NCBI RefSeq assembly: GCF_004346925.1
Contig: NZ_CP031167.1
Location: 2,376,001 to 2,440,000 of the forward strand
Length of the DNA stretch: 64,000 bases
Reading direction: 5' to 3'
From: Stenotrophomonas sp. ASS1
GTDB taxonomy: Bacteria; Pseudomonadota; Gammaproteobacteria; Xanthomonadales; Xanthomonadaceae
Shown: piece after piece, positions 1 to 64,000 of the stretch
How the letters are laid out: every line of letters begins with the position of its first letter
How positions within the stretch are numbered: the first letter of the stretch is position 1
The notes under the pieces: generated by a model
What the model was told of the DNA's origin: nothing
Database searches by the model: none
The model's input: only the letters and a program-made list of their open reading frames with translations
Translations under genes and position numbers: made by a program

Positions 1-1
1 G

Positions 2-26
2 TTCAGGCACCAGCCCCGCGCCTGAA
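2..26. terminator. Hairpin at the window edge
   Basis: TTCAGGC at 2-8 pairs with GCCTGAA at 20-26 around an 11-base loop. No T-run follows on either side, so it could end a gene lying outside the window or be a plain intergenic hairpin. Confidence 0.35.
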
Positions 27-39
27 TGCTGCGGCCTGC

Positions 40-77
40 GTCCACGCAATCTCGACACAATCTCGACCGAGTCTCCA
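40..77. promoter_or_regulatory. 11-bp-spaced direct repeats, likely response-regulator site
   Basis: The pentamers GTCCA (40), CTCGA (51), CTCGA (62) and CTCCA (73) lie exactly 11 bp apart on one face of the helix. OmpR-family regulators typically bind such direct repeats. A related array with the identical 13-mer TCCACGCAATCTC occurs at 2605-2645, upstream of the ABC-type membrane gene. The simplest reading is a binding site for the response regulator encoded at 743-1459. This is inference from spacing and duplication. Confidence 0.55.
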
Positions 78-122
78 TCAACGGTCGCTAGCCTCGTCGG
101 CCTCGCCGACTGCCCGCCTGCC

Positions 123-689
123 GTGTCCCTTTCCCATCCAGACCTGCCACCCATCGATGTGCGCCGTGCCTACCTGGCGTGGTGTGCGCCTTCGCCGTGG
201 TTGATCGCCGTCGTGTTGGCATCGACCACCAGCTGGATGCTGGCCGCGCCGGATCCGTTACCCCCGCTGCTGGCGGGCTTCGGGGCGGCCGCCCTGGTGG
301 GGTTCCGCAGCGATGGGCCCGGTGGCACTGGCCGTTCCGGCGCACTCGCGTCGCTGGCGCTGATTGGTCTGGCGGTCTGGGCGGCAACGCACCCGGTCGC
401 CGACGCCACCCTGCATCTGCTGCTCGCCCTAGCCACTCTCGTGGTCGTCGCCCTGCTGGCACTGCGCCTGCGCGCCATCCTGGGCATGGCCTTGCGGCTG
501 CAGGCCCGGGTAGATACCACTCCCATGGCATCGCGCTGGAGCAAGCTGCCGGCGGCGGTGTCCACCCTGATGCTGCAGCAGCTGCGCGGCGCAGGTGCAG
601 TGGAACCGAGTCTGCGGCGCACGCTGGTGCTGGCCACCCTGGCCTGGGCTGCCAACGAAGAGGCGCAGGACATGCAGTGCCGACGATGA
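123..689 (+). CDS. Small inner-membrane protein of unknown function
   Basis: A 188-residue protein from a GTG start, not assigned to a family. Hydrophobic stretches at about residues 25-43, 46-61, 74-92 and 95-124 suggest four membrane helices followed by a cytoplasmic tail of about 60 residues rich in Arg and Leu. No catalytic motif is visible. It ends 53 bp before the response-regulator gene on the same strand and probably heads that operon. The repeat array at 40-77 sits just upstream. No clear ribosome-binding site precedes the GTG; an alternative in-frame GTG at 159 is possible. Either it is an accessory of the two-component system or an unrelated first gene of the transcript. Confidence 0.5.
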   Translation: MSLSHPDLPPIDVRRAYLAWCAPSPWLIAVVLASTTSWMLAAPDPLPPLLAGFGAAALVGFRSDGPGGTGRSGALASLALIGLAVWAATHPVADATLHLLLALATLVVVALLALRLRAILGMALRLQARVDTTPMASRWSKLPAAVSTLMLQQLRGAGAVEPSLRRTLVLATLAWAANEEAQDMQCRR

Positions 690-742
690 CCCTGCCCCAG
701 ATCCCGCCCTTGCCCACCCTTGCCCCGAACCCGCAGCACGCA

Positions 743-1459
743 ATGAAACACGATCTCCGTACCCGACAGGCACCCTTGGTGCTGATTGCCGAAGATGAGG
801 GCGAAATCGCCGACATCCTCAGTGCCTACCTGGCCCGTTCCGGCCTGCGCAGCGCCCGCGCCGCCGACGGTGAGGCGGCACTCGCCAGCCACCGCCAACT
901 GCGTCCGGACCTGGTGCTGCTGGATGTGCAGATGCCAAAACTGGATGGCTGGCAGGTGCTGAGCGAACTGCGACGGATCGGCAACACCCCGGTCATCATG
1001 CTCACTGCGCTCGACCAGGACGTGGACAAGCTGACCGGCCTGCGCGTGGGCGCCGACGACTACGTGGCCAAGCCGTTCAATCCGGCCGAGATCGTCGCCC
1101 GCATCCAGGCCGTGCTGCGCCGGAGTTCCCGGCCCCTGGTCGAAGCGCCCAACGGGTTGATCCGCCAAGGGCCCTTCGAGATCGACCTGCGCAGCCACGA
1201 GGTGACCGTGCGCCATGGCGAGCAGGTGCACGAGCTGAACTTCACCCTCACCGAGTTCCGGCTGCTGGTGCATATGGCACGCGCGCCGCGGCAGGTGCAT
1301 GCGCGGGTGGATCTGCTGCATGCCTGCCTGCCCGAAGGCGATGCGCAGGAACGCACCGTCGACAGCCATGTCAGCAAACTGCGGCGCAAGCTGGAGGATG
1401 TCGGCGTAATCGGCATTCCCGCCACCATTCGCGGCGTCGGCTACCGCTTCCTGGACTGA
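743..1459 (+). CDS. OmpR-family response regulator, AdeR/BaeR-like
   Basis: A 238-residue DNA-binding response regulator. The receiver domain (about residues 10-125) has the acidic pocket E17-D18-E19, the phosphoacceptor D61 in LLDVQMP, T88 and K110 in AKPF. The OmpR-type winged helix fills about 140-237, ending in RTVDSHVSKLRRKLE and GVGYRF. The strings VIMLTALDQDVDK and GADDYVAKPFNP closely recall AdeR of Acinetobacter and SmeRy of S. maltophilia, regulators of RND efflux pumps. No pump is adjacent here, so targets are open. The ATG at 743 gives the normal length; the frame is open further upstream but inside the preceding gene. The stop codon abuts the kinase start, so both are translated together. 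Confidence 0.9.
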   Translation: MKHDLRTRQAPLVLIAEDEGEIADILSAYLARSGLRSARAADGEAALASHRQLRPDLVLLDVQMPKLDGWQVLSELRRIGNTPVIMLTALDQDVDKLTGLRVGADDYVAKPFNPAEIVARIQAVLRRSSRPLVEAPNGLIRQGPFEIDLRSHEVTVRHGEQVHELNFTLTEFRLLVHMARAPRQVHARVDLLHACLPEGDAQERTVDSHVSKLRRKLEDVGVIGIPATIRGVGYRFLD

Positions 1460-2539
1460 ATGATGAACCCCAAAGGCAAGAGCATCGGACGCCAGATCAC
1501 GCTGTCCATCACGGTGGCCTCGCTGTGTTCGACGGTGCTGTCGATCAGCGGCTTCTACCTGTTCTATTACCTCATGGAGGTGTTCTATCCGCGCTGGTAC
1601 GACGAGCCGGAAACGATCATGCCGTCCGGGCTGGAATGGCTGTGGATCGGATTGACCGCCACCGTGGTCGTCATCTTCGCCACGCTGGTCGCCTCGCGCC
1701 TGACCCGGCGCATCATCACGCCGTTGAACTCGGTGGCCGAAAGCCTGCGCCGGGTCGCCAGTGGCGATCTGGAAGCGCGTGCACGCGGTGGTGATACCAC
1801 GATGGCCGAAGCGGCCACGCTGGTCAGCGATTTCAACTCCATGGCAGAACGGCTGAGCCGGATGTCCGAGAACCGGGTGTTCTGGAACGCGGCGATCGCG
1901 CATGAACTGCGCACGCCGATGACCATCCTGCGCGGCCGCCTGCAGGGCATCGCCGAAGGCGTGTTCGAGCCTGGCCCGGAGCAGTTCAACAGCATGCTCA
2001 CCCAGCTGGAAGGCCTCACCCGCATCATCGAGGACCTGCGCGTGGTCAGCCTGGCCGAGAGTGGCCACCTGGATCTGCGCCTGCAGCGCAGCGATGTCAG
2101 TGTGCAGGTGGCCGCGGTGGTTGAAGCGATGTCCGAGGCACTGACCGAGAGTGGTTTCTCGGTGACATTGGACGCACGACCTTCGCTGGCCGACTGCGAT
2201 CCTGCACGCATCCGCCAGGCAGTACTGGCACTGTTGGAGAATGCGCGCCGCCATGCCATTCCCTGCCCGCTGCGGGTGTACGTGACGCTGGCCGAAGGCC
2301 ATTGCACCGTCACGGTGGAAGATAGCGGCCCCGGCGTGCCGGACGACCTTCGCGACAGCATCTTCGAAGCCTTCCAGCGCACGGATGTCTCGCGTTCGCG
2401 GCAGAGTGGTGGCTCCGGGCTTGGCCTGGCCGTGGTGCGTGCGATTGCCGTGGCCCATCACGGAACAGCGCTATGCCGGGCCACCGAACGTGGTGGCAGT
2501 GCCTTCGAAATCCGCTGGCCGGTGCATGCCCGCCGTTGA
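1460..2539 (+). CDS. Sensor histidine kinase, AdeS/BaeS-like
   Basis: A 359-residue membrane sensor and partner of the preceding regulator, starting directly after its stop codon (an ATG at 1463 is an equal alternative). It has membrane helices at about residues 15-38 and 58-79 with only a short periplasmic loop of about 20 residues, so it may sense signals within the membrane. A HAMP linker follows (about 80-132), then the dimerisation/phosphorylation helix with H148 in IAHELRTPM. The ATPase domain shows the N-box LENARRH, the G1 box DSGPGVPD and the G2 box GGSGLGLAVV. All catalytic motifs are present. Confidence 0.9.
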   Translation: MMNPKGKSIGRQITLSITVASLCSTVLSISGFYLFYYLMEVFYPRWYDEPETIMPSGLEWLWIGLTATVVVIFATLVASRLTRRIITPLNSVAESLRRVASGDLEARARGGDTTMAEAATLVSDFNSMAERLSRMSENRVFWNAAIAHELRTPMTILRGRLQGIAEGVFEPGPEQFNSMLTQLEGLTRIIEDLRVVSLAESGHLDLRLQRSDVSVQVAAVVEAMSEALTESGFSVTLDARPSLADCDPARIRQAVLALLENARRHAIPCPLRVYVTLAEGHCTVTVEDSGPGVPDDLRDSIFEAFQRTDVSRSRQSGGSGLGLAVVRAIAVAHHGTALCRATERGGSAFEIRWPVHARR

Positions 2540-2558
2540 GGCGGTAGACACTGCCCTG

Positions 2559-2580
2559 GTAGCGGCCCACCTTGGTGGAC
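2559..2580. repeat. Single SMAG-like half palindrome
   Basis: GTAG followed by CCCACC-TT-GGTGG, the half-element found as pairs elsewhere in the window. It lies just after the kinase gene and before the second 11-bp repeat array. Confidence 0.6.
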
Positions 2581-2604
2581 ATTCGCATCGCTGAACGGCG
2601 CCGG

Positions 2605-2645
2605 TTTCTCCACGCAATCTCCATCGTCCCTCCATGCCTTCTCCA
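2605..2645. promoter_or_regulatory. Second 11-bp-spaced direct repeat array
   Basis: CTCCA occurs at 2608, 2619, 2630 and 2641, each step exactly 11 bp. It shares the 13-mer TCCACGCAATCTC with the array at 41-53. A GATACT sequence resembling a -10 box follows at 2656-2661. Likely the operator through which the neighbouring regulator controls the gene starting at 2728. Confidence 0.55.
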
Positions 2646-2727
2646 AAGGGCTGCAGATACTGGGCGCGATCCGGGAGATGGCAGGCATCCGTCCCCTGCC
2701 CTGACTCCGACCCACCCAGGCATCCCC

Positions 2728-3654
2728 ATGCCCCCCCCACACGATCCGGCGGCCGCCGCCGGCAGCATCGGCCAGCAGAACGCGGCCGCCACTCTCAAGG
2801 CCATCCTGCGAACCTATCCGTGGCAGCTCACCGGCACCTTTTCGCTGGTGGCGCTGGAAAATGCGCTGCTGCTGGCGTATCCGCTGTTTGCCGGCTTCGC
2901 GGTGGACGCGATCATCCGCGGCAACATCGGCCATGCCATTTCCTACGCCGGCGTGGTGCTGCTGTTCTGGCTGGTCGGTGCTGCCCGCCGTGCGGTCGAT
3001 ACCCGTACCTTCACCCGCATCTATGCCGACCTGGCGGTGAACGTGGTGCAGGCGCAGCGCAGGCTGGGCCACGCCACCTCCACCTCGGCCGCGCGTGTTG
3101 TGCTGGCCCGTGAGTTCGTCGACTTCTTCGAAAAGCACGTGCCGATCATCGCCACCGCGCTCGTATCAATGTTTGGTGCGGCGGTGATGCTGCTGGTGAT
3201 CGAACCGCTGGTGGGCGCCGCGAGCCTGATCGCCCTGCTCGGCGCAGTGTTGTTGATGCCGTCGTTCGCACGCCGCAACGAGCAGCTGCATGGACGCCTG
3301 AACAACCGGCTGGAACATGAGATCCGCCTGGTCGACCGGGTCAGTCCCTCGGTGCTGCGTCGCCACTACACCACGCTGTCGCGGCTGCGCATCCTGCTCT
3401 CGGACCGAGAAGCTGGGGCCTTCGTGGTGGTGGGTGCGGCGGCGGCGGTGTTGTTCGCGCTGACCATCGGCCGTCTCGCCACCACCGACGGTGTGACGCC
3501 GGGTCATGTGTATGCGGTGATGACCTATCTGTGGACGTTCGTCGGCAGCCTGGATGATGCACCGTCGATGGTGGATCAGCTGGCGCGGTTGAAGGACATC
3601 GGCCGCCGCGTCAGCCCGGGCATGGAAGACGCGGAGCACAAGGATGCCGCTTGA
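2728..3654 (+). CDS. ABC-transporter-type six-helix membrane domain protein
   Basis: A 308-residue protein resembling the stand-alone ABC transmembrane domains of the ABC_membrane_3 type. Helices are visible around residues 32-50, 64-84, 128-150, 155-178, 234-256 and 266-284. No Walker A, signature or Walker B motif exists in it or next to it, so it is not a complete transporter. The loop EFVDFFEKHVP is typical of this family as I remember it. The ATG at 2728 is chosen because the upstream in-frame sequence is the regulatory region. It lies after the kinase gene and behind a repeat array, so it is probably a target of that system. Its last 20 codons are the start of a 167-bp unit present three times in tandem. 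Confidence 0.7.
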   Translation: MPPPHDPAAAAGSIGQQNAAATLKAILRTYPWQLTGTFSLVALENALLLAYPLFAGFAVDAIIRGNIGHAISYAGVVLLFWLVGAARRAVDTRTFTRIYADLAVNVVQAQRRLGHATSTSAARVVLAREFVDFFEKHVPIIATALVSMFGAAVMLLVIEPLVGAASLIALLGAVLLMPSFARRNEQLHGRLNNRLEHEIRLVDRVSPSVLRRHYTTLSRLRILLSDREAGAFVVVGAAAAVLFALTIGRLATTDGVTPGHVYAVMTYLWTFVGSLDDAPSMVDQLARLKDIGRRVSPGMEDAEHKDAA

Positions 3655-4092
3655 CCGGTAGATGCCCGCCTTGGTGGGCACCGATACATCGCGGCGCCAA
3701 CCAAGGTTGGCGACTACCAAGGCAACAGTGCCAACCAGGATTGGCGGTTACCTCGCGGAAGGACATCGGCCGCCGCGTCAGCCCGGGCATGGAAGACGAG
3801 GAGCACAAGGATGCCGCTTGACCGGTAGATGCCCGCCTTGGTGGGCACCGATACATCGCGGCGCCAACCAAGGTTGGCGACTACCAGGGCAACGGTGCCA
3901 ACCAGGATTGGCGATTATCTAGCGGAAGGACATCGGCCGCCGCGTCAGCCCGGGCATGGAGGATGCTGAGCGCAAGGACGCCGCTTGACCGGTAGACGCC
4001 CACCTTGGTGGGCACCGACACATCGCGGGGCCAACCAAGGTTGGCGACTACCGGGGCAACGGTGCCAACCAGGATTGGCGGTTACCTCGCGC
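3592..4092. repeat. 167-bp unit in three tandem copies
   Basis: Copies start at 3592, 3759 and 3926 and differ by only a few bases. Each contains the last 20 codons and stop of the preceding gene, then two SMAG-like palindromes (CCCGCC or CCCACC-TT-GGTGGG and CCAACC-AA-GGTTGG) and a variant CCAACC-AGGA-TTGG. The third copy supplies the TAA stop of the convergent TetR gene at 4082-4084. This looks like a recent local tandem duplication, not a mobile element. Confidence 0.9.
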
Positions 4093-4696
4093 CTGCCATG
4101 CGCCCGCACATCGCCAATGCACCGATGATCAACGCTTCCATGCTGCGGTCGAACTCGGCCTCCTGCGCCTTCCGATCCAGCGGGCGTCGCGTGGTATCCA
4201 CCACCGCATGCCGCGAGTACACGGTGTCGGCCAACGCCACGGCGTGATACGCCACGGTCGACAGCAGCCACGCTGCCTGCTCCAGCGGCAGATCGTGCAC
4301 GCGACTGAACTCGGCATGGTGGCGCTGGATGCGGGCCAGCATCTCCGGCGTCTTCGCGCCGTGGCTGACCAGGAAGGGCGCCAGGCCCGGATTGGCATCC
4401 ACCAGCGCCCGCAATGAACGCTGGAATGCGCGAAGGTCCGCTTCGATGGAAACATCGGCGTCGGCATCCAGTGCCGGTGCCTGCCAACGCTCGAAGATCG
4501 CCTCGGCCACCAGCTCGCGCAGTGCCGCCAGATTCGCCACATGCTTGTACAGCGCGATGTGGCTGACCCCCAGCGCCGCCGCCACGCCCACGAAGCTCAG
4601 CTCCGGCAGCGTCATGGCAATGCCGGCGTCGGCGATGCGCTCGCGGGTGATGCTGGGCGGTCGCCCACGGGCAGCGGTCTTTTTCGGTGCAGCCAT
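4082..4696 (-). CDS. TetR-family repressor of the first iron cassette
   Basis: A 204-residue TetR-type regulator. After a basic GRPPS stretch the N-terminal helix-turn-helix (about residues 16-60) contains GVAAALGVSHIALYKHV; the C-terminal part is the ligand/dimer domain. Start chosen at 4696 because AGGA lies 9 bases before it. It is divergent from the siderophore-interacting protein gene, with an inverted repeat at 4813-4835 between them. It is paralogous to the regulator at 11612-12196: the helix-turn-helix, the GLAPFL/GLPPYL region and the LPLEQAAWLL/LPLDKARWLL segment align. Its last codons and stop lie in the third copy of the 167-bp repeat, so the C-terminus GAR may be repeat-derived. 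Confidence 0.85.
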   Translation of the reverse strand: MAAPKKTAARGRPPSITRERIADAGIAMTLPELSFVGVAAALGVSHIALYKHVANLAALRELVAEAIFERWQAPALDADADVSIEADLRAFQRSLRALVDANPGLAPFLVSHGAKTPEMLARIQRHHAEFSRVHDLPLEQAAWLLSTVAYHAVALADTVYSRHAVVDTTRRPLDRKAQEAEFDRSMEALIIGALAMCGRMAGAR

Positions 4697-4812
4697 GCGG
4701 TAACGGTTCCTGCGCGGTGCGCGGGCAAGGGCTGTCATGGTGGTCCGCAGCGACGCCGCGGTCAACGCGTCGCTGCGGTCCGTGGACAGGCCCCGGTTGC
4801 GGCGCGATCAAT

Positions 4813-4835
4813 TTAGTTTACTATGATGTAACTAA
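4813..4835. promoter_or_regulatory. Putative TetR operator/promoter, first iron cassette
   Basis: TTAGTT at 4813 and AACTAA at 4830 form an inverted repeat with an 11-base spacer, inside the only AT-rich stretch of the divergent intergenic region. The paralogous cassette has TTAGTT and AACTAA with a 10-base spacer at 12247-12268, also followed by TTCG. Recurrence before both paralogous TetR genes supports an operator. Confidence 0.55.
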
Positions 4836-4866
4836 TTCGCATTTGCAGTGTCCAGGATCGTTGTCG

Positions 4867-5703
4867 ATGTCCGCGTCCCCCACTTCAATCACCCCGGCCG
4901 GGCCGCTGCGCGGCGCCGACCATGATCGCGGCCTGCAGGCGCTGCAGGTCCAGGTGGTCGCGGTTGCACAGCCGTGCGCCAGCCTGCTGCGCCTCGTGGT
5001 CCAGCTGCCGGAACATGCAGAACTCGCGCCCTGGCAGCGTGCCAACACCGCCGTGCGCATCCAGCTCGGCGCCACGTTCGGCGATGTGTCACGGATCTAC
5101 ACCGTGCGCAGCCTCGATCCCAACACCCGCCAGTTCACCCTGGACGTAGTGCTGCACGAGGCGCCGGGGCCGATGCTGGCCTGGGTACGTGCGCTGCGCC
5201 CCGGTGATGCCTTCGTTCTGACCGGACCGCGCCCCCATCTGCAGGTACCGCAGCGCGAGGGCACCTGCGCCCTCCTGTTCGCCGACCCAAGCGCCATCCC
5301 TGCCCTGTTTGCATTGCTGCAGCAGTGGCCGGCCGACCTGCGCGCAGAGGCCTGGATCGCCTCGGATGATGCATTCCCGGTAGACGAACTGCCCGCCATT
5401 GAAGGTGTCTGCGTGCTCCGCCTCGCCACCGGTGACGTGCCGTTGCTGCAGCAGGCGCGCCAACTGCGGCCGGAACCCGGCAGCACGGTCTGGGCGGCCG
5501 GCGAGCGCGAGGAAATGCGTGCCCTGCGCCGCCACTTCATCGAAACGGTCGGCCTGCCACGCAGCGACGTTGCCGTGGCCGGCTACTGGAAACGTGGCGA
5601 GACCACCACCGAGACCGACCAGCGTCGCCGCCGCAACTACGAGCGCGTGCTGGCACGCGGCGGTGGCCTGCAGGACCTCGACGACCTCGCCGACGATATC
5701 TGA
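4867..5703 (+). CDS. Siderophore-interacting protein (FAD-dependent ferric-siderophore reductase)
   Basis: A 278-residue cytoplasmic SIP/ViuB-type flavoprotein that reduces Fe(III) in imported siderophore to release iron. The FAD-binding motif is RIYTVR at residues 76-81. The family-typical GYWKRG is at 239-244, followed by a basic, charged tail. The C-terminal half matches the NAD(P)H-binding SIP domain. Start chosen at the ATG that gives the family's normal N-terminus. It is divergent from the TetR gene and 195 bp upstream of the receptor gene on the same strand, so reduction and uptake are probably co-regulated. Confidence 0.9.
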   Translation: MSASPTSITPAGPLRGADHDRGLQALQVQVVAVAQPCASLLRLVVQLPEHAELAPWQRANTAVRIQLGATFGDVSRIYTVRSLDPNTRQFTLDVVLHEAPGPMLAWVRALRPGDAFVLTGPRPHLQVPQREGTCALLFADPSAIPALFALLQQWPADLRAEAWIASDDAFPVDELPAIEGVCVLRLATGDVPLLQQARQLRPEPGSTVWAAGEREEMRALRRHFIETVGLPRSDVAVAGYWKRGETTTETDQRRRRNYERVLARGGGLQDLDDLADDI

Positions 5704-5774
5704 TCCACCCCGCAGTATCCGCGCCCCGCGCTTCGTTCCACCCAGCCACAGATCGCCCACGCACCTCGCGTGCA

Positions 5775-5795
5775 GCACTGCCACACCGGCAGTGC
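5775..5795. terminator. Hairpin between SIP and receptor genes
   Basis: GCACTGCC at 5775 pairs with GGCAGTGC at 5788 around the loop ACACC. There is no T-run; it may moderate read-through between the two genes or stabilise an mRNA end. Confidence 0.35.
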
Positions 5796-5898
5796 CGTGC
5801 CCTCTGCCAGCCATTCCACAGCCCGCGTCGTCCTGCCCCTGCAGGTCACAGACGGCGCCGTGCTGGCCGATCGCACGACCCACCACACGAGAACCGCC

Positions 5899-8076
5899 AT
5901 GTCCCTCCCCCTGCGAACCCTGCCCCTCCCACGCCGCTCGGCGCTGTCTCTGGCCGCCCGTGCGGCGTTGCTGCCCACCCTGCTGATCGCCACCGCCGCA
6001 CACGCCAACGATGCACCTGATGGCGCCCGCCAGTTGCCCACCGTGAACGTGCGCGCCGACAAGACCGCACCCACCGATACCTACGCCGGCGGCCAGGTCA
6101 CGCGCGGCAGCGGCGTCGGCCTGCTCGGCGAGCTCGACTTCATGGACACGCCGTTCAACACCACACGCTACACCGCCGAATTCATCGACAACATCCAGGC
6201 GCCGGACCTGGTGCGGGTCATCGCACTGACCGACCCCAGCGTCTACAACAGTGGCTCCAGCGGTGGCATCACCGACTACTTCAACATCCGCGGTTTCGGT
6301 GTCGCCTCGTCGGATATCGGCTTTGGTGGCCTGTACGGGCTGATCCCCTACTACCGCGTCACTCCCGAACTGGCCGAGAACATCGAGGTCCTGAAGGGTC
6401 CGTCCGCGCTGCTCAACGGCATGCCGCCGGGCGGCTCGGTGGGCGGTGCGGTGAACGTGGTACCCAAGCGTGCAGGCGACACACCGCTGACCCGCTTCAC
6501 CGCCAGCTACGGCAGCGACGCGCAGTGGGGCGGTCACCTGGATGTCGGCCGCCGCTTCGGCGCGGACAAGCAGTTCGGCGTACGCCTCAATGCCGTGCAT
6601 CGCGACGGCGACACCGCCACCGACCACCAGCAGCACAAGACGCAGCTCGCATCGCTCGGCCTGGACTGGCGTGGTGAGCGCTCGCAGGTGTCGCTGGACC
6701 TGTTCAGCAGCCGCGACCATGTGGATGGCCTCAACCGTGGCGTCTCGCTGGCGCCCGGCCTGGCCGTGCCCCGCCCGCCGAAAGCCAGCACCCTGTTTGC
6801 ACCGGACTGGACCTTCAGCACCGTCAAGGACCAGGCCGCCGCACTGCGCTGGTCGTTCGACATCAATGACTACCTGCAGGCGCATGCCAGCTACGGCCAC
6901 GGCCATACCGATTTCGACTCCATCGCCAGTGCTACCACGCTGATCACCATCACCGCCGGCGACTTCCGCAACAACTTCGCCCACCAGCGCTTCATCTACA
7001 GCAAGGACACCGCCGAAGCCGGATTGTCGGCGCGTTTCCGCACCGGCGCGGTCGATCATGCGCTGGCGATCAGTGCGGCCTGGTACCAGCACGACCAGAA
7101 GTTCGGCTTCAAGCGAAACCTGCTGGCCCGCGATTGGGTAACCAATATCTACAACCCGCAGTGGGGCCCTGCCATCGACCGCAGCTTCAGTGATGCGTCG
7201 CTGCCGAAGACCGCGGAAGTGCGCACCACCAGCTTCGGCATCGCCGATACGCTGTCCTTCATCGATGATCGTGTGCAGCTGACCCTGGGCATCCGTCACC
7301 AGACCGTGCTCAGCGATACCTTCGATGGCGGCACAGGCAAGCGCACCGCACGCTACGACGCCAGCGCCAACACCCCGGCCGGTGCACTGCTGTTCAAGGC
7401 CAGCGACCGCCTGTCACTGTATGCCAACTACATCGAAGGCCTGAGCCAGGGCAGCAACGCCCCGGCAACCGCCGCCAACGCGGGCGACGTGTTCCCGCCG
7501 TTCAAGACCCGCCAGCGCGAGGTCGGTGCCAAGCTCGACTTCGGCCGCTTGGCCAGCGCATTGAGCGTGTACGAGATCGAAAAGCCCAGCTCCTATACCG
7601 ACCCGACCACGAATGTCTTCTCGTTCGGAGGCCAGCAACGCAACCGGGGCGTGGAATGGACCGTGTTCGGCCAGGCCACCGAACAGCTGCGCGTGCTCGG
7701 TGGCATCGGCTGGCTGCAGCCGAAGCTGACCCGTACCCAGGGCGGTATCAACGAAGGCCGGTTGGCGACGGCCACACCGCAATGGCAGGGCAAGCTGGGC
7801 GTCGAATGGGACGTGCCGACCGTGGCCGGCCTCACCCTCACCGGCAACGCGGTCAGCCTGTCCAAGGGCTACATCACTGCTGACAACAGCCAGTGGGTGG
7901 CGGACCGCACCGTGTTCGATCTCGGTGCCCGCTATGCGACGCAAGCGGCCGGCCATCCGCTGGTACTGCGTGCCACCGTGCAGAACGTGACCAACAAAGC
8001 GTACTGGGCCGGCAGCCTCGGCTCGGGGCTGGGCACGCCACGCACCGCCCTGCTGTCGGCCACCGTCGATTTCTGA
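5899..8076 (+). CDS. TonB-dependent siderophore receptor 1
   Basis: A 725-residue outer-membrane receptor for a ferric siderophore. Signal peptide ends near AHA (residue 36). The plug domain (about 45-200) has the conserved IEVLKGPSALLNGMPPGGS segment; the remaining residues form the 22-strand barrel, ending in aromatic ATVDF as needed for outer-membrane assembly. No N-terminal signalling domain is present, so it does not work through an ECF sigma factor. The ATG at 5899 directly precedes the signal peptide; codons upstream do not look like a presequence. It belongs to the same subfamily as the receptor at 12436-14631, with long identical strings in plug and barrel. Substrate is unknown. Confidence 0.92.
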   Translation: MSLPLRTLPLPRRSALSLAARAALLPTLLIATAAHANDAPDGARQLPTVNVRADKTAPTDTYAGGQVTRGSGVGLLGELDFMDTPFNTTRYTAEFIDNIQAPDLVRVIALTDPSVYNSGSSGGITDYFNIRGFGVASSDIGFGGLYGLIPYYRVTPELAENIEVLKGPSALLNGMPPGGSVGGAVNVVPKRAGDTPLTRFTASYGSDAQWGGHLDVGRRFGADKQFGVRLNAVHRDGDTATDHQQHKTQLASLGLDWRGERSQVSLDLFSSRDHVDGLNRGVSLAPGLAVPRPPKASTLFAPDWTFSTVKDQAAALRWSFDINDYLQAHASYGHGHTDFDSIASATTLITITAGDFRNNFAHQRFIYSKDTAEAGLSARFRTGAVDHALAISAAWYQHDQKFGFKRNLLARDWVTNIYNPQWGPAIDRSFSDASLPKTAEVRTTSFGIADTLSFIDDRVQLTLGIRHQTVLSDTFDGGTGKRTARYDASANTPAGALLFKASDRLSLYANYIEGLSQGSNAPATAANAGDVFPPFKTRQREVGAKLDFGRLASALSVYEIEKPSSYTDPTTNVFSFGGQQRNRGVEWTVFGQATEQLRVLGGIGWLQPKLTRTQGGINEGRLATATPQWQGKLGVEWDVPTVAGLTLTGNAVSLSKGYITADNSQWVADRTVFDLGARYATQAAGHPLVLRATVQNVTNKAYWAGSLGSGLGTPRTALLSATVDF

Positions 8077-8128
8077 TCCTGGTTTCAAGGGCGCCACGCC
8101 ATTGCGCGTGGTGCCCTGGAGAAGTGCT

Positions 8129-8428
8129 TTGACCGTTTCCCGTACCGCTTCCGTGCTGACCTGGCTGCCCCTGGTCTCACGCATCGTCGCCGCGCTGTTC
8201 GGCGGTTATGTGCTGGCCGCGCTGTGCAGCATCGCCGCACTGGCGCTGCCCATCGATGGCCGCCAGGCCGTGTTCACCGGCATGCTGGCCAGCTTCCTTC
8301 TATATGCGGGCGCCGTAGTCTGGGTGTTCGCGGTGCGCTCGGCGTGGCGCGCATGGATCGGGCTGATCGTGATCGCCCTGCCGCTGTGGCTGGTCGCGCA
8401 AACGGTCAGCCGGGGAGCGGGCGCATGA
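8129..8428 (+). CDS. DUF3649 membrane protein of iron-uptake operon
   Basis: A small membrane protein of about 99 residues with three hydrophobic helices. DUF3649 proteins are usually found with PepSY-TM and DUF3325 proteins beside siderophore receptors, as here. Start is uncertain: the TTG at 8129 has GGAGAAG a few bases upstream; TTG 8102 and GTG 8108 or 8111 are in the same frame. Its TGA overlaps the ATG of the next gene (ATGA), indicating translational coupling. Likely an accessory of inner-membrane handling of siderophore iron. Confidence 0.75.
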   Translation: MTVSRTASVLTWLPLVSRIVAALFGGYVLAALCSIAALALPIDGRQAVFTGMLASFLLYAGAVVWVFAVRSAWRAWIGLIVIALPLWLVAQTVSRGAGA

Positions 8429-10035
8429 GCAAGGTCGATCGCACCCCCAAGCCACGCGGCATCCGCCAGACCATGTCCGACCTGCATATCTGGGTCGGGC
8501 TGCTGGCCGGCTGGATCCTGTACGCGATGTTCCTCACCGGCACCGCCAGCTACTTCCGCGACGAGCTCTCGCGCTATACCCGCCCGGAAATCGCCACACC
8601 GTCCACGTTGCCGGATGCCGCTATCGTCACGCAGCGCACCGTCGCCACGATCATGGCCGACACGCCTGCGGCCAGCCAGATCAACCTCAGCCTGCCGAGC
8701 ACGCGCATGCCGTGGGTGTCGGCGATGTGGGCCGGCCCGGGTGGGCGTGGCCGGCATGGTTTCGACTCGGGCCTGTTCGATGCCAGCACCGGCGCGCCGC
8801 TGCAGGCACGTGACACCGGCGGCGGCGACTTCTTCTATGCCTTCCATTTCAACCTGCATTACATGCCGGCCATGTGGGGTCGCTGGATCGTCGGCCTGTG
8901 CGCGATGTTCATGCTGGTGGCCATCGTCAGCGGCGTGATCACCCACAAGAAGATCTTCGCCGACTTCTTCACCTTCCGTTGGGGCAAGGGCCAGCGCTCG
9001 TGGCTGGATGGTCACGCGGCACTCTCGGTACTCGGCCTGCCTTTCCATTTCATGATCACCTGGAGCGGGCTGGTGATGCTGGCGGTGCTGTACATGCCGT
9101 GGGGCCTGGCCAAGCTGCCTGACAAGCGCCAGCAGGCCGAGGTGGTCAGCGAGATGCGCCTATTCCTGCCGCCGCAGAAGGCCGCCGGCCACCCTGCTCC
9201 GCTCACCAACGTCGGTGCACTGGTGCAGCAGGCCGAGCAGCGCTGGGGAGCTGGCGCGGTGGGCAGCGTGCAGGTGCAGAATCCCGGCGACGAGAACGCA
9301 CGCGTGGCCGTGGTGCGTGCGCAGTCCAGCCGTGTTTCGACCACCCCGAACTATCTGCTGTTCGACGGCAGCGGTGGGCAGCTGCTGCAGATCAAGGAAC
9401 ACTCGGGCGTTGCCGCCGATACCCAGGGCGTGCTGTATGGCCTGCACCTGGGCCGCTTCGCCGATGCCGCCCTGCGCTGGCTGTACTTCATCGTCAGCCT
9501 GGCCGGCACGGCCATGGTCGGCACCGGGCTGGTGCTGTGGACGGTCAAGCGCCGTGCGCAGCTGCCTGATCCGCAGCGCCCCTACTTCGGCTTCCGCTTG
9601 GTCGAGCGTCTCAACATCGCCACCGTCGCCGGCCTGTCGGTGGCGATGACCGCCTACCTGTGGGCGAATCGCCTGCTGCCCGTTGCCATGGACGCGCGCG
9701 CGGCGTGGGAGGTGCATGTGTTCTTCCTGGCCTGGGCGGGCATGTTCGTGCATGCAACGCTGCGTACACCCAAGCGCGCATGGATCGAACAGTTCCTGCT
9801 GGCGGCGTTGCTGCTGGCGCTGCTGCCGGTGCTGACCGCGGTGACCACGCCGCATCCGCTGTGGCGCACGCTGGCCTCGGGCGATTGGGCATTCGCTGGC
9901 ACCGACCTGACCCTGCTGGCATTGGCCGCCCTGCACACGCTGCTGGCCTGGCGCACCTGGCGGCATGCGCCGAAGGTGAAACGCGCCCGGCCGTCTGCCG
10001 CGTCACGCACTGCGGCACCGGAGGCCAGCGCATGA
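8425..10035 (+). CDS. PepSY-associated TM-helix protein (putative siderophore-iron reductase)
   Basis: A 536-residue inner-membrane protein of the PepSY_TM family. The first helix is in LHIWVGLLAGWILYAMF and the second after HFNLHYM, followed by the HKK motif; further helices occur at about residues 355-380, 400-420 and 430-510. A periplasmic domain of about 130 residues lies between helices. Relatives such as FoxB and FsrB are described as periplasmic reductases of ferric siderophores; the paired histidines seen in the helices are consistent with haem binding. Overlaps both neighbours by ATGA. Present together with a cytoplasmic SIP reductase, so the cassette may encode two alternative reduction routes. 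Confidence 0.85.
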   Translation: MSKVDRTPKPRGIRQTMSDLHIWVGLLAGWILYAMFLTGTASYFRDELSRYTRPEIATPSTLPDAAIVTQRTVATIMADTPAASQINLSLPSTRMPWVSAMWAGPGGRGRHGFDSGLFDASTGAPLQARDTGGGDFFYAFHFNLHYMPAMWGRWIVGLCAMFMLVAIVSGVITHKKIFADFFTFRWGKGQRSWLDGHAALSVLGLPFHFMITWSGLVMLAVLYMPWGLAKLPDKRQQAEVVSEMRLFLPPQKAAGHPAPLTNVGALVQQAEQRWGAGAVGSVQVQNPGDENARVAVVRAQSSRVSTTPNYLLFDGSGGQLLQIKEHSGVAADTQGVLYGLHLGRFADAALRWLYFIVSLAGTAMVGTGLVLWTVKRRAQLPDPQRPYFGFRLVERLNIATVAGLSVAMTAYLWANRLLPVAMDARAAWEVHVFFLAWAGMFVHATLRTPKRAWIEQFLLAALLLALLPVLTAVTTPHPLWRTLASGDWAFAGTDLTLLALAALHTLLAWRTWRHAPKVKRARPSAASRTAAPEASA

Positions 10036-10310
10036 TCCACGTCATTCTGTTCGTGTTGTCGCTGGCCGCGTTCGCCTGCCTGGCACTGGCGATGGAGCGT
10101 CATCAGCGGGACGTATTGCGTCGTGTGCTGAGCGCGCAGGCAACCCAGCAGCTGCGCGCGATTGGCTGGGCACTGCTGGTGTTCAGTACCGTGTTTGCCA
10201 TGCGCGGGTTGGGCGTGGGTTTCGGTCTGGCTGCGCTGTCCGGTCACACCAGCGTTGCCGCGGGCGTGGTGGTGTTGGCGATGGTGGTGCATGGGCGGTG
10301 GAATCGGTAG
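10032..10310 (+). CDS. DUF3325 membrane protein
   Basis: A 92-residue protein with three hydrophobic helices and the family-like start MIHVILFVLSLAAF and MERHQ segment. DUF3325 genes accompany PepSY/DUF3649 genes in siderophore loci. ATG overlaps the stop of the PepSY gene. The TAG stop (10308-10310) is part of the GTAG end of the following repeat. Function is not known; a helper of the PepSY reductase is likely from context. Confidence 0.75.
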   Translation: MIHVILFVLSLAAFACLALAMERHQRDVLRRVLSAQATQQLRAIGWALLVFSTVFAMRGLGVGFGLAALSGHTSVAAGVVVLAMVVHGRWNR

Positions 10311-10449
10311 CTGCCCACCTTGGTGGGCATTGGTGAAAGCGACGCCAACCAAGGTTGGCGACTACCGGGCCTGCGCGGCGTTGCTTTGGTAGCGGCCCAC
10401 CTTGGTGGGCACCGGGAGCGATAGGTGCCAATTCGCCGCTCGGCTCTAC
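10307..10449. repeat. SMAG-type palindrome pair plus single elements
   Basis: One dimer (10307-10365) runs GTAG...CCCACC-TT-GGTGGG...CCAACC-AA-GGTTGG...CTAC; a further half element starts at 10389, and a CTAC end lies at 10446-10449. The elements lie between convergent genes and supply the TAG stop of both. They may act as bidirectional terminators. Confidence 0.85.
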
Positions 10450-11534
10450 AGAAAAGCTGCCATGCGCTGCAGCTCATCTTCCAACGCGCCACGAAATACC
10501 TTGTCGCGGGCCAGTGACTTGCCGGCGTAGCCCACGCTGGACGCCAGTTCACCATCGCGCGCACTGAGATTGGCCCAGCCCACCACCTGGTCGTGCCACA
10601 GCACCGGCAACGCGTAGTAACCGTACTGGCGCTTCGGCGCAGGCGTGTAGGCCTCGAACTTGTAGACCCAGCCCCACAGCAGCTCGAAGCGGCGGCGGTC
10701 CCACACCACGGGATCGAACGGGGCTAGCAGGCGCACCTGCTCATCCGGTGCGTGACGGCGCGAGCGCGGGTTCTCGTCTGCCGGCCAGTACCAGGTGGTG
10801 CCGTCCAGCGTGCAGCTGGCCAGCTGTTGCTTGGCCAGCATCAATGCCTGCCGGGTCTGTTCGGCCAGATGCGGTGCGCCGTAGCCCAGTAGGCGCACCA
10901 GATAAGTCAGGCTGCCCGACGGCAGCGGCGCGTACTTGCGCACCACCAGGTCAATCAGGGCGGCGGCGCGTTCAATCTGTGCCTGCTCGCTGGCATCGAC
11001 TTCCGCGTGGTCGGCCACCGCGTAGATGCGCGTACCGCTGTCGCGCCGCTGCACGCGCAGCAGGCCACGGTAGTGCATGCCATCCAGCAGGTGCGTGCTG
11101 GCATTGCTGGTGCCGCCCCAGTAGTTGGTCACCCGCCCATGCGCGAATGCCTGGTCGACCTCGCGTGGGTGCACGCTGCCGCGCTCGCGCACGAAAGCCA
11201 GCACGTCCGCCGCGCGGCGCTGCGTTTCGGCATCCCATGCGCGCTTGGACACGCGCGGGTGCATCAGTGCCAGATGTTCACGTGGCAGGAAGCCGTAGTT
11301 CACCAGGCAATCTTCTTCCACCGGCAGGCGCGTATAGCGCCGCTCCAGATCACCGGCGCGGTAGTCCTTCACCCGATGGCGCAGGGTCAGGTCCTGTGCG
11401 CGTGCCGGCGCCCGGATCGGGTCAGCCTGCACGAAGCCCAGGCGACGGATCGCGGTCAGCAGCGTGGTGGGTTTGAACAGCGTGCGCGCCACCGCATGGC
11501 GACGCAGATCATCGAGGGTGGGCGTGGCAGGCAT
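10446..11534 (-). CDS. AlkX/YcaQ-type winged-helix DNA glycosylase
   Basis: A 362-residue protein of the HTH_42 winged-helix family (AlkZ/AlkX), base-excision enzymes acting on interstrand crosslinks and alkylated bases. The segment GFVQADPIRAPARAQD (about residues 30-45) carries the Q-x-D pattern that I associate with the AlkX (YcaQ) branch, versus Q-x-Q in AlkZ. RVTNYWGGTSNAS and LLAPFDPVVWDRRR match family landmarks. Start chosen at the ATG giving MPATPTLDDLRR; the upstream sequence is a SMAG repeat. It stands alone between two iron-uptake cassettes. Confidence 0.85.
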   Translation of the reverse strand: MPATPTLDDLRRHAVARTLFKPTTLLTAIRRLGFVQADPIRAPARAQDLTLRHRVKDYRAGDLERRYTRLPVEEDCLVNYGFLPREHLALMHPRVSKRAWDAETQRRAADVLAFVRERGSVHPREVDQAFAHGRVTNYWGGTSNASTHLLDGMHYRGLLRVQRRDSGTRIYAVADHAEVDASEQAQIERAAALIDLVVRKYAPLPSGSLTYLVRLLGYGAPHLAEQTRQALMLAKQQLASCTLDGTTWYWPADENPRSRRHAPDEQVRLLAPFDPVVWDRRRFELLWGWVYKFEAYTPAPKRQYGYYALPVLWHDQVVGWANLSARDGELASSVGYAGKSLARDKVFRGALEDELQRMAAFL

Positions 11535-11543
11535 GGCCGCATT

Positions 11544-11615
11544 GTAGATCCACGCCATGCATGGAGGGGGCCGTGGCGAACCGTGCAACCGCATCCACGC
11601 ATGGCGTGGATCTAC
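11544..11615. repeat. SMAG-type palindrome pair
   Basis: GTAGATCCACGCCATGC at the left and its near inverse ending GTGGATCTAC at the right. The right end contains the stop codon (11612-11614) of the minus-strand TetR gene. Confidence 0.85.
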
Positions 11616-12196
11616 CGAAGTTCCAACACCTCCAGCGAACCGATCACCAGCGCACGCATGCCCTGCTTGAACTCGGTGATCACCTGGCCCTCTTCGTCGT
11701 CGGCAATCCCGTAGACCGTGTCCGCACCGGCAATGCAGTAGAAAGCAATCGTGGCCAGCAGCCAGCGCGCCTTGTCCAGCGGCAGGCCGAACACCTCGGC
11801 CACATGGGCTTGGTGCGAGGCGATCTTCTCCAGCGTCGGCGTGGTCGCCACCGAACGGCGCAACAGGTACGGCGGTAGTCCGGGGTGCGCTTTCACCACC
11901 TCGCACAGCGATTCCACGAACCCCAGCAGGTAAGCCTGCAGCCCGCCCGGTGCATCGGCCGACGCGCACGGAATCTGCCAGCGCTGGAACACCGTATCGG
12001 CCACCAGACGCTTCAAGGCCTCCAGGTTGGCCACACGCTTGTAGAGCGCGGCCTGGGTCACCGCCAGTTCGGCGGCCACGTTGGCCATGGTCAGGTTCGG
12101 CAGGCCCAACGTGATGCCGATGTCGGCCAAGCGATCGGGGGTGATGGTGGGCGGACGGCCACGGGCCGACGCCGGGGTTTCAGGGTGCATGTTCAT
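11612..12196 (-). CDS. TetR-family repressor of the second iron cassette
   Basis: A regulator of about 194 residues, paralogous to the one at 4082-4696. The helix-turn-helix segment is ANVAAELAVTQAALYKRV after GRPPTITP. Start codon is uncertain: the ATG at 12196 gives a normal length; 12190 and 12241 are also in frame, the last lying only 5 bp from the putative operator. It is divergent from the receptor at 12436. Its stop lies in a SMAG end. Confidence 0.85.
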   Translation of the reverse strand: MNMHPETPASARGRPPTITPDRLADIGITLGLPNLTMANVAAELAVTQAALYKRVANLEALKRLVADTVFQRWQIPCASADAPGGLQAYLLGFVESLCEVVKAHPGLPPYLLRRSVATTPTLEKIASHQAHVAEVFGLPLDKARWLLATIAFYCIAGADTVYGIADDEEGQVITEFKQGMRALVIGSLEVLELR

Positions 12197-12246
12197 ACCG
12201 TAGTGAGGGTGCCAGCAAAGGGACCCTCTTGTCCGCTTCATATGGT

Positions 12247-12268
12247 TTAGTTTAATTTACTCAACTAA
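12247..12268. promoter_or_regulatory. Putative TetR operator/promoter, second iron cassette
   Basis: TTAGTT and AACTAA in inverted orientation with a 10-base spacer, in the AT-rich part of the region between TetR and receptor genes. It corresponds to 4813-4835 of the first cassette. Confidence 0.55.
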
Positions 12269-12435
12269 TTCGGAATGCGTGTGGTTCGCAACCCCGCCGC
12301 CGTCCGCAATCGAGCCCATGGCTCACTTCCCGCCAGGTCCCCACCCAGCCGACAACCCTGCGCCGCGCCCTCCCCCGTGCTTGCCGTCGGCAGCGCGCCA
12401 GGCGCGCTCGCACCTGCGATTCACAGGAACCTGGC

Positions 12436-14631
12436 ATGACCGTGTACCACCTTTCCTCCCCGCTGCAGCGTGCAGCGGCCGCCGCGACCCGCGTGCATCC
12501 GCATCCGCCGATGGCCCGGCGCTACCGGGTGTCGGCCCTCGCGCTGGGGCTGCTGGCATCGTCTGCCGCGCTGGCCGACTCCGCACCATCCACCCTGCCC
12601 TCGGTGCAGGTGCAGGAACAGCGCCGGGTCACTGCAGACTATGCGGGCGGCCAGGTGGCCGCCGGCAGCCGCGTCGGCCTGCTTGGCGACAAGGACTTCA
12701 TGGACACGCCGTTCAATACGGTCAGCTATACCGAGTCCTTCATCCGCGACCGCCAGGCCAAGGACCTGACCGATGTCATCGCCGCCACTGACCCCACGGT
12801 GTTCAGCAACGGCGTCACCGGCGCCTGGAGCGAGAACTACGCCATCCGCGGCTTTGCCTCCAACACCAGCGATACCACCTTCAACGGTCTCAGCGGTATG
12901 GCGCCGTACTACCGCACCTCGCCGGAGATGTTCGAGCGCATCGAGGTCTTGAAGGGTCCGTCCGCGCTGCTCAACGGCATGCCACCGGGCGGCTCGGTTG
13001 GTGGCAGTGTCAACCTGGTGCCCAAGCGTGCCGGCGATCAGCCATTGCTGCGGGTCAGCGCCAACTTCGCCTCCGATGCGCAGTTCGGCACCCATGTGGA
13101 TATGGGCCGTCGCCTGGGCACAGACAAGCAGTTCGGCATCCGCTTCAACGGCGCGTACCGTGATGGTGATGGCGCCGTGGGCAAGCAGAGCAAGAAGGTA
13201 CAGCTAGGTTCGCTGGCATTGGACTGGCGCGGCGAACGTGCGCGGCTGTCGGCCGATCTTTACAGCGCCGACGACCGCGTGGACGGCCCGGCGCGTGGCG
13301 TCGGTCTGGCACCGGGCGTGGCGATTCCGCGACCGCCGCGTGGCGACACCCTGATCAACCCGGATTGGGCCTACGTGGACAGCCAGGACAAGGGCGCGAT
13401 GCTGCGTGGCGAGCTGGACATCAACGAACACCTGATGGCCTACCTGGCCTACGGCACCAGCAAGACCGACTACCGCTACAACGGTTCGATCAGTGCGCAG
13501 ATCCTCAACCCGGCCGGTGACTTCACTACCGTGATCGGCCAGCTGGCGTTCGACATCAAGAAGCAGTCCGGTGACGCTGGCCTGCGCGGCAGCTTCCGTA
13601 CCGGCAGCGTCGGCCACCAGTGGGCTGCCAACATGACCCATTACCAGCACACCCAGAACGACTACGGCCGCCGCAGCGTGCCGGGCTGGGACTGGACCAC
13701 GAACCTGTACAACCCGGTGTGGGGCCCGGCGGCGCCGTTCGTGGCACCGCATATCTCGCACACCGAGCTGCGGCTGGACAGCCTCGGCTTCGCCGATACC
13801 CTGTCCTTCGCCGAGGACCGCGTGCAGTTGACCGTAGGCGTGCGCCGCCAGCAGGTGGTCAGCGAGACCTTCAATGTCGCCAGCGGTGCACGCACCTCAC
13901 GCTACGACGAGAGCGCCACTACGCCGGCAGCGGCCCTGCTGGTGAAGGCCACCGACACGGTCTCCCTCTACACCAACTACATCGAAGGCCTCAGCCAGGG
14001 CGCCACCGCGCCGATGACCGCCGCCAATGCCGGCGATGTGTTCGCACCCTTCCGCACCAAGCAGAAGGAGCTGGGTCTGAAACTGGACCTCGGCAGCTTC
14101 GCGCACACGTTCAGCGTGTACGAGATCAAGCGCCCGAGCAGCTACACCGACCCGGTCACGAATATCTTCTCGTTCGGTGGCGAACAGCGGAACAGTGGCG
14201 TGGAATGGGGCTTCTTCGGCTCACCACTGGATGGCGTGCGCCTCCTCGGTGGCGTGGCCTATGTAGAGCCGAAGCTGACCCGCACAGCAGGCGGTGTGAA
14301 TGAGGGGCGCATCGCCACTGCCGTAGCGCAACGGCAGGCCAAGCTGGGTGTGGAATGGGATGTGCCGACCTTGCAGGGCCTCACCTTGACCGGCAATGCC
14401 ACGGCGATGTCGAAGCAGTACATCAGTGCCGACAACAGCCTGTCTGTGCCGGGGCGCACGTTGTTTGATGTGGGTGCGCGTTACAACACCACGATGGCCG
14501 GACGACCACTTTCCTTGCGCGCCAGCGTGAACAACGTGACCAACAAGGCGTACTGGGGCATGCCGTTGCTTTCCAGCCTGGCGCTGGGCGCACCGAGGAC
14601 GGTGTTGTTGTCGGCCACGATGGATTTCTGA
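12436..14631 (+). CDS. TonB-dependent siderophore receptor 2
   Basis: A 731-residue outer-membrane receptor, paralogue of receptor 1. The plug shows IEVLKGPSALLNGMPPGGS and the barrel ends in ATMDF. Start at 12436 has AGGAA upstream, giving a long presequence with cleavage near ALA (residue 47); the internal Met at residue 26 would give a more usual signal peptide. Compared with cassette 1, the SIP, DUF3649, PepSY and DUF3325 genes are absent, so this receptor may rely on the first cassette's downstream proteins. Sequence differences concentrate in the barrel loops, suggesting a different siderophore. Confidence 0.92.
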   Translation: MTVYHLSSPLQRAAAAATRVHPHPPMARRYRVSALALGLLASSAALADSAPSTLPSVQVQEQRRVTADYAGGQVAAGSRVGLLGDKDFMDTPFNTVSYTESFIRDRQAKDLTDVIAATDPTVFSNGVTGAWSENYAIRGFASNTSDTTFNGLSGMAPYYRTSPEMFERIEVLKGPSALLNGMPPGGSVGGSVNLVPKRAGDQPLLRVSANFASDAQFGTHVDMGRRLGTDKQFGIRFNGAYRDGDGAVGKQSKKVQLGSLALDWRGERARLSADLYSADDRVDGPARGVGLAPGVAIPRPPRGDTLINPDWAYVDSQDKGAMLRGELDINEHLMAYLAYGTSKTDYRYNGSISAQILNPAGDFTTVIGQLAFDIKKQSGDAGLRGSFRTGSVGHQWAANMTHYQHTQNDYGRRSVPGWDWTTNLYNPVWGPAAPFVAPHISHTELRLDSLGFADTLSFAEDRVQLTVGVRRQQVVSETFNVASGARTSRYDESATTPAAALLVKATDTVSLYTNYIEGLSQGATAPMTAANAGDVFAPFRTKQKELGLKLDLGSFAHTFSVYEIKRPSSYTDPVTNIFSFGGEQRNSGVEWGFFGSPLDGVRLLGGVAYVEPKLTRTAGGVNEGRIATAVAQRQAKLGVEWDVPTLQGLTLTGNATAMSKQYISADNSLSVPGRTLFDVGARYNTTMAGRPLSLRASVNNVTNKAYWGMPLLSSLALGAPRTVLLSATMDF

Positions 14632-14665
14632 ACCGGGCGGCCTCCGCGCCAGACATGCATCACCT

Positions 14666-14769
14666 GTAGAGTCGAGCCATGCTCGACTCGCTTCATCAGT
14701 AGAGCCAGGCCATGCCTGGCTGCCGCCATGTTGATCCGCCAAAAGCATCCACGCATGGCGTGGATCTAC
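14666..14769. repeat. Cluster of SMAG-type palindromes
   Basis: Three palindromes follow the receptor gene: GTAGAGTCGAGC...GCTCGACTC, GTAGAGCCAGGC...GCCTGGC and GCATCCACGC...GCGTGGATCTAC. They separate convergent genes. Confidence 0.8.
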
Positions 14770-14788
14770 TGAACCTCGGCCTACCCTT

Positions 14789-15145
14789 TCATTCCGGATG
14801 CAGGCGATAGATGGCATGACTGGTCAATGCCAGCGCGGCCAGCTTCAACCCTTCCATCACGCGGTCGCCGACGTAGTGTTCCGGGCCGCCATTCTGGCGG
14901 GCGCGTTCGGCCGCCAGAAGGATTTCCTGCACGATGCGCAGCCCGGCCAGCGCACCATCGGCATCGGCCAATGCCATGCATCGGCCCGGCAGTTGATGGC
15001 GCTCGGGCCAGGGCTGGCCGTCAGAAGCCGCGCCCAGCCCGATGCGATGCAGCAGGGCCGTCAGGTTGTTGGGATCGGGCGGGATGTCGTGTCCTTCATC
15101 GGCATTGGCCGGGACGCGCTGATGGGGGAGCTCCGATGCGTTCAT
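14789..15145 (-). CDS. Small hypothetical protein
   Basis: A 118-residue protein not recognised. It starts at an ATG with GGAGA 6 bases upstream. The N-terminal third is charged and Pro/Asp rich (DIPPDP), the rest is predicted helical (GLRIVQEILLAAERARQ and MEGLKLAALALTSHAIYRL). No signal peptide or membrane helix. The upstream 450 bp hold no gene but strong inverted repeats that would lie in its 5' leader. Confidence 0.6.
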   Translation of the reverse strand: MNASELPHQRVPANADEGHDIPPDPNNLTALLHRIGLGAASDGQPWPERHQLPGRCMALADADGALAGLRIVQEILLAAERARQNGGPEHYVGDRVMEGLKLAALALTSHAIYRLHPE

Positions 15146-15193
15146 GGCAGGTCTCCGTGCAAGGCATGCGGGACCACCGCCCTTAACAAAGGC

Positions 15194-15279
15194 GGCGGAC
15201 GGTGCGTGGCTGGAATCCGGTGGTTGCGTGAAGACAGTCCGGTAGGCACGCTTGCGCGCACCTCCACGCACCGCCCGCC
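15194..15279. promoter_or_regulatory. Long inverted repeat in leader of hypothetical gene
   Basis: The arms 15194-15209 and 15264-15279 (GGCGGACGGTGCGTGG and its complement) match at 15 of 16 positions, with a 54-base interior that itself holds CCGG-flanked repeats. In minus-strand RNA this would be a strong stem starting 49 bases before the start codon at 15145. Confidence 0.5.
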
Positions 15280-15295
15280 ATAAGGCGCGGACGGG

Positions 15296-15334
15296 TTGTC
15301 AGCCGGCGCCGCACAAGGCGACGCCGGCTGACAA
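15296..15334. terminator. Perfect 13-bp hairpin
   Basis: TTGTCAGCCGGCG (15296-15308) pairs perfectly with 15322-15334 around a 13-base loop. No T-run follows. It could be a second leader structure or a terminator-like element. Confidence 0.5.
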
Positions 15335-15604
15335 GCGCGAACAACACAACCAACGGGGATTCCAGCCCCCGGCCATCCTTTGTCGATGGCAACTCATCAT
15401 GTGCACAACAGGGTGGCAGGCGCCAACAACCCAAGTGCAAAGACAGCAACGTTCACGCAGTGGCAGCATTGTCGCATATCGACAATCGCGCCGAAAATTC
15501 AATAACTTGCACCATGCCGGTGGCGGCATGCTTCACCCGCATCGGCACCGCGCATTCCTTGACCGCATCCGGCATTCAGGACATCCCACATGCCAGTTCC
15601 GACA

Positions 15605-16270
15605 TTACGTAAGCAGATGGGCAATCAACGCCAGCACCGCCAGATGCCCCACGTAGTACCCATAGAACGCCCAGCGCCAGCGCGGCAGCCGCCATGGCAC
15701 GCGCGCCGCAGCCAGCACCACCGGAATGGCCAGCAGTGCCCAGCCATTGTGGTTGGCCCAGCACACCGCCCCGAGACCGACCAGCAGCAGCCACCACGCG
15801 CGATGCCGGAATGCGATCCAGCCCAGCAGCACGAAGCCGACACCGGCCCACTGGTAATCCACCAGCATTGGCGCCATGCCCGCCGCCAGCAACAACAGCA
15901 GCGGCCGATTGCTGGCCAGTGCATGCACCGCCACCGCGGCCAGCGCGAAAGTGAGCAAAATGTTGAGTGGCAACCAGGAACCGAAGGCCAGTGCATGCAG
16001 CGGTTGCGCGACCACGCCCCATACGGCCAGGCGACGGATCGACTTGCGCAGGTCCGCCCCCGGTTGGGCGAGGTTGCAGGCCATCACCAGCGCGAACAGC
16101 GGGAACGCGATGCGCCCCAGTTCGCTTATGACCGGCAGGTAGCCGCCGTAGACCACTTTTGCCACGTGGTCACCGGTCATGGTCAGCAGCGCGATCCACT
16201 TCAGCAGCTCGCGTGCGCCGCTGCTGAGGCTGGGATCGGGCGTGGACATCCCTGTCGTGGTCGCTTGCAT
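15605..16270 (-). CDS. TraX-family membrane protein
   Basis: A 221-residue protein with about seven to eight hydrophobic helices. The N-terminal LLKWIALLTMTGDHVAKV and the GRIAFPLFALVMACNLA segment are landmarks of the TraX family, named for the F-plasmid pilin acetylase but common as chromosomal membrane acyltransferase-like proteins. No conjugation genes are nearby, so a role in conjugation is unlikely. Start could also be the ATG at 16249. It is divergent from the proline iminopeptidase gene. Substrate unknown. Confidence 0.75.
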   Translation of the reverse strand: MQATTTGMSTPDPSLSSGARELLKWIALLTMTGDHVAKVVYGGYLPVISELGRIAFPLFALVMACNLAQPGADLRKSIRRLAVWGVVAQPLHALAFGSWLPLNILLTFALAAVAVHALASNRPLLLLLAAGMAPMLVDYQWAGVGFVLLGWIAFRHRAWWLLLVGLGAVCWANHNGWALLAIPVVLAAARVPWRLPRWRWAFYGYYVGHLAVLALIAHLLT

Positions 16271-16384
16271 CGCGGAAGCTTATGCGCATCGGCCAGCCCA
16301 TTTCCAGCACCGCGAAAGCATGTGCCACTGCAGGCAGCGGGCGGCGGCGCTATGCTGGCCGCCCCTGCTTGTGAGACACGCCCC

Positions 16385-17332
16385 ATGCGCACCCTCTACC
16401 CCGCCATCGAGCCCTACCGCGAGTTCACCCTGCCGGTGAGCGATCTGCACACTCTGCATATCGAAGAGTGCGGCAGGCCCGAGGGCATCCCGGTGGTGTA
16501 CCTGCATGGCGGCCCCGGCGCCGGTATCTCGCCCACCCACCGCCGCTTCTTCGACCCGGCGCGCTATCGCATCGTGCTGATCGACCAACGTGGCAGCGGT
16601 CGCTCCATGCCGTTCGGCGAGCTGCGCGACAACACCACGCAGGACCTGGTGGCCGACATCGAGAAGGTGCGCGAGCACCTGGGCATCGAGCGCTGGCTGG
16701 TTTACGGCGGCTCCTGGGGTTCGACCCTGTCATTGGCGTACGCGCAGGCGCACCCAGAGCGTGCCACCGGCCTGATCGTGCGTGGCGTGTTCCTTGGCCG
16801 CGAGATGGAGAACCGCTGGTTCGCCGAGGCCAACGGCGGTGCACGCTGGATCTTCCCGGAACGCTGGGACCGCTACGAGGCCTATATCCCGGAGGTCGAG
16901 CGCGGTGACATGCTCGCGGCCTACTGGGCACGCCTGGGCAGCGCCGATGAGGCCACCCGCATCGCGGCCGCGCAGGCCTGGCTGGGCTGGGAAGACAATG
17001 CAGCGACCCTGCAGCACGACGTGGATGCCGTGTCCACGGATGACCCGCTGGATACGCTGGCCAAGGCCCGCATCGAAGCGCACTACTTCCGCAACGGCAT
17101 CTTCCTGGAACCGGACCAGCTGCTGCGCGACATCGATCGCATTCGCCATCTCCCCGGCGTGATCGTGCAGGGCCGCTACGACATCATCTGCCCGCCGCGC
17201 AGCGCCTGGGACCTGGCCAAGGCCTGGCCGGAGGCCACGCTGGAGATGGTGACCTCCGGCCACAGCGCGAACGAGCCTGCGACGGTGGATGCGCTGGTGC
17301 GCGCCACGGATGCGTTCGCCGACCGTTTCTGA
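16385..17332 (+). CDS. pip: Proline iminopeptidase
   Basis: A 315-residue alpha/beta-hydrolase of peptidase family S33 that releases N-terminal proline from peptides in the cytoplasm. Oxyanion segment HGGPG at residues 41-45, DQRGSGRS at 67-74, nucleophile S110 in GGSWGS, and the acid and histidine of the triad near GRYDIICP and SGHS in the C-terminal quarter. Length and motif spacing match Xanthomonas proline iminopeptidase. A single-gene unit; a short palindrome follows the stop. Confidence 0.93.
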   Translation: MRTLYPAIEPYREFTLPVSDLHTLHIEECGRPEGIPVVYLHGGPGAGISPTHRRFFDPARYRIVLIDQRGSGRSMPFGELRDNTTQDLVADIEKVREHLGIERWLVYGGSWGSTLSLAYAQAHPERATGLIVRGVFLGREMENRWFAEANGGARWIFPERWDRYEAYIPEVERGDMLAAYWARLGSADEATRIAAAQAWLGWEDNAATLQHDVDAVSTDDPLDTLAKARIEAHYFRNGIFLEPDQLLRDIDRIRHLPGVIVQGRYDIICPPRSAWDLAKAWPEATLEMVTSGHSANEPATVDALVRATDAFADRF

Positions 17333-17341
17333 AGGCACGAG

Positions 17342-17364
17342 GTAGTGCCGGCCGCTGGCCGGCA
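17342..17364. repeat. Short GTAG palindrome
   Basis: GTAG followed by TGCCGGCCGCTGGCCGGCA, a self-complementary sequence also seen at 27264, 53069 and 56560. It separates convergent genes and may terminate transcription. Confidence 0.8.
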
Positions 17365-17385
17365 TCCCAGCGCTCTGCCCACCTG

Positions 17386-18573
17386 TCACGGATTGGCATC
17401 GAACACCACCGTCATGTTGCCCTGCCAATGCGAGCCGGGCGACTTCAGCATCTCCGTCACCGCCTCGCGGCCCGCGGTAAATCGAAGCGTCGAACGCCGC
17501 TGCATCAGATAGCCATCCGGGGTGAAGCGTGGCGCCCGCGCATCATCCGGCAGCAGCGCTGTGTTCTGCGCAGGCCGTCCATCGCGCACATTGCTCATTC
17601 CCGGAATGGTGACGTCAACGTCCACCGGTACCAGCTCATCATTGGCGGCATTCTGAATCCCGCAACGATCATCTACCTCATACTCACATCGCAGCTTCAT
17701 GCTGAAGTCCATCGACGAGGTCAGGTTGAAAGGGAGCTCCTGATGCAATCGTCTCGGCACCAGACCGTAGTCGATCCATTGAGACCAGCCTCCATCAGGC
17801 ACAAGTCGTGCGGTGGGAGACTCGCTGGAGAACATCACCTCAAAGTCATGAATCACGTCGAACACGAAGTTCATTCGGATGCTGCTGGTGCCAGTGATGT
17901 TGTCACCGAGGTCGATATCGGCGTCCAAACCACCTGTCGACCAACTCTCGGAAGCCTCATAGCGTCCATTCAACAACGTGGTCGCACGTGGCAACTCCAC
18001 CTTGATGCCAATGCCAACATTGCGATACCTGTAGGTTCGCGAGTTTCGAGGCCTGTTGCTGAAGCATTCCTTCGGTTCCGAAGGATCTCTCACGCCCCAA
18101 CCGCCGTTTGACCAGCCGAGCCCACCACCACCGCGAATTGCCGTGCAGCCACCGCTGATTCCGTAGTACCAGGGGTCCACGCCATTGGTAAAGTCAAGTC
18201 GGAGCGCGATAGCCGCGAAGCTGATCTTGGCTGGGAATGAACGTCCTGTAGCTACTTCGGTCAAGTTTATGATGCGTGGATTTGGGAAACGCACGTATGT
18301 CGTGTCACGACGCGAGGCATTGTCCCCATCACCGGATTTTCTCCAGAATTCACCGCCTCCGACGTTGAAGATGTAGGCTCCTTTCTTGTCACATTCTTCA
18401 GGTCTCCAGTTGCAGAAGCTGCCCCTCGGGGTCGTGTTCTCGAATTCGCTGTTTCCGGGATTCAGCGCACTCGGCCTGAATCGCCCGGTCACCTTCACCT
18501 CAGCGACTTGCGCCAAGGCGGGTCCTGAGACCAGAAACATCAGCAGCGCGAAACACAGTCGAAGCAGTTTCAT
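17386..18573 (-). CDS. Fimbrial tip protein, CblD/CooD-like
   Basis: A 395-residue secreted protein with signal peptide ending at ALAQ. Position as last gene of a four-gene operon (chaperone, pilin, usher, tip), overlapping the usher gene by ATGA, marks it as the minor tip adhesin of an alpha-type (class 5) fimbria as in the cblBACD cable-pilus operon. Pairs of cysteines (CNWRPEEC, CTAI...C, CEYEVDDRC) suggest disulphides. Sequence between about 17680 and 18560 is visibly lower in GC than the flanking genes, suggesting a different origin or diversifying selection on the adhesin. Assignment rests mainly on context. Confidence 0.75.
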   Translation of the reverse strand: MKLLRLCFALLMFLVSGPALAQVAEVKVTGRFRPSALNPGNSEFENTTPRGSFCNWRPEECDKKGAYIFNVGGGEFWRKSGDGDNASRRDTTYVRFPNPRIINLTEVATGRSFPAKISFAAIALRLDFTNGVDPWYYGISGGCTAIRGGGGLGWSNGGWGVRDPSEPKECFSNRPRNSRTYRYRNVGIGIKVELPRATTLLNGRYEASESWSTGGLDADIDLGDNITGTSSIRMNFVFDVIHDFEVMFSSESPTARLVPDGGWSQWIDYGLVPRRLHQELPFNLTSSMDFSMKLRCEYEVDDRCGIQNAANDELVPVDVDVTIPGMSNVRDGRPAQNTALLPDDARAPRFTPDGYLMQRRSTLRFTAGREAVTEMLKSPGSHWQGNMTVVFDANP

Positions 18574-21110
18574 TCCCTCCCTCCTACGATTCGCGGCCCC
18601 ACCTGCCCACGCGAGACCACCGCTGCAGGACAGCCCAAGCTGCCCACCATCAGCACATCGCCTTCTCGCGGATAGCGCCCCTCCTCCATCGTCAGCACGC
18701 AGCTGATCTGATTCGGGTAGCGCAGTTCCAGCACCGGCGCACGTGCACTCAGCTCCAATGTGAAGAAGCCTTCCTCCTGGCTGACGCTGCGGCCTGCATG
18801 GTTGATCACCTGCACACCGCGCACGCCGTTGCCGTCGGCATCCTGCACCTGGCCCATTACGGTGAACGTGCGAAGCACATCCACGGTGGCGTGCATCACT
18901 CCACCCTTGTTGAGGTGGTAGCTGATGGTTGCCGGTTGCAGCGTGGCCGCGGGTGCATGGCGGCCCTGGAAATCAAACTGCACGTGGCCTGCGCGGTAGG
19001 CGGTCACCGGCACGAAGTTACGCCCTGCCTTCAGTTCCACGCCACCGCCCCGGCTGTCGTCGGCACGCAGCCTCACATCGGAATAGTCGCTGCGCACGTC
19101 AACGATGATGCCGGTATCCACGCCGCCACTGCGGCCTTGGCCAAGCACCGCTGCACGGCCGCCGCCGATCACCAGTGTGCTGTCCAGGTTGGCGCTGCCA
19201 CTCACGTGGCCCGAGCCCGCGCCACGGTATAGCTGTACATCGCCTTCCAAGAGCGCGCTCTGCAGATAGGCACCGGCGCCTGCACCGATGCCGCTGCGCT
19301 CGGCACTGATCATGCCATTCACGCTCTGCACTAACTTGCCATCCACACGCTGCGTGGCTGCCGCGCTGACATACGTATCGCGCTGGCCAGCCTCGCCGGT
19401 ACGGGTGCCCAGGCTACCGCTGTAGCTGCGGCGCTCGCTGCCCAGCGATACGCTGACGGTCAGATCGACCCCGCGCTGGCGCCGGTAATGGGTGAAGCGG
19501 CTGCCAGGGCGGTCGTAGGCCGAGACCCGCCAGTTCACGTCGTGCCTGCCGAACAGGGTCTCCCGGCGTCCATAGGACACATCGATGCCAGTGCCTTTGG
19601 TGAAGCCCGAGGTGCGCGCCACCCGCAGGCTGGCGTTGTCGCGATGGCTGAATCGATGGGTGATCGACACGGCAGTTGTGTCCTGCCAGCCCCCGCGGGT
19701 TACCCAACGCGGTGCGGAGCCGTCACCGGGCAGGACGCGCTGGCGCTGCTCGGCCCAGCTGCGAGCATGGTTGGCCACTACCGACCCGGCGCGGTAGCGG
19801 TACAACCCCTGCAGGTCGACGCCGCGCCCGGCATCACTGGAGGTGTAGACATTGGTGTAGGTGCTGAAGCGGTCGCTGGCCTGCCAGTCCATCGACAGCC
19901 CCGCCGCGCGGCGCGTGCCGATCTGCTGCACGGTGGCACCGGCCACCGCCCGCGGGTGCACCAGGTAATTGACCACCGCACCCGCGGCCAGCCTGCCCTC
20001 CTGCAGTGCTCGACCGCTATCGAGCAGGCCACGCTGTTGGCCGGCGAACACGCTGTAGCGCCATCGGCGTGTGGGGTCGCTCCAGCGACTGGGCTTGTGG
20101 ATCGACGCGGTCTCACGCGAGGCCTCGTGGCCATCCTCGATGACCCGCAGTTCCACGTCGTAGATGCCACCGGGAAGACGGCGGGTGTCGATCTCCTGGA
20201 TGCCCGGCTTGACGGCCTGCGTGGACAGCAGGTTGCCGTCGCGCAGGATCTCCACCACGCCTTCGCGGCTGGCAGTGACATAGACCGGGTACACACTGGG
20301 GCTGCGCGTGTCGGCCAGCAGTACGTCCGACGAGCCGAGCATGAAGCCCAGCGCAGTATCGTTCTGCGTGCCGGGTGCGCGCGGCTGGCGGATGATGCCT
20401 TCGAAGGTGGGCAGGAAGTAGCCCGCACGCACGAAGTGGTCGCCCAGCTCGCGTTGGGTATACAGGGCACTGAGATAGTGCTCGCGGCTGCCCGGCTGGG
20501 CGTAATACTGGTAGCTGCCGACAGTGCTCCAGCGGCCAACACTGCCACGCAGCTCGGCGCTGTAGCGTGCGGACGTCTGTTGCTCCTGGCCGCCATGTAC
20601 GGCCACGCTGTTGCGGACGATCAGTCCATGGCTGCCGCGCTCCGGCAGCGCGACGTGGCGACCTTCCTTGTGCGCACCTGCTTGATTCAGCAGGCTGAGC
20701 AGGGAATTGGACAGGCTGTAATGCAGCGCAGCCAGGCCCCGGCATTGCTGGCTGCACACGCCCAGCGCCATCGGCTCGGCCAGCGCCTCGACCCAGCGCG
20801 TCCGCTCCGTCTGCGGAAGCGGGCTGTCATGGGCTTCGCCAAAGCCGATCAGCTGCACACGATTGTCTTCGTGCAGCAGCACCTCGGCGTCCCCCAGGTA
20901 GCGACCGTCCAGCTCCACCCGCACGGTGAGCGGATTGCCGAACAGATGCTCGCGGAACTCCGCAGGCATGCGCTCGCGCTGCTCCAGCAGGCTGGGCAGC
21001 TCACCCAGCGCAAGACCGGCGGCATGGCTGGACGCGGCAAACACCACGGCGCCGATGCCAGCAGCCAATCGCGCAAGGGCCGGAGATGCGGGACGGAGGG
21101 GTCGTTTCAT
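18570..21110 (-). CDS. Fimbrial usher, alpha-type (CS1/cable pili)
   Basis: An 846-residue outer-membrane usher that assembles pilin subunits delivered by the chaperone. Signal peptide ends near SSHA (residue 29). It has the beta-barrel with PGIQEIDTRRLPGGIYDVELRV, a segment typical of the TcfC/CooC-type ushers, and an Ig-like C-terminal domain containing a conserved cysteine pair (NQISCVLTM and GSLGCP). Length matches the family (about 800-870). It lies between pilin and tip genes. Confidence 0.88.
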   Translation of the reverse strand: MKRPLRPASPALARLAAGIGAVVFAASSHAAGLALGELPSLLEQRERMPAEFREHLFGNPLTVRVELDGRYLGDAEVLLHEDNRVQLIGFGEAHDSPLPQTERTRWVEALAEPMALGVCSQQCRGLAALHYSLSNSLLSLLNQAGAHKEGRHVALPERGSHGLIVRNSVAVHGGQEQQTSARYSAELRGSVGRWSTVGSYQYYAQPGSREHYLSALYTQRELGDHFVRAGYFLPTFEGIIRQPRAPGTQNDTALGFMLGSSDVLLADTRSPSVYPVYVTASREGVVEILRDGNLLSTQAVKPGIQEIDTRRLPGGIYDVELRVIEDGHEASRETASIHKPSRWSDPTRRWRYSVFAGQQRGLLDSGRALQEGRLAAGAVVNYLVHPRAVAGATVQQIGTRRAAGLSMDWQASDRFSTYTNVYTSSDAGRGVDLQGLYRYRAGSVVANHARSWAEQRQRVLPGDGSAPRWVTRGGWQDTTAVSITHRFSHRDNASLRVARTSGFTKGTGIDVSYGRRETLFGRHDVNWRVSAYDRPGSRFTHYRRQRGVDLTVSVSLGSERRSYSGSLGTRTGEAGQRDTYVSAAATQRVDGKLVQSVNGMISAERSGIGAGAGAYLQSALLEGDVQLYRGAGSGHVSGSANLDSTLVIGGGRAAVLGQGRSGGVDTGIIVDVRSDYSDVRLRADDSRGGGVELKAGRNFVPVTAYRAGHVQFDFQGRHAPAATLQPATISYHLNKGGVMHATVDVLRTFTVMGQVQDADGNGVRGVQVINHAGRSVSQEEGFFTLELSARAPVLELRYPNQISCVLTMEEGRYPREGDVLMVGSLGCPAAVVSRGQVGPRIVGGRE

Positions 21111-21177
21111 GGGCGGATGCCCGTGCCCTCCCGCTGCATCGGCGATGCGGCAGGAAGGGCACGAAGCTGCATGATCG

Positions 21178-21672
21178 TCAGATGTCGCTCTCGAAGATCA
21201 TGTGGAACTGGCCGCCGTAGCTGCCCTGCTTGTAGCCACCGCTCGGCGCGGTCGGGGCAATGGCGAAGGCCAGTGACTTGCCGGCGGCCGCCTGGGTGGC
21301 ATTGGCCACTTCGATCTTCGCGGCCGAGGTGGGCGGCACCACCACGTTGTCCAACTTCACTGCCAGGTCGACCACATCGGCGGCCGATGCCATCTGCGCC
21401 GGTGCCGACAGATAGGCACTGATCGCCGCCGGCGACTTGATGTTGATGACGCGGCCGGTCAGATCGCTCAGGGTCTGGCGCGCGGTATCCCACGGCAGGT
21501 TCTGCGGCAGGCCTTCCCAACCATCGGGGGTGGACACCTGCAGGCCGGCGCTGTTCGGTACGTCGGCGGTGACATTGATAGTGATGGACTTGGTTTCGGT
21601 AGCGGCCAGGGCAACGGCCGGGGTGATCAGCAGGGCGGTGGCCGCTGCCAGCAGGGTGGTCTTCAGGGACAT
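21178..21672 (-). CDS. CS1-type fimbrial major subunit
   Basis: A 164-residue pilin with a signal peptide ending at ALA (residue 23). ETKSITINVTADVP at the mature N-terminus is the donor-strand region of CfaB/CooA/CblA-type pilins, and the C-terminus YGGQFHMIFESDI is the expected terminal strand. No cysteines, as usual for this alpha-fimbria group. It lies between chaperone and usher genes and is preceded by an RNA hairpin that may favour higher pilin mRNA level. Confidence 0.88.
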   Translation of the reverse strand: MSLKTTLLAAATALLITPAVALAATETKSITINVTADVPNSAGLQVSTPDGWEGLPQNLPWDTARQTLSDLTGRVINIKSPAAISAYLSAPAQMASAADVVDLAVKLDNVVVPPTSAAKIEVANATQAAAGKSLAFAIAPTAPSGGYKQGSYGGQFHMIFESDI

Positions 21673-21726
21673 GGATGCACTCCAGGTTCAAGGGTAGGAA
21701 TCAAGGTGCCAGGCAAGGGCAACGCC

Positions 21727-21760
21727 GTCCCAGCGGGCGCCTGACAGGCCCGTTCGGGAC
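21727..21760 (-). promoter_or_regulatory. Hairpin between chaperone and pilin genes
   Basis: GTCCC and CGGGC on one side pair with GCCCG and GGGAC on the other, with a 9-base loop. It sits 55 bp before the pilin start in the polycistronic message. Such hairpins often protect or process mRNA so that the major pilin is made in excess. Confidence 0.45.
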
Positions 21761-21782
21761 AAAACCATCGGTGGAATCGGGC

Positions 21783-22517
21783 TTAACGGCGCGAGTCGAT
21801 GCTGCGCTGGCTGTCGCCTTCGCGAAGCTCGAAACGCAGGTACTGATGCTCGGCGGCCTGCAGCGCGTAGCTGTTGCCGGGGCGTACATGGGCGATGATT
21901 CCCGGCGTGCAGGTATCGGGGTGGTTCCGCTCGCACTGGCGCAGATTGTCCAGCACCACGGTGGCATTGCCGCGATTGCGCACCTGCTGTTGTTCGATGA
22001 GCGTGTCGTAGTGCGGGTTCTCCGGCGCGACGAAGAAGATCGTGCCGTAGCCGGTGAATACGCGGATGGCCGAAGTGAGCTCCGCTGCCTCCCGGGCCTG
22101 CTCTTCGCTGAGCGAGAATTCCTCGGCTGTCGGCGCCACCGGGATGAAGCGCAACCGGTAGTAGCGCTCCTGGTCACGCGCACCGCGATACACCAGGCGT
22201 GTAGCCTGCTGTCCATTGCCTGCGATGATCAGGCGGCTGGGACTGGCGATGACCCCTTGCGCATCCGGCGTGTTCCGGACAAGCGCGGTGGTATCCACCG
22301 GCGTTTCGCTGGCCTTGCCGTCTGCATCGAAGTGCATCTGGGTGACTTCAACCCGCACGTAAGCCGTGGCGTCACCGGTGTTGCGGATGCGCTTGAGCAG
22401 GTTGCTGTGCGTGGGTTGCAGGTAGTCGAACAGTACGCCGACGTTGATCTGTGGGGTGGATGCGTGCGCGCTACCAGACAGAATGACCAACAGAATCAAA
22501 GTGAGAAGACGATGCAT
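21783..22517 (-). CDS. Periplasmic fimbrial chaperone, alpha-type
   Basis: A 244-residue periplasmic chaperone with signal peptide ending at SAHA (residue 19). Two Ig-like domains: the first has NLLKRIRNTGDATAYVRVEV and RLIIAGNGQQATRLVY, the second contains NRGNATVVLDNLRQC with a cysteine pair (CERNHPDTC). It matches CblB/CooB-type chaperones in length and layout. First gene of the fimbrial operon. Confidence 0.85.
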   Translation of the reverse strand: MHRLLTLILLVILSGSAHASTPQINVGVLFDYLQPTHSNLLKRIRNTGDATAYVRVEVTQMHFDADGKASETPVDTTALVRNTPDAQGVIASPSRLIIAGNGQQATRLVYRGARDQERYYRLRFIPVAPTAEEFSLSEEQAREAAELTSAIRVFTGYGTIFFVAPENPHYDTLIEQQQVRNRGNATVVLDNLRQCERNHPDTCTPGIIAHVRPGNSYALQAAEHQYLRFELREGDSQRSIDSRR

Positions 22518-22593
22518 TGCGAGCCCGCGGGGAAAGGCGAGCGCGAATTTTCACGGCGGCGTCACAACCTCGACATACAAGAAGTTGCAAAAA

Positions 22594-22616
22594 TCAAACA
22601 TGTCCTACTCGTTTGA
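22594..22616. promoter_or_regulatory. AT-rich inverted repeat before the fimbrial operon
   Basis: TCAAAC and GTTTGA flank an 11-base spacer within the most AT-rich part of the 273-bp region between the fimbrial operon and the EF-hand gene. Possible regulator site or promoter of either; weak evidence. Confidence 0.3.
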
Positions 22617-22790
22617 AAACATTCTTAGTCTGCCGCTCCTGGTCTGCAGGACCTGCACGCACGCGGTGAACGGCAACCAACTTGCCTGCACGCTTACCTG
22701 CATTCTTCGCAACCGGCTTACAGTCCCGCGCAGAAGATCCGGCCGTGGCCACCACAACGGTGGCCCGCACCTCTACTTCTGGAGCCTGTC

Positions 22791-23093
22791 ATGACCGAGG
22801 TCCGCTATCTTCCCGTCGCCCTCACCCTTTGCGCGGGCCTGCTGCTCGGTGCGTGCTCCAAGGCCCAGGAAGCCAGCAAGGCCACCGCGGCCGAGGACGT
22901 AACCGAAGTGAAGCTGATTCCGTCCTATGAGTCGCTGGACAAGGACAAGGACGGCATCGTCACCTTGGCCGAAGTGGATGCCGTGGCACCCGACTGGGCC
23001 GAGCGCCTGCACGCCTGTGATACCGATCGCGACAAGACGCTCACATCCGGCGAATATGACGTCTGCAAGCAGACCACGCCGGCCGCCCATTGA
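22791..23093 (+). CDS. EF-hand lipoprotein
   Basis: A 100-residue lipoprotein with lipobox LLGAC (C22). Two canonical 12-residue EF-hand loops follow: D50-x-D52-x-D54-G...E61 and D77-x-D79-x-D81...E88, all expected Ca2+ ligands present. The intervening CD(T) and C92 may form a disulphide. It is anchored to a membrane facing the periplasm and probably binds Ca2+, perhaps Mg2+. It stands just upstream of a magnesium-transport locus, which may be more than chance. Confidence 0.8.
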   Translation: MTEVRYLPVALTLCAGLLLGACSKAQEASKATAAEDVTEVKLIPSYESLDKDKDGIVTLAEVDAVAPDWAERLHACDTDRDKTLTSGEYDVCKQTTPAAH

Positions 23094-23120
23094 TCCGCGC
23101 CTTGGCACTTCGCGGGGTCT

Positions 23121-23140
23121 GGCTATACCAAGGTATAGCC
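23121..23140. promoter_or_regulatory. Perfect 9-bp-arm palindrome
   Basis: GGCTATACC and GGTATAGCC separated by AA. It has the same CC-AA-GG centre as SMAG halves but no GTAG end. It may terminate the EF-hand gene or act as an operator of the magnesium locus. Confidence 0.4.
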
Positions 23141-23242
23141 GGGCTAACCCACGAGCCTCTAGGACTACCCCATTCAGGGGCGGACAATAGCGCCACTGGC
23201 CAGGGCAATCCTGGCTGGCTCCCTCCCCTCATGGAGACGCAG

Positions 23243-23332
23243 ATGGACCCCGACCCTGCCGGGCGCACCGCGCCCCGTATGCCCGCCTGTTGCCTGTTCC
23301 TGGCGCCTGCCCGCCGGTCCCTGCCTGCCTGA
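23243..23332 (+). CDS. MgtL-like leader peptide
   Basis: A 29-codon reading frame with GGAG 6 bases before its ATG, beginning MDPDPAG and rich in proline throughout. The known mgtA leader peptides MgtL start MDPEP (Salmonella) or MEPDP (E. coli); such acidic/proline starts destabilise ribosomes at low Mg2+. Lying upstream of mgtA in a genus far from the enterics, it looks like an independent or ancient counterpart. The stop is 5 bases before a hairpin that covers the next ribosome-binding site. Translation has not been shown; inference from sequence and position. Confidence 0.6.
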   Translation: MDPDPAGRTAPRMPACCLFLAPARRSLPA

Positions 23333-23337
23333 GTGAC

Positions 23338-23376
23338 GGGGGATCGCCAGGTGCCGTCTGCCTGGAGATCGCCCCC
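23338..23376 (+). promoter_or_regulatory. Leader hairpin covering the next ribosome-binding site
   Basis: GGGGG (23338-23342), ATC and CCAGG (23347-23351) pair with CCTGG (23361-23365), GAT and CCCCC (23372-23376), with one bulge, one mismatch and a 9-base loop. The GGAG at 23364-23367 used by the gene starting at 23377 lies in the right arm. A ribosome at the end of the leader peptide would open or prevent this stem, coupling downstream translation to leader translation. Confidence 0.5.
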
Positions 23377-23676
23377 ATGTCCTACAAGATCCTCTACATC
23401 ACCCTGCGCCGCCTGATTGGTGAGCGCGATGTTGCCGCGCTGCGCAGCCAGCTGCTGCAGCACGGCCCGGTCATGTTCGCCCGTTCGCTGTCGCTCGGCT
23501 CGCCACGCGTGGTGGCCGACGCGCTGTCGCTGCTGCCGATCAGCGAGCGCATCAATGTGCTGCGCCACCTGCCCTACCCGCTGCGCGATGCGATGAAGCC
23601 GCTGTGCATCGGTGGCAGCCAGCGCCTGCACATGCAGCTGTGGTCACCGGCGGTGCTGGCAATGCGCCACGCCTGA
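23377..23676 (+). CDS. Small protein resembling an MgtE N-terminal domain
   Basis: A 99-residue soluble protein, start ATG 9 bases after GGAG. The repeat-like helical pattern RSQLLQHGPVMFARSL, PRVVADALSLLPISER and INVLRHLPYPLRDAM recalls the superhelical MgtE N-domain, which gates magnesium channels in response to Mg2+. No channel domain is attached. It lies between the leader peptide and mgtA, 62 bp before the latter, and is probably co-transcribed. Resemblance is judged by eye only; it may instead be an unrelated helical protein. Confidence 0.6.
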   Translation: MSYKILYITLRRLIGERDVAALRSQLLQHGPVMFARSLSLGSPRVVADALSLLPISERINVLRHLPYPLRDAMKPLCIGGSQRLHMQLWSPAVLAMRHA

Positions 23677-23738
23677 ACCGTTGCATCCGTTCCGTTCGTG
23701 TTCCGGCCGCGGCCGGCTCTGACATTCAAGGAGTTCCC

Positions 23739-26498
23739 ATGAGCCTGCTCAACGCCTGGTTCAATGCATTCCTGCGCAGCCGTCGCGCAGGCAACCTGTT
23801 CGGTCGTCGCGCCATGCCCGAAGCCGGCTTCGGCCCGGGCAGCGCCGAGGCCGCACCGTTCGCACTCACCACCGGCCTGGTCACCCTGTCGCAGTTGGAC
23901 GAGCCGCGCCTGCTGGCCGCGCTCGACTCGCACGTCGATGGCCTCAGCCCGCACGAAGCCGAGGAGCGGCTGGCCACGCTCGGCCCCAACGAGGTGGATC
24001 ACGAAAAGCCGCTGCCGTGGTGGCGGCACCTGTGGCAGTGCTACCGCAACCCGTTCAACCTGCTGCTGACCGTTCTGGCGGCGGTGTCCTGGCTGACCGA
24101 GGACATCAAGGCCACGATCGTGATCGGCGCGATGGTGCTGCTGTCCACGCTGATCCGCTTCGTGCAGGAAGGCCGCTCCAACCGTGCCGCCGAGCGGCTG
24201 AAGGCACTGGTCGGCAACACCGCGCGCGTGCTGCGCCGCAATCCGGGTACCGAGGCCGCTGATGTGGCCGACCAGTACTTCGGTGCGCACCTGCACAGCC
24301 GTCGCCCGGCACGGCTGCTGGACCTGCCGATCCGCGAGCTGGTGCCCGGCGACCACATCGTGCTGTCGGCCGGCGACATGATTCCGGCCGATTGCCGCGT
24401 ACTGACCGCCAAGGACCTGTTCGTCGCCCAGGCCGCGATGACCGGCGAATCGCTGCCAGTGGAAAAGTTCGCGCACCCGGGCGACGGCCTGGCCGGCCTG
24501 CTGGAACAGCACAACCTGCTGTTCATGGGCACCAATGTGGTGTCCGGAACGGCCACCGCCGTGGTGCTGGCCACCGGCAACCGCACCTACTTCGGCACGT
24601 TGGCCCAGCGCAGCACCGCCACCGACCGTGCGCCGACCGCATTCCAGGCCGGCGTCAACAGTGTCAGCTGGCTGCTGATCCGCTTCGCGCTGGTGATGGT
24701 GCCGTTCGTGCTGCTGATCAACGGCTGGACCAAGGGTGACTGGACCGAGGCGTTTCTGTTCGCGCTGTCGGTGGCGGTGGGCCTGACGCCGGAGATGCTG
24801 CCGATGATCGTCACCTCCACCCTGGCCAAGGGTGCGGTGCTGCTGTCGCGGCGCAAGGTGATCGTCAAGCGCCTGGATGCGATCCAGAACTTCGGTGCGA
24901 TGGAAGTGCTGTGCACCGACAAGACCGGCACCCTCACCCAGGACAAGATCGCGCTGGAACGGCACACCGACGTGTTCGGTCACGATTCGGAGGATGTGCT
25001 GAAGTTTGCCTACCTCAACAGCCATTTCCAGACCGGCCTGATCAACCTGCTGGACCGCGCGGTGCTGGAACACGTGGAGCTGCAGAGCTCGCTGCGGCTG
25101 TCGCAGGACTACCACAAGGTGGACGAGATTCCGTTCGACTTCGAGCGCCGCCGCATGTCGGTGGTGGTGTCCGAGCGCGAGGACCACCACGAGCTGATCT
25201 GCAAGGGCGCGGTGGAAGAAATGCTGGCGGTATGCAGTACCGTTCGCGAGAACGGCCAGGACATGCCACTGGACGAGCACCGCCTGGCCCGCGTGCGGCA
25301 GACCACCGAGGAACTGAACGAACAGGGCCTGCGCGTGGTGGCGGTGGCGATGAAGGAGACCGCTGCCAGCCAGACCACCTATTCGCAGGCCGACGAATGT
25401 GGTCTGACCCTGGTTGGCTACGTGGCCTTCCTGGACCCGCCGAAGGAGTCCGCTGCGCAGGCGCTGCAGGCGCTGGCCGCGCATGGCGTGGAGGTCAAGG
25501 TCTTCACCGGTGACAACGAACTGGTGACCGCCCGCGTCTGCGCCCAGGTGGGGCTGGAGGCCGACACCATCCTGACCGGCCCGCAGATCGAGCGCATGGA
25601 TGACGGCGCGTTGTCGCGCGCATTGCACCACCATCGTGTGTTCGCTCGATTGACGCCACTGCACAAGGAGCGCCTGGTGCGCGAGCTGCGTGCGCAGGGC
25701 AAGGTGGTCGGTTTCCTCGGCGATGGCATCAACGATGCACCGGCGCTGCGTGCGGCGGACATCGGCATCAGCGTGGACAGCGCGGTGGACATCGCCAAGG
25801 AGGCCGCCGACATCATCCTGCTGGAAAAGAACCTGATGGTGCTGGAGGAAGGTGTCATCCAGGGCCGGCGCACGTTCAACAACATGCTGAAGTACATCCG
25901 CATGACCGCCAGCTCCAACTTCGGCAACGTGTTCTCGGTGCTGGTGGCCTCGGCCTTCCTGCCATTCCTGCCGATGCTGCCACTGCAGCTGCTGGTGCAG
26001 AACCTGCTGTACGACATCTCGCAGATCGCCATTCCGTTCGACAACGTGGACGAGGAGCTGGTGCGCAAGCCGCTGAAGTGGAACCCGGCAGACATTGGGC
26101 GCTTCATGGTGTTCTTCGGACCGATCAGCTCGATCTTCGACCTGAGCTGCTTCGCGCTGATGTGGTACGTGTTCGATGCGCGCACACCGGCCGACCAGGG
26201 CCTGTTCCAGTCCGGCTGGTTCGTGGTGGGCCTGCTGACCCAGACGCTCATCGTGCACATGATCCGTACGCCGAAGGTGCCGTTCCTGCAGAGCATCGCC
26301 GCGCCGCCGCTGCTGGTGATGACCGGCCTGATCATGGCCATCGGCGTGGCCCTGCCGATGAGCCCGCTGGCTGGCTACTTCAAGCTGCAGGCCCTGCCGA
26401 CCGGCTACTGGCCGTTCCTGGTGGCGATCCTGTTCGGCTACGCGGTGCTGACCACCGTGCTGAAGAAGATCTACATCCGTCGTTACGGCTGGCAGTAA
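23739..26498 (+). CDS. mgtA: Magnesium-translocating P-type ATPase
   Basis: A 919-residue P3B-type ATPase that imports Mg2+ into the cytoplasm. Actuator motif TGES at residues 235-238, phosphorylation site D394 in DKTGTLT, hinge GDGINDAP starting at 661. The M4 segment VGLTPEMLPMIVTSTLAKGA is specific to MgtA/MgtB. N-terminal helices around 95-135, six C-terminal helices from about 730. Ribosome-binding site AAGGAG 5 bases before the ATG. It is followed 31 bp later by mgtC. Confidence 0.95.
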   Translation: MSLLNAWFNAFLRSRRAGNLFGRRAMPEAGFGPGSAEAAPFALTTGLVTLSQLDEPRLLAALDSHVDGLSPHEAEERLATLGPNEVDHEKPLPWWRHLWQCYRNPFNLLLTVLAAVSWLTEDIKATIVIGAMVLLSTLIRFVQEGRSNRAAERLKALVGNTARVLRRNPGTEAADVADQYFGAHLHSRRPARLLDLPIRELVPGDHIVLSAGDMIPADCRVLTAKDLFVAQAAMTGESLPVEKFAHPGDGLAGLLEQHNLLFMGTNVVSGTATAVVLATGNRTYFGTLAQRSTATDRAPTAFQAGVNSVSWLLIRFALVMVPFVLLINGWTKGDWTEAFLFALSVAVGLTPEMLPMIVTSTLAKGAVLLSRRKVIVKRLDAIQNFGAMEVLCTDKTGTLTQDKIALERHTDVFGHDSEDVLKFAYLNSHFQTGLINLLDRAVLEHVELQSSLRLSQDYHKVDEIPFDFERRRMSVVVSEREDHHELICKGAVEEMLAVCSTVRENGQDMPLDEHRLARVRQTTEELNEQGLRVVAVAMKETAASQTTYSQADECGLTLVGYVAFLDPPKESAAQALQALAAHGVEVKVFTGDNELVTARVCAQVGLEADTILTGPQIERMDDGALSRALHHHRVFARLTPLHKERLVRELRAQGKVVGFLGDGINDAPALRAADIGISVDSAVDIAKEAADIILLEKNLMVLEEGVIQGRRTFNNMLKYIRMTASSNFGNVFSVLVASAFLPFLPMLPLQLLVQNLLYDISQIAIPFDNVDEELVRKPLKWNPADIGRFMVFFGPISSIFDLSCFALMWYVFDARTPADQGLFQSGWFVVGLLTQTLIVHMIRTPKVPFLQSIAAPPLLVMTGLIMAIGVALPMSPLAGYFKLQALPTGYWPFLVAILFGYAVLTTVLKKIYIRRYGWQ

Positions 26499-26529
26499 GC
26501 GCCCGCCGCCTGGTCCAGGGAGAAACACA

Positions 26530-27267
26530 ATGGACATCAATCCGAACCTGCCGGCGTTCAACGCCGGCGCAACCCTGAGCTCGCTGATCAGCCTGTCGGT
26601 GGCGTTCGTGCTTGGCACGGCCATCGGCCTGGAACGGCAGCTGCGCCAACGCACCGCCGGCCTGCGTACCAATACGCTGGTGGCAGTGGGTGCGGCGGTG
26701 TTCGTCGACCTGGCCGTGCGCTTCCATGACCTGTATGGCGGCCCGCCCTCACCGCTGCATGTGGTGGCCTATGTGATCTCCGGTGTCGGCTTCCTCGGCG
26801 CCGGCGCGATCATGAAGGACGGCGCACAGGTGTCTGGCCTCAATACCGCCGCCACCCTGTGGGGCTCGGCGGCGGTGGGTGCCTGTGCGGGTATCAAGCT
26901 GCTGCCAGAGGCGGTGCTGGCGGCGGTGTTCGTGCTGGCCGCCAATACCCTGCTGCGGCCGGTAGTGAACCGCATCCAGCGGCAGCCGTTGCCGGAGGCG
27001 TTCAGCGAGGCGACCTATGCGATCAACGTGGTCTGCCAGCGCGAGCAGCAGGCCGAGGTGCTGGACCAGCTGTTGCTGCTGCTGGAGCAGGCGCACTACC
27101 CGGTGCGCGCGGTGGACCAGCGCCCGTTCGGCGAGCGCGACGTGGAGATCGAAGCGGTGCTGTATGCCACCACGGTGGATGCCGGTGAACTGGATGCGGT
27201 GCTGGCCACGCTGGCGACCACCCCCGGCGTGCTGCAGGGGTTCTGGAACGCCAGCCTGGAGGAGTAG
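26530..27267 (+). CDS. mgtC: MgtC/SapB-family protein
   Basis: A 245-residue inner-membrane protein with N-terminal helices (about residues 15-145) carrying GTAIGLERQLRQRTAGLRTNTLVAVGAA and GVGFLGAGAIMKDG, the MgtC signatures. The C-terminal cytoplasmic domain of about 90 residues has the ACT-like fold seen in longer MgtC proteins. In Salmonella and others MgtC supports growth at low Mg2+ and inhibits F-ATPase. Its stop TAG lies in the GTAG end of the following repeat. Confidence 0.93.
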   Translation: MDINPNLPAFNAGATLSSLISLSVAFVLGTAIGLERQLRQRTAGLRTNTLVAVGAAVFVDLAVRFHDLYGGPPSPLHVVAYVISGVGFLGAGAIMKDGAQVSGLNTAATLWGSAAVGACAGIKLLPEAVLAAVFVLAANTLLRPVVNRIQRQPLPEAFSEATYAINVVCQREQQAEVLDQLLLLLEQAHYPVRAVDQRPFGERDVEIEAVLYATTVDAGELDAVLATLATTPGVLQGFWNASLEE

Positions 27268-27632
27268 TGCCGGCCGCTGGCCGGCAACATCGTGCACCGC
27301 TTGGTAGGTGCCGACCTTGGTCGGCACAGAACCCTCAGATGCCATGACTCCTGCCAGAGCCTGCCGACCAAGGTCGGCATCTACCAACAGCCCTCATGCA
27401 CCGCTTGGTAGGTGCCGACCTTGGTCGGCACAGACCCATCAGATGCCATGACTCCTGCCAGAGCCTGCCGACCAAGGTCGGCATCTACCAACAGCCCTCA
27501 TGCACCGCTCTGGTAGGTGCCGACCTTGGTCGGCACAATCCTGCAGCTGCCGGCCAGCGGCCGGCACTACCAGGCATCGCTTTGGTGGGTGCCGACCGCA
27601 CAGGAGCACGCCAAGCACGGTCGGCACCTGCC
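27264..27632. repeat. Tandem SMAG repeat cluster
   Basis: This stretch of about 410 bp holds no gene. After a GTAGTGCCGGCC palindrome, a unit of about 104 bp starting at 27301 repeats at 27405 and in part at 27510. Each unit has GGTAGGTGCCGACC-TT-GGTCGGCAC and its inverse GCCGACC-AA-GGTCGGCATCTACC. The end is a diverged pair with GCCGACCG and CGGTCGGC. Confidence 0.9.
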
Positions 27633-27679
27633 AGAGGCAGCTTTGCTATCCTTTCCCCCCACGCCAGGGAGCCGCCCCG

Positions 27680-28735
27680 ATGCCATCGCTGTCGCCCCGT
27701 CGCCCGCTGGTGCTGCTGGCCCTGATCGTCGTGATGGCGGCGATCTTCCTGGTCGATACCGTCACCGACTACGCCGTGGCGGCGGCCTGCTTCTACGCAG
27801 CGGTCATCCTCGCCGCATCGCGCGTACTCGCCACGCGCGGGCTGATCAGCCTGGCCATCGCCTCCATCGCACTCACCGCCCTGAGCTTCTTCCTCACCCG
27901 CTTCGGCACCTACCGCATCGGCCTGGTCAACTCGGTGATCGGCATGCTGGTGATCGGCATCACCACCTACCTGGCGTTGAAGATGGAAGCGGCCAAAGCC
28001 GCAGTGCAGGAGGCACAGGGCCGCCTGCTGCGAGTGGCGCGCGCATCGACCGTGGGCGAGCTGACCACCTCCATCGCACATGAAGTGAACCAGCCGCTGG
28101 CGGCCATCGCCAGCAGCGCCGAAGCCTGCCAGCGCTGGCTGGCACAGGACCCACCGAACGTGGACAAGGTACGGCAGACCGTGGCCCGCATCCTGGCCGA
28201 CGCGCATCGCGCCGGTGACGTGATCGCCCGCATCCGCGGCCTGACCCAGGGTGCCGCACCGGAACGGCGCGCCTTCGATCTGAACCAGGCGGTGGAGGAA
28301 ATGCTGGCACTGTCGCGCAGCGAGCTGGACCAGCACGGCGTGGCCGTGGCCCTGCTGCTGGACGCCGACCTGCCACTGGTGCAGGCCGACCGCGTGCAGG
28401 TGCAGCAGGTGATCGGCAACCTGATCCTCAATGCGGTGGACGCGATGGAAGCCGTGCCCGCCGCCGACCGGCGCCTGTCGCTGCTGACCCGGCGTGACGG
28501 CCAGCGGGTCAGCCTCAGTGTGCGCGACCGTGGTGTCGGCCTGCCCGCCGATCATCCTGAGCGTGTGTTCGACGCGTTCTGGACCACCAAATCACACGGG
28601 CTGGGTCTCGGTCTCAGCCTGAGCCGTTCGATGATCGAGGCAAACGACGGCCAGATCCGTGCTGAGCGGCCGGCAGGTGGCGGCGCCTGCTTTGTGTTCG
28701 ACCTGCCCATCGCCACGGAACGCCCTCATGCGTAA
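27680..28735 (+). CDS. Membrane sensor histidine kinase (FixL-like class)
   Basis: A 351-residue kinase with four to five N-terminal helices (about residues 9-100) and almost no periplasmic part, so the signal is sensed within the membrane or by a partner. Then a short coiled linker and H134 in IAHEVNQPLAA, the form typical of FixL/DctB/TtrS-like kinases that partner FixJ regulators. N-box LNAVDAME, G1 DRGVGLP, G2 GLGLGLSLSRS. It overlaps the next gene by 8 bp. The input signal cannot be inferred. Confidence 0.88.
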   Translation: MPSLSPRRPLVLLALIVVMAAIFLVDTVTDYAVAAACFYAAVILAASRVLATRGLISLAIASIALTALSFFLTRFGTYRIGLVNSVIGMLVIGITTYLALKMEAAKAAVQEAQGRLLRVARASTVGELTTSIAHEVNQPLAAIASSAEACQRWLAQDPPNVDKVRQTVARILADAHRAGDVIARIRGLTQGAAPERRAFDLNQAVEEMLALSRSELDQHGVAVALLLDADLPLVQADRVQVQQVIGNLILNAVDAMEAVPAADRRLSLLTRRDGQRVSLSVRDRGVGLPADHPERVFDAFWTTKSHGLGLGLSLSRSMIEANDGQIRAERPAGGGACFVFDLPIATERPHA

Positions 28736-29369
28736 GCCCGCTGCACCCGCCGCCGATCCAGCGCCCATCGTCTATGTGATCGACGACGATCCGTCGGTGC
28801 GCGCCGCGCTGGAAGACCTGCTCGCCTCGATGGGCCTGCAGGTACGGGCCTTCGCCTCCACCCAGGCGTTCCTCGAACACGAACTGGAAGATGCACCGGC
28901 CTGCCTGGTGCTGGACGTGCGCATGCCCGGCCAGAGCGGGCTGGAGTTCCATCGCACGATGGGCAGCCACGGCCTGCAGCTGCCGGTGGTGTTCATCACC
29001 GGCCACGGCGACATCGCGATGGGCGTCAACGCGATCAAGGACGGTGCCATCGAGTTCCTGACCAAGCCGTTCCGTGACCAGGAACTGCTCGATGCCATCC
29101 ACAAGGGCATCGAGATCGACCGCCAGCGCCGTCGTGACGGCGAGGCGCTGGACGCCCTGCAGCAGCGCTGGAACACCCTCAACGCCGGCGAGCGCGAGGT
29201 GGTTGACGGTGTGGTACGCGGCCGCCTCAACAAGCAGATCGCCGGTGACCTCGGGGTCAGCGAGATCACCGTGAAGGTGCGCCGCGCGCAGGTGATGCGC
29301 AAGATGGGCGCGCGTACGCTGGTCGATCTGGTACGCATGTACGACCGCCTGCAGGCAGGTTCCCCATGA
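28728..29369 (+). CDS. FixJ/NarL-type response regulator
   Basis: A 213-residue regulator: receiver domain about 13-125 with D19-D20-D21 pocket, phosphoacceptor D63 in VLDVRMPG, and a LuxR-type helix-turn-helix (about 145-205) with GRLNKQIAGDLGVSEITVKVRRAQVMRKM. Start overlaps the kinase stop, so the two form one system. The following DUF1697 gene overlaps its stop by ATGA and is therefore in the same transcript. Confidence 0.9.
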   Translation: MRKPAAPAADPAPIVYVIDDDPSVRAALEDLLASMGLQVRAFASTQAFLEHELEDAPACLVLDVRMPGQSGLEFHRTMGSHGLQLPVVFITGHGDIAMGVNAIKDGAIEFLTKPFRDQELLDAIHKGIEIDRQRRRDGEALDALQQRWNTLNAGEREVVDGVVRGRLNKQIAGDLGVSEITVKVRRAQVMRKMGARTLVDLVRMYDRLQAGSP

Positions 29370-29911
29370 GCGTGCATGTCGCACTGCTGCGAGCAGTCAA
29401 TGTCGGAGGTACCGGCAAGCTGCCGATGGTTGAACTGGTGGCGATGTGCGAAGACGCCGGCTTCACCGACGTGCGCACCTATATCGCCAGCGGCAACGTG
29501 GTGTTCCGCAGCGGACTTGACGAAGCCGGCGTGCGGAAAGCTCTTGGCCAACGGCTGCAGGCCTATGCAGGAAAACCGGTGGGTGTGCTGGTGCGCTCGG
29601 CAGCCGAGATCGCGGCGGTTGCCGCCGGCAATCCGTTCCCACATGCCGCCGGCAATCGCGTGGTCGCGCTGTTCGTGGATGAGGTACTGCCCGCCGATCC
29701 CTTGACCGGGGTGACCGGCCTGCGCGATGAGCAGCTGGCGCTGGGTACCCGCGAGATCTTCGTCCACTATGGCGACGGCATGGCCGACTCGCGCCTGCGG
29801 ATTCCCTATGCCCAGCAAGGCACCGCCCGCAACCTCAACACGGTCGGCAAGCTTGCGGCAATGGCCGCCGCGCTCGGCCAGGCCACCTCAGGCGGTAGAG
29901 GGCGGCGGTAG
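29366..29911 (+). CDS. DUF1697 protein
   Basis: A 181-residue cytoplasmic protein of the DUF1697 family, recognised by the start VALLRAVNVGGTGKLPM and the segments YIASGNVVF and NLNTVGKL. Function is not established. Last gene of the kinase-regulator transcript. Its TAG stop is in the GTAG end of the next repeat. Confidence 0.85.
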   Translation: MSVHVALLRAVNVGGTGKLPMVELVAMCEDAGFTDVRTYIASGNVVFRSGLDEAGVRKALGQRLQAYAGKPVGVLVRSAAEIAAVAAGNPFPHAAGNRVVALFVDEVLPADPLTGVTGLRDEQLALGTREIFVHYGDGMADSRLRIPYAQQGTARNLNTVGKLAAMAAALGQATSGGRGRR

Positions 29912-29995
29912 CGTCGACTGTCAGTCGACTATCGCGCGCAGCGCTGGATTTTCCACAACCTTGTGTAAGAGCAGTCGACCAACAGTCGACTCTAC
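29908..29995. repeat. SMAG dimer with conserved spacer
   Basis: GTAGCGTCGACTG...CAGTCGAC and inverse GTCGACC...GTCGACTCTAC. The spacer CTATCGCGCGCAGCGC and following GGATTTTC recur in the dimer at 42636-42710. It separates convergent genes. Confidence 0.85.
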
Positions 29996-30022
29996 CCGGC
30001 ACAGGCTGGATACCGGACAAGA

Positions 30023-31195
30023 TCACGCCCGTTGCAGGCGGTGCTTCAACCGCGTATCCATCAATCCCACCGCCAGCAGCACCGCGCTGGTCAACCAGCC
30101 AGCGGTCAGCAGATGGGTCTGCGGCAATACGAAACCCATCACACCCAGTGCCACTGCACCGATCAGATGCGAGTACGGTGCGCGCCCGTACACCACCCGC
30201 TTGTACAGCGCGCTGCCCAGCAGGTAGATCAACGGGCCGGCCACCAGCACGGCCGCATACACCGGCGTCACCGCAGCGTGCGGGTGGTCCATGACCAGGT
30301 CATTGCCCACCGCCGTAGCGATGATCCCGGCGATCAGCAGCGCATGCACGTAGTGGAAGTTGGCGCCCATCCGCCCGGGGTCTTCAGCATGGCTGATGGC
30401 CTCGGTGGCATCGCGGCTGGAGATGCCGAAGTACAGCCACCACATGGCGATCGTACCGGCGAAGGTGGCGAGCACTGCGGACACCACCGCCCCACTCCAC
30501 TGTTCGACCTCGCTGAGCACGCCACCGGTCGCCAGCAGCGTCTCGCCCAGCGCGACGATGACGAACAGCTGGCAGCGCTCGGCCAGGTGCCCGCCCTCGA
30601 TGGTCCACTCGCGGGTGTGCGAACGACCCAGCCCCGGGAACGCGAAGCCGAACATCGGTGAGACGTATTCGCACGCCACTGCCACCGCCCACAGCGCCAA
30701 CCGCGTATTGCCCTCGGCTGCCGCACCTGCCAGCCAGAAGCAGGCCGACACGCTCACCCAGGCCAGCATGCGGCGGAAGTTCGGCGCCAGCGGGTGCGTG
30801 CGGCCAACCTCGAACAGCACGAAGGCGGTACGCCCGACCTGCATGGTGGCGTAGGCGCCGGCGAACACCCAGGCACGGTCGGCGAACGCCTCGGGAATGG
30901 ACGAGGACATCAACAAGGCCAGCAGCATGGTGGCAAACAGCAGGCCGCGGATGCGCGGTGCCTCCGGATCGAACCAGTTGCTGACCCAGCAGGCGTACTG
31001 CCAGCCCAGCCACACCGCAAACCACAGCACCAGCGTCTGCAGCACGCCGGCCAGATCCAGGTGATGCAGCAGGTGGTGGCTAAGCTGGGTGACCGCGAAC
31101 ACGTAGACCAGGTCGAAGAACAGCTCTTCGTAGGTCACGCGCGCATGGTGGCCATCGCGCTGGCGCAGGGCTGGCAATCGCAGTCGTGTACTCAT
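30023..31195 (-). CDS. Low temperature requirement protein A (LtrA) family
   Basis: A 390-residue polytopic membrane protein with about ten to eleven helices. YEELFFDLVYVFAVTQLSH near residue 21 and the HLAERCQLFVIVALGETLLATGG region are LtrA landmarks. LtrA was named from Listeria growth at low temperature; biochemical role unknown. It is preceded 9 bp upstream by the small membrane gene at 31205, probably one transcript. Confidence 0.88.
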   Translation of the reverse strand: MSTRLRLPALRQRDGHHARVTYEELFFDLVYVFAVTQLSHHLLHHLDLAGVLQTLVLWFAVWLGWQYACWVSNWFDPEAPRIRGLLFATMLLALLMSSSIPEAFADRAWVFAGAYATMQVGRTAFVLFEVGRTHPLAPNFRRMLAWVSVSACFWLAGAAAEGNTRLALWAVAVACEYVSPMFGFAFPGLGRSHTREWTIEGGHLAERCQLFVIVALGETLLATGGVLSEVEQWSGAVVSAVLATFAGTIAMWWLYFGISSRDATEAISHAEDPGRMGANFHYVHALLIAGIIATAVGNDLVMDHPHAAVTPVYAAVLVAGPLIYLLGSALYKRVVYGRAPYSHLIGAVALGVMGFVLPQTHLLTAGWLTSAVLLAVGLMDTRLKHRLQRA

Positions 31196-31204
31196 GGCTG
31201 TCCT

Positions 31205-31471
31205 TCAGCGCGCCAGGCGCCAGTAGAGCAGACCGGCCAGCAGGGCCGGCACCGCGAACACCAGCAGCAGGATCGGCAGTTCTTCGCGCATCCCGTAGCC
31301 GGCCTTGCTGACGCCTACCCACAGGTTGGCCACCGTCACCAGCAGCCAGGTGGCAATGAACGCGATCAGGGCCGTGGGCAGCTGTGAGGTGCCCACGCTC
31401 CACAGCCGCCCGAACAGCAGGAACACCCCAAGCAGCACGACGCCACCCACCATCACCAGAAGCACATGCAT
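31205..31471 (-). CDS. Small hydrophobic membrane protein
   Basis: An 88-residue protein with three hydrophobic helices (about residues 2-20, 30-52, 64-84). A near-perfect AAGGAGGT lies 5 bases before the chosen ATG. Family not recognised. It precedes ltrA by 9 bp on the same strand and is probably its operon partner. A small perfect inverted repeat AGCCTGC-AG-GCAGGCT lies 15 bp upstream (31486-31501). Confidence 0.75.
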   Translation of the reverse strand: MHVLLVMVGGVVLLGVFLLFGRLWSVGTSQLPTALIAFIATWLLVTVANLWVGVSKAGYGMREELPILLLVFAVPALLAGLLYWRLAR

Positions 31472-31590
31472 GGTCCACCTCCTTGAGCCTGCAGGCAGGC
31501 TAGCCGTGGGCGATTCTGCGCTCCAGCCGATGATCGTGGATTCACTTTCCAGGCGCGGCGAACAATCGCCCTGATGATCGCGGCATGGCA

Positions 31591-31609
31591 AACGAGAACA
31601 GTTCCCATT
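31591..31609 (+). promoter_or_regulatory. Putative Fur box
   Basis: AACGAGAACAGTTCCCATT matches the palindromic Fur-box form AATGAGAATCATTCTCATT at 14 of 19 positions by eye. It lies 66 bp before the ECF sigma gene, where Fur control is normal for FecI-type systems. Confidence 0.5.
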
Positions 31610-31674
31610 AGTATTGCGTCATTGCGCAGGGATGACCTCCCGGCACCCGCCTTTCACCCTTGCTTCCCGTCCGG

Positions 31675-32199
31675 ATGTCCCAGCCGACACTTCCCCGCCC
31701 ACCTGCGCTGCCGCTGGTGACCTCGCTGGTGCGCCACTACGAGGAACTGGTGGACTACCTGCATCGCCGGTTCCGCTCGCCCGGGCTGGCCCGCGAAGTG
31801 GTGCACGATGTCTGTGTGCGCCTGCTGGAACGCCCGGCCGCGCATGACGCCCGCCAACCGATCGCGCTGCTGCGCAGGATCGCCCACGATGCGGCGGTCG
31901 ACCGCTGCCGCGCCGAGGACCTGCGCCGGCACTGGGTAGAGCCCCGCGCCGAGCTTCCCGAAGGCGCCTGCGAGCGCCCCGGACCCGAGCGCCAGGCGCA
32001 GGGCCAGCAGGCGCTGCAGCGGCTGACCGCCAGCATCGAGCGCATGCCCTGCCGGCGGCAGCAGGTGTTCATCCTGCACAAGATCCACGAGCTGCCCCAG
32101 GCCGAGGTGGCGCAGCGGATGGGCATCGGCCTGAAGGCGGTGGAACGTCATCTGCGCCTGGCCATGGCCGACTGCCGGCTGCACGGTGCGCTGCGGTGA
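31675..32199 (+). CDS. FecI-like ECF sigma factor
   Basis: A 174-residue ECF sigma factor. Region 2 is at about 10-75 (VRHYEELVDYLHRRF and AREVVHDVCVRLLE), region 4 at about 115-165 (MPCRRQQVFILHKIHELPQAEVAQRMGIGLKAVERHL). Together with the FecR and TonB receptor genes downstream it forms a cell-surface signalling unit that switches on its receptor when the siderophore is bound. The start could be the TTG at 31660. Its stop overlaps the GTG start of fecR. Confidence 0.9.
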   Translation: MSQPTLPRPPALPLVTSLVRHYEELVDYLHRRFRSPGLAREVVHDVCVRLLERPAAHDARQPIALLRRIAHDAAVDRCRAEDLRRHWVEPRAELPEGACERPGPERQAQGQQALQRLTASIERMPCRRQQVFILHKIHELPQAEVAQRMGIGLKAVERHLRLAMADCRLHGALR

Positions 32200-33047
32200 G
32201 CCCTGCATCACCCGATCCGGCACCGCCGTCGGCGCCCGCCGAACCGTCCGCCGAGGACATGCTCGACCAACACCGGGAGGCACTGAAGGAGCGTTTCCCG
32301 TTGCCAGGCCCGGAGCAGTTGCAGCGGCGGCGCGGCGGATCTGGCGCGAAACGGGTACTGCCGGTGCTGTTGCTGGCGGCTGCCGCGCTGCTGCTGGCCG
32401 ACCCGGCCTGGCAGGTGCGTGACTACCAGACTGCCGTCGGCGAGCGCCGCGACATCGAGCTGCCGGACGGCAGCCGCGTGCTGCTCGACGCGGGAACCCA
32501 CCTGCAGGTCCGTCGCCATCTGCGTTCGCGGCAGGTGCTGCTGGCGCAGGGCCATGCGCGCTTCGAGGTGCAGCATTCGGCGTGGCGCCGCTTCCAGGTT
32601 GATGCCGGGCCGGTACAGGTACGCAACTACGGCACGGTGTTCGATGTTGACCGCCAGGGCGATCTCAGTGAGGTCACGCTGTGGCGCGGCGAGGTCGGTG
32701 TCAGCGTGGATGGCGGCGGCACCGAGCAGCGGCTGAAGCCGGGGCAGCGCCTGCTGGCCCAGCCGGGGTCGCTGTCTCCTCCGGAAGCCGTGGATCCGGA
32801 CCGGGCCGACTGGACCACCGGCCGGCTGCAGTTCGACCGCATGCCACTGAGCGAGGTGCTGCGCATCCTGCAGCGCTATCACGACCGTCCGATCGTGCTG
32901 GACGACCCAGCACTGGGTCCGCTGCAGGTGTCGGGTGTGTTCGATGCCGATCGTGCCGAGACGGCGGTCGCGCTGTTGCCGGAGATCCTGCCGGTCCAGG
33001 TGCATACCGCCGCCGACGGCAGCCTGCATCTGCGCGCCCGCGATTGA
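32196..33047 (+). CDS. FecR-like anti-sigma/sensor protein
   Basis: A 283-residue membrane protein with GTG start overlapping the sigma stop. Short cytoplasmic N-terminus, one helix at about residues 53-70, then a periplasmic FecR domain: DIELPDGSRVLLDAGTHLQV, VQVRNYGTVFDV, TLWRGEVGVSV and the C-terminal QFDRMPLSEVLRILQRYHDRP. It passes the receptor's signal to the sigma factor. The N-terminal part lacks the usual DUF4880 length, which is short here. Confidence 0.9.
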   Translation: MSPASPDPAPPSAPAEPSAEDMLDQHREALKERFPLPGPEQLQRRRGGSGAKRVLPVLLLAAAALLLADPAWQVRDYQTAVGERRDIELPDGSRVLLDAGTHLQVRRHLRSRQVLLAQGHARFEVQHSAWRRFQVDAGPVQVRNYGTVFDVDRQGDLSEVTLWRGEVGVSVDGGGTEQRLKPGQRLLAQPGSLSPPEAVDPDRADWTTGRLQFDRMPLSEVLRILQRYHDRPIVLDDPALGPLQVSGVFDADRAETAVALLPEILPVQVHTAADGSLHLRARD

Positions 33048-33118
33048 TTGCCACGCCGAGGGTGGGTTGCGCGCCGTCCCATCCGGCAAGTGCTTGAACC
33101 CTTCCGAAGGACCCCCGC

Positions 33119-35548
33119 ATGACCCGCCCTGTTCCGCCCGCCGCGCTGCGCCGGCTGGCCCCCACCCTGCTCGCCGCCTGCCTGTGTGCGGCGCTGCCCG
33201 CCACCGCGCAGACCGCTGCGTCCGCACTCGTCGAACTGCACCTGCCGGCCGGCCCGCTGCAAACTTCGCTCAACTCGCTGGCGCGCCAGAGTGGCATCCA
33301 GCTGCTGTTCGCCGCCGACAGCGTGAGCGGCCGCAACGCGCCCGCCCTCGACGGCCGCTACACCCCGCACGACGCCCTGCAGCGCCTGCTGGCCGGGCAA
33401 GGCCTGGCGATGCAGGAGCGCTCGCCGGGGGTGTTCGTGGTGAGTGCCGCGCCAGCATCGCCCAAGCCCCGCGCTCCGGCCCGGGCCGCGTCATCGGCAG
33501 CGTCCCCTGCCACGACCACTTCGCTGGCCCGCGTCACGGTATCGGCCTCGACCGCGCGCATGCCGCAGGGTGAGACTGCGATGCCCAACACCATCACCGT
33601 GCTGACCCGCGAGGACATCGCGCAGCAGCTGGCGCTGGGCTCGGATGTCTCGCGCGTGCTGTCGGCGCAGATCCCGGCGTTTGCCCCGGCGCGCGAGAAG
33701 ATGTCCAACTACGGCGAAACCATGCGTGGCCGCGGCATCCTGTACATGGTCGACGGCGTGCCGCAGTCGACGCCGCTGCGCGATGGCTCACGTGATTCGC
33801 ACACCATCGATCCGGCGATGATCGAACGCATCGAGGTCATCCACGGCGCCAACGCGCTGCAGGGCATCGGCGGTACCGGTGGCATCGTCAACATCATCAC
33901 CCGCAGCGCGCCCAGCGAGCCCGGCGCCTTCCTGCTCGACACCAACGTCAGCTACAGCTCGGCCCTGCCCAGCCGCCGCGATGACAATGGACAGCGCGGC
34001 TCGGCACTGGTCGGCGTGCGCGGCGAGCAGTTCGATCTGGTGGCCGGCCTGGCCTATGAGAAGCAGGGCCTGTACCACGACGGTGAGGGCCGTTCGATCG
34101 GTACCAACGCCCAGGGCGAACTGATGGATTCGACCTCGTCGAACGTGTTCGCCAAGCTGGGCTGGAACATTGCCGAGGGCCACCGCCTGCAGCTGATGGC
34201 CAACCGCTACGAGCTGCGCGGGCTGGACAACTACCTGGCGGTGAACGGTGATTACCGCACCGGCCGCCCGACCATTTCGGTGCCCGGCGATACCCCGCTG
34301 GAGCCGCCGATGAACCGCTCGCGTTCGTTGACGCTGGACTACAGCGCCGCCGACCTGCTCGGTGGCCGCTTCCAGGCGCAGGCCTTCGCGGTGGACTTCG
34401 AAGGCCGCTATGGCGCCAGCCAGTGGGATCCGTGGGGTAACACCGGCGCCAACGCCGCCTGGGACCAGACCCAGAACGAATCGGACAAGCGCGGCTTCAA
34501 GCTGACCCAGAGCTGGGCCCGCATCGCCGACACCACGCTGGACGTGACCCTGGGCCTGGACGGCCTGCGCGATCGCACCCACCAGGTGCTGCTGGCCAGT
34601 GGCATGAACTGGGTGCCGCAGACCACCTACCAGAGCCTGTCGCCGCTGCTGCAGCTGCACTGGTGGCCGACCGACCACCTGATGCTGTCCGGCGGCCTGC
34701 GCTACGAAAAGGGCGAGCTGGAAGTAGGCGACTACACCACCCTGCCCCGCTACGGCGCACGCAAGGTGGCTGGCGGCAAGCCGACCATGAGCGAGACCCT
34801 GCCCAACTTCGGCGCGGTCTGGTACATCAATGACCGCCTCAACGCCTACGCCTCGTATTCGGAAGGCTACACCGTGGCCGACGTCGGCCGTGTGCTGCGT
34901 GCAATCAATCGCGACGGCCAACGCGTCGACAATCTCATCGACCTGTCACCGGTGGTGTCGGACAACCGCGAGATCGGCCTGGAGTACGACGATGGCCGCT
35001 TCAGCGGCGACATCGCCTACTACACGTCCGAATCCAAGCTCGGCTCGGTGCTGATCTACGATCCGGGCATCGATGCCTATGCGGTGCAGCGCCAGGCCAC
35101 GCGCGTGGAGGGCTTCGAAAGCAACCTGCGCCTGCGCCTGAGCGACAGCCGGCTGGGCCTGGGCTACGCGCGCGCCAACGGCCGCTACGACGCCAACGTC
35201 GATGGGCGTCTCGACAGCGACCTGGCTGGCGTCAACATCGCGCCAAACCGGCTGACGGCATTCTGGGAACAGAACTGGACGCCGCAGCTGAGCACCCGCC
35301 TGCAGGCCAGCCACGCCTTCGACCGCGACTTCGACCTGCGTGGCGCGCGGGTGGCGGAGTTCAAGGGTTACACCACGGTGGACCTGGTCGCACGCTACAC
35401 GCTGGACAAGCACGCCTTCACGCTGGGCGTGCAGAACCTGGCGAACAAGCAGTACATCAGCTACTACTCGCAGACCACGCCGTCGAACCCGAGCTATTTC
35501 TCGGGCCGTGGCCGGGTGGTGACGCTGGGGTGGCAGTACCGGTACTGA
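33119..35548 (+). CDS. TonB-dependent transducer receptor with signalling domain
   Basis: An 809-residue outer-membrane transducer. Signal peptide ends at ATA (residue 30). An STN signalling domain follows (about 36-105: HLPAGPLQTSLNSLARQSGIQLLF), then a linker, the plug (GRGILYMVDGVPQSTPL, IERIEVIHGANALQGIGGTGG) and the barrel, ending TLGWQYRY. The STN domain contacts the FecR protein encoded upstream. AAGGA lies 9 bases before the start. Ligand unknown; FpvA/FecA/PupB-type class. Confidence 0.92.
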   Translation: MTRPVPPAALRRLAPTLLAACLCAALPATAQTAASALVELHLPAGPLQTSLNSLARQSGIQLLFAADSVSGRNAPALDGRYTPHDALQRLLAGQGLAMQERSPGVFVVSAAPASPKPRAPARAASSAASPATTTSLARVTVSASTARMPQGETAMPNTITVLTREDIAQQLALGSDVSRVLSAQIPAFAPAREKMSNYGETMRGRGILYMVDGVPQSTPLRDGSRDSHTIDPAMIERIEVIHGANALQGIGGTGGIVNIITRSAPSEPGAFLLDTNVSYSSALPSRRDDNGQRGSALVGVRGEQFDLVAGLAYEKQGLYHDGEGRSIGTNAQGELMDSTSSNVFAKLGWNIAEGHRLQLMANRYELRGLDNYLAVNGDYRTGRPTISVPGDTPLEPPMNRSRSLTLDYSAADLLGGRFQAQAFAVDFEGRYGASQWDPWGNTGANAAWDQTQNESDKRGFKLTQSWARIADTTLDVTLGLDGLRDRTHQVLLASGMNWVPQTTYQSLSPLLQLHWWPTDHLMLSGGLRYEKGELEVGDYTTLPRYGARKVAGGKPTMSETLPNFGAVWYINDRLNAYASYSEGYTVADVGRVLRAINRDGQRVDNLIDLSPVVSDNREIGLEYDDGRFSGDIAYYTSESKLGSVLIYDPGIDAYAVQRQATRVEGFESNLRLRLSDSRLGLGYARANGRYDANVDGRLDSDLAGVNIAPNRLTAFWEQNWTPQLSTRLQASHAFDRDFDLRGARVAEFKGYTTVDLVARYTLDKHAFTLGVQNLANKQYISYYSQTTPSNPSYFSGRGRVVTLGWQYRY

Positions 35549-35594
35549 TCCATGGCGCCCTTATGGGAGCCATGAAATCTATGCGCGACGCGAT

Positions 35595-35628
35595 GAAGGA
35601 GGCCCATGCTAGTTTCTGGGCCTCCTTC
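35595..35628. terminator. Strong hairpin just upstream of blaL1
   Basis: GAAGGAGGCCCA (35595-35606) pairs perfectly with TGGGCCTCCTTC (35617-35628) around a 10-base loop. It ends 15 bases before the L1 start codon. It may stop transcripts from the receptor gene or sit in the L1 leader; there is no T-run. Confidence 0.55.
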
Positions 35629-35640
35629 AATCGGACGTGA

Positions 35641-36516
<876 letters not shown>

Positions 36517-36520
36517 TTCT

Positions 36521-36575
36521 GTAGAGTCGAGCTTGCTCGACTGAAGCAGAGCAGTCGAGCATGGCTCGACTCTAC
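36521..36575. repeat. SMAG dimer
   Basis: GTAGAGTCGAGC-TT-GCTCGACT followed by AGTCGAGC-ATG-GCTCGACTCTAC, 5 bp after the blaL1 stop and between convergent genes. Confidence 0.85.
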
Positions 36576-36644
36576 AAAGAGCATGCCGAGGGTGGGCTCG
36601 GCTCTCCGAGGGGTGCCGGTCAGGACGACCGGCACCGCCGCCTG

Positions 36645-37184
36645 TCAGCCGCCCTGGCCGTGCTGCGCGAACGGCTCGGTGGTGCCATCGTTGCGCACCA
36701 GTTCAACGGTGTACGGCTGCACGTAGCCGTCCGGCATTTCCATGCCCGGCGAGCCGGCCGGCATGCCCGGCAACACCAGGCCGCGCGCTGCCGGCCGCTC
36801 CGCCAGCAGTCGCTTGATGTCCTCGGCCGGGATATGGCCTTCAACCACGTAGCCACCGATCTCGGCGGTGTGGCAGGACGCCTTGCCGACCGGCACACCC
36901 AGCCGGACCTTGATCGGGTTCATGTCATCGGTATTGCGCACATCCACCTGGAAGCCTTCGGCCTTCAGGTGGTCGACCCAGATACCGCAGCAGCCGCAGC
37001 TGGCGGTCTTGTGCACGATGGCGATGGGCAGTGCCGGATCCACCTGCGACGGGCTGGCCTTGATCGGTGCCGCCGGGGCTTGGCTGGCAACCGGCGCAGC
37101 AGGCGATTCTTCGGCAGCACGCGCGCAGGCGGTGGTGGCCAGCACGGTGCCCAGCAGCAGGCCGAGGGAGAGAGAACGGTTCAT
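36645..37184 (-). CDS. DUF411 periplasmic metal-binding protein
   Basis: A 179-residue exported protein. N-terminal MNRSLSLGLLLGTVLATTACARA is a signal peptide with a possible lipobox (TTAC, C20). The DUF411 domain has TASCGCCGIWVDHLKAEGF, a CGCC copper-binding-type motif, then MNPIKVRLGVP, ASCHTAEIGGYVVEGHIPAEDI and GLVLPGMPAGSPGMEM. DUF411 genes accompany copper-resistance loci. It lies 116 bp downstream of the CopL-like gene on the same strand. Confidence 0.88.
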   Translation of the reverse strand: MNRSLSLGLLLGTVLATTACARAAEESPAAPVASQAPAAPIKASPSQVDPALPIAIVHKTASCGCCGIWVDHLKAEGFQVDVRNTDDMNPIKVRLGVPVGKASCHTAEIGGYVVEGHIPAEDIKRLLAERPAARGLVLPGMPAGSPGMEMPDGYVQPYTVELVRNDGTTEPFAQHGQGG

Positions 37185-37300
37185 GGTGTTGATTCCTTTG
37201 CAGATGCGGGCAACGCGGCCCGCTGCCTGCGCATCGAAGGCACAGGCAGAGTCGAGAATGAGTCGAGCAGCTACGGCAGGCGCTTGAGGCCTGGAGGGAA

Positions 37301-37636
37301 TCACACGATGGGAGGCCGTAGCGGATCCGGCAACGGCGGCGGTGCGCGTTGCTGGGCGCTGGCTGGCAAAGGCGCCTCACGCCAGGGTGACGCTGGCGTT
37401 CCGCTCAGGGTGGCCAGCATGCCGAGGCTGGCCGGCGGGCATTCGCACTCATTGCTCTGGCAGACCGTTGATGCTGCCTCGTCGCAACATCCGGCCATGG
37501 CCGCCGAATGCGGTGCGGCGCAATGGTCCGCGCTGGACTGCGCCGCGTACGAGGATGAGGCAATCGCAAGCGCCGGTGCATTCAGCACCAGGGCAACAAG
37601 CATCATCCATCGCAGCAGCAGGCCAGGCAGGTTCAC
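37301..37636 (-). CDS. CopL-like cysteine/histidine-rich exported protein
   Basis: A protein of about 111 residues with an N-terminal hydrophobic segment (LLLRWMMLVALVLNAPALAIA) then a Cys/His cluster (HCAAPHSAAMAGCC and CQSNECECP) and a proline-rich tail ending DPLRPPIV. This layout recalls CopL of Xanthomonas/Stenotrophomonas copper operons, a metal-binding protein needed for copper-induced expression, but copA/copB are not adjacent. The start is uncertain: GTG 37636 is favoured; the ATG pair at 37606/37603 and TTG 37669 are alternatives. The preceding oxidoreductase gene ends 25 bp upstream. Confidence 0.6.
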   Translation of the reverse strand: MNLPGLLLRWMMLVALVLNAPALAIASSSYAAQSSADHCAAPHSAAMAGCCDEAASTVCQSNECECPPASLGMLATLSGTPASPWREAPLPASAQQRAPPPLPDPLRPPIV

Positions 37637-37661
37637 CCGCTGATGATAGCCGATGCGCACG

Positions 37662-39947
37662 TCACGCAATCACCGCCACCATTGCGCTCATCCGCACCGG
37701 GATCGACTTGGCCGCTGGGGTACCGCTGACTCGATCGTAGTAGTCCAGCGGCAACAACGGGTTCAGTTCCGGGTAGTAACCGGCCAGGGCGCCGCGCGGC
37801 ATCGGGTAGTCCAGTACGGTCAGGCCCTCGATGCGCCGCTGCACGCCATCACCGCTGATGGTCTCCAGGCTGACCAGCGCCTCCTTCTCCAGCCCGCGCG
37901 CCAGCCGGTCCTCGATGTTCATGAACAGCACCATGCGATCGTTGTACACGCCGCGGTAGCGGTCGTTGTAGCTGTAGATGGTGGTGTTGTACTGATCGTG
38001 CGAGCGCACCGTGGCCAACCGCAGCATCCCGGGGTCGTCCACCGGCGCGTCCACGTCCAGGCCCGGCATCACCAGGATGTTGGCCTTGCCATTCGGCGTG
38101 GGCCACACCCGGCGGCGCGGCGGAATGTCCAGGTGGAAGCCGTGCGGCTGCTGGATCCGCTCGTTGAAGCCGGTGTAGATCTCCGGATACACCGCCGCAA
38201 TCAGCTCGCGGATGGATTCGTAGTCATGCATGCACCCCGCCCAGTCGACCTTGCTGTGCGGCAATGTTGCCAGCGCCATGCGACAGACGATCTCGACCTC
38301 CGGGAGCACGTCCGTGCTGACCGGCTCGAGCACGCCGCGCGAAGCGGTCACGTTCGACATCGCGTCTTCGATAGTGACGAACTGCTCGCCGGCAGGCGTA
38401 ACGATGCGCTCCGAACGTGCGACCACCGGCAGGATCAAGGCATCGCGGCCATGCACCAGGTGACCGCGATTGAGCTTGGTGGCGATGCCCACCGTCAGCT
38501 CCAGGCCGCGCATGGCCTCGTACGCGCGCGGCGTATCGGGCACGGCGTGGATGAAGTTGCCGCCCATACCGATGAACACCTTGGCGCTGCCGTCCAGCAT
38601 CGCCTCGATCGATTCGACCACGTGATGACCGTGCTCGCGCGGCGGATCGAAGCCGAACACCTGCTGCACGCGGTCCAGATAGGCCGGCTTGGGTTTCTCG
38701 TCGATGCCGACGGTACGGTCGCCCTGCACGTTGGAATGGCCACGGATCGGCCCGATGCCGGCACCGTGCTTGCCGAAGTTGCCACGCAGCAACAGCAGGT
38801 TGGCCACCTGCTGCAGCAGGGTCGAACCATACTGATGCTGGGTCAGGCCCATGCCATAGCAGATCACCGTGGCCTTGGAGCGGATGTAGATCTCGGCGCA
38901 GCGGCGGATCTGCGCCTGGGTGATGCCGGAGACCTCCACGATCTCGTCCCAGTCCTGCGCCAGCACGTCTTCGCGTAGCGCCTCCAGGCCCACCGTGTGT
39001 TCTGACAGGAACTCATGGTCGAGCACGCGCTCACCCTGCGCCTCGCGTTCGAACATCACCTTCATCATGCCCTTGATCAGGGCCAGGTCGCCGCCGATGC
39101 GGATGTGCACGAACTCGCTGGTGATCTCGGTCGAACCGAACGTGGCCATCTGCACCACATCCTGCGGCTCGGCGAAACGGATCAACGCACGCTCGGGCAT
39201 CGGATTGACCGCTACGATCGGGATGCCGCGTTTGCGCGCCTCGACCAGGTTGCTCATCATCCGCGGCGAATTGGTGCCGGTGTTCTGGCCGATCACGAAG
39301 ATCGCCTCGGCGTGCTCGAAATCCTGCAGCACGATGGTGCCCTTGCCCACGCCGATGGCCGGCGGCAGGCCGCGACTGGTCGGCTCGTGGCACATGTTCG
39401 AGCAGTCCGGGAAATTGTTGGTGCCGAATTCGCGCACGAAGATCGAATACAGGAACGCGGCTTCGTTGGGTGTACGGCCGGAGGTGTAGAACTCGGCCTG
39501 GTGCGGGCTGTCCAGCGCCTGCAGATGATGGCCGATCAAGGCAAACGCCTCATCCCAACTGCACGGCACGTAATGATCGGTGGACGCGTCGTAGCGCATC
39601 GGCTCGGTCAGCCGGCCCTGCATCTCCAGCCAGTAGTCGGTCTGCGCCATCAGCTCGGTGACAGTGTGCTGGGCGAACAGCTCGCGGCCAGCACGGAACT
39701 GGGTGGCTTCCCAGGCCAGCGCCTTGGCGCCGTTCTCGCAGAATTCCAGTTTCTTGCGCTCATCGGCATCGGGGAACGCACAGCTGGGGCACTTGAAGCC
39801 GCCGGGCTGGTTCATCGCCAGCAGCGCCTTCGACCCCTTGCCGATCACGCTCTGCTGCAGCAGCACCTTGGCCGTGGCGCCAGCGGCACCCCAGCCACCG
39901 GCCGGCTGGTTGTAGGGCTTGTAACGCGGCGGCTTCTGCTCGGACAT
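37662..39947 (-). CDS. FdhF/YdeP-family molybdopterin oxidoreductase
   Basis: A 761-residue member of the YdeP branch of molybdenum oxidoreductases, related to formate dehydrogenase H but without selenocysteine. FKCPSCAFPD near residue 53 is a remnant of the N-terminal cluster motif, and NNFPDCSNMCHEPTS holds a cysteine aligned with the FdhF active-site selenocysteine. GQNTGTNSPRM, RGNFGKHGAGIGPIRGHSNVQGDRT and the C-terminal molybdopterin-binding domain (RSHDQYNTTIYSYNDRYRGV) are intact. E. coli YdeP is linked to acid resistance; substrate unknown. It is divergent from fdhD, which fits need for sulphuration of the cofactor. Confidence 0.9.
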   Translation of the reverse strand: MSEQKPPRYKPYNQPAGGWGAAGATAKVLLQQSVIGKGSKALLAMNQPGGFKCPSCAFPDADERKKLEFCENGAKALAWEATQFRAGRELFAQHTVTELMAQTDYWLEMQGRLTEPMRYDASTDHYVPCSWDEAFALIGHHLQALDSPHQAEFYTSGRTPNEAAFLYSIFVREFGTNNFPDCSNMCHEPTSRGLPPAIGVGKGTIVLQDFEHAEAIFVIGQNTGTNSPRMMSNLVEARKRGIPIVAVNPMPERALIRFAEPQDVVQMATFGSTEITSEFVHIRIGGDLALIKGMMKVMFEREAQGERVLDHEFLSEHTVGLEALREDVLAQDWDEIVEVSGITQAQIRRCAEIYIRSKATVICYGMGLTQHQYGSTLLQQVANLLLLRGNFGKHGAGIGPIRGHSNVQGDRTVGIDEKPKPAYLDRVQQVFGFDPPREHGHHVVESIEAMLDGSAKVFIGMGGNFIHAVPDTPRAYEAMRGLELTVGIATKLNRGHLVHGRDALILPVVARSERIVTPAGEQFVTIEDAMSNVTASRGVLEPVSTDVLPEVEIVCRMALATLPHSKVDWAGCMHDYESIRELIAAVYPEIYTGFNERIQQPHGFHLDIPPRRRVWPTPNGKANILVMPGLDVDAPVDDPGMLRLATVRSHDQYNTTIYSYNDRYRGVYNDRMVLFMNIEDRLARGLEKEALVSLETISGDGVQRRIEGLTVLDYPMPRGALAGYYPELNPLLPLDYYDRVSGTPAAKSIPVRMSAMVAVIA

Positions 39948-40190
39948 GTTCGGGAACCTGGCGGGAGGAACACAACAATCAACGGCGCGAGACGGGCCGG
40001 ATGCGGCCTCTGCAGCGCGGCCAGCCCCGCAGTCAAGCACGGACAAGGCCGCTTCGCCAGAGGCAGACGCTGTTTTCAGCGCAGCCTGCCATGACAACGG
40101 TTACACCCGCGTCAGCGCCCGGCCACTGCGCTATTCTCGAAGCCGTGGGTGGTCCACCACCTGCGTATTTCCCTTGCCCGGACGCGCTGC

Positions 40191-41030
40191 ATGCCTGACT
40201 CGACCCCGCCGCACATCCCGCCTGCCGGTACGGCGCAGCGCCCGTTGCAGCGCTGGCGCAGCGAGGGGCACCAGCAGCAGGTCGACGTGGTGGCCGAGGA
40301 AGTGCCGGTTGCACTGCGCTACAACGGCGCCGCCTTCGCGGTGATGATGGCCACGCCCTGCGACCTGGAAGACTTCGCGCTGGGTTTCTCGCTCAGCGAG
40401 GGACTGATCACTGCGCCCTCGCAACTGCTGTCGATCGAGGTCCGCCCGCAGCTGGAGGGCATCGAACTGCAGATGACCGTTTCCGAAGACGCACCCGGTG
40501 CCGATCTGGATCCGGCCAATGGCCGCCTGCTGCCCGGTCGCGGTGGCTGCGGCCTGTGCGGCACGCGCCAGCTGGAGGATGTGCTGCGCCCGCTGCCGCA
40601 GATCCGCGAGCGCCGCACCTATCCTCATGCCGCGTTGCAGCGGGCGCTGGTCACGCTGGCGCAGCATCAGCCGATGAATGCGGTGAGTGGATCGACGCAC
40701 GCCGCGGCCTGGGCCGATGCCAGCGGGCGCATCGGCTGGGTGCGCGAGGATGTGGGCCGTCACAATGCGTTGGACAAACTGATCGGCGCCCTCCATCACA
40801 ACGAGCACGCCATCGACGGTGGGTTGCTGGTGATTTCCAGCCGCGCCAGCTATGAGATGGTCAGCAAGGCGATACGTGCGGGTGCCAGCGTGCTGGCAGC
40901 GGTGTCTGCGCCGACCGCGCTGGCGATCGACCTGGCCCGTAGTGCCGGACTGTGCCTGGTCGGATTCGCGCGGGAGAGCGGGTTCAATGTGTATACGCAC
41001 CCCGAGCGGCTGCAGGCGGACGACAGGTAG
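40191..41030 (+). CDS. fdhD: Formate dehydrogenase accessory sulphurtransferase FdhD
   Basis: A 279-residue cytoplasmic sulphur carrier that transfers sulphur from IscS to the molybdenum cofactor of FdhF-type enzymes. The essential CxxC is C120-G-L-C123 in GRGGCGLCG. EVPVALRYNGAAFAVMMATPCDLEDFALGFSLSEGLI and DVGRHNALDKLIG are conserved family segments. Start chosen as MPDSTPP; 14 in-frame codons upstream are possible but unlikely. 243 bp of noncoding sequence separate it from the divergent YdeP-type gene, its likely client. Confidence 0.93.
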   Translation: MPDSTPPHIPPAGTAQRPLQRWRSEGHQQQVDVVAEEVPVALRYNGAAFAVMMATPCDLEDFALGFSLSEGLITAPSQLLSIEVRPQLEGIELQMTVSEDAPGADLDPANGRLLPGRGGCGLCGTRQLEDVLRPLPQIRERRTYPHAALQRALVTLAQHQPMNAVSGSTHAAAWADASGRIGWVREDVGRHNALDKLIGALHHNEHAIDGGLLVISSRASYEMVSKAIRAGASVLAAVSAPTALAIDLARSAGLCLVGFARESGFNVYTHPERLQADDR

Positions 41031-41100
41031 CGCCGATCACCCCGTCTGCTCCCTTTCGACCGGCCCGGGCGGCCCATTGCCACCCGGGCCAGACCGTACC

Positions 41101-41637
41101 TCAGCGCAGCGCCACCTTCGGGAAGTCCACCGGCACGTCGAACGCCACGTTGACGTAGTTGGTGAACAGGTTGAGCGCCACATGGGCGAGGATCTCGACG
41201 ATCTGCTCGTCATCGAAGCCGGCTGCGCGCAACGCCTGCACATCACTGTCGGCGATCTGCGCACGTTGCTCGACCACCTTCAGCGCGAAGTCGAGCGCCG
41301 CCGAAGTGGCCGGATCGCTGGACTGGCCGATCTGCGCAGCAGCCATCTGCTCGCTGCTGGCGCCGGCCTTGCGACCCAGCGCCGTGTGCGCGGCCAGGCA
41401 GTATTCGCAGGCATTGCGGTTGGCGATGGCGACGGCGATCTGCTCGCCCAGCAGCGGCGACAGGCGACCGCCGCCCAGTGCGCCGAACGAGCCCCACATG
41501 CTCTGCAGGGCGGCCGGCGAATTGGCCACCGCGCGGAACATGGCCGGGGTGGCACCGAAGGCGGCGTGGACCTGGCCCAGCAGGGCCTGGCGGTCGGCGG
41601 TGGTGTTGGCGGCATCGATCAGGGGGACACGGGACAT
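41101..41637 (-). CDS. Carboxymuconolactone decarboxylase/AhpD-like protein
   Basis: A 178-residue AhpD-fold protein. The CxxC of the AhpD core is C77-E-Y-C80 with H84 (ANRNACEYCLAAH), the pattern of alkylhydroperoxidase-like proteins; LFTNYVNVAFDVPVDFP at the C-terminus is typical of the subfamily. It may reduce peroxides or other thiol substrates. It is divergent from an AraC-family gene, with an inverted repeat in the shared promoter region. Confidence 0.88.
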   Translation of the reverse strand: MSRVPLIDAANTTADRQALLGQVHAAFGATPAMFRAVANSPAALQSMWGSFGALGGGRLSPLLGEQIAVAIANRNACEYCLAAHTALGRKAGASSEQMAAAQIGQSSDPATSAALDFALKVVEQRAQIADSDVQALRAAGFDDEQIVEILAHVALNLFTNYVNVAFDVPVDFPKVALR

Positions 41638-41702
41638 GGTGGATCTCCTTGGGAAAGCGCCCGGGATTGGACGACCCGCTCATCCTAGGTAGACTCGACG
41701 GA

Positions 41703-41720
41703 CTTATTGACCGTAATAAG
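41703..41720. promoter_or_regulatory. Inverted repeat between AhpD-like and AraC genes
   Basis: CTTATT and AATAAG flank GACCGT, 23 bp before the AraC start codon. A candidate operator of that regulator. Confidence 0.4.
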
Positions 41721-41743
41721 CCACACATGTTGTCCATTCGTCC

Positions 41744-42625
41744 ATGCGCATACCCACCGACACCTCCGCACCCGACCGCCTGTCCTCCCTTCTGGAACGC
41801 TTCCGCGTGCAGGCCGCGCTGTTCCACAGCGGCCCGCTGTGTGGACGGCAGGTGTTCGAGCCGCAACCCGGGCGCGCGTTCCTGCACATCCTGCGCCAGG
41901 GTGAGATGGAGGTCCGCCATCCCGATGGCGATACCGCGCTGCCTCGGTTGAAGATCGACACCCCGAGCCTGCTGCTGTACCCGCAGCCACTGCACCACGT
42001 GTTCTTCAATGCGCCGCTGGATGGCCCCGACTTCACCTGCGCCACACTCGACTTCGATGGCGGCGCGCGCAATCCCATCGTGCAGTCGCTACCACCGGTT
42101 ATGGTGGTGCCACTGGCCGCGATCGACGAGCTGGACGACACCCTGCATCTGCTGTTCACCGAGGCCGACCGCCAACGCTGCGGTTCGCGGCTGCTGACCA
42201 ACCGGCTGTTCGAGGTGGCGTTGATCCAGATCCTGCGCTGGGTGGTCGATCATCCCGATGCGGCCGGGGTCAGCCATGGGTTGATGCGCGGGCTGTCCGA
42301 CGCGCGGCTGGCACGCACGCTGGTGGCGATGCACCAGGCGCCGCAGGCCGAATGGACGCTGCCGCGCATGGCGTCGACCGCCGGCATGTCGCGTAGCGCG
42401 TTCGCAGCCGTGTTCAAGGAGGTGATGCAGGCGACGCCGGCAAGCTATCTGCTCGACTGGCGGCTGAGCCTGGCCTGCGCGCAGCTGCGGGCAGGTGTGG
42501 CGGTCAAGCAGGTGGCGATCGAAGTCGGGTTTGCCGACACCGCGTCGTTGTCGAAGGCGTTCCGCAAGCGATTGGGGGCCTCGCCCAGGGCGTGGTTGGC
42601 GGCGACTGCAGCACAGGCTGGGTAA
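41744..42625 (+). CDS. AraC-family transcription regulator
   Basis: A 293-residue regulator with an N-terminal cupin-like sensor (about 10-170) and a C-terminal pair of helix-turn-helix motifs (about 190-285): WTLPRMASTAGMSRSAFAAVFKEVMQATPASYLLDWRLSLACA and VKQVAIEVGFADTASLSKAFRKRLGASPRAW. Regulators of this cupin_6 class are often paired with a divergent oxidoreductase or AhpD-like gene that they activate, as here. Confidence 0.88.
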   Translation: MRIPTDTSAPDRLSSLLERFRVQAALFHSGPLCGRQVFEPQPGRAFLHILRQGEMEVRHPDGDTALPRLKIDTPSLLLYPQPLHHVFFNAPLDGPDFTCATLDFDGGARNPIVQSLPPVMVVPLAAIDELDDTLHLLFTEADRQRCGSRLLTNRLFEVALIQILRWVVDHPDAAGVSHGLMRGLSDARLARTLVAMHQAPQAEWTLPRMASTAGMSRSAFAAVFKEVMQATPASYLLDWRLSLACAQLRAGVAVKQVAIEVGFADTASLSKAFRKRLGASPRAWLAATAAQAG

Positions 42626-42635
42626 ATGGAGAGGG

Positions 42636-42710
42636 GTAGAGTCGACCGCTGGTCGACTATCGCGCGCAGCGCGGGATTTTCGTGAGCAGCCGACCAGCGG
42701 TCGGCTCTAC
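42636..42710. repeat. SMAG dimer with conserved spacer
   Basis: GTAGAGTCGACCGCTGGTCGAC and inverse CCGACCAGCGGTCGGCTCTAC flank the spacer CTATCGCGCGCAGCGC also found at 29908-29995. Between convergent genes. Confidence 0.85.
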
Positions 42711-42741
42711 CAGGAGCGGCGTCCCCGCGTCGGCCGACGGC

Positions 42742-43299
42742 TCAGCTGGACGTTCCATCAGACTTCGCCAGCAGCCCGGCGATCCGCTCCGCCACCTGGG
42801 CGCGCACGCTTTCATCCAGCTGCCCTTCGTACATCGCCTCGTAGATCCACAGGCCATCGGCGGCCAGCCGCGCCACGAAGTTGTCGAGTGCGGCCGGGTC
42901 ATTCTGCCCGGCCGACGGCGGCAGCGGCGCCCAGCGCCGCACTGCCGGGCCCCACGGGCGCTCGTCGGCGTCCGGGTCGGCCGATTCAAGCATGAACATC
43001 AGTTCGGCACGGGTGGCGCTCTGCGCCGAGACGCGCACGAAGGTCTGGTAGCGCTCCAGCGCAGATGCTTCCTCCGCACGCTTGCCCAGCAGCGTTTCCA
43101 TCGACGTCTCCCAGGCCTGCACCAGGTGCTCGTCGATGCCGCGCAGCAGCGCCTCGCGCGACGGGAAGTGGTACAGCAGGCCGCCGCGGGTCAGCTTGGC
43201 CTCGGCGGCCACCGACTCGAAAGTCACCGCGCGCACGCCGTCACGATTGATCACGTTGACGGCGGCGTCGAGGATGCGGTCGCGCTTGCTGGTTCTCAT
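42742..43299 (-). CDS. TetR-family repressor of the MFS exporter
   Basis: A 185-residue TetR-type regulator with the helix-turn-helix at about residues 5-50 (RILDAAVNVINRDGVRAVTFESVAAEAKLTRGGLLYHF). The C-terminal domain is of the TetR_C type seen in repressors of DHA2 exporters. It starts 4 bp after the stop of the MFS gene on the same strand, so both are made from the promoter at 44865-44896, which carries a perfect palindrome and would provide feedback control. Confidence 0.88.
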   Translation of the reverse strand: MRTSKRDRILDAAVNVINRDGVRAVTFESVAAEAKLTRGGLLYHFPSREALLRGIDEHLVQAWETSMETLLGKRAEEASALERYQTFVRVSAQSATRAELMFMLESADPDADERPWGPAVRRWAPLPPSAGQNDPAALDNFVARLAADGLWIYEAMYEGQLDESVRAQVAERIAGLLAKSDGTSS

Positions 43300-43303
43300 C
43301 GCG

Positions 43304-44836
43304 TCATTTTACGCGATCGGCCGCACCCTCGCGGCCACCGACGCGCCCCCGCAGCAGGCGCGCGATGATCGCCGCGCCCACTGCCAGCACCACCGTGATC
43401 ACCAGCAGCACGATCTGGTAGCCACGGTCATACGCGACCGTGGCCAGTGCGAACCACTCGCCCTGCCCGCTTTCGCGTGCCGCGTGCAGCGCCTGGGTGA
43501 AGCCTTCGCGGGCAAGCTCGGGCATGTCGGCCGAGGCCGGCAGGAAGGCGCCGTACATTGCCGCACTCAGGCTGCCCAGCATCGCCACCGCCAGCAGGCC
43601 ACCGAATTCGTAGGACACCTCTTCCACCGACGAGGCCATGCCCGCGCGGTGTGCCGGCACATTGTTGAGGATGGCAGTGGACGCCACCGAGATGGCCGAG
43701 CCCATGCCGAAACCAGTGATCGCCATGCCAGCCACCACCCAGCCAAGGCCGTGCGGGAAGCCGAACGCCACCACGCCGACACCCAGAGCACCTGCGGCCA
43801 GGCCGCCGCAGATCAGCGGGCGGAGGCCCACGCGGTGCAGAATGCTGCCACCCAGCAGTGCACTCGGCAGGCTGCCCAGCGCCGCCACCGATACCAGCAG
43901 GCCTGCCTGCAGCGGTGTGAAGCACGCCACCAGCTGGAAACGCTGGGTGGTAACCAGCTGCAGGCCAGCCATCGCAAACAGGGTGAATACCGCCGACAGC
44001 GTGCCGGCCAGGAACGCCGGATTGCGGAAGATCGCGAAGTCCAGCAACGGGTACGGCAACTGCTGCTGGCGACGTGCGAACGCCGCGCCGCTGATGACGG
44101 CCAGCAGCAGCGCACCGGCACCCAGCGCATACGACGGCGGTGTAGCGATCAGCGACTTGATCGCCAGCACCAGGCCGGACAGCGCCGCCAATGCCAGCAA
44201 CGAAGACACCAGGTCCCACGGCCGCGAGGTATCTCGCTGGCCTTCCGGTGCCAGCAGCAGGGTTGCAACGAAGGCCACCACCACCACCGGCACGTTGATC
44301 AGGAACACCGAGCCCCACCAGAAGTGCTGCAGCAGCCAGCCGCCGATGATCGGACCCAGTCCCGCACCGACGATGGCCACCGAACCCCAGATGGCGATGG
44401 CAATGTTGCGCTCGCGCTCTTCGTGGAAGCTCAGGCCGATCAGCGCCAGCGTGGCCGGCATCATTGCCGCTGCACCGACCGCCAGGAACGCACGGGCGGC
44501 GATCAGCTGTGCGGCGCTGTCGGCGAAGGCCGCCGCCAGCGAGGCGGTGCCGAACACCACCAGGCCGATCAGGAACATGCGGCGATGACCGATGCGGTCA
44601 CCGAGCGTGCCAGCGCCCAGCAGCAGGCCGGCCATCACCAGCGGATAGGCGTTGATGATCCACAGTGCCTGGCCGGCACTGGCCGAGAGTTCCTCGGTCA
44701 GGGTGGGCAGTGCGGTGTAGAGCACGGAGTTGTCGAGCGTAACCAGCAGCAGGCCGGCGGCGACGGTGAACAACAGCGCCCAGCGACGGGCACGCGACAG
44801 GGCCGGAGCACCGGCCAGGGGCTGGGACAAAGCCAT
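43304..44836 (-). CDS. MFS multidrug exporter, DHA2 (14-helix) type
   Basis: A 510-residue proton-coupled exporter with 14 predicted helices. LDNSVLYTALPTLTEELSAS near residue 32 is the DHA2 motif D1, LGAGTLGDRIGHRRMFLIGL is motif A, and WGSVAIVGAGLGPIIGGWLLQHFWWGSVFLINVPV is motif C plus the antiporter signature. Resembles SmvA/QacA-type pumps for quaternary ammonium compounds and dyes. First gene of an operon with its repressor. Confidence 0.9.
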   Translation of the reverse strand: MALSQPLAGAPALSRARRWALLFTVAAGLLLVTLDNSVLYTALPTLTEELSASAGQALWIINAYPLVMAGLLLGAGTLGDRIGHRRMFLIGLVVFGTASLAAAFADSAAQLIAARAFLAVGAAAMMPATLALIGLSFHEERERNIAIAIWGSVAIVGAGLGPIIGGWLLQHFWWGSVFLINVPVVVVAFVATLLLAPEGQRDTSRPWDLVSSLLALAALSGLVLAIKSLIATPPSYALGAGALLLAVISGAAFARRQQQLPYPLLDFAIFRNPAFLAGTLSAVFTLFAMAGLQLVTTQRFQLVACFTPLQAGLLVSVAALGSLPSALLGGSILHRVGLRPLICGGLAAGALGVGVVAFGFPHGLGWVVAGMAITGFGMGSAISVASTAILNNVPAHRAGMASSVEEVSYEFGGLLAVAMLGSLSAAMYGAFLPASADMPELAREGFTQALHAARESGQGEWFALATVAYDRGYQIVLLVITVVLAVGAAIIARLLRGRVGGREGAADRVK

Positions 44837-44864
44837 GGGAGAACCTGGTGGGATGGAGTACAGC

Positions 44865-44896
44865 CATAACTATACCGGATGTCCTGTATAGTTATG
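44865..44896. promoter_or_regulatory. TetR operator of the MFS-TetR operon
   Basis: CATAACTATAC (44865-44875) and GTATAGTTATG (44886-44896) are perfect inverse copies with a 10-base spacer, 29 bp before the exporter start. TATAGT/TATAAC-like sequences inside it can serve as the -10 region, so repressor binding would block the promoter. Confidence 0.8.
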
Positions 44897-44924
44897 ATCT
44901 TCGGAATCCACCAGTTCAGGGTCT

Positions 44925-44977
44925 GTAGGGGCGAGTCTGCTTGGCTGAACCGCCAGCCAGGCATGGCCTGGCTCTAC
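44925..44977. repeat. SMAG-type repeat
   Basis: GTAG at 44925 and, at the right, GCCAGGC-ATG-GCCTGGCTCTAC. The left arm is diverged. Lies upstream of the MFS operon and downstream of the zinc-type operon. Confidence 0.7.
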
Positions 44978-44987
44978 TGGTAAACGC

Positions 44988-45737
44988 TTATCGGCAGTCT
45001 TCCGGCAGCGCGGCAATCGCCGACACCACCGCACCCTGCATGCCCTGCCCCACGGCCATGTCCAGTTCCCCGCCCGTTCCCCCATGCTGGCGCCGCAGTT
45101 CGTCCTCGCACAGCCCACGCACCCGCGCACGCGCATTGGCGCGCAGGCTGCTGCATCGCCAATCGGTGCCACCCAGCGGCAACACCGAATACACCACGCT
45201 GTTGCAGGCGTTACCGGCCCGCTGCTGCAGCGACAGGCCGCCGAAATCCCGCGGCTCGCTGCTGCGCTGCGGGTCGAAATAGCTGTCCGGGAAGGTGCGC
45301 GCGTACTGCTCGATGTCCACGGCCATGCTGCGCCCACCGGCCAACGGCATCTGCAGCGGCTGGCCACACGGCGTCGCATCGGCCCGGTGCTGGATGTACT
45401 GGTAGATCGGCCGGTCCAGCGATGGATCCTGCTGGGTCACCGCACTGACCGCCGCCAGCACCGGCAGCGATGCACGATTGGCCATGCGCGCCAGCAGCCC
45501 CGTCTGTGCCGGCTGGCAGCGGTCGCGCAACGTTGCCGCAAGCAGGAACAGCACGTCGTTGCGAAAAGCGTGGTCTTCGCCGAGGCGTTGTTCGATGCGC
45601 TGGCTGGCATCGGTCGCAGGTGCCGGGAAGGCGATCGCCGGTGGCTCGGTCATGTCGACGCGCAGGTGCCACCACACCAGCAACACCACGCTGGTGACCA
45701 ACACGCCCGCAACGATGATCCAACGCGTGCGCTTCAA
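44988..45737 (-). CDS. Hypothetical membrane-anchored protein of the zinc-type operon
   Basis: A 249-residue protein not assigned to a family. One N-terminal helix (RWIIVAGVLVTSVVLLVWWHL) anchors it, with the rest in the periplasm. Six cysteines at spaced positions (RDRCQ, TPCGQ, NACNS, WRCSS, GLCED, EDCR) suggest disulphides. The TTG start at 45737 overlaps the stop of the DUF3299 gene (TTGA), which supports it as the last gene of the operon. No enzyme motif seen. Confidence 0.7.
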   Translation of the reverse strand: MKRTRWIIVAGVLVTSVVLLVWWHLRVDMTEPPAIAFPAPATDASQRIEQRLGEDHAFRNDVLFLLAATLRDRCQPAQTGLLARMANRASLPVLAAVSAVTQQDPSLDRPIYQYIQHRADATPCGQPLQMPLAGGRSMAVDIEQYARTFPDSYFDPQRSSEPRDFGGLSLQQRAGNACNSVVYSVLPLGGTDWRCSSLRANARARVRGLCEDELRRQHGGTGGELDMAVGQGMQGAVVSAIAALPEDCR

Positions 45738-46348
45738 TTGTGGATCGCCGTCAGTGTCGCCGCCGCCGCGTCGTAGGACGCGCTGGCGATATCCGCATCG
45801 AAGCGCTTCACCTGCAGGCGGCCGGCAAGCCGGTACGGGTCCCACAGGTCTCCCAGTGCGATCGGCGTGGCCAGGGTCACATGGATGATCTGGTTCGGTG
45901 GCGGTGGCGGCACATGGATGCAGGCCCCGTAGAACGGCACGAACAACAGTTCCTCAACCAGTCCCGCGTCGTTGGTGCCCAGCGGCACCACGTAGCCATC
46001 CAGATCCACCGCGCGACCGTCGACAGCGTCGACCACGCGCGAAGAGCCGAACTGCTTGGCGCGATCCGGGCTGGAATGGTCGATCTCCTGCCCCGGTGGC
46101 GTGCCCGAGCCGGTGTCATCGATCAGCCCGCCCACCCCGTCCATGCCATTGCGTGACAGGCCGATCTGCGGCGGCGGACGCTGGTAGGTCACTTCGTCGG
46201 GCCGCAGTGCATCCCAGCGGTCGATGGGCGCCTCGGTCGTGGCCGGCTGTGCCGGTGCTGCGGCGCCGGTGGTGGCTCCCCCACCCGCCTGCGTACACCC
46301 CAACAGGCCCAGGCAGCAGGTCAGTCCGATCAGGACGCTACGGTTCAT
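45734..46348 (-). CDS. DUF3299 lipoprotein A
   Basis: A 204-residue lipoprotein, lipobox LGLLGC (C18). The DUF3299 core has LDGYVVPLG, LLFVPFYGACIHVPPPPP and NQIIHV; the GACIHVPPPPPNQ string with Cys and His is also in the neighbouring lipoprotein and may bind metal. It has an extra 60-residue N-terminal linker with an RPPPQIGLS motif that lipoprotein B lacks. It overlaps the preceding gene by 11 bp. DUF3299 proteins occur in ABC loci such as Zrg of Vibrio, implicated in zinc acquisition. Confidence 0.85.
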   Translation of the reverse strand: MNRSVLIGLTCCLGLLGCTQAGGGATTGAAAPAQPATTEAPIDRWDALRPDEVTYQRPPPQIGLSRNGMDGVGGLIDDTGSGTPPGQEIDHSSPDRAKQFGSSRVVDAVDGRAVDLDGYVVPLGTNDAGLVEELLFVPFYGACIHVPPPPPNQIIHVTLATPIALGDLWDPYRLAGRLQVKRFDADIASASYDAAAATLTAIHN

Positions 46349-46889
46349 ACGGCCTCAGCTGTGCGTCACGCATGGTGTAGGCGGAGCCGGCCAGATCATC
46401 GTCCAGCCGTTCGGCGCGCAGGGTACCGGCCAGGAAGAACGGCGAATACATGTCCGGCATCTCGATCGGGTGCGGCAGCACCACGTGCACGATCTGGTTC
46501 GGCGGTGGCGGCGGCACATGGATGCAGGCGCCGTAGTACGGCACGAACAGGAATTCGGTCAGCCGCCCGTCCTGCGCGTTGGCCAGCGGCACCACGTAAC
46601 CCGGCAAGCGCACCGGCCGCTGCAATACGGTGTCCACGGTGCGGAACGTACCGAACTGCGGCATGCGCCGGTTGCCGTTGTGCTCGACCTCCGGGCCCTC
46701 GCCACGCTCCAGCGCCGCCAGTTCTTCCTTCGGCATCATCTGCAACCAGTCCAGTTCCTGTTCCTCGGCAGCTGCCGGGGCATCGCGATCGACCACCGGC
46801 GACGGTGTCAGCGCCTGCACGCCGGTATCGACCGGGCGTTCGCAGGCGCTCAGCACCAGCAAGATTGGCAACAGCGGCAACCAGCGCAT
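46338..46889 (-). CDS. DUF3299 lipoprotein B
   Basis: A 183-residue lipoprotein with lipobox LVLSAC (C16). DUF3299 core: LPGYVVPLANA, FLFVPYYGACIHVPPPPP, NQIVHV. It is a paralogue of lipoprotein A, the next gene. The segment LDWLQMMPKEELAAL before the core is characteristic of this subgroup. Start is 2 bp after the permease stop. It presumably works with the ABC permease, outside the cytoplasmic membrane. Confidence 0.85.
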   Translation of the reverse strand: MRWLPLLPILLVLSACERPVDTGVQALTPSPVVDRDAPAAAEEQELDWLQMMPKEELAALERGEGPEVEHNGNRRMPQFGTFRTVDTVLQRPVRLPGYVVPLANAQDGRLTEFLFVPYYGACIHVPPPPPNQIVHVVLPHPIEMPDMYSPFFLAGTLRAERLDDDLAGSAYTMRDAQLRPYEP

Positions 46890-46891
46890 GC

Positions 46892-48145
46892 TCAGCCCCC
46901 GGGTGACAGGCCATCGGCCAGCGTGCGCCGATAGGCCAGCAGCGCCGGTACCAGGCCGGCCACCGCGCTGATCGCCAGCACACCTGCGACCCACGCCAGT
47001 TCGCGGCCATCCGGCCAGATGTGGGTGATCGACAGGCCAAAGTTGGCCAGCGCCCAGCCACGCCCCGCCAGGCTGGCCACCACCAGTGCGGCCAGTGCGA
47101 GCACGCAGGCAAGCGCGCTGGTCGCCACCGCCTCCACCACCAGCAGGCTGGCGATATAGCCAGGGCGTGCACCGATGGCACGCAGCACCGCCATCTCGCG
47201 CCGGCGCTCCTGCAGGGTCGAGACCAGCAGCGCCACCAGCGAGACCATGCCCAGCAGCACCACCATCGCACTGATCAGCTGCAGTGCCCGCTCGGCGGTG
47301 CCCAGTGATTGCCACAGCTGCTGCAGGGTCACGCCGGGCAGGATCGCCAGCATCGCCTCGTCCGGATACTCGTTGATCCTGCGCTGTACCGAGAACGTGG
47401 CGATACGCGAGTTCAGGCCGAGCATGAAGGCGGTGATGCTGGTCGGGGTCAGGTCCAGATGGCGCGCCTGCTCGGCGCTGACACTCTGGCTGCGCAGCTG
47501 CACGCCGGAGCGCCAGTCGACGTGGATCGCCTCGATGGCCGGCAGCGAGACCAGCACCGAGGAATCGACCGGCGTGCCGGTGCGCTGCAGGATGCCGGCC
47601 ACGCGGAACGGTTTGTCGGCGTGCGTGGCCAGCGTGACTGCGCCGGTGCCGTGCGCCAGCACGATCTCATCGCCGATGCCGACCTTCTGCGCGTGCGCCA
47701 CCTCTGCGCCGATCACGGCGTCGTACAGATCGTCGAACGGCCGCCCATGTGCAAACGCCAGCGCATGTCCCGCGCCGTAGCGATAGTGCTCGAAGTAGCC
47801 GCCACTGGTGCCGACCACCCGGTAGCCGCGCCACGAATCGCCCAGCGACAGTGGCACCGCCCACTTCACCTGCGGCAGCGAGGACAGCTCCTGGTAGGAC
47901 TGCCAGGACACGTTGTTGGTCGGGTCGCCGATATGGAACACCGAATACAGCAGCAGGTTCACCGGCCCGGAGCGGGCACCGACGATCAGGTCAGTGCCTG
48001 AGACGGTGCTGGCGAAACCTTCATGCGCCTGCGTGCGCACGCGCTCAACACCGAGCAACAGCACCACGCTGAGGGTGATCACCAGCACGGTGAGGCTGAC
48101 GCTCAATGCGCGGCTGCGCAGGCTGGCCCAGGCAAGTTCAAGCAT
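46892..48145 (-). CDS. ABC transporter permease, FtsX/MacB type
   Basis: A 417-residue permease with one N-terminal helix (about 15-36), a periplasmic domain of about 240 residues and three C-terminal helices, the FtsX/LolC/MacB topology. Such permeases usually power movement or release of molecules outside the membrane, not classical import. ERRREMAVLRAIGARPGYI is the coupling segment to the ATPase. It overlaps the ATPase gene by 8 bp. Context suggests metal delivery with the lipoproteins. Confidence 0.88.
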   Translation of the reverse strand: MLELAWASLRSRALSVSLTVLVITLSVVLLLGVERVRTQAHEGFASTVSGTDLIVGARSGPVNLLLYSVFHIGDPTNNVSWQSYQELSSLPQVKWAVPLSLGDSWRGYRVVGTSGGYFEHYRYGAGHALAFAHGRPFDDLYDAVIGAEVAHAQKVGIGDEIVLAHGTGAVTLATHADKPFRVAGILQRTGTPVDSSVLVSLPAIEAIHVDWRSGVQLRSQSVSAEQARHLDLTPTSITAFMLGLNSRIATFSVQRRINEYPDEAMLAILPGVTLQQLWQSLGTAERALQLISAMVVLLGMVSLVALLVSTLQERRREMAVLRAIGARPGYIASLLVVEAVATSALACVLALAALVVASLAGRGWALANFGLSITHIWPDGRELAWVAGVLAISAVAGLVPALLAYRRTLADGLSPGG

Positions 48146-48833
48146 GGGTGCCACCTGCGTGATTGATCTGCGACAACGCGATGGTGCGGTCGAACAAGGG
48201 CTGCAGGCTGTCGTCATGGCTGACCACCAGCACCGTGGTGCCGGCTGCCTGGCATTGCACGGACATCAACTGCAGGAACGCGGTCGCGGCCTCGCGATCC
48301 AGTGCCGAGGTTGGCTCGTCGGCCAACAGCACCGCCGGCCGGCCGATCAGCGCACGTGCGGCCGCCACGCGTTGTTGCTGGCCAACACTGAGCGTACCCG
48401 CGCGCCGCTGCATCAGCTCGGGATTGAGCTGCAGGGCCTGCAGCAGGCGGGCGATCTCGGCATCCAGCGGCCCACTGATGCGCGCGCTGCGCAGGCGCGA
48501 AAAGCGCAGGCCCAGCGCGATGTTGTCGCGCACGCTGAGGAACGGCAGCAGGTTGAACTGCTGGAAGATCACGCCCAGGTAATCGGCACGGAAGCGATCA
48601 CGCGCAGCACCCCGCATCATCTGCAGCGCGTGACCTGCTACTTCGACGCGCCCCCTGCCGGGCAGCAGGACGCCGGCCAGCAGGCCGAGCAAGGTGCTCT
48701 TGCCGCCACCGCTCACTCCACGCAACAGAACGCTGCTGCCCTGCTCTATCAGCAGCTGCGGGATGTCCAGCACCAGGCGTGTTGCGTAGCCGAACTGCAC
48801 ATCCTCCAGGGCGATCACCGCTGGCGTGCTCAC
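48138..48833 (-). CDS. ABC transporter ATP-binding protein, LolD/MacB type
   Basis: A 231-residue ATPase. Walker A GVSGGGKST (39-47), Q-loop FQQFNLLPFLSV, signature LSVGQQQRVA, Walker B AVLLADEPTSALD, switch His in VSHDD. All catalytic residues are present. Pairs with the FtsX-type permease. Its ATG overlaps the stop of the DUF2796 gene. Confidence 0.92.
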   Translation of the reverse strand: MSTPAVIALEDVQFGYATRLVLDIPQLLIEQGSSVLLRGVSGGGKSTLLGLLAGVLLPGRGRVEVAGHALQMMRGAARDRFRADYLGVIFQQFNLLPFLSVRDNIALGLRFSRLRSARISGPLDAEIARLLQALQLNPELMQRRAGTLSVGQQQRVAAARALIGRPAVLLADEPTSALDREAATAFLQLMSVQCQAAGTTVLVVSHDDSLQPLFDRTIALSQINHAGGTHA

Positions 48834-49363
48834 GGCGCCAGCACCACGCGCAGATTGTCCGGGGTCAGCACACTGCGGTTCTGGCCACTTGCGGTTGCGC
48901 TGTTGACGATGACTTCGTGCAACCCGGGGAACAGCACCGGCAGGCGCACGACCAGGGCGCGCAGTGCACTCGGATTCGTGCAGCGATACTGCAGGTTGGC
49001 ACTGAAACCGGCGTGGCGATGCTGCCCGGCCGCTGGCACAGCGGCGGTCGCAGCGAAGCCTTCGGCACTGGCGTCACTGCTGGCCAGGCGGCAGTTGGCG
49101 GCGGTGGGCAGGGTCACCCAGCTGCCGCTCTTCAGCAATGCGGTGGCGCGCGACAGTGCCGCCTGCTCGGTCGCATTGGCGGGCGGTCGCTCGAAATCAA
49201 GAATGCCGATACCCGGCGCCTGCAGGGCGAACTCCAGCGTTCCCTGGTCGAGTGCGAGATCAACAGTGGCCTGGCCGTGCACGTGTGGCGCGTGCTGGCG
49301 GACGTCGTGTGCCTGGGCCGCGTTGGCAGCCAGCAGTAGGAAAAGAGCAGCAGGAAGCTTCAT
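48830..49363 (-). CDS. DUF2796 periplasmic zinc-binding-type protein
   Basis: A 177-residue exported protein with signal peptide MKLPAALFLLLAANAAQA. The mature N-terminus HDVRQHAPHVHGQ is His-rich, and a second His pair occurs in AGQHRHAGF. DUF2796 includes ZrgA of Vibrio cholerae, a zinc-regulated protein of a second zinc-uptake system. It heads the operon directly downstream of the palindrome at 49379-49393. GGAG precedes the start. Confidence 0.85.
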   Translation of the reverse strand: MKLPAALFLLLAANAAQAHDVRQHAPHVHGQATVDLALDQGTLEFALQAPGIGILDFERPPANATEQAALSRATALLKSGSWVTLPTAANCRLASSDASAEGFAATAAVPAAGQHRHAGFSANLQYRCTNPSALRALVVRLPVLFPGLHEVIVNSATASGQNRSVLTPDNLRVVLAP

Positions 49364-49378
49364 GGGGGAGACTCCAAT

Positions 49379-49393
49379 TGTTACTATGTAACA
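49379..49393. promoter_or_regulatory. Putative Zur box in a 32-bp divergent promoter
   Basis: TGTTAC-TAT-GTAACA is a perfect palindrome of the form TGTTAnnnnnTAACA, close to the core of the E. coli Zur box as remembered (TGTTATAATATAACA). It lies between start codons only 32 bp apart (49363 and 49396), so bound repressor would cover both promoters. A second copy occurs at 52147-52161. Confidence 0.6.
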
Positions 49394-49395
49394 TA

Positions 49396-49872
49396 ATGGA
49401 CCACATCCCCCCGACCCCCGCAAGGGCCCTGGCCCAGCCGCCAACTTCGGCACGCTGGCATCCCCGTTTCGATCTGGCCGGTGCCTGGCTGTCACTGGCC
49501 TGCGCCGCCCATTGCATCGCCCTGCCCCTGCTGCTGGCCTTCGTACCGGCGGCAATGATGGCGCTGCGCTCGTTCCAGCACCCCGGCCACGGCGTGATGA
49601 CGCTGCTGTTGATGATGTCGCGCTGGGAATGGTTGTTCGCATTGATGGCCTCGACGTTGGCGCTGGCCAGTACCACGGCCGGGCTGCACCGGCATGGGCG
49701 CTGGCTGCCGGTGCGGCTGGCCGTGGTTGGCGCGATCCTGCTGGTGTCAGCCTCGCTGTACCTGCCATTGAAGGAATCGCTGCTCTGGCATGGCGTGGCC
49801 ACCGCCTGCGGTGGCGTGCTGCTGGCATGCGCGCACATCGGCAACCGGCGGGCATTGCACGGCCACAGGTAG
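49396..49872 (+). CDS. MerC-domain membrane protein
   Basis: A 158-residue protein with four hydrophobic helices. The first contains CAAHCIALPLLLAF (C36, H39, C40), the MerC-type metal-binding pattern; MerC proteins move Hg2+ and related metals across the inner membrane, and stand-alone ones are often near zinc loci. The ATG lies 2 bp after the putative Zur box, so its mRNA would be almost leaderless unless translation starts elsewhere. No mer genes nearby. Confidence 0.75.
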   Translation: MDHIPPTPARALAQPPTSARWHPRFDLAGAWLSLACAAHCIALPLLLAFVPAAMMALRSFQHPGHGVMTLLLMMSRWEWLFALMASTLALASTTAGLHRHGRWLPVRLAVVGAILLVSASLYLPLKESLLWHGVATACGGVLLACAHIGNRRALHGHR

Positions 49873-49898
49873 CGTTCCGAAGATGCCGGCCCGCCTCC

Positions 49899-52088
49899 TC
49901 AGAAGCGGTACCCCACTTCCGCGCCGAAGATCCGCGGGCTGTCGACCGGGCCGTAGTAGTTTCCGTCGCGCCCGAAGGCCAGGTTGTCGAAGATCAGGCC
50001 ATTGATGCGGCGCTTGTTGGTCAGGTTCTGCACGAACACCCGCGCGCTCCACGGCCCTGTCTCATAGCCCAGCTGCGCACCAAGTACGGCCACCGCGGGC
50101 TGGAACGCGCGGTTACGTTCATCCAGTGCACTGGAGCCGGTGAACTGCGAGTCCAGCCGTGCATGGATGCCCGAGTCGAACTGATAGCGCGCCGCCAGAT
50201 AGCCAGTGTAGTGAGGGGTCAGCTTGACCCGCTTGCCATCCAGGTTCTGGTCCACGCTGACCCACAGCTTGGTGTACTTCGCATCGACGTAGCCCACATT
50301 CGCCATCAGGGTGAAACCCGGCAGCACTTCAAACACGCCCTCCAGCTCGGCACCGCGCGAACGGATCGAGGCATCCGAGCCCACGTAGTCCGACGAGATC
50401 GGGCGGCCGTTGGCATCGGTGGCCACCTGGATCTCCTGCCAGTTGTCCGAGGTGATGTGGAACAGCGCGCCGCCGATGTGGCCACGACCGCCGGCCAGGT
50501 TCATCTTGAAGCCCAGCTCATGGCTCCACATGCGTTCGGACTCGTAGCGCAGCACCTTGTCGTTGACCACATCGCTCTGCGCCGCAGCCAGATTGAAGCC
50601 ACCCGGAATGTAGCCCTTGGCCGAGGCCGCGTAGAACGACAGGTCGTCAGTGGCGTCGTAGCGCAGCGACAGCCGCGGCAGCGTGGCCGAGAAGATATGC
50701 GCCAGCGCTGCATCGCGGTACAGCACGCGGCCACCGGCGCCCAGGTCCAGCGCACCGGCACGCTGTTCGGTGGAGCGCCGTGCCTGCTCATGGCGCAGGC
50801 CGGCGCTGGCCGTCAGCTTCGGCAACGCCGGGAAGGTGTAGCTGGCGGTGGCGAAGACGCTGTAGTCCTCGCCCTTGGAGGTCTGCCGCGGCGCCAGGTT
50901 GTAGCTGTCCAACCCATGCAGCGCCGGTCCGACGAAAGTGCCCAGGATCGAATCCTTGCTGTTGCGGTAGGTCGACACACCGGCCATCCAGGTCAGCGCC
51001 TGGTCGCTGGGCGAGCTGAAGCGCGCCTCGGCCGTCCATTCCTTCTTCCTGTCGTAGATGCGGCCGGCCAATGCCGGGCTGTTGGTCATGTCGAAGTCGT
51101 AGCCGGCCGAGGTCACCTCCTCGTCCCGCCAGGAAGCGGCCACGTCCAGCGTGCCGGCCTGCAGCTGCCATTGCGCACTGAGGCCCGCCACCGTTTCGTC
51201 CTTTTCGGTGCGCTTGGGGGCATCGTTGATGTAGGTGAAGTCTCCGGCACGGCGGCCGCCATTGAGCGATGTGCCGTAGGTGCGGTTATAGAGGCCGGTA
51301 TCCAGCGGCAGGTATTCATACTCGAACATGCCCGGCGCGCGGGTGCGCAGGTGGTAGGCCAGCGCGTTCACCGAAACGTAATCGCTCGGCTGCCAGCGCA
51401 GCTTGCCCTGCAGGTAGCCTTCGCCGACCTTGCCGCGCGCACCGGAAGGCGTGAGGTTCTTCAGGTAGGCGTCCTCATCGGAGCCCATGAACGCCACCGA
51501 GCCGGACAGGCTGCCCGTCTTGTTCAGCGGCCCTGCCAGGAAGCCATCGAGAGCGGTGCCATTGCCGTTGCCGAACCAGGTGCTGCGCACATTGATCTCG
51601 CCCTCGCGTGCATCAGCCGGGCCGCGTGTGCGCACCAGTACCAGGCCGGATTCGCTGTTGGCGCCGTACAGCGTGCCCTGCGGGCCGCGCAGCACCTCCA
51701 CCGACTCGACCTGGTTGAGCACGGCATTGCTCAGCTCGCGGAACGGAATGCCATCGATGTAGACCGAGGCACGATTGACCAGGAATGGATTGGACTCGAT
51801 GCCGCGGATCGAGATGAACATGTTGCTGAGCTGGCCCATCGCATTGAACTTGACGTTCGGCGCGAGCTTGTCGAGGTCCCGGAACTCGGTGACGCCGGCT
51901 TCTTTCAGCGCCTGCCGATCGAGCACCGTCACCGACAGATCGCTCTTCAGGTAAGGGGTATCGCGCTTGGAACCGGTGACGCGGACACCGTCGAGCGTGG
52001 CAGGGTCGGCCTGCTGGGCGAGCACGGGCATTGCAGGAATGAGCAGGGATGCCGCGACGAGCGCGGCGGCGGGCGTGGACGACTTCAA
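49899..52088 (-). CDS. TonB-dependent receptor, probable zinc/metallophore uptake
   Basis: A 729-residue outer-membrane receptor. Signal peptide ends at VLA (residue 24). Plug: VRVTGSKRDTPYL, SIRGIESNPFLVNRASVYIDGIPF, VEVLRGPQGTLYGANSESG. Barrel ends IFGAEVGYRF. It resembles pesticin/pyochelin-type receptors (FyuA/FptA), which suit a divergent AraC regulator. The shared TGTTAnnnnnTAACA palindrome suggests zinc control, so the ligand could be a zinc-metallophore complex; a ferric siderophore remains possible. Confidence 0.88.
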   Translation of the reverse strand: MKSSTPAAALVAASLLIPAMPVLAQQADPATLDGVRVTGSKRDTPYLKSDLSVTVLDRQALKEAGVTEFRDLDKLAPNVKFNAMGQLSNMFISIRGIESNPFLVNRASVYIDGIPFRELSNAVLNQVESVEVLRGPQGTLYGANSESGLVLVRTRGPADAREGEINVRSTWFGNGNGTALDGFLAGPLNKTGSLSGSVAFMGSDEDAYLKNLTPSGARGKVGEGYLQGKLRWQPSDYVSVNALAYHLRTRAPGMFEYEYLPLDTGLYNRTYGTSLNGGRRAGDFTYINDAPKRTEKDETVAGLSAQWQLQAGTLDVAASWRDEEVTSAGYDFDMTNSPALAGRIYDRKKEWTAEARFSSPSDQALTWMAGVSTYRNSKDSILGTFVGPALHGLDSYNLAPRQTSKGEDYSVFATASYTFPALPKLTASAGLRHEQARRSTEQRAGALDLGAGGRVLYRDAALAHIFSATLPRLSLRYDATDDLSFYAASAKGYIPGGFNLAAAQSDVVNDKVLRYESERMWSHELGFKMNLAGGRGHIGGALFHITSDNWQEIQVATDANGRPISSDYVGSDASIRSRGAELEGVFEVLPGFTLMANVGYVDAKYTKLWVSVDQNLDGKRVKLTPHYTGYLAARYQFDSGIHARLDSQFTGSSALDERNRAFQPAVAVLGAQLGYETGPWSARVFVQNLTNKRRINGLIFDNLAFGRDGNYYGPVDSPRIFGAEVGYRF

Positions 52089-52146
52089 CGGGGAACCTCG
52101 GCGAATGGAGTGGCGGACGCGCGAGCGGCGGCAGTGCGGGCAAGAG

Positions 52147-52161
52147 TGTTATCCTGTAACA
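52147..52161. promoter_or_regulatory. Second putative Zur box
   Basis: TGTTATCCTGTAACA agrees with the palindrome at 49379-49393 at 12 of 15 positions and has the same TGTTA/TAACA arms. It lies between the receptor (start 52088) and the AraC gene (start 52218). Confidence 0.55.
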
Positions 52162-52217
52162 TTCACGCGACGCCGCCACTCCATTTCCGGCAGTGCCGCT
52201 CCATTCCCGGATCCGTG

Positions 52218-53072
52218 ATGCCCGCCCTCGCCGACCAGCTGCTGCAGGAAACCGGCCCGCAGGCCCCTGCGGCCTACGCCAGCGATGACGGTGCGGTGGT
52301 GCTGCTGCGCCATCGCTTCGATGCCAGCGAAGGTGAGATGGGACATCCGCAGCAACTGCGCCTGGGCATGGCCGTGGGCGGCGGCGGTCGGCTGCAGCAG
52401 CGCACCCTCAGCGGTCTTCTGCAGGCGCCGTGGCGGCCCGGCCAGTTCAATCTGGTGCTGCCGGGAGACACCGGCACCTATGCCAGCCCCGCGGTCGATC
52501 TGCTCGGCATCGCCATCGATACCCACCTGCATCCGCAGGATCCGCAGCAGTTGCAACAGCTGCAGCCGCTGGCGGCGCGGCTGCACCACGACCCGGTGAT
52601 TACTTCGGTGCTGCAGGCGCTGTGGTGCAGCGCGCAGGCTGATGTTTGCCTGCCCGGCTTCCTCGAGCATGGCGCGCAGGTGCTGCTGCACCGCCTGGGT
52701 CAGCTTGCCGGTCAGCCGCGCCAGGCGCGTGGCACGGTGTCCCCACTGTCGGCCCGACGGTTGCGACAACTGGAGGCCTACATCGACGCGCAACACGGCC
52801 AGGCGCTGACCGTTCCACAGCTGGCCGCTGCAGTGCAGATGGAGGCCGCGACGTTCGGCCGCGCGCTGCGTGCGGCCACTGGCCTGCCGCCCTATGCGTT
52901 CCTGACCGAGCACCGCATGCAGCGGGCGCGCGCCGAACTCGCGCAGGGCCGGCGTGTCACCGAGGTTGCGCTGGCCAGCGGATATGCCAATCCCAGCAAG
53001 TTCAGCGCGGCGTTCCGGCGTGTGGTCGGTTGTTCGCCGTCAGCATGGATCGCGCAGTCACGGGCCCGGTAG
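52218..53072 (+). CDS. AraC-family regulator of the receptor
   Basis: A 284-residue regulator: N-terminal ligand domain about 1-180, C-terminal double helix-turn-helix about 185-280 (LTVPQLAAAVQMEAATFGRALRAATGLPPYAFLTEHRMQRARAEL and VTEVALASGYANPSKFSAAFRRVVGCSPSAW). PchR/YbtA/AlcR-type regulators sense an imported siderophore complex and activate their divergent receptor gene, which fits here. Its TAG stop lies in a GTAG repeat end. Confidence 0.88.
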   Translation: MPALADQLLQETGPQAPAAYASDDGAVVLLRHRFDASEGEMGHPQQLRLGMAVGGGGRLQQRTLSGLLQAPWRPGQFNLVLPGDTGTYASPAVDLLGIAIDTHLHPQDPQQLQQLQPLAARLHHDPVITSVLQALWCSAQADVCLPGFLEHGAQVLLHRLGQLAGQPRQARGTVSPLSARRLRQLEAYIDAQHGQALTVPQLAAAVQMEAATFGRALRAATGLPPYAFLTEHRMQRARAELAQGRRVTEVALASGYANPSKFSAAFRRVVGCSPSAWIAQSRAR

Positions 53073-53090
53073 TGCCGGCCGCTGGCCGGC
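53069..53090. repeat. Short GTAG palindrome
   Basis: GTAGTGCCGGCCGCTGGCCGGC; contains the stop of the AraC gene. Same sequence family as 17342, 27264 and 56560. Confidence 0.8.
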
Positions 53091-53095
53091 CGCCA

Positions 53096-53115
53096 ACATT
53101 ACAAACTGGTAATGT
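53096..53115. promoter_or_regulatory. Putative CopR/CusR-type box
   Basis: ACATTAC (53096-53102) and GTAATGT (53109-53115) are perfect inverse copies with a 6-base spacer, 68 bp before copC. Copper two-component regulators of the CusR/CopR type bind comparable palindromes; the encoded regulator at 54501 is the likely ligand. Confidence 0.55.
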
Positions 53116-53182
53116 CCAGGTCAGGGCCTCGAAAGGCGGTGGACGTCACCCTGCAGGCCACTTCCTCATCGGTGATCCGCAT

Positions 53183-53560
53183 ATGACCCGCTCCCTGTTC
53201 CGCGTCGCCCCGCTCGCCCTGCTGCTGTCCGGCCTTTCGGCCGCGCCGCTGGCGCTGGCCCATCCCAGCCTGGTGCGTTCGACGCCAGCGGCCGATGCCA
53301 CCGTGGCCCCGGCCAGCCAGATCGAGCTGCAGTTCAGTGAGAAGGTGATGCCGCGTGCCACCCGCATCGAACTGAGCATGGACCACGGCCGCATGAAGAT
53401 GGCGATGCCAACCACGGCGCAGGAGATCTCCGAGGACGGCCACACCCTGCGCGCGCGCTTTGCCAAGCCGCTGCCCGCCGGCAGTTACGCGCTGCAGTGG
53501 CGCGCGGTCGGCCAGGACAGCCATCCGATCACCGGCACCTACCGCTTCACCGTGAAGTAA
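53183..53560 (+). CDS. copC: Periplasmic copper-binding protein CopC
   Basis: A 125-residue exported protein. Signal peptide cleaves after ALA (residue 26), leaving H27 as mature N-terminus, the Cu(II) ligand of the type-1 CopC site. HPSLVRSTPAADATV, IELQFSEKVMP and the C-terminal GQDSHPITGTYRFTVK are family hallmarks; D/H of DSHP complete the site. It lacks the Met-rich loop of longer CopCs but has an HGRMKMAM segment. Followed 10 bp later by copD. Confidence 0.93.
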   Translation: MTRSLFRVAPLALLLSGLSAAPLALAHPSLVRSTPAADATVAPASQIELQFSEKVMPRATRIELSMDHGRMKMAMPTTAQEISEDGHTLRARFAKPLPAGSYALQWRAVGQDSHPITGTYRFTVK

Positions 53561-53570
53561 GGCCATCGCT

Positions 53571-54455
53571 GTGGCCGAGCTTTCGCCATACGCGCTGCGG
53601 CTGGCGCTGTATCTGGCCCTGATGCTGCTGTTCGGGCGGATGCTGTTCGTCCGCCCCGGACTGCCGCGCAGCGTCTCGCTGGCCCTCGTTCTGGTGGCAC
53701 TGGTGCTGGTCGGCATCGATGCGGTCACCCGATTGTCCGGCGTGCTTGGCATATCACCGGTCGACATCGATGGCGAGACAGCGCGCTGGTTTCTTACCGG
53801 TACGCCGGTGGGCGAGGCGGGACTGCTGCGCATCCTGGCCCTGCTGGCAATGCTGCCGCTGCTGGCAGTCAATCGCCCGGTACAGGGCCTGCGCCGCCCC
53901 GCACTGCTGGCACTCTCGACGGTGACCCTGGCCAGCCTCGCCTGGAACGGCCACGCCGCTGCTGGCGATGGGGTCGCTGGCCGGCTGCGTCTTGCTGCCG
54001 GCATCGTGCACCTGCTGGCGGCCGGTGCCTGGATCGGTGCGATCGCCGCCATCGTACAGTTGGCACTGCGGCGGCAAGGGCCGAGCCTGCGCGAGCGCAC
54101 CCACGAACTATGGCAGGCCGCGCACGGCTTCGCCCTGCCCGGCACGATCATCGTCGCCCTGCTGGCGATGACCGGCACCTATACCTATGTCGATCTCGGC
54201 GGTTCCATACAGACCCTGACCGGCGCCGCGCATGGACGCTGGCTGCTGCTCAAGCTGGCACTGGTGGGTGGCATGCTGGGCCTGGCCGCGCTGCATCGCT
54301 GGCGGCTGGTGCCGGCGCTGGCGGTCTCCATCCGGGGTGGCTGGCAGCCCAGGCCACTGCGTTCGCTCCGCCACAGTCTGGCCTGCGAATCGGTACTGGC
54401 CGTGCTGGTGCTGGCCTGTGTCGCGATTCTCGGCACGCTGGATCCGCTGGCATGA
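53571..54455 (+). CDS. copD: Copper-resistance membrane protein CopD
   Basis: A 294-residue inner-membrane protein with eight predicted helices, GTG start. Conserved pieces: NGHAAAG, IVHLLAAGAWIGAIAA, FALPGTIIVALLAMTGTYTYVDLGG, and HGRWLLLKLALVGGMLGLAALHRWRL with the histidines thought to carry copper. CopD is proposed to import copper delivered by CopC. It is followed 45 bp later by the metal-sensing regulator and kinase on the same strand. Confidence 0.92.
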   Translation: MAELSPYALRLALYLALMLLFGRMLFVRPGLPRSVSLALVLVALVLVGIDAVTRLSGVLGISPVDIDGETARWFLTGTPVGEAGLLRILALLAMLPLLAVNRPVQGLRRPALLALSTVTLASLAWNGHAAAGDGVAGRLRLAAGIVHLLAAGAWIGAIAAIVQLALRRQGPSLRERTHELWQAAHGFALPGTIIVALLAMTGTYTYVDLGGSIQTLTGAAHGRWLLLKLALVGGMLGLAALHRWRLVPALAVSIRGGWQPRPLRSLRHSLACESVLAVLVLACVAILGTLDPLA

Positions 54456-54500
54456 GACTGCGCAGCCAGCCCACGCCCAAGCTGCGATGATGGGCGCACC

Positions 54501-55199
54501 ATGAAACTGCTGATCGTCGAAGACGAACCCAAGACCGGCAACTACCTGCGCCAGGGCCTGATCGAGGCCGGCTACGTGGTCGACCTCGCCTCCAACGGCG
54601 TCGACGGGCTGCACCTGGCCGGTAGCGGCGAGTACCAGCTGGTCATTCTCGATGTGATGCTGCCCGGTCTGGATGGCTGGAATGTGCTGTCGCGGCTGCG
54701 TGGAGCCGGCTGGCCGCTGCCGGTGCTGTTCCTGACCGCGCGCAGCAGCATCGCCGACCGCGTGCAGGGCCTGGAGCTGGGCGCCGACGACTACCTGGCC
54801 AAGCCCTTCGCATTCGCCGAGCTGCTGGCGCGCGTGCGCACCCTGCTGCGCCGCGGCCAGGCGGTGCCGCAGGTTGAACGCATCGTCATTGCCGACCTGG
54901 TGGTGGATACCCTGCGCCGCCGGGTGGAACGCGGCGGCCAGCGCATCTCCCTCAGCCAGAAGGAGTACACCCTGCTGGAGCTGCTGGCGCGCCGCCGTGG
55001 CGAAGTACTGCCGCGCTCGCTGATCGCCTCGCAGGTATGGGACATGAACTTCGACAGCGACACCAATGTGATCGACGTGGCGATCCGACGCCTGCGCGCG
55101 AAGATAGACGATGACTTCGACGCCAAGCTGATCGTCACCGTGCGCGGCATGGGCTACGTGCTCGAAGCACCAGACGACGGCGCTGTGAGCAACGGATGA
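54501..55199 (+). CDS. copR: Heavy-metal response regulator, CopR/CusR type
   Basis: A 232-residue OmpR-family regulator. Receiver: E7-D8 pocket, D51 phosphoacceptor in [13 protein letters not shown] in LAKPFAF. C-terminal winged helix: [36 protein letters not shown] and [17 protein letters not shown]. The receiver start [28 protein letters not shown] is the heavy-metal subgroup signature (CusR, CopR, IrlR, CzcR). The stop overlaps the kinase start (ATGA). Gene symbol by context with copCD. Confidence 0.88.
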
Positions 55200-56563
55200 G
55201 CCTGCGCCGTTCCATCGCGGTGCGGCTGACGCTGCTGTTCGCCATCGTGGCCACGCTGGTGCTGGCCGCATTGGGCGTGGCCATCTATGTCAGCGCCCGC
55301 CATGACCTTGTTGCCCAGGACTTCATCGAACTGGAGAACAAGGTTGCGTTGATCCGCGATATTGCTGGCAATGGGCCCGCCGCCGCACGCGGCCCGCGGT
55401 TGGCAGAGGCGCTCAGCCATCATCCCGATATCGCCTTCCACATCGTCAATGGCCACGGAGCCGTGCTGTTCTCGACCGCACCTGCACTGCTGCGCGAGCA
55501 CGCACGCAGCCAGCCCATCGATACCACCCCGCGTCGGCACGACTGGATTCTCGATGATGGTCGCTGCATGCATGCCCTGCACCTGCGGCAGACCCTGGCC
55601 GACGGCAGCCAGCTGGTCACCCTGCTGGCCATCGATGACGACCGCCATGCCGATTTCCTGCAGCGCTTCCGCCATCTTCTGGCGATCGCCATCATCGGCG
55701 CCGCGGTGGCCAGCAGCCTGCTCGGCGGCTATGTGGTGCGACGCACGCTGCGACCGCTGCGCACGCTGGCCGATGAAGCCCGGCAGATCACCGCCGGTCG
55801 ATTGCAGCGCCGTCTGAGCGCGCGCACGGCACCGGCCGAACTGGAACAGCTGGCACAGACGCTCAACGGCATGCTGGCACGATTGCAGCAGGACTTCGCA
55901 CGCCTGACCGAATTCTCCGGTGATCTGGCCCACGAGTTGCGCACGCCGATCACCAACATGCTGACCCAGGTACAGGTGGTGCTGGCCCACCCACGCAGCA
56001 ACGAGGCCTATCGCGAGACGCTGGCGTCCTGTGCCGAGGAGCTGCAGCAGCTGGCGCAGACCGTAGGCGACCTGCTGTACCTGGCGCAGGCCGAAGCGCC
56101 GGGCGCACTGCCCTCGCGTGAGCCGGTGGCGCTGGATGCGGTGGTGGATTCGCTGCTGGAGTTCTATGACCTGCTGGCCGAGGACCGGCACTTGACCCTG
56201 CGCCGCGACGGCGTGGCGAGCGTGGAAGGCAACCGTCTGATGCTGCACCGGGCGATCGCCAATCTGCTGTCGAATGCGTTGAAGCACGCAGCCGTGGGCA
56301 GCGAGGTGCGGGTGCAGCTGGTCGAGGGCGATGGCGTGTGCAGGGTCAGCGTGCACAATCTCGGCCCGCCGATTGCCGAAGCAGCACTGCCGCGCCTGTT
56401 CGATCGCTTCTATCGCGGCGAGCGTGGCCGCCACGAAGGTGCCGGACTGGGCCTGGCGATCACCCGTGCGATTGCACAGGCGCATGGCGGAACGGTAAGC
56501 GTGACCTCCGATGAAACCGGCACCGTGTTCGAGCTGGTGCTGCCAAGCGCATCAGCCCGGTAG
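55196..56563 (+). CDS. copS: Heavy-metal sensor histidine kinase, CopS/CusS type
   Basis: A 455-residue sensor with two helices (about 10-32 and 162-185) enclosing a periplasmic domain of about 130 residues containing several histidines ([19 protein letters not shown]), suited to copper sensing. HAMP (about 187-235), H-box [14 protein letters not shown]-box [10 protein letters not shown]2 [17 protein letters not shown]. Matches the CusS/CopS/IrlS class. TAG stop is in a repeat end. Confidence 0.9.
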
Positions 56564-56632
56564 TGCCGGCCGCTGGCCGGCAACCTTGGCACATCAAGCG
56601 TGTTGCAGTTGCCGGCCAGCGGCCGGCACTAC
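56560..56632. repeat. GTAG palindrome dimer
   Basis: GTAGTGCCGGCCGCTGGCCGGCA and the inverse TGCCGGCCAGCGGCCGGCACTAC with a 27-base spacer. It contains the stop codons of both convergent genes (56561-56563 and 56629-56631). Confidence 0.9.
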
Positions 56633-57522
56633 CTCATCTGATCGAACACCCCGGCTACCCAGTCGATGAACACCCGCAGCCGCGGCGATGGCGTGCGGTT
56701 GCGCGGGTAGACCAGGCTCAACGGGCTCGGTGTCGGCGGTGTGTCCGGCAGCAGCTCGACCAGTTGCCCGCGCGCAATGTACGGATCCATCCGGTAGCGC
56801 GGCGCCTGGATGATGCCCAGCCCTGCCAGCGCGGCACCGAGGAAGGCATCCGCACCGGAAACACGCACCCGGGCCGGCAGTGGAACGTAACGCACCTGCG
56901 CACCCTGCTGGAATTCCAGCGGAATCAGCTGGCCGGTGGCACTGGAGCGGTAGCCGACCATCTGGTGGCCTTGCTCCAGCGATTCGATGGTCTCGGGCAC
57001 GCCGTGCACCTGCGCGTAGCCTGGCGAAGCCACAGTGACCTCGCGCAGCAGCGTCAACCGCCGCGCCGCCAGATCGCTGTCGGCCAGGGTACCGACACGC
57101 AGCGCCGCATCCACGCCCTCGCGCAACAGATCGACGTAGCGGTCCCCTTCGCTGACCTCCAGTTCGATCTCCGGATAGCGCTGCAGGAACTCCGGCAGGT
57201 GCGGAAACAGCAGGTGCCGGCCCAGCGTGCCGTGTACCTCGATGCGCAGCGGACCGCGTGGCGGCACGTCACGGAACGCGGCTTCAGCGTCGTCCATGTC
57301 GGCGATCAGGCGCAGGCAACGGCCATAGAAGGCCTCGCCCTCCAGGGTGGGCACCACCAGCCGGGTGGTCCGGTGCAACAGGCGCACGCCCAGCCGATGC
57401 TCCAGTGCCTTGATCGCGTCGGTCACCGTGGCCCGCGGCAGGCCCAGGTCCTCGGAGGCACGGGTGAAGCTGCGGCGCTCGACGATACGGACGAAGGCAC
57501 GCATGGCCGTGAATCGGTCCAT
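56629..57522 (-). CDS. LysR-family transcription regulator
   Basis: A 297-residue LysR regulator: N-terminal winged helix (about 1-60: MDRFTAMRAFVRIVERRSFTRASEDLGLPRATVTDAIKALEHRLGVRLLHRTTR) and the periplasmic-binding-like effector domain (about 90-290). Such CrgA-type regulators are often divergent from a dehydrogenase they control; here an SDR gene starts 106 bp away. Confidence 0.9.
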   Translation of the reverse strand: MDRFTAMRAFVRIVERRSFTRASEDLGLPRATVTDAIKALEHRLGVRLLHRTTRLVVPTLEGEAFYGRCLRLIADMDDAEAAFRDVPPRGPLRIEVHGTLGRHLLFPHLPEFLQRYPEIELEVSEGDRYVDLLREGVDAALRVGTLADSDLAARRLTLLREVTVASPGYAQVHGVPETIESLEQGHQMVGYRSSATGQLIPLEFQQGAQVRYVPLPARVRVSGADAFLGAALAGLGIIQAPRYRMDPYIARGQLVELLPDTPPTPSPLSLVYPRNRTPSPRLRVFIDWVAGVFDQMR

Positions 57523-57523
57523 T

Positions 57524-57571
57524 GTTCGGCAATCCGGATTATGTTGGCGAATTATGCATGATTATCCGAAC
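57524..57571. promoter_or_regulatory. Dyad in the LysR/SDR intergenic region
   Basis: GTTCGG (57524) and CCGAAC (57566) are inverse copies 36 bp apart, with the inner sequences CAATC and GATTAT also partly inverse. This fits a two-site LysR operator, and the AT-rich centre can hold promoters. Moderate to weak evidence. Confidence 0.35.
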
Positions 57572-57628
57572 TGATGAGATGGCGAAGATGGCACTGCGCC
57601 AGTCCGGCGCGCCCTGCTGGAACCAACC

Positions 57629-58372
57629 ATGCCCACCTCCTCCGCCCGCCGCATCGCCCTGGTCACCGGTGGTTCCCGTGGCATCGGCGCGGCCATTTCG
57701 CGCCGCCTGGCCGCCGACGGCCATGCCGTGGCGATCAACTACGCCGGCCGCCGCGATGACGCCGAAGCACTGGCCGCCGAACTCACGGCCACTGGCGCAC
57801 ACGCCGTCGCGCTGCAGGCCGATGTGGCGGACCCGCAGGCGGTGCGCCAGCTGTTCGACGCCATCGAGGCGCGCTTCGGCGGTATCGACGTAGTGGTGAA
57901 CAGCGCCGGCGTGCTGCAGCTGGCGCCGCTGGCCGACAGCGACGACGCGCTGTTCGAACGGGTCATCGGCATCAACCTGAAGGGTGCCTTCAACATGCTG
58001 CGCGAGAGCGCGCGGCGGGTGCGCGACGGCGGCCGCCTGATCAGCCTGTCCACCAGCGTGGTCGGCATCAGGCTGGAGAACTACAGCGTGTACGCGGCCA
58101 GCAAGGCGGCGGTGGAAACGATGGCAGCGATCCTCAGCAAGGAGCTGCGTGGGCGCAACATCACCGTGAACACAGTAGCTCCCGGCCCGACCGCCACCGA
58201 CCTGTTCCTGGAGGGCAAGTCACCGGAACTGATCGAGCGGTTGGCGAAGATGAATCCCCTGGAACGGTTGGGTACGCCGGAGGACATCGCCGGTGCGGTG
58301 GCCTTCCTGGCCGGTGCCGATGGCGGGTGGATCAACGGCCAGGTGCTGCGCGCCAATGGCGGGATGGTGTAG
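57629..58372 (+). CDS. Short-chain dehydrogenase/reductase
   Basis: A 247-residue classical SDR. NAD(P)-binding motif TGGSRGIG at residues 14-21, NSAGV motif, catalytic Ser in SLSTSVVG and Y-x-x-x-K in YAASK. The NYAGRR after strand 2 suggests NADPH preference. Closest in style to FabG-like 3-oxoacyl reductases, but LysR control and isolated position point to a specialised or redox-stress substrate. TAG stop lies in a repeat end. Confidence 0.9.
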   Translation: MPTSSARRIALVTGGSRGIGAAISRRLAADGHAVAINYAGRRDDAEALAAELTATGAHAVALQADVADPQAVRQLFDAIEARFGGIDVVVNSAGVLQLAPLADSDDALFERVIGINLKGAFNMLRESARRVRDGGRLISLSTSVVGIRLENYSVYAASKAAVETMAAILSKELRGRNITVNTVAPGPTATDLFLEGKSPELIERLAKMNPLERLGTPEDIAGAVAFLAGADGGWINGQVLRANGGMV

Positions 58373-58477
58373 GTAGTCGCCCACCTTGGTGGGCGCGTCG
58401 CCGCGTGCCCACCAAGGTGGACACCTACCGGGCCATGCCTGGCGGCCGGGTCGCATCCACGCATGGCGTGGATCTAC
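58369..58477. repeat. Two SMAG-type elements
   Basis: GTAG...CGCCCACC-TT-GGTGGGCG with the inverse CCCACC-AA-GGTGG...CTAC (to 58428), then a GCATCCACGC-ATG-GCGTGGATCTAC element. Between convergent genes; holds the SDR stop. Confidence 0.85.
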
Positions 58478-58485
58478 GGTGCCGA

Positions 58486-61400
58486 TCAGCCGGCGCGGGC
58501 CTCGCGACGCCGGTGCACCCAGTAGTACAGCGTGGGCAGTACCAGCAGGGTCAGCAGCATCGCTGACAGCAGGCCGCCGATCACCACCACCGCCAGCGGC
58601 TTCTGGGTCTCGGCACCGATCGCATGCGAGGTCGCCATCGGCAGCAGGCCGAACATCGCCAGCAGTGCGGTCATCAGCACCGTGCGCAGGCGCTGCAGCG
58701 AGCCCTGCACCACCGACTGCAGCAGGTCCATGCCCTGCTCGCGCAGCTGGGCGAAGCGACTGAGCATCACCACACCGTTCAGTACCGCCTGCCCGAACAA
58801 CGCAATGAATCCGATCGCCGCCGACACCGACAGCGGAATACCGGTCAGCCACAGGGCCAGGATGCCGCCGATCATCGCGAGGGGCACGTTGGCCAGGATC
58901 AGCGCAGCGCTGCTGATGTCCTTGAAGGCATCGAACAGCAGTACGAAGATGATCAGCACCGACAGCGGAATCACCCAGCCGAGCCGCTTCATGGCACGCT
59001 GCTGGTTCTCGAACTCGCCGGACCACTCCAGCCGGTAGCCTTCCGGCAGCTGCACGCTGGCGTCCACGCGCTTGCGCATGTCGGCCACCACGCTGCCCAT
59101 GTCGCGCCCGGCGATGAAGATGCTCACCGCCTTCACCCGCTGTGCGTTCTCGCGCGAGATGTTGATCGCGCCGCTGGCCATTCGGAAGTCGGCCACGTCG
59201 GACAGCGTCACGGCGTGGCCATCGCCGATGCCCACCGGCACCGTGCGCAGCCGCTGCAGGTCACGATCGGCATCGTCCAGGCGCAGGGTGATCGGGAACC
59301 TGCGGTCGCCCTCCCACAGCTCGCCGACCTGGCGCCCGCCCAGCGCGGTCTCGATCACTTCGTCGATGTCACGCACGTTCAGGCCATAGCGTGCTGCACG
59401 GTCGCGATCGATCTCGATCTGCAGCTGCGGCAACGAACCATCGCGGTCGATGAAGGCGCTCTCCACGCCCTCCACCCCGCGCACCTGGCCCAGGATGGCC
59501 TGGGCGTGCTGGTTGAGCACGTCCAGATCCGAGCCACTGACCTTGATCACCACCTGGCCCTTGATCTGCGAGATGCTCTCCAGGATGTTGTCGCGCACCG
59601 GCTGCGAGATCGAGAACTCCGGCCCCGGAATGCGTTGCTCCAGGGTGCGCTGCAGGTCGCTGACCAGCTGCCGCTTGTCCACCCCCTTCGGCCATTCCTT
59701 CTCCGGCTTCAACGCCACCAGCGCCTCGATCTGGTTGGCGCCCTTGGCATCCGAGCCGTCTTCCGGGCGCCCCAGCTTGGCCACCACCGTCGACACCTGC
59801 GGGAAGGTGCCGACCAGCTCACGGATGCGCCGCGACTGCTGCTGTGCTTCGGCCAGGCTGCTGCTGGGGTCAAGCGTGGCGGTCAGCCAGATCGAACCCT
59901 CGTCCAGCTCGGGCAGAAACTCCGAGCCCAGGCGGGTACCCAGTGCCAACGTACCCACCAGCAATGCGACCGCGGTCAGCACCACCGCACGCGGGCGGGC
60001 CAACGCACGCTCCAGGATCGGCCGGTACCAGCCGGTCAGGCGGTCCATCAGCGGATTGCCATCGCGCATGCGGTCCCGTCGCAGCCACCAGTAGCAGAAC
60101 AGCGGCACCACGGTCAGCGCCAGGATCAACGCGCCAATCAGCGCGGAGGTCACCGAGTACGCCATCGGCGCGAACATGCGGCCTTCCTGGCGCTGCAGGG
60201 TGAAGATCGGGATGTGCGCGGCGATGATGATCAGCATCGAGAAGAACGTTGGGCGGCCCACTTCCGATGCGGCCGAAAGAATGGTCGAGAAGCGCGTCTT
60301 CCGGTCGGCCGTAGGTGGCAGCTTCGACAATCGCGAGACGATGTGCTCGGTGACGATCACTGCGCCATCGATGATGATGCCGAAGTCCATCGCACCCAAG
60401 GACAGCAGGTTGGCCGGCACGCCCCACAGGTGCAGGCCAAGGAAGGTCGACAACAGCGCCAGCGGCATCATTGCCGCCACGATCAGTGCGGCGCGGGCGT
60501 TGTACAGGAACAGCCACAGCACCAGGAACACCAGCACCGCACCTTCCAGCAGGTTGCGGAAGACGGTCTTCAGCGTGGTCGACACCAGCCACGAGCGGTC
60601 GTAGAACGGCTCGATGCTGACCCCGGCCGGCAGCTGGTTCGCTTCGATCTCGGCGATGCGCGCATGCAGGGCGTCCAGCACGTCGGACGGATTCTCGCCC
60701 TTGCGCATCAGCACCATGCCGAACACAGCATCGTCATTGTCGTCCTGGCCGACCAGACCCTGCCGTGGCAGGCCGGTGTCGGCGACCCCGGCGAGGTCGC
60801 GCACCAGGATCGGCGTACCGCCGCGCTGCGCCACCACCACCTTGCCGATGTCACCCGGCGAACGCATCAGGCCCACGCCGCGGATCAGGAACTGCTGCTG
60901 GCCGCGCTCCACGTAGCCGCCGCCGGCATTGGAGCTGCCCTTCTCCAGCGCCTCGGCGAATTCACCGAGGCTGATCCCGCGGTCACGCAGCTTGTCCAGG
61001 TCCGGCTTGACCTGGAAGGTGCGCGCGAACCCGCCGAAGCTGATCACATCGGCCACGCCCGGCACGGTGCGCAGGCTGCGCTCCATCGTCCATTCCTGCA
61101 CCGTGCGCAGCTGGGTCGGCGTCATGTGCGGGCCCTTGAGCACGTAGCGGTAGATCTCGCCCACCGCCGAACTCATCGCCTCCAGCTCCGGGGTCACGCC
61201 CTCCGGCAGCTCCACGCCCTGCAGGCGTTCAAGCACCTGCTGCCGCGCGAAATAGTCGTCGGCCTTATCGTCGAAGGTCAGGATGATCATCGACAGGCCG
61301 AACTGGGTATGCGAGAACACCCGCACCGAATGCGGAATGCCGGACAAGGCCACTTCCAGCGGCATCGTCACTTCGCGCTCCACCTCTTCGGCGGCACGTC

Positions 61401-61563
61401 CCGGGTGCAGCGACACCACCGTCACCTGGGTGTCGGACACATCCGGGAAGGCTTCCACCGGCAGCACGCGGAACGCGGCAATGCCGGCGCCGATGAACAA
61501 CAGCAACGCCAGCATCACCATCAGCGGCTGGCGCAGGCAATAGGCAATCAGGCGATCGATCAT
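58486..61563 (-). CDS. HME-RND heavy-metal efflux pump, CzcA/CusA family
   Basis: A 1025-residue inner-membrane proton antiporter forming a trimer that expels metal ions to the outside through a TolC-type channel. N-terminal YCLRQPLMVMLALLLFIGAGIAAF, PVEAFPDVSDTQVTV and LTFDDKADDYFARQ are HME-RND signatures. TM4 has DFGIIIDGAVIVTEH, the DFGxxxDGA form of divalent-cation pumps (Czc type), not the DA form of copper/silver pumps. So Zn/Co/Cd/Ni is more likely than Cu(I). Overlaps the adaptor gene by ATGA. Confidence 0.92.
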   Translation of the reverse strand: MIDRLIAYCLRQPLMVMLALLLFIGAGIAAFRVLPVEAFPDVSDTQVTVVSLHPGRAAEEVEREVTMPLEVALSGIPHSVRVFSHTQFGLSMIILTFDDKADDYFARQQVLERLQGVELPEGVTPELEAMSSAVGEIYRYVLKGPHMTPTQLRTVQEWTMERSLRTVPGVADVISFGGFARTFQVKPDLDKLRDRGISLGEFAEALEKGSSNAGGGYVERGQQQFLIRGVGLMRSPGDIGKVVVAQRGGTPILVRDLAGVADTGLPRQGLVGQDDNDDAVFGMVLMRKGENPSDVLDALHARIAEIEANQLPAGVSIEPFYDRSWLVSTTLKTVFRNLLEGAVLVFLVLWLFLYNARAALIVAAMMPLALLSTFLGLHLWGVPANLLSLGAMDFGIIIDGAVIVTEHIVSRLSKLPPTADRKTRFSTILSAASEVGRPTFFSMLIIIAAHIPIFTLQRQEGRMFAPMAYSVTSALIGALILALTVVPLFCYWWLRRDRMRDGNPLMDRLTGWYRPILERALARPRAVVLTAVALLVGTLALGTRLGSEFLPELDEGSIWLTATLDPSSSLAEAQQQSRRIRELVGTFPQVSTVVAKLGRPEDGSDAKGANQIEALVALKPEKEWPKGVDKRQLVSDLQRTLEQRIPGPEFSISQPVRDNILESISQIKGQVVIKVSGSDLDVLNQHAQAILGQVRGVEGVESAFIDRDGSLPQLQIEIDRDRAARYGLNVRDIDEVIETALGGRQVGELWEGDRRFPITLRLDDADRDLQRLRTVPVGIGDGHAVTLSDVADFRMASGAINISRENAQRVKAVSIFIAGRDMGSVVADMRKRVDASVQLPEGYRLEWSGEFENQQRAMKRLGWVIPLSVLIIFVLLFDAFKDISSAALILANVPLAMIGGILALWLTGIPLSVSAAIGFIALFGQAVLNGVVMLSRFAQLREQGMDLLQSVVQGSLQRLRTVLMTALLAMFGLLPMATSHAIGAETQKPLAVVVIGGLLSAMLLTLLVLPTLYYWVHRRREARAG

Positions 61564-62732
61564 GGCGCGGCGTGCCCGCTACCGGTGCTGGCGGCGGCCG
61601 GTGCGCTGTCGACCAACTGCTGCAGCAGCAGGCCCCCTTCGACCACCACCCGGCTGCCGGCGGCGAGGCCGTCACGTACCCACAGCCGGCCGTCACCCAG
61701 CTCCTCGGCGTGCACGGCGTGGCGCACGAAGCGGCCCTTGCCCTCTTCCACGAACACCACCTGCGTGCCGTCGATCAGCAGCACCGCGGCATCGGGCAAT
61801 GAGACACCGCCCTCGGCCGGCAACGCCACCTGGGCGCGCACATACTGTCCCGCCTTGAAGCCGCGTGCGCGATTGTCCAGCTCGGCGCGTGCCTGCACCA
61901 CGCGGCGTTCGCTGTCGACGAAGTCATCCACGTGCTGCAGGGTCGCCTGAAGTGACTGTCCATCGGCGCCGGGCACGCTCACCTGCATGCCGGCCTTCAA
62001 GCGTCCGGCCAGGCTTTCGGGAATGTCCAGCAACAGCCACAGGCGGTCCGGGTCGCCGATCATTGCCAACGGCTGATCGCTGTCGGGGCTGACCGACATG
62101 CCCGGGCTCATCCGCCGCTCCACCAGCACGCCATCGATGGGAGCGCGCAGCGGCAGGCGCTGGTCGACGCGCTGGCCGTTGCCATAGGCCTTGGCGAAGG
62201 CGGCCGCGCGTGCATGATCAGCCTGACTGCCAGCGAAGTTTGCCTCGGCCTCGTCCAGTTCACGACCCGACGCCACTCCCGCCGCATGCAGTTCGCGGGT
62301 ACGGTCCAGCTCCTTGCGTGCCTGCTGCAGCTCGGCGCGACCACGGGCACCTTCAGCCTGAGCCTGGCCGAACTCGGGCGAGGTGATCCAGGCGATGACC
62401 TGGCCGGCTTTCACCTTCTGCCCCGGCTGTGCCTCGATGCGCGCTACCTGCCCCGGCAGCGGCGTGTGCAGTGCGCTGGAGCGCGTCTCATCCCAGACCA
62501 CCCGGCCCGGCAGCTGCAGGCTGGCGCTGGCGCCGGCACTCACTGTCTCGCTGCGCAGCACGTCCAGCTGGCGGCTGTCGGAAGGAAACTGAATCTGGCC
62601 GGCACTGACCCGAGGTGCGTCCTCAAGATAGGAAGCTGGCTCTCGACCACAGCCGCCCAGCAGGATCAGCGCCAGCAAGACGGGCAGCACGGCGTATCGC
62701 GCCTGCGGGCGATAGGCGACGGTGGACTTCAT
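61560..62732 (-). CDS. Periplasmic adaptor (membrane fusion) lipoprotein of the RND pump
   Basis: A 390-residue adaptor with lipobox ILLGGC (C28). Lipoyl halves (HTPLPGQVARIEAQPGQKVKAGQVIAWI and LRAPIDGVLVERRMSPGMSV) flank a helical hairpin of about 70 residues; beta-barrel and membrane-proximal domains follow. CzcB/CusB-type. No His- or Met-rich N-terminal metal site is obvious. Overlaps both operon neighbours. Confidence 0.9.
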   Translation of the reverse strand: MKSTVAYRPQARYAVLPVLLALILLGGCGREPASYLEDAPRVSAGQIQFPSDSRQLDVLRSETVSAGASASLQLPGRVVWDETRSSALHTPLPGQVARIEAQPGQKVKAGQVIAWITSPEFGQAQAEGARGRAELQQARKELDRTRELHAAGVASGRELDEAEANFAGSQADHARAAAFAKAYGNGQRVDQRLPLRAPIDGVLVERRMSPGMSVSPDSDQPLAMIGDPDRLWLLLDIPESLAGRLKAGMQVSVPGADGQSLQATLQHVDDFVDSERRVVQARAELDNRARGFKAGQYVRAQVALPAEGGVSLPDAAVLLIDGTQVVFVEEGKGRFVRHAVHAEELGDGRLWVRDGLAAGSRVVVEGGLLLQQLVDSAPAAASTGSGHAAP

Positions 62733-63976
62733 CGGGATTCTCCTTCGGCAACGGATGTGGCGGCTTCCCAGCGCGCCAGTGCAATGGCATGGTCGATGCG
62801 CGCCTCGATCAGTGCGGCCTCGAAGTCGCGCCAGCTGCGGCGCGCATCCAGCAGATCGGTCAGATTGGCGGCACCGCGCCGGTACGCCAGTTCGATGCCC
62901 TGCACCGCCTTGCGTGCGGCGTCGGACTGCAGTCCCTCATAGTCGCTGCGGCGCTGTGCGGCGGACTGCGCGCTGGTCTGCAGCTGGTCCAGCTCGGCGC
63001 GTGCTTCGCGCTGCAGCACCTGCAGCTCCAGCGCGGCGCTGTCACGGTCGGCCTCGGCACGCTGGATCGCGCCGCGCGCGCGCGACGGCCCCCCCAGCGG
63101 AATGGTCAACGACACGCCCCAGGTAACACCGCTGATGTCGGTCGGCTCTCGTTCGGCCTCCACGCCCAGCTGGATATCGCGATGGCGCTCGCTGCGCGCC
63201 AGGGCCACGCCTGCGTCGGCCGCGACCAGGCGCGAACGCGCGGCACGCAGGTCGGCGCGCTGCTGCGGGTCGAACGCGCGTACATCGGCCACACTGCTGG
63301 CATCCGGCCAGGGGTCATCAGCACTGAGGCCGCGGCTGTCATCGCTGCCCAGCAGCATCCCCAGCACATTCCGCGCGTCACGCAGATCCAGTGCTGCCTC
63401 GCGCGCCGCATCCGCCACAGCCAGGTCGTCCACCGCCAGGCGCGCGCGATCCACCGGTGCCATCGCCCCTGTCGCAACCTGCTTATCCGCCGCCGCCATC
63501 TGCTCGGCCGAACTCTGCCGGTTGGCGTCGGCAATCTGCGCCCGCTCCTGCGCGCCCTTCAGGCCGAAATAGGCTTCATGCAGTGCCACCTGTTGTCGGC
63601 GACGGGTATCGAGCATCTCCAGCCCTGCGACTTCCAGCAGCGCGTCGGCCTGGCGGATGCGCAACGCACGCTTGCCACCACGTTCCCAGGTCCAGCCCAG
63701 GCCCACGGTGCTGTCCACGCGCTTGTCCTGCCAGCGCCCCGGGCCGATGCCATGCTTGGGGCTGACCTTGCTGGTACCGAGCGACAGCTCGGTGGCCGGG
63801 CGCAATGCCGCCGTCTGCGCATCGCCCTGCACACCGCGCAGCTCCAGTGCCGCCGCACGCAGGTCAGGGTTGTGTGCGTCCATTGCGCGCTGCGCGTCCT
63901 GCAGGGACAGCGCCGAAGCCACAGGCGCGCACAATAGGGCGGCAAGCAAGGCCGCAAGACGAGGGGAGAAATTCAT
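62729..63976 (-). CDS. TolC-family outer-membrane factor of the RND pump
   Basis: A 415-residue outer-membrane channel with signal peptide ending at VASA. Two repeats of the TolC helix pairs are visible, with long heptad-like helices (for example RAEADRDSAALELQVLQREARAELDQLQTSAQSAAQRR). CzcC/CusC-type. First gene of the efflux operon. A GTG nine bases upstream is an alternative start. The promoter lies beyond the right edge. Confidence 0.88.
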   Translation of the reverse strand: MNFSPRLAALLAALLCAPVASALSLQDAQRAMDAHNPDLRAAALELRGVQGDAQTAALRPATELSLGTSKVSPKHGIGPGRWQDKRVDSTVGLGWTWERGGKRALRIRQADALLEVAGLEMLDTRRRQQVALHEAYFGLKGAQERAQIADANRQSSAEQMAAADKQVATGAMAPVDRARLAVDDLAVADAAREAALDLRDARNVLGMLLGSDDSRGLSADDPWPDASSVADVRAFDPQQRADLRAARSRLVAADAGVALARSERHRDIQLGVEAEREPTDISGVTWGVSLTIPLGGPSRARGAIQRAEADRDSAALELQVLQREARAELDQLQTSAQSAAQRRSDYEGLQSDAARKAVQGIELAYRRGAANLTDLLDARRSWRDFEAALIEARIDHAIALARWEAATSVAEGESR

Positions 63977-64000
63977 GCACGTCACGGTAAGGTGACGGAC

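Follow-up and report, generated by a model that had tools for sequence, protein, structure and literature searches.

Ahead of mgtA in Stenotrophomonas sp. ASS1 lies a short leader frame that probably acts as a translation-abort switch responsive to Mg2+, controlling by means of two mutually exclusive hairpins the translation of the gene that opens a Mg2+-transport operon. That the switch answers to Mg2+ is something we infer; the frame, its conserved start and the two pairings come from the sequence of the locus and of its relatives.

The leader and its surroundings

The stretch we analysed, the window, is 64,000 nucleotides long and covers positions 2376001-2440000 of a 4.56-Mb single-contig genome. 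The order within it, on the forward strand, is leader ORF, hairpin, a small gene of 99 amino acids (23377-23676) predicted to encode a stand-alone MgtE N-domain-like protein, mgtA for a Mg2+-translocating P-type ATPase (23739-26498; TIGR01524, 1334 bits), followed by a gene of the MgtC family (26530-27267; PF02308, E 4.3e-35). Past a gap 3' of the latter come a histidine kinase and a response regulator-like frame; the interval before the kinase, 27270-27560, holds a repeated short palindrome-like sequence of the GGTGCCGACC type that resembles REP elements. On the other side, directly 5' of the leader, 22791-23093 is a frame for a small lipoprotein-like product that contains an EF-hand-like loop, DKDKDGIVTLAE, and matches EF-hand and lanmodulin models weakly.

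The leader ORF, MDPDPAGRTAPRMPACCLFLAPARRSLPA, runs for 29 codons on the forward strand (23243-23332) from its ATG at 23243 to a TGA at 23330-23332, with GGAG at 23233-23236, seven bases ahead of the start, as its Shine-Dalgarno (SD) sequence. A first-pass annotation of this DNA had singled out just such a 29-codon MDPDP frame with its own GGAG, and we find it as described: a short SD-bearing ORF of the MgtL type, with an M-D/E-P-D/E-P start upstream of mgtA, the small gene intervening before the transporter. A second in-frame ATG at 23231, which would give METQMDPDP, has no SD, and relatives such as L010 lack it, which leaves 23243 as the conserved start. Chance does not account for MDPDP. 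The corresponding DNA pattern, RTGGAYCCNGAYCC, has this site as its single occurrence in the 4.56 Mb of the genome, and the 450 nt upstream of 38 mgtA loci of other lineages yielded no SD-preceded short frame with three or more D/E/P among residues 2-6. Immediately 3' of the MDPDP codons, at 23261-23275 on the same strand, is a small hairpin, GGGCGC-ACC-GCGCCC, which belongs to the RNAalifold consensus of both the Stenotrophomonas and the Pseudoxanthomonas sets and may have a role in the leader.

Transcription of the leader could begin from a candidate promoter at 23159-23188 (forward strand), made up of CTAGG (23159-23163) and GACAAT (23183-23188) and common to Stenotrophomonas; its Pseudoxanthomonas counterpart reads CCTAGG...GGATAAT. 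A scan with the sigma-70 consensus did not detect it. Sitting 5' of this candidate promoter is a 16-bp palindrome, CTATACC-AA-GGTATAG (23123-23138), which has a 7-2-7 layout, is kept in Stenotrophomonas 5' of the leader and is a candidate activator site; the histidine kinase and response regulator 3' of the operon might be what binds there. The genome contains its core, TATACCNANGTATA, at two sites, of which the other (C1:4250981, L209) has a TonB-receptor-like and a HAD-type frame nearby, and a similar palindrome core is present in Comamonas L050.

How far the leader extends among bacteria was addressed in two ways. For the first we gathered 80 distinct leader loci from Xanthomonadaceae and Burkholderiaceae, using a DNA pattern in which Pro3 and Pro5 were fixed and residue 2 was limited to Asp or Asn. 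Within that limit codon 2 is GAC or GAT at 78 loci and AAC at 2; residue 4, which the pattern left freer, is Asp at 77 of the 80, and variation in codons 2-5 falls mainly at third bases. The other was a separate survey of 80 mgtA loci drawn from named genomes, where an MDPDP frame lies upstream of mgtA at every Stenotrophomonas and Pseudoxanthomonas locus, and also in Comamonadaceae such as Delftia and Comamonas and in Serratia, Klebsiella, Raoultella and Enterobacter. Searching whole genomes for the small gene added more Stenotrophomonas, a Xanthomonadaceae genus (g7) and a Burkholderiaceae-type family. The first-pass annotation had proposed looking for the MDPDP start in relatives, and it is kept in Stenotrophomonas, Pseudoxanthomonas, genus g7 and Burkholderiaceae. 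The leader is not recognisable at four Burkholderiaceae small-gene loci (L121, L122, L126 and L127), and several other products of the small-gene searches (L026/L112, L116, L117 and L128-L131) look like chance or unrelated matches. A Stenotrophomonas-type mgtA locus also turned up on a contig labelled Bacillus subtilis (L039; MgtA identity 88%), a record that is probably mislabelled or contaminated.

Beyond its start the peptide is far less constrained. Leaders range from 16 to 57 codons, and their C-terminal halves drift and even frameshift: L004 and L006 each have a single-base deletion of their own that alters the end of the peptide and moves the stop to the next TGA (in the overlap TGAGTGA), with the RNA pairing unaffected. 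Judged from these alignments, selection acts on the start of the peptide and on the RNA, not on the peptide C-terminus. The start itself is lengthened to MDPDPDP in L184 and L185 and reads MDPVPPPPP in L124. One acidic residue has been lost in L046 and L050 (MDPGP and MDPAP), which retain the sequestor and the small gene, and L015 and L174 begin MNPDP; these four are natural variants bearing on the requirement for acidic residues.

Two hairpins that share an arm

The sequestor hairpin spans 23338-23375 on the forward strand. Its left arm is 23338-23352 and its right arm holds GGAG 23364-23367, the SD of the small gene, 9 nt ahead of the ATG at 23377. That the leader ends 5 bases before a hairpin, and that the right arm of this hairpin contains the ribosome-binding site of the next gene, had been seen in the first pass and is borne out by these coordinates. 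The hairpin has a predicted stability of -26.6 kcal/mol (z -2.8 against dinucleotide shuffles, 1 of 200 being equally good). The same annotation had suggested stem covariation as a check, and across 33 Stenotrophomonas sequences the arms pair in 91.1% of cells, as against 41-57% for slid controls. At 23349:23363, 10 of the 33 have G-C in place of A-U, a compensatory change, and these 10 double-change cells exceed all 500 shuffles. Hairpins over the SD are seen again in several genera, in sequences unrelated to one another. Sequestration of the next gene's SD by a hairpin, as in Salmonella mgtQ, is thus found here. Folded as a whole, the leader region 23180-23420 is on a par with its shuffles (z -0.06), so the case rests on the local hairpin and on the comparative evidence. 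An Rfam scan of the whole window, Mg2+ riboswitch families included, gave no match at gathering score.

The competing structure was overlooked in the first pass. On the forward strand, 23301-23322, within the leader ORF, can pair with 23339-23356, a segment that takes in the greater part of the sequestor's left arm and so is shared between the two hairpins. It is this anti-sequestor, not the sequestor, that RNAalifold returns as the consensus for the 32 group A sequences. Its arms pair in 93.2% of cells (42-54% when slid), with double changes in three pairs, and its covariation against 500 shuffles is modest (double-change cells 4/500, pairs 197/500, score 42/500), a control that is only partly convincing.

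A further test used transcripts cut ahead of the SD arm, in which we compared occupancy of the left arm with that in dinucleotide shuffles. Pairing of the left arm with upstream sequence exceeds the shuffle mean in all 21 representatives, on average 0.82 against 0.58. Individually, nine of the 21 reach p <0.05, the window's own sequence has p 0.06, and two rhizophila-like loci, L041 and L184, are not significant; the combined Fisher p of 8e-12 is overstated because several of the 21 are related. This test supersedes a duplex test with mononucleotide shuffles, in which the mean effect was weak (mean z -0.7). Outside Stenotrophomonas the sequences differ, yet the truncated transcripts fold alike, with the 3' end of the leader paired to the left arm of the sequestor. 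In most lineages the anti-sequestor includes the leader stop codon; in the g7 type E leader (L014) the 5' arm begins directly after the stop. From these comparisons both hairpins are evidently maintained in Stenotrophomonas, and the leader 3' end and the sequestor left arm would form a mutually exclusive anti-sequestor, which is new here.

A model for the switch and its rivals

We propose that at high Mg2+ ribosomes would translate the full leader and run over the anti-sequestor, leaving the left arm free to pair with the SD. The sequestor would then form, the small gene would go untranslated and the operon would be off, with the untranslated message probably ended by Rho before mgtA, or mgtA translation dropping through lost coupling. 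At low Mg2+ the ribosome would be destabilised on the Asp-Pro-Asp-Pro codons and drop off early; the free 3' end of the leader would capture the left arm during transcription, the SD would stay open and the operon would be on. The anti-sequestor matters because without it leader translation does not obviously switch the hairpin in the right direction. Since mgtA has its own SD, around which structure is not unusual, its control needs translational coupling or Rho polarity. The first-pass annotation had suggested that Stenotrophomonas shares the principle of the enterobacterial leaders and may gate the small gene at 23377-23676; the conserved MDPDP start and the hairpin support both at the level of sequence.

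Equilibrium folding sets a limit on how such a switch could work. In a partition-function test with ribosome-masked regions the SD is predicted to be mostly paired in every state, its mean accessibility being 0.23 in free RNA and 0.22 when a ribosome masks the end of the leader. This equality rules out a simple equilibrium switch. A competing hairpin overlapping the upstream ORF, as in mgtQ, is present here as a conserved pairing, with no effect on the SD at equilibrium, and the switch either acts co-transcriptionally, through kinetic trapping, or does not act as proposed. Also against the model, a ribosome at the stop codon would cover the base of the sequestor.

That last point can be turned around. 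With the stop only 5 nt from the hairpin, a terminating ribosome overlaps its base, so completion of the leader at high Mg2+ might melt the hairpin and let the small gene be translated by coupling; drop-off at low Mg2+ would then silence the small gene while mgtA is read from the SD it possesses, and the small protein would be a high-Mg2+ brake on the transporter. Such a brake is plausible, the N domain being a Mg2+-sensing domain in MgtE. We think this reversal unlikely, for it leaves the conserved anti-sequestor in the leader 3' end unexplained, and in genus g7 the leader stop and the SD gene are 65-68 nt apart, a distance over which a terminating ribosome could not itself melt the SD hairpin. 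Distinctly improbable, in our estimation, is Rho-dependent attenuation of transcription with the SD hairpin incidental. Enterobacterial MgtL does use a Rho-dependent terminator (PMC11282234), and a scan for intrinsic terminators found none at this locus; against this, the SD hairpin is conserved, shows a compensatory change and turns up in several genera on sequences that are unrelated. Rho may act downstream of the translational step. Least probable of all is that the leader senses proline supply, through charged tRNA-Pro or EF-P, rather than Mg2+. There are proline codons in the leader, a run of them in L124, and in Salmonella the leaders of both mgtA and mgtC are proline-responsive (PMC3641672). 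Yet the conserved start has just two prolines, which are not consecutive, and proline sensing would not require the Asp seen at residue 4 and, within the Asp/Asn choice of the search pattern, at residue 2.

The small protein, its partners and known Mg2+ leaders

The protein whose translation the leader would gate belongs to a family with the motif ADALSLLP..RI.VLRHL. AlphaFold2 gives it a confident five-helix fold over residues 1-78 (mean pLDDT 85), and the closest solved folds in Foldseek are cytosolic N-domains of MgtE (2oux, 8gpv), with probability 0.99-1.0, TM 0.57-0.62 over the query and E-values >0.4; the FliG middle domain, which is related to the MgtE N-domain, is also among the closest. 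Profiles are less generous: the Pfam MgtE_N model (PF03448) matches 3 of 12 family members, the best at E 6.6e-5, with the window's own protein not among them, and the profile match to MgtE in the PDB is weak (E 0.012). On its predicted fold the small protein thus resembles the N domain of the Mg2+ channel MgtE (e.g. 2oux, 2yvy) rather than being a proven member of the family, and it differs in standing alone, without CBS or membrane domains.

What follows the small gene varies. The next recognised gene is mgtA at 59 of the 80 leader loci, mgtC at 16 and mgtE at 1, or 76 in all, with Pfam confirming MgtE at L120 and MgtC at L113, L115 and L124; at the other four no mgtA, mgtC or mgtE was recognised in the stretch examined. 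At these four a metal-efflux RND system of the CzcB/CusA type follows or appears to follow: an adaptor and a CusA/CzcA-family pump at L109, a larger stretch that takes in L017 (the pump scoring 930 bits for TIGR00914, above the cut-off of 701), an adaptor 3' of the leader and small gene at L187, and two close relatives of these loci, L020 and L186. The first-pass annotation was right to place the leader before mgtA and to see a small gene gated there, and missed the same pair ahead of mgtC, mgtE and metal-efflux genes. It is conceivable, and we offer it tentatively, that leader and MgtE_N-like gene form a portable Mg2+-sensing cassette placed ahead of at least three unrelated Mg2+ systems and a CusA/CzcA-type RND pump, gating translation by ribosome drop-off and supplying a soluble Mg2+-sensing subunit to the downstream transporter.

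Destabilisation of the ribosome by a nascent peptide serves as a Mg2+ sensor in Salmonella and E. coli. In E. coli MgtL an acidic, proline-containing start (EPDP) leads to ribosome drop-off, and leader translation keeps the Rho site accessible (PMC11282234). Our leader shares with MgtL of E. coli and Salmonella a short ORF with an Asp/Pro start upstream of mgtA and, by prediction, ribosome destabilisation at low Mg2+; the Klebsiella, Serratia and Enterobacter copies found in this analysis likewise start MDPDP. It differs in the MgtE_N-like gene between leader and transporter and in the hairpin over that gene's SD, and the C-termini, lengths and RNA folds of the leaders here are unrelated to those of MgtL. 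In Salmonella mgtQ, translation is cut short at acidic codons and the mgtB SD is released by alternative hairpins (PMC8092293), and by analogy the leader described here would likewise abort at early acidic codons and use alternative hairpins to mask or release the next SD. The contrast is that mgtQ is an intergenic ORF of 8 codons between mgtC and mgtB, translated to break its 1:2 hairpin, whereas here the leader is first in the operon, is 16-57 codons long and carries the anti-sequestor within its own 3' end. The mgtP and mgtM leaders of mgtCBR also choose between hairpins by their translation, one of which hides the mgtC SD, but mgtP senses proline and its full translation activates (PMC3641672), where full translation here is predicted to repress. 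A literature search, mostly without subscription papers, found none combining mgtL with Stenotrophomonas or an mgtA leader peptide with Xanthomonas.

We therefore see in this locus what appears to be the working of MgtL joined to that of mgtQ, with the lineages, the gated gene and the leader-borne anti-sequestor as the new elements. An Asp-Pro start under coding selection, in two families and ahead of three unrelated families of Mg2+ transporter, suggests either a general sensing principle or its repeated invention. The operons bring in an unstudied small MgtE_N-like protein, and the Mg2+-sensing principle known from Salmonella and E. coli seems to have a much wider distribution.
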